64,000 nt of DNA from Triparma columacea (Eukaryota > Sar > Bolidophyceae > Parmales > Triparmaceae), in the NCBI GenBank assembly GCA_030267965.1, contig BRYA01000307.1, positions 20,882 through 84,881 of the forward strand. Reading direction: 5' to 3'. Of the stretch, positions 1-64,000 are shown one piece after another. The translations under genes and the position numbers were made by a program. Each line of letters starts with the position of its first letter. Position 1 is the stretch's first letter. Below the pieces are notes generated by a model. It ran no database searches, was not told where the DNA came from, and saw only the letters and a program-made list of their open reading frames with translations.

Positions 1-990
1 TTCTTCCTCATGGTGCCGTCGCCGGTGCAGGGGACGTCGCAGAGGACGCGGTCGGCCCAACCCTCGTTACCTGAACCGTCGTTGCGGAAACTCTTGGGCA
101 TTGGCATCTCTTGACCTTGGTGGTTGACGACCAGGAGGCTGGGGCTGAAGGTGGATAAGTTGATTTAGCGGAGCGGGTGGGGGGTTGTTTTGTTAGGGCG
201 TTCTTGTTTTTTTTTCCCCTCGTCTCTGTTCGTTCCCCCGTTTCCCTCCCCACATTGGTAGATCTCACCTGTTGATCCTTTTACACTGGTGTACAAGCAT
301 GTGCGCCCTGCTAACGTTGACATCGTTCGCCATGACCCAGCCGTCCCCCTTGCTTACGTCTTCCAGTATCTGGCAGGTCTTGCTCCCCGGTGCAGCGCAC
401 GTGTCTAGGACGACGTGGGAGGGGAGGAGGGAGAGGGCGACGGGGGGGACCATGGAGACGGTCTCCTGACGGGTTATTAGACCGGCGTCGGTTGAGACCA
501 TGAGGAACTGGAAGAACTCCTTTAGACCCTTGTTCTTGCGGATGGTAGACCGGTCTACATCCAGCTTCCAACCATTCTCAATGAAGGGGATGGGCTGGGG
601 GGGCTTCAGCTTGCGGACAGCCTTCCCGGTTGGGGTCTCGTACTCGATGGTGATCTGACCGTCCGAGCCCAGGATCTCCTGCATCCTTGAGGTGAACTGC
701 TCCTTGAACTCTGGGGTAGCGAGCTTGGTGATCCTGAAGCTTGCGTTCAGGGGACTGCAGGCGGCAGAGAGGAAAGCCTTCCTATCCTCCTCCTTGGCTA
801 CTTGGGAACCATGGCCGAAGACGTTCTGGTAGGTATAGTAAGCTATCATCCTGTCGTTCCTCATCTCCTTAACCCTTGGTGGTCCATTTTTATGGTTGTC
901 ACGTCGATCCCTTTTGTTGTTATTGTTGTGTCTATTTCCTCCATTTTTATTGGCCTTCTTATTCTTATTTTTATTCGAGTACTTTCCCAT
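1..990 (-). CDS. NSUN2: tRNA (cytosine-5-)-methyltransferase, NSUN2/Trm4 type (5' part; runs off the window)
   Basis: Exons 990-269 and 144-1 (continuing beyond base 1); the intron 268-145 has a GTGAG donor and CAG acceptor, and the joined frame reads through INSPSLLVVNH. An Asn/Lys-rich, probably nuclear-targeting N-terminus (residues 1-40) precedes the Rossmann methyltransferase core. The SAM-binding motif DTCAAPGSKT lies at about residues 196-205. The motif with the TC-type Cys, CDVPCTGDGT, lies at about 276-285, just before the window edge. The family methylates C5 of cytosine in tRNAs using two Cys; the second catalytic Cys and the C-terminal half lie outside. The start ATG at 990 is the first in frame and fits the family N-terminus. 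The 'CTGDGT' signature is typical of NSUN2 rather than bacterial RsmB/F proteins. The assignment is strong from visible motifs; the substrate is inferred from the family. Confidence 0.9.
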
Positions 991-1355
991 ACTATATTTA
1001 AGCGTGATAGTGGTGATGGAGTGGTGTGATGGGCGTGTGTGGGGTGAGAAATCAGGGCTCAGTTGGGAAGACCATCGACTCTGTATTGCTGGGAAATCTT
1101 CTGTGGTTAAGATACGTTAAATTGGTGGGGGTATATGTCCATTGATTGGTAGGTTATGGAGTAGAAGGGGTGTTTTGGGCGTTAGAATGGTGTTAGAGAG
1201 GAGTTTGGGGTCTCACCTAGATTTCTTTCTTTATTCCGGCTTGGAGACCTGGGGCTGGCTAACAAACTGCTTCTGTTATAGGGTTGTTCGCGCGCTTTTA
1301 ATCCACTCACGTGTCTATAGCCCAAAAAAGTTCGGAAAAAGAGATTATTTCAACT
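991..1355. other. Intergenic spacer between two minus-strand genes
   Basis: This 365-base spacer holds the presumed promoter of the NSUN2-type gene (its start is at 990) and the 3' end of the seven-helix protein gene (stop at 1356). Only short reading frames occur and none resembles a known protein. I see no RNA gene or repeat in it. Confidence 0.5.
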
Positions 1356-2870
1356 CTAAAGTGATATTTCAATGTACACTGTGACAGCGAATCCTACAGC
1401 GACGTAGAAAACCGTCAATGCAAGCTTGCTCTCAATCCTGATTTTGAATGGCGTGAAACCAAGGTCTGTAACCACCACGTTTCTCTCCCACCGTTCCCAC
1501 TGCTTAAGGTAGTCGTCCCACTTATGTCCCGTCCTTAGTAGGATCTCCTGCCCCTTAACTTCCGATATCCTGTGCGTGACCTCCTCGAGTTGCGTTGTAA
1601 GATGTACTCCTGAGAAGAACAAGAAAAGCACGATGAAGAATATAAGAGTGAACAATATGCTGCACATAATGAGCACGCACTTGTCCCTCGCGTCCATGTC
1701 TGATGTGACCTTTAAGTAGATTATGAAGCCCACGACAATCAAGCTCGGTATCAAAACGAACTCCGCAACCAAGAAGAACGCACCGAAGCCCGTGCTGAAG
1801 TGCCGGGTGGTTGACTTCAAAACGTTGAACTTCTCGATCGTTGCTCGGAGCCTTTTAGAGTACTCCGCTGGATCTTGTTGCGCTCCATGGTTGTGATGCT
1901 GGTGGTGTATTAAACTCTCCTCATCGTCCCCTTTATCCTCCCCATTCCCCCACTCCAAATCCTCAAAGTTCTCCTCCAACTGCGACACGAAGTCCTTGGC
2001 AGAGAGGGAGAGGGCGTAGGACATGGGACCGAAGATAGCGCAGGTGGTGGTGAAGGCGGAGTAGTTGAGGCTGAAGTAATTCATTAGCAAAGCGATTAGA
2101 AAGAACCAAGTCTGGACCGCAGCACCCTTGACGGGGAACGAGAAATTATCCGAGTTGAAGATCGGTGGAGCCCAGATTGGCAGCGCGAATATGAGCATTG
2201 TAGGCAGTGCTTGCGCTGGAAAGTACGCTGCCTTTCCACTAGAAGCTCCTAGCGTATATTTGAACACCGTGGTGGCAATATAGTGAACTTTTTCAGCGCT
2301 CTGAGTTGACAGATTCAAAACAACTGCGTCTATCGTGCCTCCCTCCTTCGCCCATTTGTGCATGTTGACTTTTTTCAAAGCGCAATTAAGCATCATAAGT
2401 GTTTGCAATGCGGACATCAAGGGAGCAGTAGGTTTACCGTTGTCTAATGCCTTACCCGCAGTTAACGGGAATATAAGTAGCTGTAAAATGAAGGAGTATT
2501 TATGTTGGAATACCCACATACCCTTCACCCCAGTCTCCGGGTGACCTCTTGCCCCGGTGGCGTAGTAAAGAATGTTCGAATAGAACTTGTGGAGCTTGAG
2601 AGCATGCGGGTTCACATCCGACTTGTTGGGGATGCAGGTTGACATACGTCGACCGACTCTCTGGGCTGTCGGCGCGTACGCGTTGCTCTTCTTCTGATGA
2701 ACACCCTTGCCTGGGCGTAAGCTGAGAGACATTTGGTTGGAGTTTTCGCTTGGTGGGCTCTTTATCGGGGACATTTGGTTAGAGCTTGGAGGACTCTGTA
2801 TTGGGACCAACTCGGGAACCGGGGGGCCGTTCATGGTGAATGATTTTGAAGGGTAAATAGTTTGCGACAT
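1356..2870 (-). CDS. Seven-helix membrane protein of unknown function, possibly gustatory-receptor-like (GRL)
   Basis: A single-exon gene of 504 residues. The soluble Ser/Pro-rich N-terminus (about 1-115) carries two short SPPS...NQMS repeats. Seven hydrophobic segments lie at about 121-140, 148-166, 218-238, 250-288, 361-388, 396-424 and 482-502, followed by almost no C-terminal tail. A charged loop with a His-rich stretch (HHQHHNH, about 322-328) joins segments 4 and 5, and an amphipathic Trp-rich stretch (about 425-465) precedes the last segment. A cytosolic N-terminus, long 4-5 and 6-7 loops and a short tail match the insect gustatory/odorant receptor superfamily and its protist/plant GRL relatives. 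The segment from GFTPFKIRIESKLAL to the C-terminal YIEIS has the feel of the conserved last helix of that superfamily. This is a topology argument only. I do not recognise a family by sequence, so an unrelated transporter or channel is equally possible. Confidence 0.6.
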   Translation of the reverse strand: MSQTIYPSKSFTMNGPPVPELVPIQSPPSSNQMSPIKSPPSENSNQMSLSLRPGKGVHQKKSNAYAPTAQRVGRRMSTCIPNKSDVNPHALKLHKFYSNILYYATGARGHPETGVKGMWVFQHKYSFILQLLIFPLTAGKALDNGKPTAPLMSALQTLMMLNCALKKVNMHKWAKEGGTIDAVVLNLSTQSAEKVHYIATTVFKYTLGASSGKAAYFPAQALPTMLIFALPIWAPPIFNSDNFSFPVKGAAVQTWFFLIALLMNYFSLNYSAFTTTCAIFGPMSYALSLSAKDFVSQLEENFEDLEWGNGEDKGDDEESLIHHQHHNHGAQQDPAEYSKRLRATIEKFNVLKSTTRHFSTGFGAFFLVAEFVLIPSLIVVGFIIYLKVTSDMDARDKCVLIMCSILFTLIFFIVLFLFFSGVHLTTQLEEVTHRISEVKGQEILLRTGHKWDDYLKQWERWERNVVVTDLGFTPFKIRIESKLALTVFYVAVGFAVTVYIEISL

Positions 2871-2923
2871 TGCTTAAGCCTTGGCCTGGGAATTAACCTC
2901 TTCGAATTGGTAAAATTCAAAGG

Positions 2924-4984
2924 ATGGAGGATGGAGGGCAAGGCGACATGAATTTCCTGAAAAATCTGAGCCTGAAGAGTTACTTGTTGAGCATGTCTGA
3001 CTCTGAGGATGAGCCTTCACCGATATTAAAGCTTTCTAGTATGGATATGACATCAGAAACTAATACAGATGATACGTCAAATGTGAGTAATTATGTTGAG
3101 ATAGGGAGTAAATAGGGAATATCCAAGGAGATCCATTCCCGTTAATAAGGGAATGGATTTCACACTCACCCTTCCCACCTCCCCCCCCCCCACACACACA
3201 CCATCTCCATCTCCATCATTTAGAACACATCAACCCAAAATAGTACCTCCACAACTCCCCCTCCCCCCTCAAAGCCCACCCCTACACCTACCACCCCCTC
3301 CACCCCAACTCCCCCTCCCCCCCCCCGTCTCTCCCCCGCCCACTTCCTCTTCGGTCGTACCCTCGGTGAGGGTTCCTACGCCCGCGTAGTCCACGCCCGT
3401 TACAAGGGTCCCCTCTCCCCCTCTTCCTCCTCAACCCCCGCCATTACCTGGGGTGGTGGGGAGCGTGATTACGCTGTGAAGGTGATGGAGAAGAGGCACA
3501 TAAAGAGGGAGGGTAAGGTCAAGTACGTGATGCTTGAGAAGTCACTCCTGAGCAACTTCGATAGCCCACTTATACTCAGCTTGCATGTAAGCTTCCAGGA
3601 CCAGGACTACCTCTACCTCTGCATGGACATGTGCCCAGGTGGTGAGCTCTTAGGTGTCGTCCGCTACTACCAAGAGCGTCGCCCTTCCCCCCAATCCCGC
3701 TGCTGCCCTGAACCCGTCACGAGGTACTACCTGGCTGCGATCGTCCTGGCACTTGAGTACCTACATAACCTCAACATAGTACACAGAGACCTGAAACCCG
3801 AGAACGTCCTAATCCTATCCGACGGATCCGTCAAGGTCGGTGACTTCGGCACTGCCCTCGACGTAGACGGTTTCGGAACCAGGGGTCGGAACCCTGCATC
3901 AGAGGAGGACTCTACGGCATTCGTAGGTACCGCGGAATACGTTAGCCCGGAAGTACTGGAGGGGACGGAAAAGGCGACACCGGCGGTTGACCTTTGGGCG
4001 GTGGGGGTTATTGCTTACCATATGGAAAACGGGAGAGTTATGTGGAATCAGGGGGACACGGAGGTGAGGAGGGCATTTTTGGGGGGGGGGGGAGAGAATT
4101 ATTTTGGCAACTCTTTTCTTTTTAGATGACGATAACTCTAACGACAACCCATGGCGACATCTCTAACGCTACCTAACTTTAACACTGTCAATAATACTCT
4201 AACCCTCATGTACCCCCCTTAGTTCCAAGTCTTCCAGGCCATAAATAGCAAGGCAAAGGGAGAAGACGACGTCTACACCTACCCCTCATTTTTCAACCCC
4301 GACCTCAAGGACCTCGTCGAACAGCTCCTCAAGGGTGACCCGTCCTCCCGTCTGGGCATGAACGAGTTCGCACCAGGCACTAACTTCAAGTACACAACCA
4401 TAAGGTCCCACCCATACTTCGAAACCTTCGACTGGTCCCTCCTCGAGTCTGGGTCAATGCCCTCACCCCACACACCCTGCACCCCAAGGTGGCTGGAAGT
4501 TCCTGACGAGGAACTTACAGACGGTGCCATGGAGCTCGAGAGTTACTTCCTAGACGGTGAGGCTACACCCTTAACAATCGCCGAGCCTACTAGGGGTGCT
4601 CAAGGTGTGGAGGGTGGTAGCAACAGAACCTCAAACGTAGAAGACGAGCGTTGGATGGAGTACGTAAAGGACTTACAGAAGGGTGAGGAGCTGGTTAAAA
4701 CAGGACGGATACACAAGAGGAAAGGCTTCTTCGCCCGTGAACGGCAGCTCGTCCTTACGTCACTGCCTAGACTTATCTACGTAGACCCCGCAACCAAGGA
4801 ATACAAGGGTACCATACCGTGGACTCCCCAACACCCGGTATCTGTGAAGATTGTGGGGGACGCAAAGTTCGATGTTGTTGCGGTGGTTGATGGAGAGGGG
4901 GGGAAGAAAAGGGCGTACCATTTGTATGCGAAGGATAAGGAGGATAGGGATGAGTGGGCTAAAGCTATTAGAGAACTACTTTAA
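2924..4984 (+). CDS. PDPK1: 3-phosphoinositide-dependent protein kinase 1 (PDK1) with C-terminal PH domain
   Basis: Exons 2924-3082, 3224-4063 and 4223-4984 (586 residues); all junctions are phase 0. A Pro/Thr-rich N-terminus leads to an AGC kinase domain from about residue 93: Gly loop GRTLGEGSYARVV, Lys in DYAVKVMEK (about 139), helix-C Glu in VMLEKSLL (158), HRDLKPEN (about 240), DFG (about 260-262) and FVGTAEYVSPEVL. After the C-lobe a PH domain (about 450-586) contains GRIHKRKGFFARERQLVL and ends with the Trp helix (DRDEWAKAIRELL). PDK1 phosphorylates the activation loops of other AGC kinases downstream of PI3K, and its PH domain binds 3-phosphoinositides at membranes. Kinase plus C-terminal PH and the FVGTA.YVSPE segment are diagnostic. 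Oddity: the residue just before FVGTAEY, the activation-loop phosphosite in animal and yeast PDK1, is Ala here (preceded by Ser-Thr). Confidence 0.92.
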
Positions 4985-5096
4985 AGACCAAGGGAGGGAA
5001 AGGGGGGGGGAGAGAGAAGTTAGACAAACATAAACTGATATATACAGAATAATACACAAGTATTGATATTTTAGTTCGCAAAACATTGCACACACA

Positions 5097-7168
5097 TTAC
5101 CTCCTCTTCCCCCTTACCAAAAATATTCCTCCCACCCCCAACACGCCGACCCCAACAGCAGCCACGCTCAACCACCCAAATCTTCTTCTCTCTCCCCCTT
5201 CCCCCCCCCCCCCCTCAAGTCTCCTGATTCTCCTTTCCTCCACGTCCCTATCCCCCTGGTAGCATACGTCCCCCCACACAGGTTCAACACCTAGCATCCT
5301 AGCAACCTTACAGCTGCTCCTTACCCCGTTTTCCAACAGCGGCATTGAGTAAAGTGAGTATGCCCCAACATAGTAGATTCCCCCCTCCCCCTGCGCCTCC
5401 CTTAGCTTATCGATTCCCCTGCACGTGTCCGTGTTTAACGTAGGCCTCTCGAACCATGAGTTCGACAGCACCTTTGAGGGGAGGGGCTCGATTATCGGGT
5501 TCCATGTCTGGATCAGGGAAGGGTCCAAACTACGGTCGACGTTGTGCATCCAGATGCTACACATGGAGGCGGCGAGCTTGCCGGGGCACTGGGCTGAGAG
5601 GGTGCCTGAGCTTGGCCATGCGCGACCTTCGTCACGCTCAAAGGGGGCGTTCTTTACACCAGCACCACCCTCGAAGCACTTGGCGTTCTGGTTCTCGAGG
5701 ATGAGGTTGACGTTGCTCCAGTCGGACTTCCTTGCCGGCATTAGCCTCTCGTCCGTGTGAACCACGACCCTGGACGCCTCCTTACCCCAGCAACCTAGGG
5801 CCTCTATGGCACTCTCGCTACCCCCACCAGCGCTTATTAGGTTCCTGGCGTGGTGGGCCTGAGTGGCGACGACGATGCTGTCGAAGGTCTCTGACTTGTC
5901 CTCCCCTGTGTCACCGTCCATCCACGAAACCGTGCACCCCTCACCGCTCCCAGCCGGGGACACCTTGGAGACCTTGGCGTTCAAGTGCAGTTTCCCGCAG
6001 TCCTTCGATAGCTTGGCCACGACGTCGCAGACCCCGTCGGTTACCCTGCAGTGCTCCCCCCCGCTGAATCTGTTGGCCCTCTTGGGGTTAGGGAGCCACG
6101 TCCAAGAACCGTAGCTGTCGTGGTAGGCGGCGATCACCTCGGCGGGGTACAAGTCGAGGACCTCGTAGCTGCAGGTGCACACCACGGTCAGCATGGGGTA
6201 GAGAAGCTGACGGGCAGAGGAAACGAGCGAATGTAGGTTAGCAATGAGTATGTCGCACCCCAACCTTCAGGGGAGCGGACATAAAAAACGTCGCGCGCTC
6301 CGTGTCCAAACCCTTTCTTCCAATCGCTTCGCTAGCCTTTGCCCTCGCTCTGCGCCCGCCCCCTTACCTCCCCGATAAAGTCCTGACTATAACCCTCACC
6401 ACGAAGGTACTCCCCCAAGGTCTTGTTGTTCATCCTCTCCGTCCCTATGTGCCTAGGCGCGATCGCGAAGAAGTAGACGAGCTCTGCGCAAAGTTTACCG
6501 TACTTCCTAACCGCCTGCAGCCAGCCAGGGATCCACTTTTGCATGGGATCAAGGGACAGGGAGGGGTAAGGGAACTTTATTATTGAGGTCATGTTGGAGT
6601 ACCTGAAGAAGGAGAGACCGGTTGAGGTACGATCCTGTTCCAACGTCTCCATCGTCCCCGCCCCCGGTAGCAGGTACGTGCATGAAAAGGCAAAGTCTAC
6701 GGGCTGGAACTTGACTCCGACAGTCTCATAAAGCTTGGTGAGGTTGGGGTAGTACTCTGGGTTGAAGATCCGAAGGGGAACGTCGAAGTGCGTCCCGTCG
6801 GGGTTTACGACGGCGTGGGCGTCCATCCCGAGCTTCTTCTCCCTCTCGAAAATAGTCACATCGTGCTTTCGGGAGAGCAGCCACGCGGATGAAAGACCTG
6901 CGATCCCGCTTCCGACCACTGCGATTCTACGATGGGCGCCCAGTTTAATCGGGGGAGGGCGGTTAGTGTCAGGCGGCGCGCTACAAAACTGCCACTTCCC
7001 CCCAGCTTCATTAGAAAGTCCGGCGATTGGCATTGGCCAAAATTCACTAATCCGAAGGAAACTCAACGCTGATGTAGGCAGAGAATGGGATCCGATGTGC
7101 CCCGCCCAATAAATTGCACTCACTTCTTCCTCTCTTCGCCAGAACTCTCCATTTTTCAGAAGAATCAA
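5097..7168 (-). CDS. FAD-dependent amine-oxidase-like protein (COG2907-type predicted NAD/FAD-binding protein), C-terminal membrane anchor
   Basis: Exons 7168-6368 and 6206-5097; the phase-0 junction reads FIGELLYPMLTVV. If the first ATG is used the protein has 636 residues; an ATG at 7033 (MPIAGLSNEAGG) would shorten it by 45. The dinucleotide-binding motif RRIAVVGSGIAGLSSAWLL lies at about residues 80-98, followed by the acidic ribose-binding end of strand 2 (VTIFEREKKLG). The C-terminal half contains the FAD-contact signature GGIYYVGAYSLYSMPLLENG. A Gly/Arg-rich linker and one hydrophobic helix (LSVAAVGVGVLGVGGIFLV) end in a basic tail, so a tail-anchored membrane protein is likely. Bacterial relatives commonly sit beside cyclopropane-fatty-acid synthases, suggesting lipid modification, but no such gene is adjacent here. 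Fold and cofactor are secure; the substrate is unknown. Confidence 0.8.
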
Positions 7169-7321
7169 TTGGCTCTAGAGCAGGTGGTTCAAGGGCCAAG
7201 GTTCCTCGAGAGTCGAATGTCGAGTTCAAAGGTCCCGAACCAAGTCAGGAAGAATCAAAGCCTTCACTGCAATTGTGGATTATCCGCCGAAATGCGGAGG
7301 AATAATAAGTGAGTTGTAGTT
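7169..7321. promoter_or_regulatory. Short divergent promoter region
   Basis: These 153 bases separate the start of the FAD protein gene (minus strand) from that of the ankyrin-kinase gene (plus strand), so they must carry both 5' regions, unless the FAD protein starts at 7033. I see no clear TATA box or repeat. Confidence 0.4.
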
Positions 7322-9675
7322 GTGCTCGGACCCCGACCGGGGTCGCTTGGGCTTTGGACTTGGATGAGAAATGAGGGTGATAAGCCCCTGTTACTAGCGT
7401 TATCTCAAACTTGCATGGAAACATTGAGGTTCCTCCGTTTGTCTCCTAAAGCTCACCAGTATATCTCTGACGTATCCTTTCTCCGCGTTCACATCGCTCT
7501 CAGATCGTTTGCAAACGCCGGAGACTTGGATGCAACAATCCACAATGTGCGTGGGGGTGGGATCATGGCCTCAAAGAAGGATCTCAGCATCGCGGAGGAT
7601 GTGTTTGCCGCGGGGTGCAAGCTCTTGCTAGGAGCCGCGAAGGGGGACAAGGAGATGGTCGCCAAGCTCCTCTCCGTTAACCCCAGCCACATCAACTTTC
7701 GGGATTATGACAGGAGGACAGCCTTACATGTGGCTGCGAGCGAAGGACACAAGGAGATGGTGATGTTCCTTCTGGAGAAGGGGGGGCAGCTTAACAGGTC
7801 AGATCGTTGGGGAGGATCCCCCCTGGATGATGCCATGCGCCACCGTCACAAGGAGGTAAGCCAGTGAAGTAAAGTGAAGCGAAGGACAGCGAAGAGCCGG
7901 GGGTTATGACCCCTGTTGGTTGGTTGGAGCACTACACTCCCTGCCGATATTTGCACCGAAACCTAACCCTAATCGCGACTTGCTTCGGGTTTTTTCGCAG
8001 ATTGCAGCTTTGTTGCGAATGAAGGGTGCCCACACGGGCAATGCTGACAAGTCCACAAGCTTCATCACTGCCGCCTCCGAGGGAGATTTCGATGAGGTGA
8101 AAATGCTTGTGGAGGACAAGGTCAATGTCAATTGCAGTGACTACGACAAAAGAACGGCGCTGCACTTGAGCGCCGGGGAGGGACGCTACGATATCCTCAA
8201 GTTCCTGCTCGAGAACGGAGGCGACCCCAACGTGCAGGATAGATTCGGCGGCAGGCCTTTGGACGACGCCATGAGGAAAGGACACGGGGAGTGCGCAAAT
8301 TTGCTCAGGTCCAAGGGCGGCGTCAATGGAGACGACGGGATAGCCAGCCCGAAGGAGAAAGGCCCTAACGATAGCCTTGAGGATTCCGGCCACGCGCTCA
8401 ACAGAAAGTCCTTGAACGTCGACTCCATGAAGGTGGCGTGGAAGGACATCGAGGTGCTGGATAAGATAGGGGCGGGGGAGGTGAGACAAAACGAGAAGCG
8501 AAGCGACGAGTGACAGTATTTTTTTAGTTGATTGGAGCGTTACACAACACGCCTATGATAGTTGCACCTCCTCGTATCTTATTCAAGACGCGCCCTCGTT
8601 CTTCCTGACCCTTTTCGCATTTCTATTCGCTCATCGCAGTTCGGGGAGATCTTCAAATGCAGGTGGAGGGGTAGTGTCGTGGCGGCCAAGTGCGTCAAGA
8701 GTGCCGCGATTGAGAAGGAGTGGAATAAAAGAGACGGGGCAAGCGACGAACTTAACAATTCGCTCAATGCCACCTCCAAGCAAATCGCACTCAACGATTT
8801 CAGGACAGAGACCGCCATTCTGAGGCAGCTGCGCCACCCCAATATATGCATGCTCCTCGCTTACTCGGCCATGAAAGACTACGAGGTGATGATCTCCGAG
8901 CTAATGAAGTGCTCGCTCCTCGATGTCTTCAAGGCCCACAAAATTCAGGGTAGCACGATGAGCAAGAAGAAGCAGATTCGGTACGCGATCGAGCTTGCCA
9001 AGGGGATGAACTACCTCCACACTTGCCAGCCTCCCATCCTTCACCGTGACCTCAAGCCTGCCAACCTGTTGGTGGACTTCAAGGACACGCTCAAGATCTC
9101 AGACTTTGGTCTTGCCAAGCTCAGACCAGAGAAGGACACAGAGAAGGACACCTTCACCATGACGGGAGAGACTGGAAGCTACCGTTATATGGCCCCTGAA
9201 GTTTTCAGGCATGAGGTTTATAACGAGACCGTCGATGTCTATAGGTGAGGTAGTAGTGGGGTGGGGTGTGGTTGGTGGGGCAAGGGGGGGCGACAAGCGA
9301 AGCAAGAGAGACAAAGAAAACCTTCCGACTAACCTCCTTCGGCCCTCGCTTCGTATCAGCTTCGCAATGATCTTCTACAACCTCCTCGCCGGCCACGCCC
9401 CCTGGCCTGCGATGAATGGCGTCCGAGCTGTAAAGGCTGCCGCCATCGAAGGCAGCCGCCCCCAGATTCCCCGCCACTGGGACACCGACTTGGACGGCCT
9501 CATACAGTCGTGCTGGGACGAAAACCCTAAAGTCAGGCCACCGTTTGCTCAAATCCTTGAAGTCCTGAGCGAATACCACTTTGCCACTTTCAAGGAGACG
9601 GTCGACGACATGACAAGCCTAGACAACAACATCGTTGGCGGGAGGGGGGTGTTCTGCGGCTGCACGGTTTCGTAG
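7322..9675 (+). CDS. Ankyrin-repeat protein kinase of the TKL (RAF/ILK-like) group
   Basis: Exons 7322-7855, 8001-8480, 8640-9244 and 9360-9675 (644 residues); the junctions are phase 0, 0 and 2, each closing in frame. Two related blocks of ankyrin repeats, one per exon (DYDRRTALHVAASEGHKEMV and DYDKRTALHLSAGEGRYDIL), each end in a GG.PLDDAMR segment. The kinase domain starts near residue 328 with IGAGEFGEIF, followed by Lys in VVAAKCVK, HRDLKPANLL, ISDFGLAKL, TGSYRYMAPEVF and a TKL C-lobe (GHAPWPAMN, CWDENPKVRPPF). Catalytic residues are intact, so it should be active on Ser/Thr. The protein ends in a Cys-containing tail (VFCGCTVS) that could be acylated. Ankyrin-TKL kinases are common in stramenopiles and plants; partners cannot be told. 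Introns 1 and 2 share sequence (see findings). Confidence 0.9.
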
Positions 9676-9786
9676 CGAGGGGGGGGGTTGTATATATAGA
9701 TGTCGCATTTTTAAAATGACTACGTTGTCTTTGTTTCTATTCTTTCGTCCCTTTCAAGCCCCCAAACCCCCCCGCACACAAATCTT

Positions 9787-10977
9787 CTAGCGCGTCTGGA
9801 CGAAGGCGTCCATGCTGTTGCTGAACCCAATAATCTCAAAGATGAAGTCCTTGACGTAGGTGGGGAAGATGAAGTGCAGCAGGTCGCTGCAGTACATGAG
9901 CCTCGGCATCCTGAGCTCCGTCCTCCTGCGCCTCATGCCCTGCACGATCTTGTGGACGACGTAGGAGGGCTCGAGGATGGGGAGCAAGAACCCAAAGGGG
10001 AACCTACATTTTGTATAGGACAAGAGGGAAACGGGAGCGAAGAAGAAATGGAAAGCGAAACAGTTAGTAAAGTCCCACGGCGGCCCTTTCATCGCGCTGA
10101 TGTCTACTTTCTTTTACCCCATTTGCTTACCTCGTCTTAACACCGTCGAACATTCCAGTGTTGATAAAGTACGGACAAACGCTCAACGTGTGTACGTTGT
10201 ACTTCTTCATCTTCCTCAGCTCCAGCCTCAAGGCCTCGTTGAAGCCCCGGGCCCCGAATTTGGAGGCGCAGTAGTCGCAGAGTCCGGCTACGCCCACGAG
10301 GCCAGCTGCGGAGGCGATGGTTACGATGTGGCCGTTGTCGGTGGCGATCATGTGGGGGAGGAAGGCCTTGACGGTCCAGAAGTGCGATTCGGTGTTGACA
10401 CCGAGGGTCAGGGAAGCCTTGGAGTCCTCGACGTCGAGGATGGACTTTCCAGTAACGATCCCAGCGTTGTTGATCAAGATGGTACAGTCCCCGAGGTCTG
10501 CGGTGACCTTTTTGGCCGTCGAGTAGACAAGCTATGGGGGCGGCGGGGAGGAGCGAGTGGCGGGGACGTAAGGTTCCGTTTTGTTCTTGAATTCCCCCTC
10601 CTTTCTCTACTGCATTTATTTTAAAACATTCTCACCTCCTTGTCACAGACGTTGACTTTGTAGATAGCTCCCTCCCCGCCCACCTCCTTGACCATCCTCA
10701 TGGTCTCCTCCATGCCTGGAACATTGAGATCCCAGAGGGCCACCTTGACGCCAATCTTCGCTAGGGAGACCGCAATGCCCCTGCCGATCCCTGACCCTGC
10801 GCCAGTGATAACCGCGACCTGGCCGGAGAGATCCTTGGGGAAGTAGTAGTCGAGGGCAAGGTTTTTGACAGTGTCCCAAGCCATGTAAGCTCCAAGGGCC
10901 ATGAGGGGACCAGGGAGGGGACATTTGGTGTAGTAAGGGCAGAGACGCTTGGATAATGACGAGAGGGACATTTTCAA
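9787..10977 (-). CDS. Short-chain dehydrogenase/reductase, membrane-anchored (17-beta-HSD11/RDH10-like)
   Basis: Exons 10977-10636, 10531-10131 and 10003-9787 (319 residues, or 317 from the ATG at 10971); junctions phase 0 and phase 2. An N-terminal hydrophobic stretch (PLPGPLMALGAYMAW) precedes the Rossmann fold: cofactor motif TGAGSGIG, the acidic residue after strand 2 (LWDLN) favouring NAD(H), NNAG, the catalytic Ser in IASAAG and YCASK with catalytic Tyr and Lys. The C-terminal part (PRLMYCSDLLHFIFPTYVKD) resembles the lipid-droplet/ER dehydrogenases acting on sterols, retinoids or fatty aldehydes. Family and activity are secure. The substrate is unknown. Confidence 0.9.
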
Positions 10978-11260
10978 CGTGACGTAGGTGGGGAATTAGA
11001 GGCCTACAAAGCTCTTCAAATGCCAACTTCAGGCGACATCAGGTTAGGGTGACACACAAGCATGATTGGGGAGAAGCGCGGAGTGTAGTTCAGGGAGGGT
11101 GAGCAGTCGGATGAGAAAGTGGATGAAAGAGGGTTCAATTGGTCAAATTCGTCATGGGTGAGCATTTTACCTCCTGTTGTGAAGATCGAAACGATTTTGG
11201 GCGTCTCTTTGTCTCTTTGGGCTTTGGGGGGGCTATTTCTTTTGCCTCTATTCTAACCGA
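10978..11260. promoter_or_regulatory. Divergent promoter region between SDR and POLD3 genes
   Basis: 283 bases between two divergently transcribed genes. The plus-strand side is T-rich just before the POLD3 start (11261). No other gene or repeat is visible. Confidence 0.4.
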
Positions 11261-12862
11261 ATGGCATGTACAATGCTTCCGCAAGAGGAACTCAAGGCAT
11301 ATGAGAGTCAGTTGATGGACTCGAGCGATGTGTTAACAAGTCGTCAGGTATGTGTGGAGACTTCTCCTTGCTCCTCATGCCTCCAACCCGTTTCCCACCT
11401 CTCACTTTTTGCAACCACAACTCGCTCTCACTTGATTTAGATTGCTATGGCACATGCATTGCCTCTTAAATCAGCCGTTAACGTCCTTTCTGAGCTACTT
11501 AGCTCCAATCCTGACCTTCAAAGGCTCTATTTAACAACCAAGAGGGAGGACGGAGGGAGGGTGAGTACTTGGGAGATGCTGGGTGGCTCTATGGGTTGCA
11601 CGTGATGTGTTTGGGGGTGTTTTAGATATCTCCCTTAACTAACAACCCCTTCACACTCCACTTTTTGCCCATTCAGATGAAGTTCAGCCTTACTGAAAGC
11701 AAGGAGACAGGGGAAAATGTCCTCTCCTCCGTCCTTCACTCTCTCTGTGGCTCCAAGGGCACCAAGGCCTTGGATGTGATGTCACTCACTACCACCTCCG
11801 TCCGGGCCTCGAACTGCAACAACATCAAGGCAGACGTCAAGAGGGTTGAGAGGAAGAGGAAGGGGGGGAGCGTGCAGGGGGCGCAGCAGGGGGCGGCAGC
11901 AGGGGAGAGGAGCGACGGGCACATGTCACTTAAGTCCAACCCGTTCGGGCAGAAGAGGGTCAAAGTCTCGGCGGCGAACTTCTTCGGAGGTGGGGAAGCA
12001 GGAGCGAAGAAGGAGGAGAAGGTGAGAATGGATTAATATTGTGTCGGAGCCCTGTCCACTTCACTAATGCATCCCTTCCCACTAATCGCTCCGTTCGTCG
12101 TAGAAGAAGAGCGTCTTCGACTCTAACCCGAAGGCCCCCAAGCCAAAGAAGAGCGTCTTCGCGACCACCAAGACCAAGGCAAAGAAGGGGAAGAAAGAGA
12201 AGGTCGTCGAGCAGGAAAAGGAAGTTAAGCTTGGCAAGGACGAGATGAGCAAGAGGAAGGTCCTTGACTCGGACTCTGAGGACGAGGACGAGGAGGATGA
12301 CGGTACCGGGTTCATGGAGGTCGGAGAGAAGCTTCCTCCTCCACCCGCTAAGGCCAAGGATGAGGACGACGGGGAGGAGGAGTTCGTCGGCGACGATGAG
12401 TCTGACAATGAGGAGAAACAAGAGGAAAAGGCTAAGGAGGATGAAGGGGAGGCGGACGGTTCTACCCAGTCGCCCGAGAACAAGACAAAGAAGAAGAGGA
12501 CGAAGAAGGATGAGAAATTCAACGAATTCGGCGAGGAGATTGTCAAGGAGAAGGTTGTCGGAGCCATGGACAAGGCTTTCGGTGGGGGGGGCACTGCGGA
12601 CGTCGGTGTCACCGACGGTGCGGCCGCCGGAGGCAAGAGGAGGGTCGTCAAGAAGAGGTTCGTCGAGAAGACAGAGATGGACGCAAACGGCTACATCCAT
12701 ACCACCACGGTCGAGGAGGAGTACTCCGACTACGAGGAGGGGACCCCGCCAAAGAAGAAGAAGGAGGAAACGATTGTGCAGAGGAGCTCGGGAGTTGGGG
12801 GAGGGGCGAAGAAGGAGAAAAAACAGAAGGGTTTGATGGGGTTCTTCGGGAAGAAGAAATAG
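11261..12862 (+). CDS. POLD3: DNA polymerase delta subunit 3 (p66/Cdc27-like) with PIP box
   Basis: Exons 11261-11347, 11441-11560, 11677-12021 and 12104-12862 (436 residues), all phase 0. The first three exons hold a helical N-terminus (QEELKAYESQL, SAVNVLSELLSSN, LYLTTKRE) compatible with the winged-helix region that binds the small subunit of polymerase delta. The rest is acidic and Lys-rich and looks disordered, with a short repeat (KKSVFDSNPK / KKSVFATTK). Near the C-terminus is a conserved POLD3-type stretch (FVEKTEMDANGYIHTTTVEEE). The last residues, QKGLMGFFGKKK, are a textbook PCNA-interacting peptide (Q..L..FF) at the extreme C-terminus, as in animal and yeast orthologues. It would tether polymerase delta to PCNA during lagging-strand synthesis and repair. 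Length is close to human POLD3. Confidence 0.85.
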
Positions 12863-12969
12863 GCGGTTGTTGAGACGGGGGTGGAGAGGGTTGTGAAGCA
12901 ACTCCAAGAATTTCACGGAAAACTCCAAAATCTTCCTTCATCTATCTTCCTTTATCTCCTAAGGTCCCC

Positions 12970-15466
12970 TCAAAGCAGCATGCCTCTCTTGTGAAGCAAA
13001 GTAGCCGCGAAACCCACAACCGCTGCCGCAATATAAATGGCCAAATCCGACTTGAACCCTTTCCCCTCCTTCCCCCTCCTCTCCTTCCTCCTCCTCTTGA
13101 TCTCCTCCCCCTTCTTAGTCCCGTTATGCACCTCGACCAGCCTCTTCGCCAGCCCCCTGCTCAGTGCCATCGTTGTCATCATAGGGTTCGCCCCGCTCGC
13201 GGTCGGGAACAAAGAAGCGTCGATGACGTGGACGTTGTCCATCTCCCAGACCTCCCCGTCCACGTCTACCGCGCCGAGGGAGCTGTTTCTAGCCATTCTG
13301 CAGCTGCCCATCTGGTGGGCACAAAACAGGCCGAGATCGTTCACGCCGCAGCCGTTGGACCTGAGGGAAGCCTTGAATGCGGCGGCCTTCGAAGAGTCAA
13401 CACGACCATCGGCCTTATCGACCTCGTACGGCACCTGCTTCGGGTGGCATGCCCAGACCTGTTTCACCCCAGGGTTGACAGAGAGGATATCGAACGCCTT
13501 CTCCAGGCCGTTCAAAATGTTCTCCTTATCCCTCTTGTCAACACTGTAACTGATGTTCGGTTCATATCCCCCCTCTCCTGTCCCTGTAACCTTCCCCGAT
13601 CCCTTGTCTCTCTGCAGCACGATCACCGCGACCATTTTAGAGGCGCACTGCAGGATGCTCTTGAAGGATTGCGCCCCGTTCCAGGGCAGCGCCGCCGCCA
13701 TCACTCCCGTGTGGACGCTGGGGCACTCGAGCTTGGGGCCGTAGTTGTCGCCCTCCAAGCCCTTCTCGAACTCCGTGCACACGGTTGTCATGGGAGCCCC
13801 CTTGTACCCGTGCATTTCCTCCTCACAGGACGCCATGATGGCGGAGACAGGGTGGAGCCTGAGGTTCGACCCAATGTTATTGTTCTTGCAGCCGGAGCGC
13901 TGAAGGAGAAGGGGGGTGTGGAGGGAACCGCAGGCCACGATAATCTTGGAGCGGACGGATATCGTGAAGTGGGTGGACTTGTCATGGAGGGAGGAGGCAG
14001 GTGCGAGGGTGACTGAGTTCGAGGTGACCTTCACGGCGTGACCGTTGAACAGCGTGCCGTTGCCCGTTCTGCAGTAGTCCCTGAGCCAGGTGATTCCTCC
14101 GCCCTGCTTGTTCCCCTGCTTGGGGCCGAAGCAAGTCCACCCAGCAGAGTCACGGGAGGTGTCCTTGATGTTCTGGGGCGCCACCTTCCAGGCGAAGTTG
14201 TTCTTCGTGCACCCGGCTATCAACTTCGTGTTCATGCTGTTGTGTTTGACATTGTCGCCATGTACCCCCATCTCCTCCTTGACTTCCCTCAAGCACTCGT
14301 CGAACTCCTCCCCATCGACCCAGTCAATCCCGAACTCCTCCTTCCACTCCTTCCTGACATACTTTGGCGTATCAAGGCAGCACCCCCAGTTAATCGTGCT
14401 GCGGCGAGAGAAGTGAGGGTGGGGTATAAGTATTTATAGTTAACGTCGTGCTGTTTCCTTGTCTCACCTCCCCCCACCCAACCCCGCACCAGCTAGGATC
14501 ATTATGCTCCCGTCGTCAGTTGTCAGAAGACTCCCCTTCTCGTAATACGTAGACATGCCTTCGGCCTCGACCTGCGAGATCTTAGACAGGTCGTCGGGAA
14601 GGAAATTTCCCTTCTCTATTATGAGGATTTTTATGCCCGGGATGCCCTCGGCTAAAGTCTTGGCCACGGTAGAACCCCCGCTACCGCTTCCTATGATGAC
14701 GTAGTCAAAGGTCTTCCCTTTGATGTCCTTCTGTGTATACTTGCTGAACTTGAAGGATTCCGTGACTGGTTTCTCTTCCTTTGGTGGTCCTGTGTAACCC
14801 AGGGTTGCCCATAGAGGGTTGATGGAGGTGGCGGGGTCGACGTAGGACATCGCGGTGCCGAGGAGAAAGCGTTTCAGGGCGTTGAAGGCTTCGCGGCGCT
14901 TTCCGACAGCGCTGTCGGAGGTGGGCGAGCAAGCAAAGCAAGAGTGAGCAAAAGGTTTTGTGTTTTGAGTTTGTATTTGTGTTTGACAAACAATATTTCC
15001 CTCGCTCTATTTCTCCCGCTCACCTCATGGCCATGCCCTTCATCATCTCCGCCCTAACCTCCAGCGATGACGCCTCAAAGCTCGTCGTTGTGGGCGTGCC
15101 AGTAAGAGCAGTAGTTAGCACTGAGGATCTGAGTGCCGTCATCAATCCCTTCATCTTCAGCACGTCAAATGGCGACAGATGAAGCGTGATACCTGTGATT
15201 ATAATTTGATTCATTGGGTTGAGGGACGTTGTCGTTAGTCAGAAAGGCATTAAATGAGAAGGGAGAAAGGTGCCAATCCGAGGAAACCTACCCTCTTCTA
15301 AGGCTTCACGGAAACCATTGAGTTCTGAAATTAAGGTAGTGGGAGGTATGGAACCACCAAGAGGTGGAGGGTAAAATGCGTCCGCGCAAGCTAACAGGCT
15401 GGTGAGTAACTTGTCCATAAATCTTTTGACAAGAGCCTCCCCTTGTGACAAAGAGCTGAATGTCAC
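12970..15466 (-). CDS. Long-chain alcohol oxidase (FAO-type GMC oxidoreductase)
   Basis: Exons 15466-15292, 15192-15024, 14911-14468 and 14398-12970 (738 residues); junction phases 1, 2 and 2 all close in frame, and the length matches plant and yeast long-chain alcohol oxidases. The N-terminal helical region (SLSQGEALVKRFMDKLLTSL) is the extension typical of that subfamily. The FAD motif FDYVIIGSGSGGSTVAKTLAEG is in exon 3, and the second GMC signature spans the exon 3/4 junction (AGLGGGSTINWGCCL). Near the C-terminus are HQMGSCRM and the SGANPMMT segment bearing the catalytic region. A basic linker and one hydrophobic segment (DLAIYIAAAVVGFAATLL) end the protein, suggesting a membrane anchor. 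The family oxidises fatty alcohols to aldehydes with O2, giving peroxide. The call is firm to subfamily; chain-length specificity is unknown. Confidence 0.88.
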
Positions 15467-15533
15467 GAAGACAAGCTGTTGGCAATCAACTGTTGAAACA
15501 ACGCCGTTACAGCCAAATTAATATATTGGTTCT
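15467..15533. promoter_or_regulatory. 67-base bidirectional promoter
   Basis: Only 67 bases separate the start codons of the alcohol oxidase (minus strand, 15466) and the BART/NYN/cold-shock protein (plus strand, 15534). It holds an AT-rich core (ttaatatattgg, about 15518-15530). It must contain both 5' untranslated regions and core promoters, unless a start codon is misplaced. Confidence 0.5.
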
Positions 15534-16910
15534 ATGTCCGACTCTCCTCCGGTCCCAACGACCCCTCGTTCGTTGGGTTTGGTGCCAGAGGATGCAATTT
15601 TTCCCATCCTCGACTCGTATCTGAGGGGGGCATCCCTGAAGTCGGCGTTTCAAACGTTCTACAGGAACAGTGCTCCAGCTTTCAAGGTGAAACGGTGTTG
15701 TTGTATTGTTGGATGCAGGTGAAAATGGGAACTAACGCACTCACCCCCTTTCCTCGCCACCCCACCACCAAAGGACTTCTCAATAGGATCTGAGTATACT
15801 TTGCAGCAGATGAGCGTGCACAGGGAGTACTGCTCGACTCTCGAAGCCCTTCTTTCTCGTCGTTTGGAGGAGATCGGGAGCTCGTTCGGTCGGTTCGAGG
15901 ATGTTTTTGAGAGCTCTTTGGAGGAAGGGAAGGAGGGGGTTGAGGGGGTGGAGGAAGCACTGAGGAGGGCGGGTGACTTTGAGGAGTTCGCGGGTGTCAT
16001 GAAGGGAATGTACGACGAATTTTACGGCGTTGGTGAGGGTTCGTCGGAAGAGGTGAAAGGGAACGAAGGGGACCAATCCTACCACCTGCGAATACTGTGG
16101 GACATTGAAAATGTTCCGATCCCAAGGAACATCAGCGGGTTCTCCTTCGCCAGCAACTTGATATCGTACTGCGAGGAAATGTTCAGGGGCAGAGCAGGAG
16201 CGGACACACTGTGCACGGCCTTTCACTGCCCCAGCAAGAGGACATTCACCGAGGCGGATGGGAGGGGCATGGACAGAGCCCAAGTCGAGCAGGTTGTAGT
16301 GCAAGTGAAGAGGGAGGACGCAGACAGGAAGATGGTCGCCCGGCTGCGGAGGGAGTCTCGCGTGCTCCCCGCTGGGAGGACTTGCTTCGTGGTGGTGACT
16401 TCTGACCTTGATTTCGTCTCTTCTATGAAGGGACTTGGGGAGGGAGGGTACACGGTTGGGTGTTTGCATAGGGCGGAGGGGTATGAACAGGCAAAGGCCT
16501 TGGGGGGGTACGCAGACTGGGCGCAACATTTAAGTGTGGTGGAGGGGAGGTGCGGGGAGGAGGAGGGGGGGGAGGGGGTAGGGGGGAAGAAAAGGAACGT
16601 GGTGAAGACCGTTGTTAAGAAGGGAAGGTACACGGGGACGGTGCAATTCTGGGGAAAGGGGGGGTGGGGGTTTATCAAGGTTAGCAAGGGGGGTGGAAAG
16701 GTATTTTGTCACAACTTAGCACTTCCGCCGGCCTCGCACCACCGCTTCCTCGTCGTTGGGGAGGAGTGTGAGTTCGATGTTATTGAAACAGAGAAAGGCC
16801 CGAGGGCAGAGAATGTTGTGGGGTTGGGAGGGGGGATGTTGACGTGCCAAGCGAGCAAGAACGGGCGGCAGGGGGGGGGGAGGAGGAGAGGGAGAGGACG
16901 GAAAAAGTGA
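15534..16910 (+). CDS. BART-like + NYN ribonuclease-like + cold-shock domain protein
   Basis: Exons 15534-15686 and 15774-16910 (429 residues), phase 0. Residues about 10-150 form a helical domain whose pattern (SAFQTFYRNSAPAF, YTLQQMSVHREYCSTLEALL, FEEFAGVMKGMYDEF) resembles the BART domain of ARL2-binding proteins. From about 155 to 300 follows a NYN (PIN-like) domain: ILWDIENVPIPR with the first acidic residues, a middle Asp/Arg helix (EDADRKMVARLRR) and FVVVTSDLDFVSSM with the second acidic pair. About 335-405 is a cold-shock domain with RNP1-like GWGFIKV and RNP2-like VFCHNLAL, then an Arg/Gly tail. The likely role is RNA binding and possibly cleavage; GTPase binding through the BART-like part is inference. 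I know of no described protein with this domain order. Confidence 0.75.
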
Positions 16911-16967
16911 ATGAAGTGTTATTGTTGATTGAAGACAAGGGTCATCTCTTTATATTCTCTCTCATCT

Positions 16968-18695
16968 CTATGAGAAGGAAACAGCAGCGGCTGCCCCGCA
17001 AGCCTCGAGTTTAACCAACTCGTCAACGTCGTCCCACATGTCGCATCTTGAGTATGCCTCTATTACCTCCGATGACTTTGAGATGGAGAGGAGGTGCTTG
17101 GAGTCATTGTAGGGCTCCCACAGTGGATCCCCTTGCTTGGGCGTAGGCACACCGGAGGAGGCGAAGGAAGTCCAGTACGACATCATAGTTACGGCCAGAT
17201 CCATATCGAAATCCTGCATCATGATACTCGTGCACTCCTTCCCACCCGTCTCATAGTCCACAAATAGCTCACACAACTCGGCGGCATGGCTGGCTCGCTG
17301 TGAGTCGCCAGCACCGCAGTAACTGTAAGTAAAGACGCTCCTCCCAGCGTTAGCACCTGACGTGAGGAGTTTTGCCATGTTTTGCGTAGGGCAAATCACG
17401 CACAAATCTGCATTTAACTGCTGCCAAGCTTGCGTTGGGTCGTCGTCCCATTTGGCCACGTCGTAGGGGCCGTTCAAAGCGGTGGCAGCGGTCGAGGAAG
17501 GGAGAATCTCCATGACACCTGCGTGGTACTGGTCCTTGGTGATGGGGAGCGAGACATTTCCGAAGACATCCCAGGGCGTCATAAGAAGGGTGTCAACACT
17601 GTTACTACCGATAATTATCCCATCATCTGGGTCTACGTTCACTTCCCCGTCGGCCAGCCTTTCGGGAGTGAGCTTGTTGTCGGTGAAGAACATTCCATCG
17701 TAGTTGATGAATCCATAGGTTTGCCCGCCAAGGTCCTCCATTAATTCTTTCACATCCATCGTCTTGAGATCGTTGAGGGTCTTGCCAGTCTTTTCCTTGA
17801 AGGCAAGGCCGTAGTCGTACATGGTGGCGGGCGTACCGATAACTCCCCAAGGGCCAACGCATGGGCCACTTTCGACGATTGCTCGTTTGTACAGCCCTTT
17901 TGCCATGGGCGCGGAGAGCAAGTGGCAAACGCTTGTGCCTCCAGCAGACTCGCCGAAAATGGTAATCTGCTCTGGGTCACCTCCAAAATGGTGAATGTTC
18001 TCACGAACCCATTTCAGAGCAGTGACTTGGTCGATAACGCCGTTGGCTCCTCCAGATGCACTGTTGTCGGAGGAGAGACCTTCATCGGCAAAGAAGCCAA
18101 CTGGTGATGGTAAGGGGGGCGAGGGGGGGGGTTAGGGAAGGATAAGTTCGGTCTGGAGCGACAGAGTGTTGCCAGATTCCCTCGAAAGTTCAAACTCACG
18201 AGCGCCGAGCCGGTAGTTTACATTTACGCCAATGACGTTGTACTCCTTAGAAAGTCTTTCCATAGACAGCTGCTGGGAGTACCCCTGAGTGTAGCCTCCA
18301 CCGTGGATGTAAAACATGACTGGAAGGGGGTGGTCAGTGGGGAGTTTAGATGGGGTGAAAACGTTCAAGAATAGGCAGTCCTCGTCAACAGTGATTGGAT
18401 CAGGGGCTAGGGTCGTATCCTGCGGGCAAACATTTCCCCATTCATCATAAGGTTGGTTGGGGTCAAAGGGGAGCGGGTCAGAGGTGGGTGCGAACCTCTC
18501 AGGCTTTGTCGTGTACGGAATCCCCTTAAAGATGGTCTGTGTGGCCTCGATCTCGGGTGCGAATCTCTCAGGCTTTGTCGTGTACGGAATCCCATTCAAG
18601 ATGGTCTGAGTGGCCTCAATCTCATCATGAGCCAGGGCGCCAAGCGGAGCGATCAGAGTAAAGATTAGACAGAGAAAGGCGATTGCAGCTTGCAT
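16968..18695 (-). CDS. Secreted type-B carboxylesterase
   Basis: Exons 18695-18200 and 18100-16968 (542 residues); the phase-1 junction reads NYRLGALGFFADEG. A signal peptide (MQAAIAFLCLIFTLIAPLGALA) is followed by the esterase beta-strand motif GIPYTTKPERF, then EDCLFLNVF, IHGGGYTQG (oxyanion hole) and the nucleophile elbow IFGESAGG. The typical Cys pairs of the family are present (C..VCPQD...EDC). The enzyme should hydrolyse ester substrates in the secretory pathway or outside the cell. Oddity: residues 25-47 and 48-70 are a near-perfect tandem duplication of the first conserved motif. Downstream, the polyadenylation end meets that of the neighbouring gene within 57 bases. Confidence 0.9.
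18486..18623 (-). repeat. 69-base tandem duplication inside the esterase gene
   Basis: Two adjacent 69-base copies encode EIEATQTI..GIPYTTKPERFAP twice, differing at only a few bases and two residues (LN versus FK). The duplication keeps frame and lies just after the signal peptide. Confidence 0.9.
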
Positions 18696-18815
18696 CGTTA
18701 GAATCGGGTAATGATGGGAACGGGGAGAGAGAAGGGGGGTCTTATGGAGCGAATGTCGATCTAGTCAAGAAAAGGAAAAGGAGGAGGAGGAGTCCGGTAT
18801 CCGACGGAAGTAGTA

Positions 18816-19001
18816 GCCTTTGGGCCAATAGGCAATGCCTAAATTTTTGCCTATAACTTCGCTAAAAAAGTTTATTTAACGGCTATATATATCCGCAAAT
18901 CCGGCGATCTGATTGGTTCCAACGGGTGCCTATTTGCCTATACCTATATATGCCTATAAAATTGCCTATTTCTCTGAAAACTTTTGCCTAGGCCCAAAGG
19001 C
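18816..19001. mobile_element. MITE-like element with terminal inverted repeats
   Basis: A 186-base AT-rich segment is bounded by a perfect 11-base inverted repeat, GCCTTTGGGCC (18816-18826) and GGCCCAAAGGC (18991-19001). Beyond it, both ends continue with a copy of TAGGCAA in inverted orientation. The inside contains several copies of the word GCCTAT. Composition differs sharply from the flanks and there is no coding potential. No clean target-site duplication is visible, although 'gacgga' occurs near both ends. Non-autonomous DNA transposon is the best guess. Confidence 0.6.
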
Positions 19002-19090
19002 AGACGGAGGAAATTAATTAATAATAGTGGCCTAGTCTAGGTTTTTGACTTCCGGTCGGATCTTCGGATTGCGGGTTTGGCGCGAGGTAA

Positions 19091-20860
19091 ATGAAATGGC
19101 GGCTCAACGGCTTTGGCCTAATCGCAATGGTCAGTGCGATGGCCATTGTTTCCCTAATCCTCTCATTCAACAAGTTGGACAGCAATATTTTCCCGGTCTG
19201 GGTAGAAGGGGCGACGGCACCGCCACAAGCCTCAAAGAAACTATTGCCGACATCGGAATCTAAGCCAGAGCCTGGGCTACCGGAGCCTGAGCTTGAGCCT
19301 AAGCCTGAGCTTGAGCCTAAGCCTGAGCCTGAGCCTAAGCCAGAGCCTGGGCTACCGGAGCCTGAGCCTGAGCCTAAGCCTGAGCCTGAGCCTAAGCCAG
19401 AGCTGTCGTTGACCCCCCACTCCTTAACCTTTCCGTCCATCTCCGTGCTGAACTCCTCCAGGTCCACCCCCCTGATTCCCCCCTCGTACCTGTTCCCGCA
19501 CCCCACCACGTCCCACCTCGCCCCCCCCTCAACCTCCCTCCCTCCCTCGTACTCGAAGATGTCCTTGTTGAAGAACAGTCCCTTCCCGCTCCCGTCCTCC
19601 CGGGCGGAGCAGCAGTTATGTTTCGTGTTCTCTCAAAGTCTTATGTCAAGGCACACCGAAGGCAAAGTTAAGCAACAACATTCAGAGGGCAGGGCCAAAG
19701 CAGCGATCTCTTTGCTTGCGGGTTTGTCTCTAAAATCAATTGATTACGCAGCGAGCCGCTCTCCCCACGCTCATGTGCTTGCGTTTATTACTTTGGAGGA
19801 TGTGTATAGGGGGGAAAGGTGAGTGTGTGGGGGGAAGGTCCTGTCGTTTGTGTCATTTTTGCACCGATTCACCTCCCCTAATTCTCGACGACTCATCCTC
19901 TGCTCACCTCCACAGCTCCATAATAAGACACGCCGACTTTCCCAACTTAATCCTGCACATGAACCCCTCAAAAAAGATTATAATAGAATCCCTCTCCAGC
20001 TGCACGCGCCTCAACACTGTTCGTCTTGACGCCGACGACATAATTCACCCGGACTACATCGAAACGTTGACGTCCGAAACGGAGGGTAGGGGAGATAGTG
20101 AGGTGAGCGAGTGGGCGAGCATAGGTGGTGGTGGTGTGGGGGGGTAACAACCCGTCTCCTTGGTATCAAGGTGTTTCTCACTTTTTCTTCTTTTCGCCCG
20201 CTTTTCCTCAGATTCTCACGCTTGGCACGAAGAGCCTCCGCATGCTTGCTCTCAGTAAGGATGATGAGGGAAAACTGAAGTGCAGCGAGTCTGGCAGGGC
20301 AACCAAGAATTATCATTTTTCACTTGGCCAGACCGTGAGTCTCCCCTTGCCCTTGTGGCTGAAGAAAACGCCAGGAACTTTGTTTTGGGGTGAGTGCAAT
20401 GCGAGCGAACCAGCAGATATACTTTCACCAACCAGTCGCTTCGCTTGTCGCAGGCAACCATAAGCACGTGCGAAAGACTCTGGAAAAAATGTTTAGGGTC
20501 AAGGTAAAGTCAATCCAGTTGGAGGAAACGGGATACTACGTTGTTACGTCGTTATCCAGCCACTTTCCTATAGACGTCCCTCTTCCGACATGCGATTTAG
20601 ATTCGCTTCACGTCGACGATGCAGTCAAGGAGATGCTCAAGGCAGAGGGGGCGAGGTGAGCGTGGGGGCGGGGAAGGGTGAATGAAGCGAAGCATTTTTT
20701 CGAGGTTTCAACGTCTTTGTGGTCTGTATGTACCACTTACTCACCCCATCACGACAGGGTAGTACCTCGATTGTCAGCTGATGAGTTCAACGAAAATATA
20801 TATGTGCGAGAAGAGGGGCGACCAGCTGCTCCCGAGGGGACGTGGTTGAGGAGAGGATAG
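19091..20860 (+). CDS. Type II membrane glycosyltransferase, putative rhamnosyltransferase-like, with Pro-Glu-Lys stem
   Basis: Exons 19091-19818, 19916-20102, 20212-20389, 20454-20655 and 20758-20860 (465 residues); phases 2, 0, 1 and 2 close in frame. A short cytosolic start (MKWRLNGFG) and one signal-anchor helix are followed by a stem of repeated P-E-P-(K/E/G) units (about residues 56-105) and then the luminal domain. Exon 2 encodes the metal-binding acidic signature [14 protein letters not shown], and exon 3 [16 protein letters not shown]; these resemble bacterial-type putative rhamnosyltransferases with a GT-A fold. A Golgi glycan-building enzyme is inferred from the topology. The donor sugar is unknown. 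Assignment to the family rests on the RLDADD motif and its spacing, so it is moderate. An open frame on the opposite strand through the stem is a by-product of the repeat. Confidence 0.65.
19268..19403 (+). repeat. Pro-Glu-Lys coding repeat (stem of the glycosyltransferase)
   Basis: Degenerate six-base units of the type gagcct / aagcct encode alternating Pro-Glu and Pro-Lys for about 45 residues, with GLPEPE interruptions occurring twice. Such rigid stems space a luminal enzyme from the membrane. Confidence 0.85.
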
Positions 20861-20971
20861 GGGGGAGAGACAGACTTCGGATTTGACAGATTTCTTTTCT
20901 CTTCCCTATTTCTTCACTTTCACCATGCAGCCCCCCATTGCGACCCATACACCCCTGTTCAAGGGGTGGTA

Positions 20972-21064
20972 CAGCGCTCCCCCCCAGATTCAGCGCTCCC
21001 CCCAGCTACAGCGCTCCCCCCATCTACAGCGCTCCCCCCAGCTACAGCGCTCCCCCCAGCTACA
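20972..21064. repeat. 18-base minisatellite, five copies
   Basis: Five tandem 18-base units (cagcgctccccccagcta, with two variants) lie between the stop codons of the glycosyltransferase gene and the convergent RPS24 gene, ending in a partial unit. They could be read as a Ser-Pro-Gln-Leu-Gln-Arg repeat but have no gene context. Confidence 0.9.
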
Positions 21065-21111
21065 AGCGCAGTGAAAAAAAAGACAAAATTTGGTTTGTAA
21101 ACATTGTGTAT

Positions 21112-21519
21112 TTACTCGGCCTCGGCACGCTTTGCCTTGTGCTTAGCAATAGACGCTCCGGTTCCCCTGATCTTCTTTCCACGGTTTTTGCTCTCCTTGA
21201 TCTGTTTCCTGGAGGTCTCCTTCTTGACCAGCATACCAGCGCGGATAAGCCTGTGCTTAGGCTCGAACTTCTTGGCGGCCTCCTCGTCGTCGTAGATGAG
21301 GCAGAATCCGGTGGACCTTCCTCCTCCGAAGGCGGTCTTGAAGCCGAAGAGGATCACGCAGGAGGCCTTGGCCTTGTACATCTCAGCGATCTTCTCCTGG
21401 AGGTCAGCGCGGGACACGTTGGCCTTTCCGGGGTGGACAATCTCGACGATCATCTGCCTCCTGGCGAGGAGGACGTTGCGGATGAACTTGCGGGTGCGGA
21501 CAGTGACGGCGTCGGACAT
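21112..21519 (-). CDS. RPS24: 40S ribosomal protein S24 (eS24)
   Basis: A single-exon gene of 135 residues, the usual length for eS24. Start [23 protein letters not shown], the central [17 protein letters not shown] and [14 protein letters not shown] segment, and the basic C-terminal tail with [14 protein letters not shown] are all typical. It is a structural protein of the small ribosomal subunit. Codon use is restricted (nearly only C- or G-ending codons), as expected for a highly expressed gene. The ATG at 21519 is the only sensible start. Confidence 0.98.
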
Positions 21520-22529
21520 GTTTTTATCTGGAGAAGGGTGGAGGGAAGTGGGTTAGGAAGTTGTTAGGGTTGGTTTGTATGCAAGGAACGTTGGGTGATT
21601 TATATGATGGGTAGGAATGTGTGTATATACATTATAAATGAAAAAATAATCAACGGGGGGAAAGGGAGGCAGGTACAGTGCAAACCAACCCTCAACACTT
21701 TCGCCTACAATCATGGAATTGGTGATTCCTCAGTCAATTCGTCGTTTTGTCCTATTCAATTGATTGAGAGTGGACATCAGGTATATATTGTGTACGTCAT
21801 ATCACTGAAAGTTGGAGTAGAAGCAGACAGGCCTGTATATTGCCAAAAGTCTGAAGCTCGAGATCGGGTCACTGGGTGGGGTTGTTCGCTGGTGGTGGCA
21901 CATATATCGACATTCGTTCGTTCGAGAGGTCTTAAAAAGAGACAGGTGGCACATCGCTGATAAGGGACGGGGTGTTTCGCACGTTTGGAAGAGTTTGGAG
22001 GTGAAGGACTCACTGTCGATTTTGGCTTTTTCTTGATGAGGAAATTGGGTGATGAGACATGTTGGAGAGCTCTTCAAAATTGTGATGGTCGTGACGGGTG
22101 GTAAATTTGGGGGTGGAGGGGAGGCTTTCGTATTCTTTGTTGGCGTGGAATGGTCGGGGCGCGCGGGATGACGTCGTGCAAACCAAATTGTGGGTTTGTC
22201 TGCCAATCAGACTTGAGTTTTCAAATTATAGCGGGATTACGACAAATGAGTTAATCGTGATTATCGATTGGTGTTTGTTAGATTTATTGTGATAGTACCA
22301 GCATAACAAAACGCGCCTGTTCGTCACTTTGTGCAACCCCAACTCACCTTCATCTCCCTCAAAAATTCCACCCAAGCAATTTGGTTAGTCGCTCTTCACG
22401 TAGGTTTTTATCACACCTGATGCCCACTTTTCCCCTGAGTCTCGCCTCTCTTTCCCCCCTCTGCCCCTTCCTCGCTCCCCTAACCCTACAACCCCCAACC
22501 TCATCGTCGCACTCATTGCCGCAGCACCA
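21520..22529. promoter_or_regulatory. 1-kb divergent intergenic region between RPS24 and EIF2B2
   Basis: The largest spacer in the window lies between two divergent translation genes. It is richer in A and T than its flanks, with an AT-rich stretch near 21597-21655. It holds only short reading frames without family resemblance, including a 134-codon frame on the minus strand (22206-21802) that I regard as chance. No tRNA-like or snRNA-like structure was recognised by eye. Confidence 0.45.
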
Positions 22530-24330
22530 ATGTCGTCCTCTGCTGACAACCTTCGCGAGTACTTATCGCTATGGCCTAGAACGCTGACCGATTTGGACAG
22601 ATTTCTGCTCGCCCTCCGTCTGGGGGAGTACAACAACCCGTCCTTGGCCACTTTGGCCGATCTGGACAATTCCACCATTGGGGCAGGAGACGGGCGCGTG
22701 CAGAACCTGCCTTCGAGGATCAAGACAATAAATCGATCGACTTTGGCGACCAAGGTGGGTGAATGAAGATGCTGGGAAAATCGAGGATGCAACAGACATT
22801 GACCCTTTCGACAGCAGTGCCATGATGACTTTCAACTTCACCACTAATGCTCAACCTTTCCGCGGCTCGCTTCGCTCACCTCCGCCGCCGCAGTCTCTCG
22901 AACTTATCCGTTCGATAATTGGAACGACAAAGTGGAACACTGGGGCCGAGTTGATGACCATCCTTGAGGGCCTTGGGAAGGAGTTCCATACCGCCTACTC
23001 AAAGGATCCGTGCCTCTCCAATATAGTCCGCCGCGTAATGAACGAGATTAGGAAGGAGGTGGAGTCTGCTTACAGCGCAAGGCAGCAGTCCGCCAACTCT
23101 AATGCCCCTCTCTCAGTCAACACAGCCTGTCTCGACCCCAGTGCTGACTCCGCTCTTTCCCCTCCGAACGTGTCTCGCGTTCCGTCCATGACATCCGCCA
23201 TGTTCAACCAGGGCGCGGATGATATCAAGGAGCTCCTTTACGGGGCTGCCGAGAGGTTCAGGAGTGATAGCGTTGTCTCGGGTGACAGCGCCGACAGCAG
23301 GGGTGGGGACGAGGGCGCCGGTAAGGGAAACGGGAAGAAGAAGCGAGATCCCAAGTCCCCTCAGCGGGGTCAAAAAAGCGAGAGCATTGCGCTTTCTAGT
23401 AGGGCGAAGAAGGTGAGAGTGATCTTGAAAAAGCACGGCGCGAAGATGAGTGCTAACCTCTTCATTGTCGCTCCTCAACTCTCCGCAGCTCCCTCCCTTC
23501 TACCACGTTCCCAATGGGAAGCACTTCACTAATAACATCATGGAGTCTATCCAGGAAGTTCTTGGGGAGATAGACGAGTCTAACAAGGCCATCAACGACC
23601 AGGCTTCCCTCCACATCCACTCCAACGCCACCATCCTCACCTACTCTTCCTCCAAGACCATCCTTTCCTTCCTCATTTCAGCCTACCATAAGTCGAAGAG
23701 GCGCTTTAAGGTCGTGGTCGCCGAGGGTGCCCCCCACTACGGCGGTCATGTCATGGCCGCGAAGCTCTCCCAGGAGGGCATCCCTGTAACTGTCATCCAC
23801 GATGCTGCCGTTTCTGCGATGATGCCCCGAGTGGACTGCGTCCTCCTCCCTGCCCACGCCGTCCTGGCTAACGGCGGCGTTGTGGCCCCCTCAGGCTCTC
23901 ACCTCTGCGCTCTAGCCGCCAAGGCGAACAAGGTCTCGACAATTGTCGTCTCAGGCCTTGACTTTAAACTTTGCCCGATGTACCCTCACGAGGGACAGGT
24001 GAGAACGGGTAAAAAGACAGTTGATTTCAGTTCTGATGGACAATTTCAAATGCTAACGCTGACTGCTCACTTCGCTCGTCCCCCCGCTCCTCCCTACAGG
24101 ACACGTTCCAGGACCTAATTTCCCCCGCCGTCCTCCTCCCCAAGAACATCTCCACCACGATTGACTTCGAGAACGATTCCCTTGTGGACCTCCTCTCCCC
24201 CGTCCACGACTACATCTCCCCTGACCTAGTGACTCTATTTGTGACAAATATCGGAGGCTTCGAGCCCAGCTATGTGTACCGACTCCTAGTGGAGCTGTAT
24301 CATCCAGATGATCCTGTTGTATTCTCATAA
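22530..24330 (+). CDS. EIF2B2: Translation initiation factor eIF2B subunit beta
   Basis: Exons 22530-22754, 22894-23412, 23489-23998 and 24100-24330 (494 residues), all phase 0. The C-terminal Rossmann-like half is typical of the eIF2B alpha/beta/delta family: SNATILTYSSSKTIL, VVVAEGAPHYGGHVMA, DAAVSAMMPRVDCVLLPAHAVLANGG and the beta-specific end DLVTLFVTNIGGFEPSYVYRL. The protein is part of the regulatory core of the eIF2 nucleotide-exchange factor that senses eIF2-alpha phosphorylation. It is about 140 residues longer than animal eIF2B beta. Most of the excess is a Ser/Gly/Lys-rich insertion in exon 2 (about residues 140-248), between the helical N-terminal domain and the conserved half. 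The insertion is likely disordered. Confidence 0.93.
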
Positions 24331-24452
24331 ACCAAGTCATTGTCCTATGAAAACGTGTGCATGTCATTTCTTCCGCGCGTTGTTTTTTTTTTCCTCCTCC
24401 GTTCGCGGACTCTTGTCGGATTGACGGACCTTTCAGACTCAAAGTTCTCCAA

Positions 24453-25281
24453 ATGCTGTCATCTTCCATCCCTTTGGTCGCGGCTACCGGTGTGGCTTCT
24501 GCCGTTTTTGGCTACTTTTTATGCCGCTACACAACCCCTGAGCCGGCAGATTTTGACGATGAAGGTAAATATTGGCTCCTCGTCGAGGTCGTTCCCTTTG
24601 AGTGTACATTATATTCCTAATACAACACTCGAATCCACAGATTACGACTCAGACGATCACGTTCCCGTCCCTTCTTCCGCTGACCCTACCAAATGGGGTG
24701 TCGCAAGCGCCCCTTACAAGATGGTCCTCGCCGTGAATAAAAGCCTTAAGATGGGGAACGGGAAGATTGCTGCTCAGTGCTGCCACGCCGCTGTGGGGTG
24801 CTACAAGAGAGCTAAGAAGGCATACCCCGCGGGACTAAGGGCCTGGGAGTACACAGGCTGCGCCAAGGTTGCTGTGAAGATCCAGGGCGAGAAGAAGGAG
24901 GTTCTGGAACAGTTCAGTGAGGTGAGAGAGGGAGGGGTGGAGATATGAGGTGGGAGGAGAGGGGAGGGTACGCCGCGCGGGGGGGGGGGGGGGGGAGCGG
25001 CGACATCCTGATCCCCGATATCCTCTTTCAACACATACCACACCCAACATTTGAACAACACGCAAACCCTTCCCCCCCCCTTCATCCCCCGCTTCAACCA
25101 CCCCTTCGCTCCCCCACTCACACAGATTACAAGGAAATGCAGGGAGTTGGGCGTCGCTTATTACCTAGTCGAGGATGCGGGGCGAACACAGATCGAACCG
25201 GGCAGCAAGACCGTGATCGGCGTAGGGCCGGGACCCGTGGACATTGTCGACCAGATCACTTCGGAGTTCAAGCTAATGTAA
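24453..25281 (+). CDS. PTRH2: Peptidyl-tRNA hydrolase 2 (Pth2/Bit1 type), membrane-anchored
   Basis: Exons 24453-24564, 24641-24921 and 25126-25281 (182 residues), phases 1 and 0. An N-terminal hydrophobic helix (SSIPLVAATGVASAVFGYFLC) and an acidic linker precede the Pth2 domain: KMVLAVNKSLKMGNGKIAAQCCHAAVG with the conserved Lys-Ile-Ala-Ala-Gln motif, then YYLVEDAGRTQIEPGSKTVIGVGPGP near the end. The enzyme releases peptides from prematurely dissociated peptidyl-tRNA. Anchor plus domain is the arrangement of the mitochondrial-outer-membrane form in animals, so the same site is plausible here. Confidence 0.95.
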
Positions 25282-25440
25282 ACAAAAGATAGAACTCGAA
25301 ATTCTCACGGCTTCTCGTCGCTTTCCTTTAATTTTCTTGTACACCTTGAAGTCAAGTCAAGTCAGATCAGATTAGATGGATTTGCCCACCCACTGATGCT
25401 TTTCTCTGTATATCCCATTTGATTGGCCGATCCTCAATAT

Positions 25441-26973
25441 ATGACTTGGTGTTACGCATTTAAATTTTATCTCGTAGTCCTAATATACCTTCATACACCC
25501 GTGTCCTCCTTCTTTCACCCATTTTCAAGACAATCCCTCACACGACTCTACGAGAAATCAGATAGCCAAACCACACTCGTTGACCTCGAAGACGGTCAGG
25601 CTTCGGTGTTATATTACGATGATGTCATTTCAGAAGAGGTTCCTGACGGTGTCGTCTGCGCAAGGGGAGTCTGTGTCTTTGCAGAGGTGAGAGAGCGTTA
25701 TCGGACCCAGTTCGCTCCTTTTTTCCTTCTCTTCGCCCTATAATCTTTCCCCTCTATAGCGCTTCGCTTCTACAAAAAAAATCGCTACAATCCTTAGTGG
25801 TGGGGGTCATTACCCCACTAACACACACACATCCTTGCTCTCCCTCTCCTCCCTCCTCTGCTCCCCGATCCTCACTACAGGAAGGCGATGATGAAATAAC
25901 AACTACCGATGCCTCCCCAACGTCTCCCCTTTCCTCTCCCATAGCTAAAGCTCGCCTCACCCTGTTCTTCTCTTCAGTATTATATGGAACCAATTTCCCC
26001 CTTGGTGCTCTGATGAACGATTCCCTTCCCGCCTCTGCCGCAACCTCCTCTCGTATGTTCCTAGCGGCAGTGGCTCTCTCCCCCTTCCTGCCGCGTTTAA
26101 AGCCTTCAATGGCTCCGCTCGCACTCTTGTGCGGTTGCTTCACCGCCACCGGCTACATTGCGCAATCCCTTGCCCTCGTCGACACCAGCCCATCCACTGT
26201 TAGTTTCCTTGGCGCTCTCACGGTCGTGGTGTGTCCCGTTCTTGAGGCGATTGTTAACAAGCGTCAGCTCGGCCTGAATGATGCCCCTCAAGTTTGGCTC
26301 GCTGCCATCCTCTGCGTCACGGGGGTCGGAGTTTTGGAGCTCGCTGGGGGGGAGCTTGCGGGGTCATACCAAGGTGAGAATGTATGATTAGTGAAATGGC
26401 ATCGCAAGTCAGAAATGTGCACACGTTGAAGCTGACTAAACTTCACGCCAACCCCACCCTTCATTCATTGCAGGGGACGCTTTGGCAATTCTTCAAGCTG
26501 TTGGGTTCGGGGTTTCGTTCTTTCTCACCGAGAAGCTAATGAGAGGGACTGAAGGCATGGCTCTCCCCGTTACTGCTGTCCAGGTCTCAGTCACGGCATT
26601 CATCTGCGCAATTTGGAGCACCCTTGACCCCTCTGGATGGCTCTTCACAGATAATAACTTCACGTTGGATAAGATGATACTCGATCCCGATCCTGTCATG
26701 AAGACGGCCTTCTATGCCGTCCTTTGGACAGGTTTCATTACCACCGCCTTCAACCGTCTATTGGAGACGCTTTCCTTGAGCAAGCTAACGTCAGCTGAGG
26801 CGGCCGTCATCCTTTCAACCGAGCCCCTCTTCGCGGCGCTCTTCGGGTCAGTTTTCCTAAAGGAGACGTTCGGTTGGAACGACTACGTTGGTGGAGCTCT
26901 AATTGTTTCTGCCTGCCTTGCAAACACCCTAACCAAAGACTCCAAAGTCTTCGCTCTCCTCAAGGCTAAATAA
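25441..26973 (+). CDS. Drug/metabolite-transporter (EamA) family protein, probably plastid-targeted
   Basis: Exons 25441-25686, 25881-26373 and 26474-26973 (412 residues), phases 0 and 1. Residues 1-25 form a signal peptide (MTWCYAFKFYLVVLIYLHTPVSS) followed by FFHPFSRQSLTRLYEKS. A Phe at the cleavage site and a basic Ser/Thr-rich stretch fit the bipartite plastid signal of secondary red plastids. The membrane part carries two EamA halves with about ten helices (LTLFFSSVLYGTNFPLGAL; later SLSKLTSAEAAVILSTEPLFAALFGSVFLKE, the conserved end of the second repeat). The substrate is unknown; plant and algal members include plastid exporters of thiols and other metabolites. Topology and family are clear, targeting is inferred. 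Confidence 0.85.
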
Positions 26974-27037
26974 TAGCTCGTACATCTGTCTGTTGTTACA
27001 TTTAAAAACATGAAATTAAACACTATCATTTAAATCG

Positions 27038-28108
27038 TCATCTCAGCTCCCCCACGAACGCGACTCCACAATCGAATCCTCCCACCTCCGCCAACAGCGT
27101 TAGGTCCCCTTTCCCCTTCAAGCAGCAGACCTTTCTGTCCTCCTGGTTCGCCACCATGATCAAATCCTCCCCTACGCAAACGAGACACCTCGGGATTTCC
27201 CCCCCCGAGCTCGCCCTCTTGTGCACAGAGATTTTCCCCGTTTCAAGGTCCCTCTTCAAAGCGACCACGACACCAGGAACGGTGTTGCGGAGGGTCGCGT
27301 AGATGAAATCACCGGAAGGAGAAGCCACAATTCCTCCCCCTCCCCGGTGATGTGCTCTTGTTTCGCCCAACTCACCAGAGGGGAGGAGGGGAAGTATGGC
27401 CACCTCTTTCAGCTCCCCAGTTGCGGGGTCTAACTTGCAATGTGATACCGCAGAAACTAATTCGAGCATAATGTAAACGTCTTCACCGACTATTGCGAGG
27501 TGACGGCAACCTGAGTTTGGGGAAGGACGGTAGGTTGATGCGATTGTTGGAGGAGATTGGGAAAGGTCGAATGTTACGACGCAGGAGGAACCCAGGTCGC
27601 AGACTAGGAGAAAGTGGCTGGTGAATGTTGATTGGTGGCAGTGGGAAGATTCTTGACGATCGTGGAGGGTGGGGGGGGGGGAGAGGGTAGTATAGAGGGG
27701 GTTGAGATCAAGGGTGTGGAGAAGAGTGGGGGGGGTGGAGGTGGAGTGGAGGGCGACAGTGCCATTGGAGTAATTGGACGTGGCAATTAGGGTTGGAGAT
27801 GCGACGACGTGACATGGGTCGATGCCAGCTGGGGTTGAGGAAAGGAGGTGGAGCCCCTGGGGGGAGACATTGAAGGTGTGTAACATCCCGTCCTTGCTCT
27901 CGTCAGCGCAGTAGAGTAGGTTGGTGTTATCGGCGCTGGGGGTCTCATCAGCGCTGGAGAAGTTAAAGAAGCCAGGGTTTCCGCAAGGGCAAGAAAAGGG
28001 AATGGGAATGCTGAAGGTGTTGGCGCTGATGTCAAATGTTGTTGTATAAAGGACATCAGTGCGAGATCTGTCAAAGTTGTTTGTTCCAATGATTAAAGAT
28101 ATCGGCAT
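27038..28108 (-). CDS. Lactonase-type seven-bladed beta-propeller protein (6-phosphogluconolactonase-like, Pgl/YbhE family)
   Basis: A single-exon gene of 356 residues. Several features fit the lactonase beta-propeller family: the N-terminal strand LIIGTNNFDRSR, GIDPCHVVASPTLIATSNYSNG, PSPNSGCRHLAIVGEDVYIMLEL, GGGGIVASPSGDFIYATLRN and GEIPRCLVCVGEDLIMVANQEDRKV. These are the repeated blade motifs with the conserved HxxxSPxG and NQ endings. Members hydrolyse 6-phosphogluconolactone or act on other cyclic carboxylates. There is no signal peptide, so it is probably cytosolic. The stop codon is 64 bases from that of the convergent transporter gene. Confidence 0.85.
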   Translation of the reverse strand: MPISLIIGTNNFDRSRTDVLYTTTFDISANTFSIPIPFSCPCGNPGFFNFSSADETPSADNTNLLYCADESKDGMLHTFNVSPQGLHLLSSTPAGIDPCHVVASPTLIATSNYSNGTVALHSTSTPPTLLHTLDLNPLYTTLSPPPTLHDRQESSHCHQSTFTSHFLLVCDLGSSCVVTFDLSQSPPTIASTYRPSPNSGCRHLAIVGEDVYIMLELVSAVSHCKLDPATGELKEVAILPLLPSGELGETRAHHRGGGGIVASPSGDFIYATLRNTVPGVVVALKRDLETGKISVHKRASSGGEIPRCLVCVGEDLIMVANQEDRKVCCLKGKGDLTLLAEVGGFDCGVAFVGELR

Positions 28109-28273
28109 GACAGGGTATGAGGCAAAGCAAACTTTGGGGATTCAGGAGCAATTTTTTCCTGACTGATTGGAGACGTTCGGCTTCATTTAGAGGTATATTT
28201 AGAGGTACCAAGGTGCCCAAATCATCGTTACAGAGACTTTTACTCAACAAAACATCCTGTAGAGTCCTTTTTG
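28109..28273. promoter_or_regulatory. 165-base divergent promoter
   Basis: The spacer between the beta-propeller gene (minus strand) and the SpoU methyltransferase gene (plus strand) must serve both. It contains a short direct repeat, 'atttagaggta', at about 28184-28205. Confidence 0.5.
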
Positions 28274-29282
28274 ATGACAATCAAATTCACTACTGTCGCC
28301 TTCATCCTCATGCTTATTAGAGCGTCGTCTCTTAGAGTCCCTGCCCTTCGACCAGCTAGATTGACGTCGTTTAGAGCGTTATCCAACGAAGAAACGCCGG
28401 GTATCACCAACAAGGATCGCGTTGACCTCCTCCATAACTTCCTCACCACCAGACACAAGCTAGACCCGGAGAAGCTCAAGGAGTCGAACTGCGATGACGT
28501 AGGGGAGAGTGCCCTTAAAGCGTATAGGACGTACATTTCGCCCTCGAGCAAGAAGTTAGAGGCCTTCCTTACCCACCCTCCCCACATGCTAACCCAAGCA
28601 GCCGAGCGCACCTCCAACCAGATCTCCCATCTGGTTGACCGTCATCGGGCCTCCCGTAGTGATGTCCTTCGCAACAGCGACGACTCGTCAGCTGCCATGA
28701 ACATCTCGAAGAACCCCCTCGTAGTCGTTCTGGTGGATGTCAGGTCGTCAAGCAACGTGGGGCAGTTACTGAGGACGGCGGACGCTGTTGCTGCGGAAAA
28801 GATTGTCTGCGTGGGGATCACGCCGACACCTGGTGGACTGGGTGGGAACAAGGTCAAGAAGGTCAGCCTGGGTAGCGAGGTGAGAGAGAAGGTTTGGCGG
28901 GGCACATGGCGTACTTATTCCTTTGTCTGGTTTTAACCAAACGCATCGCTCGCAGATGTTTGTGGAAGTTGTGAGATGTGAAACTTGGGATGAAGCTTTG
29001 AAGGAAATAGAGGGATACTGGAAGGTGGGCCTCGAAACTGTGGAGGGTGCCGTTGGACTTTGGGACGCCGAGCTCAAGGGGGGCGAAGGGGAAGTGTGGG
29101 GGAAGGGTACGGCGATTGTGTTGGGTAATGAAGTAACGGGGGTGACGCCAAGGGTGCTTGGGGATGTGGATGAAGTGGTGGAGATACCTATGGAAGGGGG
29201 GAAGAATAGCCTGAATGTGGCGGCAGCTGGAGCTGTCGTGGCTTACGAGGTCCTGAGGAGGATCAAGTTAAAAAAGTCGTAA
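28274..29282 (+). CDS. SpoU/TrmH-family RNA 2'-O-methyltransferase, organelle-targeted
   Basis: Exons 28274-28879 and 28956-29282 (310 residues), phase 0. All three SPOUT motifs are present: motif 1 LVDVRSSSNVGQLLRTADA, motif 2 GTAIVLGNEVTGVTPRVL and motif 3 VVEIPMEGGKNSLNVAAAGAVVAYE, which form the knotted SAM site. The N-terminus (MTIKFTTVAFILMLIRASSLRVPALRPARL) looks like a signal sequence followed by a basic stretch, suggesting import into the plastid or a mitochondrion. It should methylate a ribose 2'-OH in rRNA or tRNA; which site cannot be told. The 3' half becomes very G-rich on the sense strand. Confidence 0.92.
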
Positions 29283-29504
29283 AAAAAACCTACCCCAATG
29301 TGGTGAAAAACATAATGAACGCGCTATAAGCCTATATTAATGCACTTCCGGCGGATTCATAAGTAGTAGAGGGGGGTGAAGCTTGCTGGCGGCCCGAATC
29401 TTAAATTTTAAACTAATTTTAAAATCCCACCCCCTAGGGCCCTAAGCTTCCAGATTCTCAAAAGCTAGAAGCCAAACGAACAAGAAAAATTGTTGTCCTT
29501 GTCG

Positions 29505-31917
29505 ATGGTCGCTAACATGCTGCATCAAGGAGTTAACATCGATCAACTCGAGGGCTGGCTCGAGAAGGTGCGTGGTTCTTATATGTGTGTGTCATTCGTG
29601 ACTTTCTGGTTGTGCTTGTGACATTTCTCCCAGACAAACGATCATGGCAAACGACCATGTTTAGAATTTGAGTTTTCTATTGCTAAACTCACCCATACTT
29701 GCGCTATCATCAAATATCAGGAGAAGCAAAAGAAGAATAAGTCGCTTTTCGGCGGGTCATCTCACCGTCGTTGGTTCAAGGTTCATTCTATTCCTGGGAC
29801 ATGCAGCGACAGTGTCGAGGTGAGCATGTGTTATGGTGGTTTAGGGCGATACTGGAGGGTCACTGAGGTGTTTTTGTGGAACCCGTGCCTCGTGTGGCAT
29901 TCCATGCATGCGTCCTTCCCCGCTTCCTTCCAACCTGCCGCTCCCTCGTTCTAACTAACGTTAACACTAACCAATGCCGCCTTGAACCCACCCTGCAGCT
30001 TGCTCTGTGCTACTACAAGCACCAGCATTCGAAGGAGCCCAACGGGTGGCTCTTCCTCAAGGACGTGTCTTGCGTCGAGGAGGTTAAGGGGGGCAAGATA
30101 ATCCTCACCCACCCAGTGCGACAGTTCGATCTCACCGCTCCCACAAGGGTCGAGCACACCATATGGATGGCTGGCCTGATGGGGCTATGCAGGGAGGCGA
30201 AGATCATCAGGGAGGGGGAGGTCATCACGAGACTGGGGGCGGACAGCCGTAGCAGGGATGGAGAGAGCAAGGAGGAAGGGGGGGAGGGAGGGTGGAGTAA
30301 GGGAGGTGCTGACGATGAGTACGATGAGTTTAGGAATGGGCCGAAGGAGACAGAGGAGAGCAGGAAGGAGAGGGCCAAGAAGAGGGCTGAGAGGAGGGCT
30401 GAAAGGAACAGGGACAAGAACACCAAGGCTCCTGTCGCTGCCCCTCGCGACGAAGGCGACTTCGGAGCGGACCCTAGTGAAGACAAGGACAGAAGGTCGG
30501 ACCAGTACCAGCATGGAAACGACGCCACGGCTAACACGAGGATTACTCGCGCAATCAGGAACTCCACCAACTCCAACTCTGAGGACGATGGGGAGGAGAG
30601 GAAAGAGGAGGAGGAAATGATGGACGATGAGGAGGACGCTGGCAGTCAGGGTTACGAGGGTCGGGAACCTGAGCCTGAGCCTGTGGATTACAGTGCCGAA
30701 GTCGTTGAGGAGGGCAAGGAGGGAGAGCAGGAGGAGGAGGGGAAGGAGGAGGAGGAGGAGGAGGAGGAGGAGAAGGAGGCCGAGGAGGATGTAAAGCCTA
30801 AGAAGAAGAAGGCTGGCCCACCCCCCGGAAAGCCAAGGCGCAAGAAGGAGGGCAAGTACAAGTTCGGTACCGGCATGAACGGGTCGGAGGAGTTCGAGAG
30901 GAGGGCGGAGGAGGAGAGGGGCGACAATCTACCAACTCCCAAGCTCGCGATGAAGAACAAAGGCCCCGAGTACGACAGCGAGGGGGAGCGGGCGAAGAGG
31001 CTGGCGAACGATGGAGGCTTGAGGATGGAGGAGATGGTTCTGGCCGATGGAGAGAAGAATACTAGGAGGCTGAGCGCGGGAGTAGCCTTCAAGGACACCC
31101 CGGCGAAGGGGGCACTGAGCATGAGCAGGGGAAGCAGCAAGGGGGAGAGCAAGGAGGAGGAGAGCGATGTAGAAGAGGAGAAGGAGGAGGATACTAAGGT
31201 CAAGAGGACCGCGGCAGACGACGAGGAGTTCTGGGGAGTCGAGGCGCACAATCCCAACGATGACAGCATTCTGGGGGAGAGGAGGTGAGAGAGTGGCGAG
31301 AGTGACGAGGGAAGAAGGGGGAGCGGGAGGCTATGAAAGGCTTAATTCCCTTGTCCGCTAAGCAACTAACTTACGCCCTCCACCATTACCCCACCCTTAA
31401 TAGCTTCAGCAACGGAGTCTCCTTCAGGTTCGATGATGACTCTGATGACGAGGACATCGACCTCGAGAGGGAGAAGGAGGAGAGGAGACAGGCAGTCCTC
31501 GAGGCAGAGAGAGCCGCCGAAATGGCTGCTAAAGTCGAATCGAAAGAGGCAGATTCGGAGGATGAGGATGAGGACGAGAAGCACCTCGCAGATGAGGACA
31601 GGAAGATGAAGAAGAAGAAGAAGAAGAAATCCAAGATGGGGGCGCCTCCCTCGGGACCCCCCCCCAGGAAGAAGGGGTCCTCCATGGGGCCGCCTCCCTC
31701 CTCGCCTCCAACCAAGTCAGCCATCGACATCCAAAAAACTGGCTTGACCCCGGATAAGAACTTTGTTAACGACGACTGGGACGACAGTCCCAGCCCAATG
31801 AAGATGAAGAAGACCTTGAAGGGGGAGGGAGAGGAGAGTAAGTTTGCAGACGAGGAGGAGAACATTCCTAGTGCCATTAAACCCGATACGAACTTTGTGG
31901 ACGAGGATTGGGATTGA
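29505..31917 (+). CDS. PH-domain protein with long acidic disordered region
   Basis: Exons 29505-29567, 29721-29819, 29999-31284 and 31404-31917 (653 residues), phases 0, 0 and 2. The first three exons together form a PH-like domain: LEGWLEKEKQKKNKSL, HRRWFKVHSIPG, LALCYYKHQHSKEPNGWLFLKDV and the final helix HTIWMAGLMGLC with the conserved Trp. The rest is highly charged and low in complexity (Glu-rich runs, Lys-rich runs, PPSGPPPRKK patches) and is predicted disordered. Near the end, two copies of the motif PD.NFV..DWD occur, one in the middle of exon 4 and one at the C-terminus, which could be a peptide docking motif. I do not recognise an orthologue. Membrane or phosphoinositide recruitment is inferred from the PH fold. 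Confidence 0.75.
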
Positions 31918-31981
31918 GAGATAGTGGGGGAAGTTAATAGACAATAGAAGATCGGAAGACAAATAACAACAACAATAGCGT

Positions 31982-32615
31982 TTATATTATCGAGCAGGGT
32001 GTGGAGGTGGGGGGGCAGATGAGAGTGCCGTGTTGATTTAGTATAGACCAGTCCGTTTCGGTGAGGGATTCAGAAGCTGGAGAGTAAGAAGGGGAGATGA
32101 GTGAAAGAGAAAAAGGTTGCAAGTGCACTCCTCATCCATTCTCACCTTCCAGCTGATTCGTAGGAGGTAGCTTTCGAACGCCATCTACACACACAGACCT
32201 TTCGAGACTCGCCACGAATGCTTCCTCGTCCTCGAGGAGAAGACAGTGCTCAACAATGTAATGCACCAAGCCCTGCGGAGGCGGGGACGGCGGTCAGCTA
32301 TAAGAGTCATGTGCGCGTCAATTTCCTGCCAACTTCGCCAAGATCTCCCCCCATCTCATCTCTCACCTCAGGCCAAATGTAAACCCCATTAGTCAAGTTA
32401 GCGCAACCGTTGGGTTTCCCACATATCCTACACCGACTCGCTCCGAGCTCAATTGAGTGAACCACGCAGCGTGCGCGGTTGTGGTTAGGGAGGAGGGAGT
32501 CCACAAAGGAGGGTCGAGGGGGGGTTTGGCGGATCTGAGCTGAAGAAGCATCAGGAAGGTGAGGATTCAGCCCATCGAGGGTACGCCAGAAGCCTATCTC
32601 CACAAGCTGGGGCAT
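31982..32615 (-). CDS. Small conserved protein with CRxCG...PEGLxHY motif, function unknown
   Basis: Exons 32615-32367, 32272-32146 and 32076-31982 give 156 residues (phases 0 and 1). If the last intron is not removed, translation ends at 32132 with 129 residues. The centre reads CRICGKPNGCANLTNGVYIW, and after the junction PEGLVHYIVEHCLLLEDEEAF. A similar C..CG..NG...TDG..WPEGL.HYV..H pattern is familiar from uncharacterised bacterial proteins, so this is probably a real conserved gene, perhaps of bacterial origin. The Cys pair with His residues could bind zinc. The third exon is supported only by a GTGAG donor and an open frame. Confidence 0.6.
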
Positions 32616-32639
32616 TAGAGGGGACGGAAGGGCGTAAGA

Positions 32640-33240
32640 GATTCAGAATAATGATATAGGGGTCGCCTTGCGAGAGAAGAGTTCCTGGAATTGTAGGAAT
32701 AGTGTAGATGACTCAACCCTTCTTAGACCTTACTGAGACCTCAATTAAATCAAAACCAGTCCTCAACGACCCTGACGTTACCAGGAAAAATGAACTGTCA
32801 GAGAGAGTTCACCAGTTCTGATAAAATCGCCTTTTCTCGCAACATGTTTCAAAAGTCTTCTAAATTCTTTACTGATATCTCAATATCTTTATATTAGTAT
32901 CACATTGTTTCAATTGATTTCAATATGTACAAAAATTCATATAGCAAAATATTTTACACCTGAGAAATTTCAAATATTTATTTAGGTATCATAAACATAC
33001 CAATACATTCAAAAAACTTGATTTGTATCATGATTGAATATATCAAGTTACTACATTTGAGACATTACTAAATATATTCTTGAGACGTCAAATCAAGTTT
33101 TATATTATCACATATACTAAATCAATTCGAATATTGATCATAGATAACAATATATATTTCGTAGGTATAAAATAGACAATTTAATTTTGCTGATTTTCGA
33201 TTGACAGGTGTCAGATGTCCACTCAGTAATAATCTTCACC
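32640..33240. other. AT-rich island
   Basis: From about 32700 the composition changes from roughly half G+C to strongly AT-rich; 32860-33200 is by eye only about a quarter G+C, the lowest in the window. It consists of runs such as 'atatttattt' and 'aatatatatt' without tandem periodicity or coding potential. It lies between the small CRxCG gene and a broken aminotransferase. Confidence 0.8.
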
Positions 33241-33258
33241 CACATCTAAATCTCAATC

Positions 33259-33920
33259 TCAGAGTTTCTTTACCATCGCCACCCTCCCCGGCCCGTCAAG
33301 CCCAAGTTCTTTCAGCGTGTTCAGCACGACCTCCCTGCTTTTACCGTACTCCTCAACTCTAGCGTCGAGCTCCTTGGTAACCTCGTCATCGTCGAATAGC
33401 GCAAGTGCCGCCCTTTGGCTGAGGGTCGGCGCGTTTATGTATACGTTCTGTGCGAGCCTGTTTATCGCGTCCGCCAGCCCTGGGTCTCCTGACGGCAAAA
33501 CGACCCAGCCGAGCCTCCACCCCGTCATGCACTGGTACTTGCTGAAGCTGTTGATAACGATTTCGGACCTCCGCCCGGATTCGCACCCGAGGGCAGTGGC
33601 CTCGTTGTCTTTCAATGATCCGTAGACTATGCCGTGGTATATCTCGTCGCTTATGAACCTTGTGGGTTGGTGGGTTGGTGGGTGAGGAGCGAAGGAAGGG
33701 TGTAAGGCTGCAGTCGCCATTCTTCGCACGCATCACTATCTTCGAAATGCCCCCCTGTTAGGGTACTTCTCACCTAATGCCCTCCCTCCCACACACTTCG
33801 CAGAGTTCGTAAATCTCTTCCTTGTTCAAGCACGCCCCCGTGGGGTTCCCCCGTGAGCTCAGTATCAGGAAGAATACAAAACTTAGGTTTTTCCAGTCAA
33901 ATTTCTTAACTTCATGTTAG
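33259..33920 (-). pseudogene. Class I/II aminotransferase remnant
   Basis: Two exon-like blocks (about 33920-33774 and 33658-33259) joined by a phase-2 GTGAG...AAG intron encode the middle of a PLP-dependent aminotransferase: LILSSRGNPTGACLNKEEIYEL (normally SSPGNPTG), then RFISDEIYHGIVYG with the PLP-contact Asp and Tyr, and NSFSKYQCMTGWRLGW containing the PLP-binding Lys. The protein breaks off soon after ARVEEYGKSREVVL, at an early stop. The N-terminal half (about 150-170 residues) has no room before the MCM4 stop at 33958, and no C-terminal exon is visible in the AT-rich stretch downstream. It looks like a truncated copy, despite intact splice signals and cofactor residues. Confidence 0.7.
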
Positions 33921-33957
33921 CCTCCCCTTCCCCCCCCCTCTTCCTCCCGACCCCCCC

Positions 33958-36900
33958 CTATTGTACCGTCCTGACGAAAACGGTTTGGTTCCGCTCATTG
34001 TATTGCACGACATTATCGTTGTCCAGCATTTTTAGCGCGTCGGCCACCTCCTCCCCTCCTACGGCTACGTTGGTCTGCTCAGACAGTTCCTTCCTGACGT
34101 CCGCCACGGCGATCCTGCTCCCTCTCTTCGCGCCCAACAGATCCTTGAGCGCCGTGAGGAGCTGGTCGGTGGCCCTCCTATCTACCTGGGCGTGGCCCGT
34201 GGTCAGCATGTCCATGTCTATCCTTCCGGTCCTTGGGTCCGTGGCAGCGGCTTGGGTGGCGACCTTCATGAGCCTGATGGCCTCAAGGACGTCTCTCCTC
34301 TCCACGGCCTTCCCAAGCCTCATCTTCGCCAGCCCTTCGCTGAGCCTGATGAGCGACTCCAGCTGTCTTGGGGTCGCTGTGATTGTCTTACTGTTGCCCC
34401 CCATCTTCCTCATGTCAAGGTAACCAGAGACCAGCTCCGTCGCGGCAGCGTCTGAGATCTCGGGGAAGACGGTCTGCCTAGCGAAGGAGATATAGTCCCT
34501 CAGGAGGGCCTGGTCCACCTGATCGTCGCTGGAGACCTTCTCCTGGGTTTCAGCGTAGAGGGAGACCAAGTGCTTGGCCAATCTTCTGTCGCTCTCGGCG
34601 GCAGGCTGATCGAGGATCAAATAGATTAGGTCGAAACGGGAGAGGAGTGTCGGAGGGAGTTTAATATTATCCACCACGCTCATCCTCGGGTTGTACCTGC
34701 TCTCCGTGGGGTTGGCTGAAGCGAGGATGGAGCTTCTTGCGTTGAGCGAACAGATGATTCCGGCCTTTGCGATACTTACGGTCTGCTGTTCCATAGCCTC
34801 GTGCAGGATGGCCCTCGTGTTGTCATTCATCTTGTCGAACTCGTCGATGCAGCAGACTCCCTGGTCGGAAAGGACGAGGGCTACGATGTGCGAAGCGAGA
34901 GTTGTAGAGAATGGATGGATGGCATTAGTGGAAATGGAATAATGGCGTCGCTCGCTCGCTATGGTGCCGCCCTCCTTTCTTCGGCCGATACCTTCAATTC
35001 TTACCTCCTGACTCTAGCACGAGCTCTCTGGTCTCAGGGTCGCGGACAACAGATGCTGTCAAACCTACAGCGGAGGATCCCTTCCCGCTCGTGTAGACGC
35101 CTCTGGGGGCGATCTTGTGGACGTAACCTAGCAGCTGCGACTTGGAGGTACCGGGGTCCCCGCAGAGGAGGATGTTCACGTCTCCCCTCTTGTTGAGCTT
35201 GCTGGTCCCTCGCCCCGAGCTGCCCTGGACCTTGACCGTCTGCTCGGCGTCATCTTCGGAATCCGAGTCTGACTCGGAGCCCGAAGCCTCCCCGTCGCGA
35301 GATGTTTTGATTCTCTTCGAGTTGCCCCCGAAGAGCATGCAAAGGATGCCCCTCTTGACATCCTCGAGCTCCCAAATCGAGGGCGCAAGTGACTTGGTGA
35401 GGAGGTCGTAGATGTCCGGTCGCTTCCCTAGCTCCTCCATCTGTCTAATCCTGTGCTCGCTGAATCCACCCCTCGTGTCCTTGTCCTTGCTCGCGTCCTT
35501 CTCACCCAAGCCCGCCTTCATGCCTCCGATCTCCCCCGCCTTCATCACCCTGAAGTGAATGACGTCGACGTAGGTGCGGAAGACGGTCCTGACGACCGTC
35601 CTCTTGGGGTTGGGTCGCTTCGGCATGGCGCGGAACACGCCCGTGACCTCAACGCGGTCACCGGGACGTACCGAGTCGACAATGTCATCGTAGGCGAAGA
35701 GCGTCACTGAAGCTGGCGTCTCTCCCGCCGGTACCTCGTCTGGAGTCTCCTGAAGCCTAACGAGCTGCTTGTCCATGAAGACGCTCCTGTTGTGCACGAT
35801 CTCGAAGGACCACCTGGCGCCGCAGCCTCCGTCGCCGTCGCCGTCGCAGGTGCTGGGCTCCTTGATCTTGCCCCTGTCCAAGCTCGTCTCCTTCGTGAGG
35901 CCGCAGACGCAGCACTTGAAGTGGGCGATCTTAAGGTCAGGGATTATCGGGGAGCTCCTGAGCACCATACCCTGCAGGGTTACCATGGAGTCTATCGAGG
36001 AAGGGTCTAGCGCCCTCATATGTGACACCTTGCGGAAGTGGAACGGTCGGACCTGGACGAAGCGCTCTTCTTCCTCGGCGTCAGGGTCGGCGGCACCGGT
36101 GCGCTGGAGGTGCAGGACGATATCGCGGTAGACCTCCGTTGCGATCTCGTCCATGCGGTGGATGATCTCCTGGGGGTAGTCTACGAGCCAGTTGTAAAGG
36201 CGGCGGCTGCTGGGGGAGTGGTTGTAGAGGTGGATGCAGTCGAGGTTCAGGGCGGGGGACTGGGTGCGGAAGAGCTTCTCCAGCTCATTCACGTATACGC
36301 TAGGCTCATTCTCGTCCATCTCGTCATCCTCGAATTCCTCCATCTCGTCGTCGCTAACGTCCTCCCCCCTCGCAATCCTCTCCTCCCGCTCCTTTTTCCT
36401 CTCCCTCCTCTGCGAGATCTCGACGGACTTGAAGTTGAGGAGGAAGTCGCGGAACGCAGAGGCCACAAGGGGGACCTCGATGTTGCTCCCTCTCACGACC
36501 TCCACGGCGTCCTCACCCATGGGAGCAGGGGGGGGGGGAGGAGGGTTGAAAACATTGGCGGCCCCGAGGCCTGGAGAATTGGGGGCAGCGGCACCACCGC
36601 CGCCAGGAGGCTGGAGGGGGGGGGAACCGGGCTCGCTACCGAAGTCGCTCATGGGAGTGCCGGGAGTGGCGGGGACGATCTCCCTCCTCCCCCCCCCACC
36701 CCCGAGGCCGGCACGAGGGAGGTTCCGACGACGGTCTGGGGTGGAGAGGGCGGAGAGGGGGGTGGAGGGAACCTGCGAGGTCAGGGGAGTCGCGGGGGTC
36801 TGAGGGACCTGGGACGTCCTGGGGGTGGCAGAGGCAGACAGGGAGAGAGGGGTGGAGGGAGGATTGGAGGGGGCGGCTTGGGGGGGAAGAGCTGGGGAGG

Positions 36901-37090
36901 TTGTCACACCCTCCATGGCGTCGTCATTGGTTTGAGTATCGTCCTGTGCGGCGGTCTGGGTGTCGTCCTGGACAAGCTCCTCGGACTCAGGAGGGTTCTG
37001 GGTAGGGTTCTGGGTAGGAGCCTGGTTTTGGGTGGCATCGACAACGAGAGACTCCTCCATCTCTTGGCTGTTATCTTCATTGTCTGACAT
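33958..37090 (-). CDS. MCM4: DNA replication licensing factor MCM4
   Basis: Exons 37090-35005 and 34880-33958 (1002 residues), phase 1. A Ser/Thr/Pro-rich N-terminal tail with many SP/TP sites (about 1-190) precedes the MCM N-domain with its Cys motif CCVCGLTKETS...CGARW. The AAA+ core follows: Walker A GDPGTSKSQLLGYVHKIAPR, the GKGSSAVGLTASV hairpin, Walker B CCIDEFDKMND, sensor 1 ILASANPTESRYNP and the arginine finger SRFDLIYLILD. The C-terminus has a winged-helix-like end. One subunit of the MCM2-7 helicase; the phosphorylatable N-terminal tail is typical of MCM4 as target of DDK and CDK. An acidic Ser insertion (SGSESDSDSEDD, near 35230-35290) precedes Walker A. Confidence 0.96.
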
Positions 37091-37423
37091 TTTGGTTGAA
37101 TATCTGTGCTTTTATGGGTACTAGATATGACGTCTGTGAGAGATGGTGGGAAAGTGGTGTCGTTTTGATGAGAAATTGGCTTAAAATTGGCTTCCCCCCC
37201 CTTCCCCCTTTCTCCCTCCATCAACTTAGTTTTTGACTAAGGCGGTAATTTGGATTATTGTTGGGAGAGATGGTCTATTTAGAGCGTGAATGACCCTTGT
37301 GAAAGGAATTAAGCTGCGTAAAACTTACTCTGAAGGGATTGAAATGAGTCCAAAAATGTGCCCAAAACGGGGTCGATTTCTCCCTAAATTCACTCGTTTG
37401 TGTGCAGAGCAGAGAGCAGCTAA
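37091..37423. promoter_or_regulatory. Divergent promoter region of MCM4 and the di-iron hydroxylase
   Basis: 333 bases between two divergent starts, with a C-rich stretch at about 37191-37217. No other gene or repeat is visible. Confidence 0.4.
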
Positions 37424-38308
37424 ATGACAAGATGGACGCCTTTTTTGGCCATTTTCTGTTTTAATCACTTTCCACTTGCAGTAAATTCCTTCGCAACTCC
37501 GAGAAGTGTCACTACTAACCAATTCAAAAGACCAACTCACTTTCCTTCTTCACCACTTTCTCCACCTTTGGAAACATCTCTCGCCTTATATAGTTCCATC
37601 GCTCCTCAAAGAGATGAGCGAAAGGCGGATACTCAAACTGAGGATAGCCAAAAACAAGTCCAGTTGTCCACAAACACACACACAGAAGCAGTTCCGAAGA
37701 ACCTTTCTTCAGCCGTCTCCTTCTTCCTATACAAGAGCGGTAACCCAGCTCCATTGATAGTCCTAGTAACATTGACTTCCCTCGTCACATACTACGCACG
37801 ATACCTCCCTCTCCTAAGCCCCCTCTCCACCTCTGTAACATTCCTCTCTGTTGGTGCCTTCTGGATCGTCCAGGAGTACTTTCTTCATCGCTTTGTGTTA
37901 CACTCTTCACTAGACTGGGCTGGTAAGGACATCCACCAAGGGCATCACAACAAGCCCTATTACCACAACTCTATAGACCCACCGTTAATGATATTAACTT
38001 GGATGGCAACTGCAGGCGTGCTCCTAAAGCTCCTACTCCCTAACGATCCCTCACTATGGATCGTATCCTTAGTATTTTATTCCACCTTCGGGCTCTGGTA
38101 CGAGTTCCTACACTTCCTCTCCCACACCCGCGTTCCCTTCACCCCCGGTCGTGGTGTTGGTGGTTATTTCCACAAGGTAAAATCGAACCATATTAGACAC
38201 CACCGTGTTGACAGCGATAGGTGGTTCACTTTCACTGCACCTGGGAGCGTTGACGAATGGTGGGGTAGTGGGGGGGATGTTAGGGACAACCGACGGGAAG
38301 CGAAGTGA
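37424..38308 (+). CDS. Membrane di-iron hydroxylase (fatty-acid hydroxylase/sterol desaturase superfamily), plastid-targeted
   Basis: A single-exon gene of 294 residues. The N-terminus MTRWTPFLAIFCFNHFPLAVNS is a signal peptide followed by FATPRSVTTNQFKRP, a close match to the ASAFAP-type plastid signal of stramenopiles. After a Ser/Thr linker come four membrane segments and the His clusters of the superfamily: HRFVLH, HQGHH, HFLSH and HIRHH, which ligate two irons. It would hydroxylate a lipid-like substrate; fatty acids/sphingolipids and carotenoids are both possible given the His spacing and plastid location. Family is firm, substrate open. Confidence 0.9.
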   Translation: MTRWTPFLAIFCFNHFPLAVNSFATPRSVTTNQFKRPTHFPSSPLSPPLETSLALYSSIAPQRDERKADTQTEDSQKQVQLSTNTHTEAVPKNLSSAVSFFLYKSGNPAPLIVLVTLTSLVTYYARYLPLLSPLSTSVTFLSVGAFWIVQEYFLHRFVLHSSLDWAGKDIHQGHHNKPYYHNSIDPPLMILTWMATAGVLLKLLLPNDPSLWIVSLVFYSTFGLWYEFLHFLSHTRVPFTPGRGVGGYFHKVKSNHIRHHRVDSDRWFTFTAPGSVDEWWGSGGDVRDNRREAK

Positions 38309-38409
38309 GGATTGGGTTGTTAATTTATATAGATGTTGTTTTTTGGAACCATAAATCTTCACAACCTTTAATCCCTCCTTCAATTTTCGAAGTTTCCACC
38401 GTAAATCCT

Positions 38410-39725
38410 CTACCCCCCCTCTTCCCTAACTCTAAATCCCATAACCTTCCTCTCCATATTTCCAATTTCTTCCACCCTCCTCTCCCACTCTTCCCTCCTT
38501 TCCTCTCCCCCAATCCCTTTAACCATAGTTTCATGTCCCCCCCCCCCCAGTCCTAATTTCTCCATAATCCCTCCCCATACCTCTCCCTCAACAAATTCAA
38601 ATCCTTTCCCTCTATACATCCTCCCTCCTTTTTCATTCCCTTTCTCCACATGTAATACCATACCGTTTAATCCCATCATCCCACCAACAACACCTAAACC
38701 ATCCATGACCAACCCACCGATACCTTTGTTCCTATACTTATTTAATACACATACCTCCGTAACATACCCCCACCCCCCACCCACATCCATAACCTCCGTA
38801 CCCTTAAGTTCGTCTGTACTTATTTCGCCACTACCTACGATTTCACCCTCCTCTGTACAGGCTACGACAATTTGTGAACCTGAGGATACTCTGCGTGTGA
38901 TAATTTCCTGGGACCTTGTAATGAATAGTTCTTTAACTTCCTTCGGTACTTTTTTGAATACGGATAGGCGGAGTTTGGATATATCATGGTAGTCCGAAGG
39001 TGTTGATAGTCGTAGTGTTATTATTGAGGATGATGAGGGTAAGGGGTAGGGTGGGAGGAGAGATACGTGAGCGTAGGATTGGCAGGTGGAGGGTGAAGGA
39101 AGGGGAGAAGGTTTAGGGGGGGGGTGGACGGCGTCTGGTGGGTGGGAGGGTTGGAGGAGGAGTAGTGATGTGTGTGAGTGTGTGTGTGGGGGGGGGGGGC
39201 ACGGTTTCTAAATCCCCCCCACCTCTCCTCTCCACCCCCTCCCTTTCCTCTGCTCTCACCTATACCCTTAGCTCCCCCTCCTCCCGTCCTCTCATGCCCT
39301 TTATCATCGTCAGTGTTAACCCCACCCTCCTCTTGACAGGTCTTTCGTATCTCCTTCATACTATCCCCTATTAGTTTCCCTCTGATCAAACCGTCTGCTC
39401 CTAAATTACCCTCCCCCGCTATGCCCCGTCTCACCAAGCCTGACCTGCCAATGGAACCGGAGCTGAGCTTGTTTTGGAGACCGGCGGATTTACGACGATC
39501 GTCACCTTTGCGCAAACGACCGGCGCCGTTGAACTTTTGAGGTGGGGACTTTTTTGAGGTTAGGGATGTTGAGGATGATGTTGAGGATGATATATGGATA
39601 AAGAATGGAGAAGGAGAGTTAGGGAAGCTTTTGAACGATATGGTTGTGCGAGTGACGGAAAGAAGGACGATGATTAGGATATAGAGACGTGGGACAGAGA
39701 GATGGAAGAGAGGAAGGGAGGACAT
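38410..39725 (-). CDS. GNAT-family N-acetyltransferase, plastid-targeted
   Basis: Exons 39725-39260 and 39134-38410 (396 residues); the phase-1 junction across the 125-base intron closes exactly. The signal peptide MSSLPLFHLSVPRLYILIIVLL...TTIS is followed by FKSFPNSPSPFF, again a Phe-based plastid signal, then a poorly conserved basic linker. The second exon holds the acetyltransferase: IVVACTEEGEIVGSGEIS (central strands), YVTEVCVLNKYRNKGIGGLVMDGL with the acetyl-CoA pyrophosphate-binding R-N-K-G-I-G loop, then VLHVEKGNEKGGRMYRGKGFEFV. It should transfer an acetyl group to a protein N-terminus, lysine or small amine in the plastid; plant plastids have several such enzymes. The substrate is unknown. 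Confidence 0.8.
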
Positions 39726-40290
39726 TGCGGCTTCTGTCTGTTTCAGAGACTGTCAAATCAGCAGCTATCTAAGTGGCTGCAGTTTGCTTGAGGGTGGAGT
39801 GGTTTTGAGTATACTATTTTGGCGTAGGAATGGTGTATGTACGATGTGGGTGTGTATTTTGGATATTTATCTCGCAACCTCACTGCTTCGATGATGATGA
39901 GTGTTGGAGATTTGCCTCTATGGATGATTTTTTGATTATACCGACTACACAGTGTAAGTTGCGTTGATGTTTACGACTTTAGTACAATTTGATGGCCGTA
40001 AGTGTCCAAAAATGACCCTAAAATGTCTCCTAAATTCGGAATCAATTCTGTCGAAAGCGGGCTCCTTTGTTTGGGTTGGATGCTTGGCCTTGTCCTTCTT
40101 CCGTCGTGATCCCTTTCTACAAGCTGTTGTTCTGTGTTTTCAAAAGTTACCACTCAGCGCGATTGCTCTGATACAACTCTCAAATCTCCCTTGGTGAAAC
40201 GACGAACGATTACAGTTTTCTTTAGCCAGGAATAAGCTCAGGAAACCACTAAATTTCACAACCTTCCCCGAGCACCCTTGCTCGGGCAAG
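39726..40290. promoter_or_regulatory. Divergent intergenic region upstream of the large receptor-like gene
   Basis: 565 bases between the GNAT gene (minus strand) and the first large GCC2/GCC3 protein gene (plus strand). Composition is fairly AT-rich, with only short frames that lack family resemblance. An imperfect hairpin (gagcacccttgctc) lies about ten bases before the start codon at 40291. Confidence 0.45.
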
Positions 40291-43200
40291 ATGACCTTCC
40301 CTGGTTATTTTGTCCTTCTGCTGCTGATCTTCTCCAACTCGTTGCATATTGGGACCGCACTCCCTGGAGCCGCAACGCCCGGGGTCTTATTGCAAGGACA
40401 CGGAAGGTCTAACCTACCAAGAGTTTCTCCTGGAGCAGGGGTCGATCTCATCAAGGACAGGAACTTTGACGAGGCGACAATGGTGCCCACGGCACCCATG
40501 GGCAAGGAGCTTGTGGTTAGGAAGAGTATCGAGGAAGAGTTCATGGACGCTATGGAGTCGAAAAGCAAGGAGATCGCTGTTTGGGGAGAACACGAGAGGA
40601 GATTGATTACTTGGCAACGAGCGCTCCTTTATACCGTGGCTGCCGCGGCAGTACGTAAGTATGGAATATTCGTACCATATACAAGGGACGATCTCAGACA
40701 ACTAACACTTTCCCCTCCTATTTTGTGTTACAGTTGCTGTCGGGTATCTGGCTTTTACTTATGGAGCAGCTGCCATGGCCACAAGTTATTCTAGCAGCTG
40801 GGCCGGGTACGGGGCGGCAGCGGAAGCGTATTCTTTTGGAGCAGGAGTTACAACCACAGTTGGTTCTGTTACGACAACAACAACACAGGTCTCAACCATA
40901 ACTTGGGTTTCCTCTTCTCTGGGGTTTGAAACTGCTGTGTGGGGTACAGCAGTATTAACTGAGACTGCTGTTGCTGGCACTTGGGCGGGTGCAATTGCAG
41001 CTGCTGCCCCAACTGCACTTGGGGGTCTCCTTACTATACTTACAGGATACAAGGCTGCTGAGCACCTTTTCGTGATTCCAGCTGACCGATGTGATCCAGA
41101 AGTTTTCTGTGTCGGAAGAGAGGCTGGTGGTAGGTGTACATCTTGTTCTGAAGGCGCATTCTTCAACGTAGATGATGGCACATGCTGCTCGTGCCCACCG
41201 GGGCATTACTTGAGTTCTCCAAACAAAGAGGAGGGGCATGTTCTAGATGTTTGCACAATGTAAGTAGGGGGCTAACAACATATTGCAAGCTCATTGTGTC
41301 CCTGTGTCCCTGTTCCGATGTTTAGTCTTTTCGTGCCATTCAATACTAACCCTGTGGCTATTCGGAAACCTGCTCTCGCCACAGCTGCGAGGAAGACAAG
41401 TTTCAAAGTGAGAGGGGGAGAAATCATTGCGCACATTGTCCGTCTGGAAAGAATTCTCAGCCCGGAGCGATCACTTGCGTAGCAGGAGCTTGTGAAATAA
41501 GTCAAGCTGCGTGTCGAGATGGATTTGACGACGGTTGGATTTGGGATGCTTGCGATCATTGTCCCAAAGGGAGTCGATTGAGTGGTACAGGAGATGGATG
41601 TTGTGCTTGCGAGCCCGGGAAATTTCAAAGCCAAAACGGATTCACAGGCAATGGATGTGATAAATGTCCCGTAAGTATCCATCGCAACAAATGAGCTAAA
41701 TACCCTTACTCAACTAACACGTTTTACTGATCATGCGCTTATCTCAGCCTGGAACCTATTCTGACGATGCGCTCTCAGATGAATGTAAAACTTGCCAACC
41801 AGGTCGATGGAACATGCTGGAGGGCCATTATGAATGCTTTGAAGCACCTGCGGGTTATTATGCTTCTAGCAATGGCACAGACCCAAATCAACATCTCATA
41901 GCGAATGAATGTCCACGAGGAACTTTCCAAGATTTACCAGGTCAGACATCATGTAAACTGTGCGCAGCAGGAACGTACGGGACTTTCCAAATTTTGAGCA
42001 GAAATTCTTCAGAGACAGGTGAGACGAACCAAAGAGAATAGGCACAAGAAGCAGAAACTAACACGTGACTCAATTTTATATTCATAGCTTGTCTCGCTTG
42101 TCCTGCCGGGACATACTCGGTGCAACCAGGTGGACTGAACTGTACAATTTGTGATGCAGGAAAGTATACCAATGCTCCGGGCCTCACACAGTGCACGTCT
42201 TGTCCTGAAGGGAAATCCCTTTCTGATGGTAGTGATCCCGATCTCATTGCCCGTAACCACACTCTTCATGACAATGAGAATGACTGCGAGTCCTGCACTG
42301 CAGGTCGATTTGCCAATTCAGTTGGTTCGTCGCACTGTGCTGTTTGTTCCAAAGGTCGATTTTCTACCTCCGAAGAAGCTACTAACTGCACAGCGTGTGC
42401 TCCCGGCTCGTTTATCGATGACGACGGGACGCTCTCTCAATATCACGACGAAATCGCAGATTGTGAATTTTGCGCTTCTGGGAAGTATTCTAATGTTAAA
42501 GGTGCATCTGGACCCTGCACCGATTGTCCAACAGGGCGTTTCCAAAACGATGAAGGTGTTATATCTATTGACAAACACGATGATCTCAACGACTGTACTA
42601 TTTGCTCCGCTGGTCAGTACGCAAACAGGTAAGACTGGATTAAAAGCGACGAACTAAGGACCCAAACGTTGACAAGAAAACCATGCGCGCTTGTCTGTCG
42701 GAGAACCATGTCTCCTTTGCAACTACATAATAATCCTAACACGTCCACACCTTCTCACTTGCAGTACGGGAAGCACCAGTTGTCTGAGTTGCGCTAAGGG
42801 ACGCTACCTCGCAGACGATGCAACGAATGATCAATTGCACGTATTTTCTATCCAATGCCTTGTGTGTGCGCCTGGTAAGTTTAGTTCTAACGCAGGAACA
42901 AAAACTTGTCAGGTTTGTGATAAAGGCAAGTATACCTCTCAACCAGCTACGTCGAAGTGTACAAGTTGCGCAGCGGGTAAATTTCTTGAGCACACTAGTG
43001 ATCCAGGCGGTCATGATTCGGATAGTGACTGCGTTGATTGCGCACCTCATTCCTACGCCGACACCGCTGGGAGTAGTAGTTGTTTGCCCTGCACAGGAGG
43101 AACCACTACGACCGGTCACGGTTCAATCTCGTGCGGTGCGTGTCCAAAAGGTGAGGCGACAGTTCGAGCTGGTGAAGTTACTATATCATATCTAAAAAAT

Positions 43201-46200
43201 TCTCGTCTCGTCCGTTTCAGGGTATAACTGCACAGGAGACACCATGCTTCCTTGTAAAGAGGGAACTTATTCTTCTGGAGGCGGTAACTGTACTCCGTGC
43301 CCTGAAGGGTATAAGTGCATAGGAGGGGCGGATAAGATCGCATGTGCAAAGGGCAAGTATGCGGATGAACCTGGGCTTCAAGAATGTAAAGAGTGTGATG
43401 GAGGTTCCTTCCAAGACGGTGAGGGTGAAACATCCTGCAAGTCCTGTGAAGCCGGTCATTACTGTCCCATAGGTTCTTCAAAGCAGATTCCATGCGGGAC
43501 GGCGCTTGTTTTCTGCCCAAAAGGAGTGAGTCAACCCGTTAAGGTGTCATTAGGGTACTATACCTCTAATGAAGTTAACATCGGTGATAGTGAGCGAAGA
43601 GTCTCAGAAATTGAATGCGAGAAGGGGTTCGGCTGCAGTGGAGGAGAAAGACTTAGTTGTCATCAAGGAGAAACCTTCCAAGCTGCAAGAAGATCTACGG
43701 CTTGTGAAGCGTGCCGAAATTGCCTACCAGGTGAAAGAGTTTCTCGGAGTTGTAGCAAAGAAGTGGACACCAAGTGCGAAAAGTGTCCTGCAGGCCAATT
43801 CTCGATTGACGGGAAGGGGGACTGTGAAGTCTGTACCGAAGGAAAGTTTTCATCGGCCGGGGATGCATTCTGTTCTCCTGCGACCCCAGGGAAAAAGCCA
43901 AAGCATGACAAATCTGGTATCGAGAACTGCCCCATGAACACGTACTCGCTTGGTGCGAAAAATGACTGCACACAGTGCACGAATAAGACATTTTCTCTGC
44001 CGGGCTCGTATGGCTGCTCGCAATGCTCACCCGGGAAATATTTTTCAGAGGAAACCCTTAGTATCCTGCCATTACTGAGCAATGAAATCAAAATTACTGA
44101 CGCGTGTATTCCCTGTCCAGCAGGACGGTATGCAGTTGAGGGAGGCGAGTCTGTGGAAGGTTGCAGTGACTGCCCTGATTCCAAGTACTCACGAACAGGA
44201 GCCACAGCCTGCCTTTCGCCTCCCTCTGGAAACGAAGTGGATGAGGAGAAATCGAACTTTGTGAAATGTCAAGCAGGGCGATACTCGGAGACGGGGGGGG
44301 ATTGCCTCCCCTGCGAAGGCCAAGGTGAATATTCTCCTATGGGTTCATCGACGTGTTTGGTATCGCCTCCTGGATTCGTTCCAAACGGGAATCGCAGCGG
44401 TCTCGTCATTTGTCAACCAGACACCTTTAGCCCTGGAGGTTCGGATACGTGCAAATCTTGCGAAGAACTGGGACAAGGGCTCCACAGCCCTCATGGGGCT
44501 TCGACCTGTAGGTCGTGCGAGCCCGGGCAAGAATTCGATCAAAAGACGGCCTTTAAACCGTGTTTTCGGCTTGTAACAAACACTACCGACGCCCGTCATA
44601 TTGACAATCGTAAGTTGGTCCTCACGCAAGCGATAACCGGAGAGGTGCATGTTTTCGAGTTTCAGCCTATCCGCAAGCATAGGAATGTGTCCATGACGTA
44701 CGAGGTTTGCCTGCACTCATCCCAAGACTATGATGCAGAGATACTTGGAACAACCTGGGATTTTGGAGCCTCGTGGAGTCTCTCACCACTTGGCGTGAAC
44801 ACCAAATTGAGCGGGATTTTCTCAGTCCATAATCAGACCGAATCAAAGAACGGGAACGCAGCAAGGTTCAGCATCGAAACTTTGAACCAATGTGATGAGT
44901 GCCCCGCGTCCACTTTCAATTCGAACGGACGCGGAAAATGCAGTGCATGCGTCAAACCTGGGACTTACTCTCATGAGGGAGCAAGCTTCTGTCAAACTGT
45001 TCCGCTCGGTCACGCAGCTTCAACTGACCGAACAGGTTTTGAAAAATGTCCTAAAAATATGTTCTCTCTTGGAGGGACGGATATGTGTACGACTTGCCCA
45101 GATGATTCTCATTCTCATCCAGGCTCATCATCTTGCGACTTTTGCATGGCGGGTCAGTACTATGAGGAGGCCTCAAACAATTGTTTAGAGTGTGAAGCAG
45201 GGAAGTTCGCAGAAAAGGGGGCCCTTAGTGTCGAAGGATGCATGGCGTGCGAGAAGGGGACATTCTCAAAGGCAGGGAGCGGGTTTTGCAGCGCGTGTCC
45301 GCAGCATCAAGAGGCGCTTTCTGGGAGTAGTGATTGCTTCTGCAGTCCAACCTTTGTCCCCGATCCAGACAATGACGGGCAGTGCACATGCCCTCCTGGT
45401 GAGATGCTCATCGGAACCCTCTGCGTTGGTTGCGAGAAGGCCAAGTACAAGTCAGGCTTCGGTATCTTCTCTTGTGACTTGTGCGACATGTTCATCAAGG
45501 ACAGCATCACCATGGCGACTAACGCGACATCATCAAGCGAGTGCGTGTGTCCGAAAGGGATGTTCCTCAGCCAGGATAGGAAGAGGTGCATGAGGGCTGC
45601 ATCGGGGGTAGAGTCGGAGGTCTCAGGCATGACATTGCAGAAGCTCAGGCTGAAAAAGGGTAGCTGGCGGACGACAGAAAACTCTACTGACGTTCGAAGC
45701 TGTCCTGTGAAGGATGCCTGCCTGGGAGGCTCAGAGATTACTAGCTATTGCGCTCCAGGCCACACTGGACCTTACTGCAACCTGTGCTTCGATGGTTTCT
45801 CTAAGGACGTATTTGGGATGTGTGGCGCGTGCTCAGCGAGCGAAGGGGACATACTTGGAACCTTCGGAGCATTGTTCTTGGTCCTCCTTGTTGGACTCAT
45901 TGGCTGGCTCGCATGGAAGAGAATGGGGAAGACGAAAAAGTCGAGGGAAAAAAGGAGGAAGTTCCTGACGGGCCTGAAAATTCTGTTCGTTACGTACCAG
46001 ATCATTGCTGCCCTCCCCAGCATCATTCCTCACATCCAGCTTCCAGACGTTTTCAAGTCTTTCCTCAAGATCTTGCAGTTCCTCAACTTCAATCTATTTA
46101 CAATCGTGCCTATGGGGTGCATGGCTTCTTTCGACTACTACAACATGATGATTGCCCTCACGGCATCGGTCATCTTTGTCTGTCTGACAACGACGATAAT

Positions 46201-47524
46201 TGCGCACACTGTTGGTGGAAATAAGCGGCAACGTCTCACAACTATCGCTCTGGCAACCACATACTTGACCCTTCCAACGATATCAACTGCCACGTTCGGC
46301 ATGTTCCCTTGCGACGATATGGACACAGGTGCCGAGTACCTTCGGACGGACTACTCGATATCGTGCAAGGGGGAGTATCGAACCCTTGCTCTCGGATATT
46401 CCGTTGCGATTATAATGCTTTTCCCAGTGGGCGTGCCGACGCTTTACACGATTCTTCTGTTCAAGAACCGCAAGAAGATCAAACAGTCCGTGGAAGTGCG
46501 CAGTAAGGACGACAACCTCATGTCGAAAGCCTTCCTCTTTCAAGACTACAAGCCCAAATATTGGTGGTTTGAGATCCTCGAGACGTCGAGACGACTAGCT
46601 CTCACTGGTTTGTTAAGCGTTGTGGACCCTGGCGGTGACAGTCAGTTTGCGCTTGGCATTCTCATGAGCATGATGGGTACAGTTTCTTATGCTCTCTTCA
46701 AACCTTACCTATCAACTAGGGACAACGCTTTGAGCATCCTCTCGAATGCGCAAGTCTTCTGTGTGTTCCTCACGGCGTTTGTGATGAAGCGCATAAAGGA
46801 GGAAGAAGAGAGGGCCGAGAAAGAGGGCGAGGAGGTGGAGGTGGCCAACGCCGAAGACATGGAAATTATGGGGGTGTTGTTGATCGTGATGAACCTTGTG
46901 AATGTGTTTGTCTTCTTGGGGTGGGGGTACTTGAAGAGCAAACACGAAGGCGGCGGAGAGGGCAGTGCGGGGGATAGAGCGAGCGCCTTTAAGGCTCTTG
47001 CAAGCACCATTAAGAGCATGGGAACGAGGAAAGACACCTTCGACACCGAAATGGACGACAGTAAGGACAGTGGCAGCTTTGTTAACGAAAACCCGATGTC
47101 AAAGAACGGCAACGTTGGGACCATCAAGGGTGAGGACGACGATGATGCGTCTGGAAGGGACAGCGCGTCTGGAAGGAACAGCTCAAATCCGATGTGGAGG
47201 TTCGGAAGAAAGGCTTCTGGGGGTGAGGGGGGGGGGGTTGGGAAAAGACGGGGAGGGGGCAAGAAAGGGAAGGCGCGGCGGGATAGCCTCAAGGAAATGA
47301 TGGAGGCGGCCCAGAACATCAAGGTGAACGAGGACGGCCTGCTTGAGGTAGTTGAAAGAGGCGGTACAGTGGAGGGCGCAGCGTCTGAACCTGAGGCAAT
47401 GGTCGGTCCCCCGCCTCCGGAGCACAAACAGAAGGAGGGTTGGGACGCTTACTGGAACCCTGAGGCTAAGAGGTATTACTATCATCACTCTGAGTCGGGA
47501 GAAACACGGTGGGATGCGGAATGA
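40291..47524 (+). CDS. Giant GCC2/GCC3-repeat (ephrin-receptor-like) multi-pass membrane protein with C-terminal WW domain
   Basis: Exons 40291-40654, 40734-41259, 41385-41670, 41748-42018, 42088-42628, 42765-43150 and 43221-47524 (2225 residues); all six junctions keep frame (phases 1, 2, 0, 1, 2, 1). Order: signal peptide (MTFPGYFVLLLLIFSNSLHIGTA); a hydrophobic Ala/Thr/Ser-rich region (about 115-230); more than twenty Cys-rich units of the C..C..G.(Y/F)....G...C type; a Cys-free insert (about 1240-1345) inside the repeat array; more Cys units; ten hydrophobic segments (about 1665-2030) including KYWWFEILETSRRLALTGLLSVV; a basic/acidic cytosolic tail; and a WW domain (WDAYWNPEAKRYYYHHSESG) at the very end. 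A surface receptor or channel is inferred. The membrane module distantly recalls fungal TRP-like (Flc) proteins, but I cannot establish that. Confidence 0.85.
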
Positions 47525-47540
47525 ATGAGCAACAGTTGCT

Positions 47541-47582
47541 CGAGTGTACATATAATCTGCACCGAGTGTACATAAAATCTGC
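47541..47582. repeat. Direct repeat in the 3' flank of the large receptor-like gene
   Basis: Two nearly identical units, cgagtgtacatataatctgc and cgagtgtacataaaatctgc, follow each other just after the stop codon at 47524. They could be RNA-binding sites in the 3' untranslated region. Confidence 0.8.
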
Positions 47583-47760
47583 GCCTTTATTGTTTGGGGA
47601 AAAGAAATGAAAAGGGTAATGAAAGCAAAGAAGGGAAAAGAGAAGAAGAAAAAGAAGAAGGCCCAAACATTTTATCCTATTTTTTGGCCTGTTACTACGA
47701 GATAGCTATTGTATTATCACTGTAACACGATAATATCACCATTATATCCCTATTTGATCT

Positions 47761-49093
47761 ATGTTATCTAGATTCAACGTATTGAATGGTCAAATTTTGC
47801 TCCTAGTCATTCTTCTGCTCCTCGATATGTCCAAATTAAGCTCCAAATTTAGCTCCAAATTAGCTCAATCATTCTCAACATCAACACACACATTATCACC
47901 ATTATCACCGTTCATACAAACACACAACACATTCAACACATTCAACACATACCCAACATTCAACCCAACATTCAACACCTCCCTCAAATGCTCCCTTAAA
48001 CGCTCCCTCAAACGCCCTCTTACAACATCACGAGCCTCTAACGTACCTTCACCAACCTACCTTAGATGTATATCAACAAACCTACCAACAGATCTACCAA
48101 CAAACCCACCAACAAACCCATCAACAAACCTTAGCCCAGAATCCCCCTTCTCTCTACCCTCTGGTGTCAAGGAGGTTCCATTATCAGGTTGGTCAAATCC
48201 CCCCGGCTTCCAGGTCGTTTGCATAACAAGAGAGAAGGAACAGTTTAGTGAGAAGGAGGAGGAGGGAGGAGATGAATACTATAAGAGGTACCTACATGAA
48301 CTGGAGATGGAATACGGGAAGAAGGATATACCAAATGACAGAGCTAGGTAAGAAGAAAGAGAGAGATAGAGAGATTCGAAAGAGAGAGAAATATCACGTC
48401 TCAGACTAACCCCCCCAAACCCTTCACAAACTTCCACCTCTTCAACCATCCTGGTTTCTTACCTTGTTCAACAAACATAAAACCAGGGATCAGCATTACA
48501 TGGGTCGTTTAGCTGTAAAAGTATCCCTCATCCGTACCCTCTCCCCCCAACATTTTACATGGTCAAATCTCCCCCCACTTATAAAGGACTCAACAACGGG
48601 AGCCCCGAAACTACTAACACCTAAAGATGAACATTTACTATGCAGCGTTACACACAAGGGTGAACTAGCATGCGGAGCTGTTGCTTCATGTGAGGATGGT
48701 ATTGCTGGTGTTGGTGTAGACGTTGAGACAATATCCGGAGGTACCTCTAAATTGGGTAGTAGGATAATGACTGAGAGGGAGAGGGAGAGGGGGGGGAGGG
48801 TTAAAATGATATGGTGCGTTAAGGAGGCGGCTTATAAATGTATAAGCGAGGCTGTGGGGAGGAAGGTTGGGTGGAAGGAGGTTGAGGTTTTATGGGATGA
48901 TGAAGGGGGGGGGTACGATGGGGGGGACAAGGAAGAGGAGAAGGAGGAAGGGGGGAGGGTGGGGTTTGTTTGGGGGGAGGACGTTAAGGACAAACTAGAA
49001 GGATTTGAAACGGAGGGATGGTGGGGGAAAACTGGGGAGGGGGAGTGCTACTGGGCGGTGGTCGTGAGGAGGAAGGTTGAGACGACGGGTTAA
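47761..49093 (+). CDS. 4'-phosphopantetheinyl transferase (Sfp/AcpS superfamily)
   Basis: Exons 47761-48347 and 48487-49093 (397 residues); the phase-2 junction reads NDRARDQHYMGRLAVK. A hydrophobic N-terminal stretch (residues 10-22) and a long Thr/Asn/Pro-rich linker look like a targeting presequence. The catalytic half carries the superfamily signatures: SVTHKGELACGAV, GVGVDVETI with the Mg-binding Asp and Glu, and MIWCVKEAAYKCISEA with the W..KEA.K motif. It transfers the phosphopantetheine arm of CoA to carrier proteins (fatty acid, polyketide or lysine synthesis). The sense strand changes from A/C-rich in exon 1 to G-rich at the end. The gene sits between two large membrane-protein genes without obvious functional link. 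Confidence 0.88.
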
Positions 49094-49566
49094 TAAAGGG
49101 AAATCGATGTATTGTTTTCTTAGAAACGCATAGGAAGTCGTTGTCGTTGTCGGCGTCGGAGTCATCATCATCATCACATCATCATCATCATCATCATCAT
49201 CGTCGTCGTCATCATCGTCGTCGTATTCTATTCGATTTTTGTCCAATTCCAAATGAATAACTAACTCCAAATTCCAATATGGACCCGGGTATGATGTAAG
49301 AGAATTGAGAATTTGTTCTTTATGAATAGACATCTGTTCCCTTCCCTCTCCCCCCCCCTTCCCCTTCCCCCCCTCTATCTTGGCTCTCTCGATGTCCCCC
49401 CCCCCCTCTCTCCCCCCTCTCTCCCCACTCCCTTCCCCGTCTCTATCCCCTCTCCCCCCCCCTTCCCCCCCGCCCCCCCCGGAACTTCGCCTCCCTTATG
49501 AAGGGGACGTCAGCGCCAGCTTCCTTAGCGTCTCAAACACCTCGAACCACCAGTACCTGTTAAGAA
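49094..49566. repeat. Simple-sequence spacer: (ATC/GTC)n microsatellite and C-rich tract
   Basis: No gene is visible in this convergent spacer. A trinucleotide tract of atc and gtc units spans about 49140-49227. A pyrimidine tract with C runs of five to ten spans about 49338-49492. The C-rich part contains only repetitive frames of Pro, Ser and Leu. Confidence 0.85.
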
Positions 49567-52500
49567 CTATTTCTTGATGGCGTGGATCGGCCCCTCCTCT
49601 TCCTTGGCTTCAACCTTTGCCGCTGGGGCCTTTTGCTGCGATTTAGCTGGCGGCGGTCCAGGAATGGGGTCTTCGTACTGCTGTTTCCTGACCACCCTTG
49701 TGTTAACCGGCATATTCTTCAACTGCCTCGCATAATTTCTTCTCAGCATTTCATCCTCAAACCTCTTATACAGACTCTTCCCCTTACTTTTCCCCGCCTT
49801 CCTCTCCTTCTGCCCCTCTGCTTCCGCTTCCATATGCATGGGATTATCACTCAAGAACTTGCTACCGCTCCTCTCTCCCAATTCGATCCCCTCCCCTGCC
49901 CCTTCGTTACTTCCTGACCTCGGCTTGAGCGAACTTTTAAAAGCTCTTGCAGCCATTCCTCCGTTGCTAGTGCTAAGGTTGTTGAATGAGTACCACGCCC
50001 ATGCAATGAACAGTACAATTATGAGCACCGTTGCGGCGATTAAAACTGCGCCAAGCCCCATCGCCTCGTAGTCATCCTCCACAAGCTTCTGCGACTTCAT
50101 CAGGAACTCCGAGGTGAACGTCAGGATAAGCAGGATTCCCGATAGTATCGCAATGATGTTGTCCCTTAGCTCGCCGAACGGGAAAACGCAAGCCAAGTAT
50201 ATCGTGGAGAGAGTTGCCATCATCAAGCCACTGCTGATCTGCGTGAAGGAACCTGGATCAATGGTAGAAAGCAAACCAGTCATTGCGAGCCTCCTCACAG
50301 TCTCGAACACCTCCCACCACCAGTACTCCTTCTTGTAGGGCTCCCACAAGAACAATATCCCTCTGAGCTTCTCGTCGTTTATCCTGTCTTCCCCCATTAA
50401 CCTGTCCTTCATCCGGAAGAGGAGGACCCAGTACATTAACGGGACCCCGACTGGGAATATCCCAACCATCAAGTAGCCGTACGCCTGCCAAGCTCCCCTA
50501 CCCCCCGCTCCGCAGTCGATGCTCAAGTCGCTTCTGAGGCGAGAGTAGGTACCGTCATCAAAATCATCGCAAGGAAACATACCAAAGACAGTCGTTGTTA
50601 TGGTGGGAAGGGTGAGGTACGTGATGGCGATAGCAGCGGTGTACAGGTTGGGCCTCTTCTTAAAGAACGCCAGGAGGGAAAGCGTCGCGATCACCATGAC
50701 GACAGACATGGTCAGAGCCACGGACTTGACGTAGAAGTTGAAGCCTCCCCCTGTGAAGCAGCCCATGGGGACAAGCGTGAACATATTGAAGTTGAGGAAC
50801 TGTGATGCCGCCACCACCTCTTTGAAGTTCTCAGGGAGAGACACTTGCGGGATGACGTTGGGGAGGGATGCTATAATCTGGCCGGAGGCGAACAAAATCT
50901 TCACCCCATTCTTGCACCTCTTCCAAACCTCCTTCCCCCTTCGTCCTCCACCCAGCTTCTTTTTAAGGAGCACGTACCCGCCGAGAAGTATCAAAGCAAA
51001 CAGCACGAAAGCGAGGACGGTGAAAGCAAGATCGTTCTTGCTCTCGCTGCACTGCTTGCAAAGCATGAAAGGGTCTAGGTTGTAGTTGTCCTTGCAGAGG
51101 GCGCAGTAAGGGCCGGTGTGTCCATCGCGGCACATGGTCTCAGTGTCGTTGCCGCCAGCGCAGGCTTCTGGGGTGATGCAGGGGCGAACGTCGTCCGACT
51201 TTTCGCTGGTTCTCCAAAAACCTTCCTCAAGGGTCAAGGAAGCGAGCGTCATGCCAGAGATATCCTCCCTCATTCCCTCCTCAATTGGAACGCAGGAGCC
51301 CTCCCCGTCGTCGTAAGTACGGGAGGGACAGATACAGGAAGATGAGGAGGTTGAACCAGGCTTCTCAGTGATTGACCCCTTGAGAGTGTCCTCGCAACGA
51401 GAGCAGCTGGTGACGCCGATCGATGACTTCCATTTCCCCTTCTCGCAGGGTTCGCAGGAGGTACCCATGAGGGTCTCCCCGGCCTTGCAGGTACATGAGT
51501 CACCATCACCTATTTTGGAGAAGGATGGCATGCAGTCGCAAGATTGCGTATCCTCATTTGGGGTCTCGTGCTGGGGGCAGTGAAGGCAGGAGGAAGCACC
51601 AATCCTGGAAAAGGTTCCTTTTGGGCAGGTTGTGCACGTGTCGTTGGCTCCAATAGAAAAGGTATTCTTGGGACAGACTGTTAGGGAAGTGCGGTCGGAG
51701 GAGGGTTTATAGCCTGCCGGTGCTGTGGAGCATGCTGCCTGTCCTTTCTCTGCCGAGTACTCTCCCTCTCCTGAGCAGGCAGAGCAAGAAGTAGCAGCAA
51801 ATTCTGCATACTCTCCCTTCTCGCACTCAACACAAGCATCGCTAACTGTGATGGTTCCTGGTGGGCAAGGAGCACATCCTGTGGCAGCAACCTTGTTGTC
51901 CGTTCCAGCAGGGCATAGGTCACACTCATTCTTCCCCCCAATGCTGTACTTTCCGATCTCGCACTCCTTGCAGCTGTGAGAAGCGAGGTCGGCGAAGAAG
52001 CCCGGGCCACAGTATGTGCATGTGTCGTTTCCAGCCTTTGAGACGTAACCCTTTGTGTGCTCGCAAGTAGCGCAGATTGTCGAGCCGGGGTTGCTGAACT
52101 TGCCGTCTCCGCAGGAATCGCAGCGGGCACCGGTGGCGTCGACCACGAGCTTCTCTCCACCAGCGCACTTGTCGCAGCCAAAGGAACCTTCAACTAGATT
52201 GAAGGTTCCAGTGTCGCAAGTCTTGCAGGTCTGCGGTGAGTGGAGGGGGGGTGGTGAGCTTTAAGCTATGAGCACGTGAGTCTAGCAGTCCTTACTCTCC
52301 CTTCATTCTCACCTCGCTTTTCGGCTCATTAGCGTATTCACCGATGGGACACTTCGCACAAGCAGAAGACATGGTAGAAGAGGCGAACCATCCTGGGGGG
52401 CAGTCAGTGCAATCAGTAGCCATGGAGGGGGAGTAGGTTCCCTTGGCGCAGCTTTCGCACTCTGAAAGACCTGGGGAAGGACCGTATTTTCCAGGTTCGC

Positions 52501-53655
52501 AGTTCACGCAGGCGTATTGGGAGAAGGAACCGGTAGTGGGGAGGTACTTGCCTTCGGAGCAGTCAGTGCAGGTGACTGTGGAGGTGGACTCGGCGTAAGT
52601 TCCGGTAGGGCAGTTTGTGCAAGTGCCAGATCGGGCGGTGCTGTAGGTGCCTGCATATGATTGAGTTAGATTGTGTTGAAAGGAAGGGAATGGAGAGAAG
52701 CGGGGAGCTTACCTTGGGGGCAATCAGAACAAGTGCCAGAACCAGCAGATGAGAACTTTCCTGCAACACACTCTTCGCAGTCAGAGATTGATGTGCCAGA
52801 GGTTGGGTTGGAGGAGCCAGCGTCGCAGTGGTAGAAGACACAGTTGTAAGAGTAGTAGGGAGGGCTTGCCATACTGAATGTGTCCAAAGCGGACCCTTAG
52901 AAAGGAGAGAGGTAGGAATAGGAATTGGTGCAGCGGTAACGTAAAGTGAGTTGTGGGGTTAGGAATGGTTCTACAGCCTACACAATCCTCATTCTCGTCT
53001 TACCTTGGATTGGAGTGTTGGAGGAGTAGGGAGAAGGGCACGTATTGTGGATGGTGATGGTTCCACCCTCCCTGTAGATATCATCACCATTTCCTGAGTC
53101 TGCTGTGTTTCCAATGAAGCTTGTTCCGTAGATATTGACAGTAGTTTCACTACCCTCAACATAAATAGCTCCACCTCCATAATCACTATCTGTAGCTCTA
53201 TTGTTGGAGAAGCCTAAGAGCTCCAAGTCCACTATGGCACCTAACCCAATGAAAACCCCTCCACCCCAAGTAGCATATCCCTTGTCAAAGGTGAGAGCTC
53301 GGAGAATGAGTGTAGAACTCCCAGTTCCTTCCACCCACATCCCTCTTCTTTCATCCTCTCCATCCAACACACAGCTTGCGTTGTCCTCCACACACTTGAC
53401 CTCTCCATTCAAGTATCCTGTGTACAGCATGAGAGTACTACTTGCACAAGTCCCCTCTGAGCCTTTATACGACCCAACAGCTAGAATCGTAGAGTCACCA
53501 TTCGCCATGATGGAGTTGCCAGTGTTGGTAGATGCACGATTACTGACCGTGTTGAATAGCCCGTTCATATCGACCACATTCACCTCACCCAATGACCTCC
53601 CTCCGACTAGGACTAAGCAGGTCCAAAAGATTAGGCAAATATGAGACAATTTCAT
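49567..53655 (-). CDS. Beta-helix (POMP-like) + GCC2/GCC3-repeat multi-pass membrane protein, paralogue of the 40-47 kb protein
   Basis: Exons 53655-53004, 52895-52713, 52650-52313 and 52230-49567 (1278 residues), phases 1, 1 and 0. I choose the ATG at 53655 because it starts a good signal peptide (MKLSHICLIFWTCLVLVGG); an in-frame ATG at 53748 would add 31 residues before it. Exon 1 has a right-handed beta-helix look with GGGAIYVEGS and SFIGNTADSG, as in polymorphic-outer-membrane-protein repeats. About a dozen Cys-rich GCC2/GCC3 units follow, then CRDGHTGPYCALC and the ten-segment membrane module (about 790-1150) with EYWWWEVFETVRRLAMTGLL, clearly homologous to the other protein. The cytosolic tail is short and has no WW domain. 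Receptor or channel role is inferred. Confidence 0.85.
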
Positions 53656-54375
53656 TCGGCTGCATTGCTGAGAACCTCTGGTTTTGCCAAAGATAGATGA
53701 GTTACCTTGGACACAGCTATCGGACAAGACTAGGCGCATCGACTTCATCTAGAATCACGCACAAGAAGAACGAAGGAGGGATTTTTTTGGGATTTATTAC
53801 TGGATTTGGATTTCTCTGAATTCTGGGTACCTGAAAAGGGTCCAAGGGTCCTTCTCCATGAGTGAAATTTGCTATAATAATAAACAATAGTACGAAACGA
53901 AAGAGGGGCGGGAAAGTGTGTCATCGCCGTTTTCATCTCTTACTGCGTTTTTAAATTCATCTCCTCACCAGCACTTTCTCCCGGAAGACGCGGACCTAAC
54001 ATCTTCACCCCTTCACAATTCCGTCAACCCCTTTTCTTCTCCATCACTACCTCCCTCCCTACCTCCCTCCATCCCCATCCACTTCTCCTCCCACTCCCTC
54101 TCCGCCTCTCTCTCCCTCTCCCTCCTCCCTCTCCTTTCCATCCTTTTCCCCATCCCTTTCCAGTCCCATTTCCAAACTCTCCTCTTACCCCACCTTCCCC
54201 CCCTCCCAACAATCCCCGTCTCTAATCTCCCTCAGTCTCCCCCCCATACCTTCCAGCCCGTCCTCCCTCCCTCGTCTCTTCCCCAATCCCTTCTTTTTCC
54301 CCCTCCCCCCTTAACCCCTTACAAAACCCTACAAGATTACAAACCCTCGGTCTAACCTCCCCCTCCTCCCTTCTA
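53656..54375. other. Intergenic region with long polypyrimidine tract
   Basis: 720 bases between the start of the beta-helix receptor gene and the stop of glyoxalase II. The part from about 54010 to 54375 is almost pure C and T on the plus strand (many ctccctccctacctccctcc-like words), apart from a few A-containing words. Such mirror-rich polypurine/polypyrimidine DNA can form triplexes. No gene is seen; open frames here are low-complexity. Confidence 0.8.
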
Positions 54376-55638
54376 CTACCTTTTATGCATGCCCTTATCC
54401 TTGGCTTCCCTAACCTTCCCCAGTAGCTCATCCCCTCCAACTTCCTCCCCCTCCCTTAAAATCCTACCCCAACCCCCCCCCTCTCCCCCTCCCCCACCAG
54501 CAGCAGCTATAACAAATGGGTTCCCCATCCTCTCATATTCCACCGTGCTAGGTACCGTAGGTTTCCCCTCCTCCCTTATCTTTCTAGCTTCCTCCAAAGC
54601 ACCCTCAATAAACGAGCTATCGGGTAAAGCCCAAAAGGCGAACTCCAGGTTGGATACGGTGTACTCATGACCGGGGTAAACTAGAGTTTGAGGGGGGAGG
54701 GAGGTTAAACGTAAGAGGGAGGTTGTCATCTCGGAAGGCGAGCCCTGGGGGATTATTATTAGGGGGGGTGGGGGTTAGGGAGGAGGGGGGGCTGAGAGGA
54801 ATTTGTAGCGCTGACTAAATCAAAGCCGGGGAAGTGACGGCCCCCCCTCCCCCCACCCCGGCGTTGCTATACTCCCTCAAGTCTCCTCTCACCTCGAATA
54901 GCTTCCCGCATCCACCCTTGAACATACAGTCCCCTGTAAAAACCACCTTTGGTTCAGCCGAATCTACCAAGTAGCACATGTGACCCTTAGTGTGAGCTGG
55001 TGTGTGGACGCACTTAACCACGTGACCACCGGGCAAATTTATAACGTCGGAATTGAAACAGGGGAGAGTTGTGGAAGGGTGGGAATCGAGGGAACCACAG
55101 ACTACGGTTATGGGATCGGAAGGCTAGGGGATTTTAGGGAGGGTGTAGGGGGTGAGGGAAATTGGAGGGGAGGGGGGAAGCAATAATGAAATGGACCCGA
55201 TAAGATGCTGTACTTGTCGGGCATCTAGCCTTGCCTCGACTTCGCTTACGCACATGCAGTCGCTTCCCTCACGCCTCTCGACTTCCTCACACTCTCCTGC
55301 TCCTTCCGCTCTTCCCTTTCTTACCTGTGTTGGGTTGAGAGTCTCCACAATCTTCAGGTTACCACCCGCGTGATCCCAGTGCTTGTGGGTGGTCAAGATG
55401 TGTGTGATTATAGGAGGCGTTGGTAGGGATTGTAGGTGAGCAAGGACTAAGGGAGGGTCTGCAGGATCTATGAGGAAGGCATAACCAGGGGCGTATGTAG
55501 CTGGGGCGGGGGAAATTGAAGTTTTTAGATGGTGGTGGTGAGTGAGTGAGCGAGCCAAACGACAGTCTTACCTAAATACGAGTAATTATCTTCGAGAATG
55601 GGGATAATATCCACTGATAAAGGGTAAAGTCCTGACAT
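54376..55638 (-). CDS. GLO2: Hydroxyacylglutathione hydrolase (glyoxalase II)
   Basis: Exons 55638-55572, 55500-55325, 55123-54893 and 54744-54376 (280 residues), phases 1, 0 and 0. The metallo-beta-lactamase fold is evident: start MSGLYPLSVDIIPILEDNYS, the dimetal motif HILTTHKHWDHAGG, VKCVHTPAHTKGHMCYLV with the next His, VVFTGDCMFKGGCGKLFEG with the bridging Asp, and LVYPGHEYT with the final His and the glutathione-binding region. It hydrolyses S-lactoylglutathione to lactate and glutathione in methylglyoxal detoxification. The C-terminus has a Gly-rich insertion not usual in the family. No targeting peptide, so probably cytosolic. Confidence 0.95.
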
Positions 55639-55857
55639 GATGTAATTGATGTTAATGTGCGAGTATCTTTAAGAGTATATCTCTAAAATGAGCGGCGAAT
55701 GAATGAAAACTAAGCGCAGTCAGGTGAAATAATGGGGAGCCTTAAAATGCCCCTTCTTTGGCCCTTCTTTTGACTTCTTTCGGTGGCATTTTTGGCCTTC
55801 CAAGTTCGGACCAAGGGCTTGACTTCTCTTCTTCCCTCAATATATTTTCTAAGTATC
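55639..55857. promoter_or_regulatory. Divergent promoter between glyoxalase II and cyclin genes
   Basis: 219 bases separating two divergent start codons. It contains a near-repeat (gcccttctttg / gcccttctttt, about 55748-55778). No gene inside. Confidence 0.45.
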
Positions 55858-57859
55858 ATGTTGGTTGATTTGACGATCCTAAAGGCATATGAAGTACCAT
55901 TGACGTCATCATTTGACCTATTCTATCCTGCTATGATTGACTGGTAAGCATTATCCTACTTTAATTCAAAGAAAAAGACTCCCAAAAAACCACCACACGC
56001 ACCATCCTGTTTTGAAACCTCTTTTTATGCCCTTTCAAACCCCAGACTTGACAATTTATCACATCAATGTCATCTCCATTATATAATCTACCATAGTGTA
56101 CCATCGTACACCCAAAAATCCCCCCTCCTGCTCCAAAAAAGCACAAGATCTAACACCACTTGCCACCGCCACAACTCCACCTAATAAATTGCCACTACCC
56201 TCCTCTCACCCCTCTCTCAGGTACACCCAAATCGCCGACCACTACCGTTACACCCGCAACATCACCTCCATCGCCACCAACCTCCTCATGAGGTTCGTAC
56301 ACCGCCCTGAGTTTGACGGCGTCCTCTCCCCCCCCATCGTCTCCTCTTCCTCGTCATCCTCAAAGCACAAAAAAAGGTCCTTCCAGCTAGCTGCGATGTC
56401 GGCGTTCCTACTAGCAACAAAGGTTGCAGGGGAGTACGGGATGACACCATTCATACTCTCAGGCCTATCTAGGAACCTCTTTACACCGCAAGACATTGTC
56501 AGGGGAGAGAAGGCCATCCTCGAGGGTTTGAGGTGAGCATTTTAAGAGGTCACACCTCGTTGTGGGATAGGCGAAGGGGGGCAGTTGTGTTCCCGGGCTT
56601 GGTTGACCACGGCGTGTTAACAGGCGCGTGATAACGGAATGGTTTAAGGGGAGGTTCCGGAAGGAGGACAAAATTACACTCATCCCCCCCCCTTACCCCC
56701 CTTACCCCCCCGTACCCCCCCGTACCCCCCCGTACCCCCCCGTACCCCACTTGCGGCATGCAGATGGCGTGTTCACCCTGTCACGTCGTCCGACATTCTC
56801 TACCAGCTTTTCCAATTGTTCCTCTCCTTCCGCCCCCTCAATTCCTGCACCGTCGCTCCTGGCAAAGCTACCGACGAAATGGACTTCTGGAACACCTCGT
56901 GCCCACTGGTTAGAGAGATCACTTCTCATATCGTCGAAGTCGCTGCCACAGGTGAGTGTCTTGGTGGGGGGGGGGGGGGAGGAGGGGGAGGGAGGTAGGG
57001 TTCGGGAAAGGAGGTGTGTGACCGTAACCTTTACAACCCTCACCCTCTCCCCCGCTCCCTTAAGATCTCCTCTTCAAGGACGAGTCTCCCCTCCATATAG
57101 CACTCGCCGCCATCTTCTTCGCGATCGAGCACGTTCCCCTCCCCACTACACCCTGTCCCCTCCTAATCGACCAATTCAAGGAGGTCGTTACTAGAGAGAC
57201 TGGAGAGGACGCAGACGGAGCTGACGTTCAGGTGAGGGGATCAAACCAATGGTATACACAGGGGGACTGGACTTACGGGTGGTTGTAGGGTGGTTTACGG
57301 AAGTTTCGTGAAATAACTCAATGTCGAACTAAAACCAATCCCCCCCCCACAACCTCCCCCGCCCCACCCCAGTCCACCGTCGCTAGCTTCATCCAGGTCT
57401 TCAACCACCGTCACCCTAACCCCGTCTTCGATAGGGACATGGCTGCCGCGATCCGCACTCAGGGGACAGAAACTCCCACACACCCTTACCTCGCTATGTG
57501 CGGATTCATCCCCTCCCTCGCGACTGGATCGTCGGCTGACGCTGTTTCACCAAAGAGGAGGGCTGCGAGCCCTATCGGAGTCGACGAGGTTGAGGTGAGA
57601 GAAGGCGGCGGGGCGGGGGGAATTTCGATCCGATTAAGGGATGACGATATAAAGGGATTACGTTTTTGTGAGATGCGAAGTGATATGACCTGGCTGCCAA
57701 ACGACCTTTTTGAAGAACAAACCAACCAAGCGAACCTCACCCCCATTCATTTTTCAACTCCTTACTTACACTGACACCTACATTAAAACACCGCCCGTTT
57801 CTAACTAGGACGTGGACCTCAACATCACGAGGAAGACGAGGAGAATCAACATCGACTAG
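55858..57859 (+). CDS. Cyclin
   Basis: Exons 55858-55943, 56221-56532, 56764-56951, 57065-57231, 57373-57594 and 57809-57859 (341 residues); phases 2, 2, 1, 0 and 0. The junction of exons 1 and 2 reads MIDWYTQIADHYRYTRNITS, recreating the Trp-containing start of a cyclin box. It continues IATNLLMRFV, SFQLAAMSAFLLATKVAGEYG, IVRGEKAILEGLRWRVHPVT and the second fold (SPLHIALAAIFFAIEHV). Such short A/B/D-like cyclins are numerous in diatoms and relatives. It should activate a cyclin-dependent kinase; the phase of the cell cycle cannot be told. The C-terminal tail is basic with Ser-Pro sites. Exon 1 is the least certain part, resting on the frame and the cyclin-box match. Confidence 0.8.
56692..56748. 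repeat. 10-base minisatellite in a cyclin intron
   Basis: Units cgtacccccc (four copies) preceded by related ttacccccc units fill much of the second cyclin intron (56533-56763), just before the acceptor. Confidence 0.9.
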
Positions 57860-58158
57860 GACCCCTACCCCCTACCCCCCACTACTATCTCATGAACACC
57901 CATTCAAACCCAGACTCCAAGCCTACAAACAACGCCGACAACGACATGCTGGCTGCATCACATGGAACCAGATTCCTTTCTCTCGCATATAAACAAATGT
58001 AGAAATCTCAATGTTACAAAGCGGATACCCTTTTTTCGTATCTTAATTAATTTTTAACTTCGTTCATTACGCGCTCCTTTAATTTCCTGCTCGTAAAACC
58101 CCCCCTTTCATCTCGCAGCCTTCTCTTAAATCCTGCCAATCTTGCCAAATCCAAGCCA
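57860..58158. other. Spacer between cyclin and COG4 genes
   Basis: 299 bases between two genes on the plus strand; the region around 58020-58080 is AT-rich and probably includes the COG4 promoter. No other feature is seen. Confidence 0.4.
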
Positions 58159-61002
58159 ATGAGTCTCTCTCCTCCCCCATCCCCACAATCCGCCTTCAAG
58201 TCCTCATTAGAGTCCAAGATGTCGTCTCTTCTATCCGATATCCCCCTCGATGAGTCAGAAGGTGATTTAGATGAGACTCACACGAAGCTGTCTTTGCCTT
58301 TATCTGTGAGTATCTCTATCATATACGTTCTATTATCTATAACATTCACCTAACCCCTCCTTATATTCTCGTTATATTCCTTATCTTCTCGTCACATTTA
58401 CCCACAACCCCCCACAGTCTTTACCTTTAAACCTGTCCTCAACCTTAGCTTCGATAATCTCATCATCCACATCTGATGTTAAGCAAATACGTGAATTGGA
58501 CAAGGAGCTGCGCAACGTTAATGAGGAGGTTGAGCTACTCAGTCAGATATCTCTCGTAAGTTTCTTTGCTTAGAGAGAGAGAGAAAGCATGAGGAGGGAG
58601 AGGAAAAGGGAGAGCGAAAGGGAGAGCAGAGAATCAAACCGATCAGACAAACTCACTTCGTAACCATCTTCTCAACCATCTTAATGCCTCGCTTCGCGCG
58701 CCCCTCAGCTCCGCAAGTATGCATCCCTAACTACCTCCGCCCTCCTCTCCTCAGACTTTGTCCTCTGTGCAAAGCACTGTGTATCCTTCACCAAGGTCCT
58801 CTCTTCCTCTCCCCCTTCCAACCTACCCCGACTCACGTCCGCCCTTGGCGAATCGTTAATGTCCGAGCAAGAGGAAAGCAGGAAAAAGTCCGTCGGGGCC
58901 ATCACGGAGAGCTACAAAAAGGCGATTGAGGAGGGGGACCTGCCGGAGATTTGCAGGATCGTGCCGCTGCTGGGAGACCTCGACCTGGCAGAAGAGTCTG
59001 TGGGGAGCTACTTGAAGTACTTGCAGAAACTACTCAACAAGACCATTGGCGATAGGTGAGGAGGAGGAGGCATCCGAAGTCCAACCGCTTCTTCGCTTCG
59101 TCAACCCCCATTGTCCTGCCCAGTTCTCAACCCCCTTCCCTCATCCTCCCCGCAGTCTATCTAATCTGCCTAGTCCCACAACCAACGAGGCCAGGATGGC
59201 AGTAATATTCAACTCTGCCGGCACGGTAATCCGCCACCACCTCCCCATGGTAAGCAAAGCCCTCGGCGCCGCCAAAGGCGACAGGGGTCTGATCCAGCTC
59301 GTCCACGTAAACGTCGAAGGCAGGATAATGTCGCTGATCCAGAATCCCGATTCCACCGCAGTCTCCGACCTCCAGACCGTGACCTCCATGCTCCCATCAA
59401 TAGAGGATTCGGTAATGAAGGGCTCGTCAAGCGAGGAAGGTGAGGTAAAGCTTGACCTACCCGAGCTCGACAGGGCCTGCGAGAACGTTGCGCTGATGAT
59501 ACAATACATCGACAGCTACGAGGGTTTCATCAGGCACTGCGTCGACGAGATCGGGAGGGCACAAGCTTACAGGGAGAAGGAAACGGGGAAGGAGGAAGGG
59601 GGGGAAGGGGAAGAGGTACTGCCGAGGGTCACAAAACTGGGGGAGGTAGCCATGGAGCTTAGCGCCGTACTGGGAGGGGGGGAGTCAGCACTCCTCCTCA
59701 GCACCATAAGCCGGACGCTCAGGGGTGAGCTGAGCTACGCGGAATACGAGGGTGAGGGGAAGGCGGCCTGCAGCAATTTGGTGGAGGAGATGTTCTACGC
59801 GGCTCAGAGGGCCGCGCTCAGGGCCATCGCGAGCGGGCACGTGACGACGGTTTGCGTGATCCTTAACCAGTGCGCCAACACGCTTTCGATGGTTATACCG
59901 AAGGTCCTGGGGGGGAAGAAGATCGCTCGGGCGAAGGACGTGCTTATGGGGAACAAGACAATATCGGCTGCGGCGGCTGAGGCACTGGCGAAGGAGGTCA
60001 ACTCCAACTTGAGCAACCTTAGGAACACCTTCGGAAGCTCCGTAGCGAGCCCTAGTAGGGGGGGGGGGGGGAGGAGGGAGACGGAGGAGGGGAGGGATAA
60101 ATTAAGGAAGGAGGCGGGGGGAGCTTTCAACGACTTCGCAGTCAGCGTCGAGTACCTCGGGAAGCTTCAGGACGTCATCGTGGAGGAGCTAACTAGGGCT
60201 GCAATAGATTTTGACAAGGACGGCGACACTCAGTTGGCCAGCGCCACCAGGGGGTTTAGAGGCGTCGCCTCGCAGCTTTCTGAATTCGACCCCGTAAAGG
60301 TTACGCTAATCCCCGCCATCGGGCAGACGCTTAAGGGCATAGTTGAGAAGGCCTCTGAGGGATGCTCGTACAGCATCGACGAACGGGGGTTCGAGATCGT
60401 TGAGACTACGGGGGGGTGGATTGCGGACGTATGCAGGGAAGCGGGGAAGGTTACGGAAGAGGTGGCGGGATGGCTGGGGAAGGAGGGGAGGGAGGGGGTT
60501 TGGGGGTTCGTTATGGAGGAGATTTCGAAGATGGTGGAGGTTGTGCTGAGGAAGAGAAGGTGAGGAAGGAGATGATGGAGAGAAGGAGATGAAGGAGAGA
60601 AGGAGGTGGAGGAAGTAAAGGAGGTGAAGGAAATGAATGACACAATTCTAAACCAACCAACGCACATAATCGCATAATCGCAGGTTCTCCGAGTTTGGAA
60701 GCCTCCGATTGGATGCTGACGTTCGACTTCTTGTCTCATGGTGCAAGGAAATGATGGACAGAGGCGGCAGTAGGAGGGGGGGCCCTATCTCCGGGCTGGA
60801 GAGGCTGAAACAAATCAACAGGCTCGTCGGACTCATCGACCTCACGGACCTCAAGAAGGTTGTGCAGGCAGAGGGGAGGAACTGGAGGCTAAAGAAGGGG
60901 GAGATTAAGGGGTACCTTAACCTGAAGGAGCAGTGGGGGGAACAGGGGGAGGGCTGCGGGAAGAAGCAGATCGAAGACGCCATCAGGAGGCTGCCTATTT
61001 AG
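58159..61002 (+). CDS. COG4: Conserved oligomeric Golgi complex subunit 4
   Basis: Exons 58159-58305, 58418-58555, 58709-59055, 59156-60559 and 60684-61002 (784 residues); phases 0, 0, 2 and 2. The N-terminal coiled coil (IRELDKELRNVNEEVELLSQISL), the helical-bundle core with VNVEGRIMSLIQ, MIQYIDSYEGFIRHC and EEMFYAAQRAALRAI, and the C-terminal FSEFGSLRLDADVRLLVSW...LERLKQINRLVGL match COG4; length is like animal COG4. It is part of lobe A of the COG tether for retrograde vesicles within the Golgi, acting with SNAREs and Sly1. Gly runs in the middle (SRGGGGRRE) mark a disordered loop. Confidence 0.88.
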
Positions 61003-61140
61003 TCAGGGAACCTACCCCAGATATAATAAATGATTTCATGGAATTATTTCATTTTGAGACTTTTTTTTTGGCCAGTTGCTGTTTGCGATTCTGAGAACAA
61101 AAATCAGAAGAAGATTCGGAGAAGAAAGACAGTTTTTTCA

Positions 61141-61869
61141 ATGGGTTTTCTGGCATTGTCACACAAATTATTATCTCTCAACACGCACAGAGCATTGAGC
61201 ACCTACGCGATTGACAGGTTCTCAACAATAGCCCCCCATCCTGCAGAATCAAAAACACAAGCTTCGTGCGCGGTCTCTTACCAGCAAGACGGGGATGCCA
61301 ATGGTCGAGTTCGTGTTTGTGTTCGGGGACATGGAGAAGAACAACATTCGAGGGGGTTTCTCTTACCCGGCTTCAATGTTTCCGCCCCCGACACTGACCC
61401 CAACGACCCACGATTGGTGAACTACAGCAAGGTGCTGGACGAGAAGATGGGAAATGTCCTCTTCATTGCGAAGCACCACAAATTTCTGGTCGACCCCGAC
61501 GACCAGAGCTGCACAGTCTACCAAAAACATGCCAATGGAGAGTCAACTGAAGAGAGTCGCCTATCTGGTTGGGGAGGGTTCGCGGATGACAAACCACTCA
61601 CCCTTCCAGACCTCGCATTCTTGATGGATGCTTTCCCACCTCCGATCCTTTCCCAGCAGCCGACCAGCTGGGTACCGACCATATCCTACAACGTGAATTT
61701 TTTTTCCAAGCCGCCAGGAAACCTGACTCTGGCCAAGATGGATTTCCAAACGCGCGTCGCTACTTCTGGCGTCATTAATTGCGACGGGATGGCTTGGGAC
61801 GCCGATGGCAACATCCTAGCCACCAGCCGGCAAATGGCAAGAGTTTGGGATCCTCAAGCGGGGAAGTAA
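61141..61869 (+). CDS. Acyl-CoA thioesterase-like hotdog protein
   Basis: 242 residues from the ATG at 61141; an in-frame ATG at 61030 would give 279. From 61141 the start MGFLALSHKLLSLNTHRALSTYAIDRF looks like a mitochondrial presequence. The domain ends in WVPTISYNVNFFSKPP...WLTL-like strands and GVINCDGMAWDADGNILATS, the hallmark of the second hotdog of TesB/thioesterase-like proteins, with the catalytic-type Asp. It likely hydrolyses acyl-CoA. Base and codon use (more A and T, few G runs) differ from the neighbouring COG4 gene. Confidence 0.65.
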   Translation: MGFLALSHKLLSLNTHRALSTYAIDRFSTIAPHPAESKTQASCAVSYQQDGDANGRVRVCVRGHGEEQHSRGFLLPGFNVSAPDTDPNDPRLVNYSKVLDEKMGNVLFIAKHHKFLVDPDDQSCTVYQKHANGESTEESRLSGWGGFADDKPLTLPDLAFLMDAFPPPILSQQPTSWVPTISYNVNFFSKPPGNLTLAKMDFQTRVATSGVINCDGMAWDADGNILATSRQMARVWDPQAGK

Positions 61870-62472
61870 GACAAGGCCGAGAAGATGAGGATAATTGACT
61901 TCGTGGGGTCCATAGATAACTTGCGAAGGAAGATCATGGCCAAATTGTTGTAAGGAGAGCGTTTGAATTTGTTTTTGTTGTTGCCCAAATTCAGATGATT
62001 CTCAGGCGACTGTCGACTTTTGCCTCAACAATTTTTCTCTTGGTTTATTGTCTTGTCGAGTTATAATTACATTCTTCTTCGCACTGCTGCTATCTTTATC
62101 TTATTACTCCACACCTCAAGCGCATTTTGATCGCCTGTGTGACTGTGAGCTTTAGAGCAGGGCAGGTGCACTCTCGGAGGTCATTAGGAACTGGGACTTT
62201 GTGAAGAAGTGGAGTGGATAGGGGACGAAATAAAGGTGAGGGTTGTAAGGGCGGAGAAGGGACTGTTGTGGGAGGGAGGATAAGGGGGGGAAGAGAAGGA
62301 GGAAGAAGGAAGGAGGACACAACAGCTTGGCACAACTGAGTTGGGCTCCTGAGTAATTAAAAGAATATTGCGGCAGCAGCAGCGACGTATGTACGAAAAT
62401 ATTATTCCTCGCGGCTCACCCAATATCTTCGTCGTGTAAACAAATTTCTCCCCCTCACGCTTTCGCAGGCTG
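61870..62472. other. Spacer upstream of the micro-exon gene
   Basis: 603 bases without a supported gene. It contains AT-rich stretches near 62010-62110 and purine-rich stretches near 62270-62320, and probably the promoter and 5' leader of the following gene (pyrimidine-rich sequence ending tttcgcag lies just before the ATG at 62473, so an upstream non-coding exon is possible). Confidence 0.4.
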
Positions 62473-64000
62473 ATGGCGGACAGTGAGAAGGATTTCACCA
62501 TCCTCCTGAAGCAGAGAGACAAGGAGATAGCTGGATTGAAGGCCTCCTTAAGGGCAACAAGAGCTCAACATACTGCCGATCTTGCATCTACAGCATCGGC
62601 AGCCAACGACCTTGTTGCCGCCGTCAAGGGCACTGCGCACGATGGCACAGCTGCTGATATTGTCAGTGCTGCAACTGAACTTGCTGTCCTCGTTAAGGCA
62701 GCCGCTGATGTAGCCGCTGATCAGTATGCTATTGTCGGGCATGCTGCCGACGATGTCGTAGTCGTCGAGGCGGAGGAACACCGTGCCATTGCTGCGGAGG
62801 CTGCCGAAGGCCATGAAGCTGACGCTGATGTCGTCAAGTCTGCAAATGCTGTCAACCTTGGGGTAACTGCTGATATTGATAGGACTCATGGAGACGTCGG
62901 ACGAGGTGAGTTCGTGGAGGGGATGAGATGCGATGGAGTAAAAAAGCGAGGTCGTTGGGAAGCCTATTGAAATGATTCCAAAAAGCTCAAAAAACATCAA
63001 CATTTCCACACCCGCAGAATCTGAAAATGATCATGGGGAAGCAAGACAAGGTGAGTGAGCGTCGAGCGTTCGAGGGGAAAAAGAACATCTTTATACTTCA
63101 GGAGAGGGCGGGAGATTTGCGGGAGGACAAGATGAAGTTTGCCACATTTGCTCACTTTTCCCCTCTTTGTCGTTTCCTCTGCAGCAACTGAAATGTCTCA
63201 CAAGGACGCCGGACGAGGTGAGTTGTTCGTTGAGAGCCGGATAAGAAAAATGCATTTTAATACTCTAGGGGAGAGCGGGAGAGTCGCGGGAGGGCGCGTT
63301 GAAACTTTGTAGTTTTTTCTCACTGCCTGCGTGTGGAACGTGCGGAGCCGTTCGCGGAGTGCCTGGCCCTCGGCGTCAAGCTCGACGGGTGGCGGCCGCG
63401 GCAAACGTACGCACGCACCGGTCTGCGGCAACCGCATGGGATCCGTCTCAAGTGACCGCATGGGATCCGTCCCCGGCGACCGCGTGGGTTCCGTCTGTGG
63501 CGACCGCATGGGGCGCTTCTGCGGCGACCGCATGGGACGCTTCTGCGGCGACCGCATGGGACGCTTCTGCGGCGACCGCGTGGGGCGCTTAATATGCTAC
63601 ACAGAAACGAGGAGCACGCATGGAAATCTTTTCATGTTGACTCACAAACACCATGATCGCCATTACCGCAGACTCTGAAAACCGCCACGAGGATGCCGGA
63701 CGAGGTGAGTTGTGCATTGAGAGCCGGAAAAGAAAGAGCACAATTTGATACTCTAGGGGAGAGCGGGAGAGTCACGGGAGGGCGCGTTGAAACTTTGTAA
63801 TTTGTTCTCACTTTTGCAACAATGTTGTCCCCTTCGCAGTCTCTAAATCTAAAAGCTCTCAAGAGGACGCTGGACGAGACCGAGGTAAGCTTGTTTCAGG
63901 GGGTTGTAGGGGGGGAGACCCTTGATATGCTACACAGAAACGCGCGCCGGTCTGCGGCGACCGCATGGGACGCTTCTGCGGCGACCGCATGGGACGCTTC
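62473..64000 (+). CDS. Ala-rich helical protein with an array of duplicated micro-exons (3' end outside window)
   Basis: Exon 1 62473-62905 and micro-exons 63018-63050, 63185-63217, 63672-63704 and 63840-63884, all phase 1; the gene continues past the window. Exon 1 encodes an amphipathic, Ala/Asp/Val-rich sequence (KEIAGLKASLRATRAQHTAD..., then VLVKAAADVAADQYAIV), likely long helices. Each micro-exon encodes about one repeat: ESENDHGEARQ, ATEMSHKDAGR, DSENRHEDAGR and VSKSKSSQEDAGRDR; the end of exon 1 (DRTHGDVGR) looks like a further copy. I do not recognise the protein. Because all micro-exons are symmetrical, any subset could be skipped without frame change. Confidence 0.6.
63051..63839 (+). 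repeat. Tandemly duplicated intron-exon units
   Basis: The introns at 63051-63184, 63218-63671 and 63705-63839 are homologous. Each opens with GTGAGT(T/G), has a purine block (ggggagagcgggagagtc in the last two), a 'gaaactttgta' word and a 'ctcact' stretch. The last two match over about 100 bases. The exons between them are 33 bases long. Confidence 0.9.
63422..63590. repeat. 24-base minisatellite inside an intron of the micro-exon gene
   Basis: About seven copies of a 24-base unit (tctgcggcgaccgcatggga cgct with variants) fill the middle of intron 3. The same unit restarts at about 63951 and runs to the window end. Both arrays lie next to a shared 'atatgctacacagaaacg' (63592-63609 and 63925-63942). 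Confidence 0.92.

Follow-up and report, generated by a model that had tools for sequence, protein, structure and literature searches.

What kind of protein places one membrane module beneath different Cys-rich ectodomains, and what might it do at an algal cell surface? This question is raised by two genes on opposite strands, here termed A and B, in a 64,000-nucleotide stretch of Triparma columacea DNA (the window, to which all positions refer). The initial annotation had described an inverted pair of giant GCC2/GCC3-repeat proteins with a shared ten-segment membrane module, possibly a surface sensor or channel with a swapped ectodomain. Both genes were recovered where it had placed them, the start of B aside, and both encode a homologous C-terminal membrane module, within the following features:

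40291-47524, plus strand: gene A, 2225 aa, 7 exons and 6 GT-AG introns (predicted splice model)
40291-40654, 40734-41259, 41385-41670, 41748-42018, 42088-42628, 42765-43150 and 43221-47524, plus strand: exons of gene A
40736-41257, plus strand: Ala/Thr-rich N-terminal region of A, single copy in the genome
44564-44890, plus strand: Cys-poor insert within the GCC2/GCC3 stalk of A
45749-46936, plus strand: membrane module of A, 396 aa, apparently PF06011-related (21.2 bits, cut-off 28.5)
46559-46615, plus strand: anchor motif of A, YWWFEILETSRRLALTGLL
47402-47521, plus strand: cytoplasmic tail end of A, a PPPP stretch and then a WW-like domain
48410-49090, plus strand: unrelated gene between A and B, a 4'-phosphopantetheinyl transferase (PF01648)
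53748-49567, minus strand: gene B, 1309 aa, 4 exons and 3 introns (predicted splice model)
53748-53004, 52895-52713, 52650-52313 and 52230-49567, minus strand: exons of gene B
53005-53748, minus strand: head of B, a hydrophobic signal segment and a putative PMP-type beta-helix, hypervariable
51580-52895, minus strand: GCC2/GCC3 stalk of B, differing among paralogues
51133-51579, minus strand: juxtamembrane Cys-rich segment of B, mostly conserved along with the module
49981-51132, minus strand: membrane module of B, 384 aa
50269-50325, minus strand: anchor motif of B, YWWWEVFETVRRLAMTGLL
49630-49671, minus strand: proline-rich tail end of B, DPIPGPPPAKSQQK
49509-49559, minus strand: relic of the anchor motif of a different family member, YWWFEVFETLRKLALT, directly downstream of the B stop codon

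The introns of A were picked by splice consensus from many combinations that keep the frame open, and for the third intron of B three alternatives also stay open. The codon at 53655, first given as the start of B, encodes an internal Met, number 32 in a longer frame; 53748 is the likelier start, since many paralogous heads lack a Met at that position. The two genes are convergent, as described, but not adjacent, being separated by the transferase frame. Their modules align at 35% identity over 567 residues (E 3e-102) and at 44% in a shorter alignment; the similarity is far beyond chance, and A and B are old paralogues. A recent inverted duplication was rejected on account of this low identity, the intervening unrelated gene and the location of B's close relatives (79–95%) on other contigs. 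Gene A had no relative above 45% in a search of its own genome, where its Ala/Thr-rich region matched only itself.

Both ectodomains are Cys-rich repeats as annotated, with PF07699 (GCC2/GCC3, Ephrin_rec_like; cut-off 23.1) reaching 30.5 bits in A and 62.2 bits in B, over five stretches in each of the last exons scanned. Other details needed adjustment: the insert of A described as Cys-free contains one Cys, and the signal peptides correspond to hydrophobic N-termini, present in both proteins and judged by hydrophobicity alone. The WW domain assigned to A falls slightly short of its Pfam cut-off (PF00397, 25.1 bits against 26.9, E 1.8e-5), although similar motifs end the tails of several paralogues; at E 0.001, Pfam WW is found in 1 of 45 aligned members. 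In some other copies a WW-like domain replaces the proline-rich tail end of B.

To which fold and family does the shared module belong? The predicted structure of the B module (406 aa) is confident (pLDDT 87.3, pTM 0.86) and contains ten helices, each of at least 14 residues, of which seven are clearly hydrophobic; the model suggests nine crossings and one re-entrant or peripheral helix. PF06011 (fungal Flc/Pkd2 TRP), the family to which S. pombe Pkd2 presumably belongs, scores 21.2 bits in A and 11.9 in B, both under the cut-off of 28.5. That cut-off is passed by 14 of the 34 own-genome matches listed (one of which needs its neighbours in the frame to do so), by Triparma strigata P0016 (44.7 bits) and by a further relative, P0004 (33.3), with P0002 (28.2) falling narrowly under it. 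By profile score, the modules of A and B are thus distantly related to PF06011 and not members of it. For the module model, a Foldseek comparison, which did not include the fungal Flc/Pkd2 fold, gave a predicted protein from Megaviridae that is named TRP ion channel (E 3e-5, TM 0.50/0.49, rmsd 8.3). No solved chain matched the membrane part at E 0.001 or better, and the best VIA Z scores for it were 6.7 and 6.5. Ion_trans (PF00520) and PKD_channel (PF08016) went unmatched in A and B at E values up to 1, as did the ML-like TRP_N domain (PF14558) in the last exons and first B exon. The 7tm_3 domain (PF00003) was absent from A, B and the 14 families matching the 45 aligned members; single relatives carry NCD3G or ANF_receptor.

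The earlier statement that the family has no named function is therefore not supported, given relatives above the PF06011 cut-off and a fold resembling a viral protein annotated as TRP; these two results also touch what the annotation had named as counting against its proposal, a match of the module to a characterised channel or transporter family. The module may be that of a sensor or channel, a suggestion that for A and B draws on distant relatives, since both score under the cut-off and match no solved structure. Among PF06011 proteins, Flc1 of C. neoformans is described as acting in calcium homeostasis (PMC9600462), and reconstituted S. pombe Pkd2 is reported to pass Ca2+ under membrane stretch (PMC11277609). 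Roughly 78 loci in this genome carry the module, with an overall dN/dS of 0.19–0.20, and in other ochrophytes it lies beneath beta-helix (PMP), laminin-G, ANF-receptor or GCC2/GCC3 ectodomains.

The head of B belongs to a larger set, with 150 scored matches in the genome, all but one (149/150) free of internal stops. PMP beta-helices are built from PF02415 repeats, with GGA[IV]/FxxN rungs about 30 residues apart. The POMP-like beta-helix annotated in B itself lies under the PF02415 cut-off (18.9–19.0 bits against 20.6), but is helped by its relatives, 16 of 33 heads matching at E 0.01 or better, and B's head may adopt this fold. Its main hypervariable residues include:

53155-53538, minus strand: span of the main hypervariable head residues of B
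53538-53536, 53436-53434, 53337-53335 and 53331-53329, minus strand: hypervariable residues 71, 105, 138 and 140
53271-53269, 53190-53188, 53181-53179 and 53157-53155, minus strand: hypervariable residues 160, 187, 190 and 198

Selection on the heads was assessed by counting methods that ignore recombination, on related sequences. Across 37 heads, split-half dN/dS was 2.39 at hypervariable columns (1.94–3.48 over 40 splits) and 0.38 at framework columns; ungapped columns gave 2.61 (1.76–3.17), and the module, as a control in the same test, 0.86 (0.47–1.20). Columns at least three positions from any gap gave 2.96 (range 1.22–6.63 over the 32 usable splits of 40), with a median column count of only 3.5. 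Individually, 7 of 194 head sites were significant at a BH rate of 10%; with the first 19 heads, no site was. Variability peaks at a lag of 28–30 residues (11 of 5000 permutations) within residues 96–235, a stretch chosen after the variability pattern had been viewed, and we propose that the hypervariable residues may lie on one face of a stacked beta-helix. For 112 of the 150 heads no listed module lies within 12 kb downstream (three module places being outside this count), so some heads could be soluble or broken, or truncated where a contig ends. The evidence for a repertoire applies to B and not to A, whose N-terminus is unique and which lacks close paralogues.

Heads and modules are decoupled. 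Median head dS to B is 0.159 for eight genes with near-identical modules (85–95%) and 0.188 for 13 genes whose modules are only 29–38% identical (p 0.56); that heads are equally B-like whatever the identity of the module implies that they move between genes. One copy (C115) carries a pair of heads together with a stalk and a module, all in a single N-free open frame that runs off the stretch analysed; it was taken in place of C106, whose joined stretch contains N. Among 11 of 13 copies that could be classified, all four combinations of stalk-junction and tail type are present, and the relic downstream of B is 90% identical over 51 nt to another locus (L048). One membrane module under exchanged ectodomains, as first suggested, is thus real, and on a larger scale than could be seen from the window. 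Within the clade of B the swap is not whole: four copies with long flanks keep the head type, while head residues diversify and the stalk changes in length or gains a repeat unit. An apparent intron gain in one copy (C97) relative to B was rejected, the extra stretch being an additional GCC2 unit with an intron inside the repeat-length difference.

We hypothesize, with belief and doubt about evenly balanced, that A and B belong to a family of surface receptors with variable recognition heads (in B) and a TRP-like signalling module. Each receptor would comprise a signal segment, an N-terminal recognition head, a long flexible Cys-rich GCC2/GCC3 stalk, the PF06011-related module and a cytoplasmic tail, ending in several members with a WW-like domain or proline-rich motif. 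In B, the head would be the recognition domain, with residues on one beta-helix face under diversifying selection, and recombination would pass head exons between genes, yielding a germline repertoire of specificities. The stalk could transmit ligand binding outside the cell to the module, which would most likely gate Ca2+ entry or start a signal in another way, and the tails might recruit partners or pair different receptors.

Three other accounts deserve weighing. The heads could be surface targets attacked by viruses, bacteria or grazers, diversification serving as escape and stalk and module acting as an anchor or unrelated transporter. The dN/dS above 1 and the exchange of heads are equally expected here, whereas the strongly constrained module and the WW-like or proline-rich motifs of several tails fit signalling better, and in Aureococcus a related module is combined with ANF_receptor, a domain that binds ligands; we consider this account unlikely. 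Distinctly unlikely, in our estimate, are surface fibres with a structural or adhesive role (mastigoneme-like, or attaching silica plates), with the module as anchor only and variation as relaxed constraint. The best solved-chain match of the GCC2/GCC3 stalks is indeed Chlamydomonas mastigoneme Mst1 (E 1.6e-11 and 9.8e-17), from a PKD2-mastigoneme complex proposed to be structural in swimming (PMC10846610), but relaxation yields dN/dS up to 1, against 2.4 at the reproducible subset of columns, and a plain anchor needs no constrained multi-helix module. A flavin or lipid transporter under a nutrient-capturing scaffold, in an alga that would be a phago-mixotroph, is the most improbable of the three: fungal Flc proteins entered the literature as flavin carriers (PMC9600462) and the title of PMC10328945 has diatoms, to which Parmales are the sister group, arising from phago-mixotrophs, but a nutrient carrier predicts neither hypervariable, regularly spaced head residues nor some 150 head copies.

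The receptor reading can be extended, tentatively and as something we think rather less than probable, to a combinatorial receptor-channel system: a germline, recombining repertoire of about 150 or more hypervariable beta-solenoid heads on a TRP-like module, shared in outline with brown algae, that would tell apart prey, partners, microbes or viruses. To our knowledge, the beta-solenoid is unfamiliar elsewhere as a diversified recognition domain. Diversified recognition repertoires have been described mainly in animals and land plants. One has been proposed for brown-algal ROCO genes (PMC11378527). If the receptor proposal is right, a picoplanktonic relative of diatoms has a large, positively selected, recombining receptor family, the recognition of prey, mates and pathogens by unicellular algae is opened to direct test, and the module beneath many unexplained brown-algal “polymorphic outer membrane proteins” gains a likely role.

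Among the papers listed from an open-licence library none described this receptor family, and neither “ephrin” nor “TRP” occurs in the main text of the paper on Parmales genomes (PMC10328945); several known systems nevertheless resemble parts of it. The brown-algal ROCO LRR proteins, candidate immune receptors, share a repeat recognition domain, exon shuffling and diversifying selection (PMC11378527). They are LRR-ROC-COR GTPases, whereas the B family would consist of beta-helix surface receptors. In the Chlamydomonas PKD2-mastigoneme complex (Mst1), an extracellular filament with ephrin-receptor-like (GCC2/GCC3-type) sequence is coupled to a TRP-type channel (PMC10846610); filament and channel are different proteins there and the channel is a true polycystin, in place of the one protein and PF06011-type module of T. 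columacea. Fungal Flc/Pkd2 proteins resemble the module by profile, above the cut-off in same-genome relatives and T. strigata P0016 and below it in A and B, and are described without a beta-helix or GCC2/GCC3 ectodomain. According to PMC9600462, most tested Flc1 homologues have an ML-like or ML domain, which matched neither A nor B, though the ML-like domain is not universal among them. The “polymorphic outer membrane protein” genes of Ectocarpus and other brown algae have the same module beneath PMP beta-helix (PF02415) heads: the module search gave 127 matches, and among the 120 listed (query included) 102 carry PF02415, 9 PF06011 and none a PF07699 annotation, the one PMP head compared being only weakly similar to that of B. 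The LRR-ROC-COR GTPases, the class of the ROCO proteins, are probably intracellular. Triparma strigata TrST_g9108 (P0003), named WW domain-containing protein, has a module only about 40% identical, yet it shows the same plan as B, with a homologous head (35% over 209 aa), stalk and module.

Genes A and B and their neighbours are placed in the window as follows.

Genes A and B and their neighbours in the window
37424-38305, + strand: fatty-acid hydroxylase, an ordinary neighbour gene
38413-39207, - strand: GNAT acetyltransferase, an ordinary neighbour gene
40291 to 47524, + strand: gene A, seven exons, 2225 aa, introns picked by splice consensus
53748 to 49567, - strand: gene B, four exons, 1309 aa, introns picked by splice consensus
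54379-55123, - strand: hydroxyacylglutathione hydrolase, an ordinary neighbour gene

The splice models of A and B are predictions, and alternative open intron combinations exist. The common membrane module claimed in the initial annotation was confirmed (the C-terminal parts of A and B are 35% identical over 567 aligned residues, E 3e-102), as were the Cys-rich GCC2/GCC3 repeats, recovered in a profile search as PF07699 matches above cut-off in both genes. Their description as an inverted pair held only in part: the genes are convergent on opposite strands, but a phosphopantetheinyl-transferase gene lies between them. The nearest named proteins are from Triparma species, which points to a Parmales-like alga. 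Directly past the stop codon of B (window 49509-49559, - strand) stands the remnant of an anchor motif from another member, 51 nt long and 90% identical to L048, a possible recombination scar.

Searching the source genome (37.85 Mb, 789 contigs) with module B returned 118 pieces, which were grouped as 78 loci (four very short), and module A marked at least three further places outside this list (contigs C281, C330 and C553:3177-3569). Within the same genome, no relative of module A exceeded 45% identity, and the Ala/Thr-rich N-terminus of A occurs once. On contig C610, a putative single open frame of 8697 aa (L054 and upstream sequence), with many PF07699 repeats and a match near its end to PF06011, the fungal Flc/Pkd2-type TRP profile, is a candidate giant family member. 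Outside this genome, brown algae supplied most of the cases in which the module follows a PMP beta-helix head (127 matches, the query among them; among the 120 listed, PF02415, the PMP head profile, in 102 and PF06011 in 9). In Aureococcus it was found with an ANF_receptor domain above it, and in Triparma laevis f. longispina with laminin-G domains; a slime-mould Heterostelium protein gave a weaker, partial match.

The N-terminal head of B, a predicted PMP-type beta-helix, returned 150 scored matches out of 211 candidates on 105 contigs (B included; 59-100% identical), a copy number that, like that of the modules, may include alleles; a stop falls inside one of the 150. Counted without the C281, C330 and C553 places (those on C330 and C553 sit downstream of heads), 34 of the 78 module loci are preceded by a same-strand head at a distance of up to 12 kb. 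No listed module lies within 12 kb downstream of 112 heads. Of these, 65 are minus-strand heads no more than 8 kb from a contig start, where the gene may run off the contig; heads overall are over-represented at contig starts. Repeats occur at closely similar coordinates near the starts of C473, C656, C365, C70, C657 and C159, and at the very same ones in C473 and C656, a pattern suggestive of haplotypes, of segments copied recently or of subtelomere-like ends. One member (C115, L093) comprises an open frame that contains no N and spans 1583 aa or more, with two B-type heads, stalk and a divergent module, a third head just upstream in another frame, and EGF-like repeats.

Selection was assessed by counting methods on 37 head exons (32 fetched, 5 already available, none dropped), for which overall dN/dS was 0.96. 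Columns with at least five residue types in a random half of the set gave 2.39 in the other half (1.94-3.48, 40 splits), and framework columns gave 0.38. The value was 2.61 (1.76-3.17) on ungapped columns only and 2.96 (range 1.22-6.63) on columns at least 3 from any gap, where the 32 splits that could be used had a median of only 3.5 columns; with a threshold of four residue types, the latter gave 2.00 (1.11-3.98). As a control, module columns with at least three residue types gave 0.86 (range 0.47-1.20), and the module overall 0.19-0.20. Per-site counts showed a replacement excess (p <0.05) at 21 of 194 head sites, 7 passing BH 10%, and the opposite direction at 23; none survived BH 10% when the set was limited to the first 19 heads. 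Furthermore, head variability recurs every 28-30 residues (autocorrelation 0.37, reached in 11 of 5000 permutations) in a stretch, residues 96-235, picked after the pattern was visible; variable residues stacked rung upon rung along a beta-helix would give this spacing.

Head and module divergence from B was compared in 21 genes for which head DNA was available and the module could be assigned. Median head dS to B was 0.159 for the 8 genes with modules 85-95% identical to that of B and 0.188 for the 13 with modules 29-38% identical (P-value 0.56), and the lowest head dS, 0.086, belongs to a gene with a 30% identical module (C77). Head and module identity to B were not significantly correlated over 27 pairs (Spearman 0.24, P-value 0.23), the linked loci left out being B itself and C18, C36, C115, C232, C358 and C755 (fragmentary modules or several heads). 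On these values, heads appear to have been exchanged or homogenised between genes whose modules separated long ago.

Twelve paralogues from the same genome were aligned to B. In ten, DNA is mostly 90-99% identical from ~450 nt before the module to ~900 nt into it (L030 and L031 are lower) and more variable, 61-99%, over the next three 100-nt windows downstream; upstream, identity drops suddenly to unalignable, at differing points per copy. Conservation returns at the head exon (84-91% DNA identity in blastn pieces) in the four copies with long flanks, C503, C1, C154 and C97, C448 being cut by a contig end. The intervening stalk differs from that of B in length and sequence in the first three, and C97 is colinear except for one extra repeat unit and intron. 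Tails, classifiable in 11 of the 13 B-clade copies, are proline-rich or WW-type, and all four combinations of stalk-junction and tail type occur, which points to recombination in shaping these copies. The tails of L020 and L028 carry a proline-rich motif, QQQYEDPIPGPPP(P/A)K, in 4 and 2 tandem copies.

The most economical reading of the family is one of recognition receptors, in which the variable head would be the recognition part, joined by a flexible stalk to a conserved, transducing module, and the tail would be the interaction part. The repertoire evidence concerns the B family; gene A has the module and stalk in common with it, not the head.

The predicted module structure (406 residues, built with 45 sequences; mean pLDDT 87.3, pTM 0.86) has ten helices, three weakly hydrophobic. 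A topology of nine crossings and one re-entrant helix would nonetheless agree with an N-terminus outside the cell, a tail in the cytoplasm and the pair of nearly invariant Cys in the loop that joins helices 183-205 and 234-262. A and B score 21.2 and 11.9 bits against PF06011, the family to which S. pombe Pkd2 presumably belongs, both under the 28.5-bit cut-off. That cut-off is passed by 14 of the 34 own-genome matches listed (one only with neighbours in frame) and by two relatives, P0016 of Triparma strigata and P0004; 13 of 45 aligned family members match at E <= 0.001. The predicted structure gave no significant match among solved structures; in a viral library, the best match (E 3e-5, TM 0.50, rmsd 8.3) was a protein from Megaviridae that bears the name transient receptor potential ion channel, aligned near full length (389 columns, target 416 aa). 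In this library the fold of the module is shared by the Megaviridae proteins A0A5J6VHI1 (E 3e-5) and A0A5J6VI06 (E 3.4e-4), and A0A5J6VLW6 is weaker (E 0.38). Because relatives pass the PF06011 cut-off and the viral match bears a TRP name, the module appears to be distantly related to the fungal Flc/Pkd2 type. By analogy with such distant relatives only, it might conduct Ca2+. Parmales are reported as enriched in calcium-signalling domains (PMC10328945). Within the Flc/Pkd2 family, Flc1 has a role in calcium homeostasis (PMC9600462), and S. pombe Pkd2, named a polycystin in its source, conducts Ca2+ under stretch in vitro (PMC11277609).
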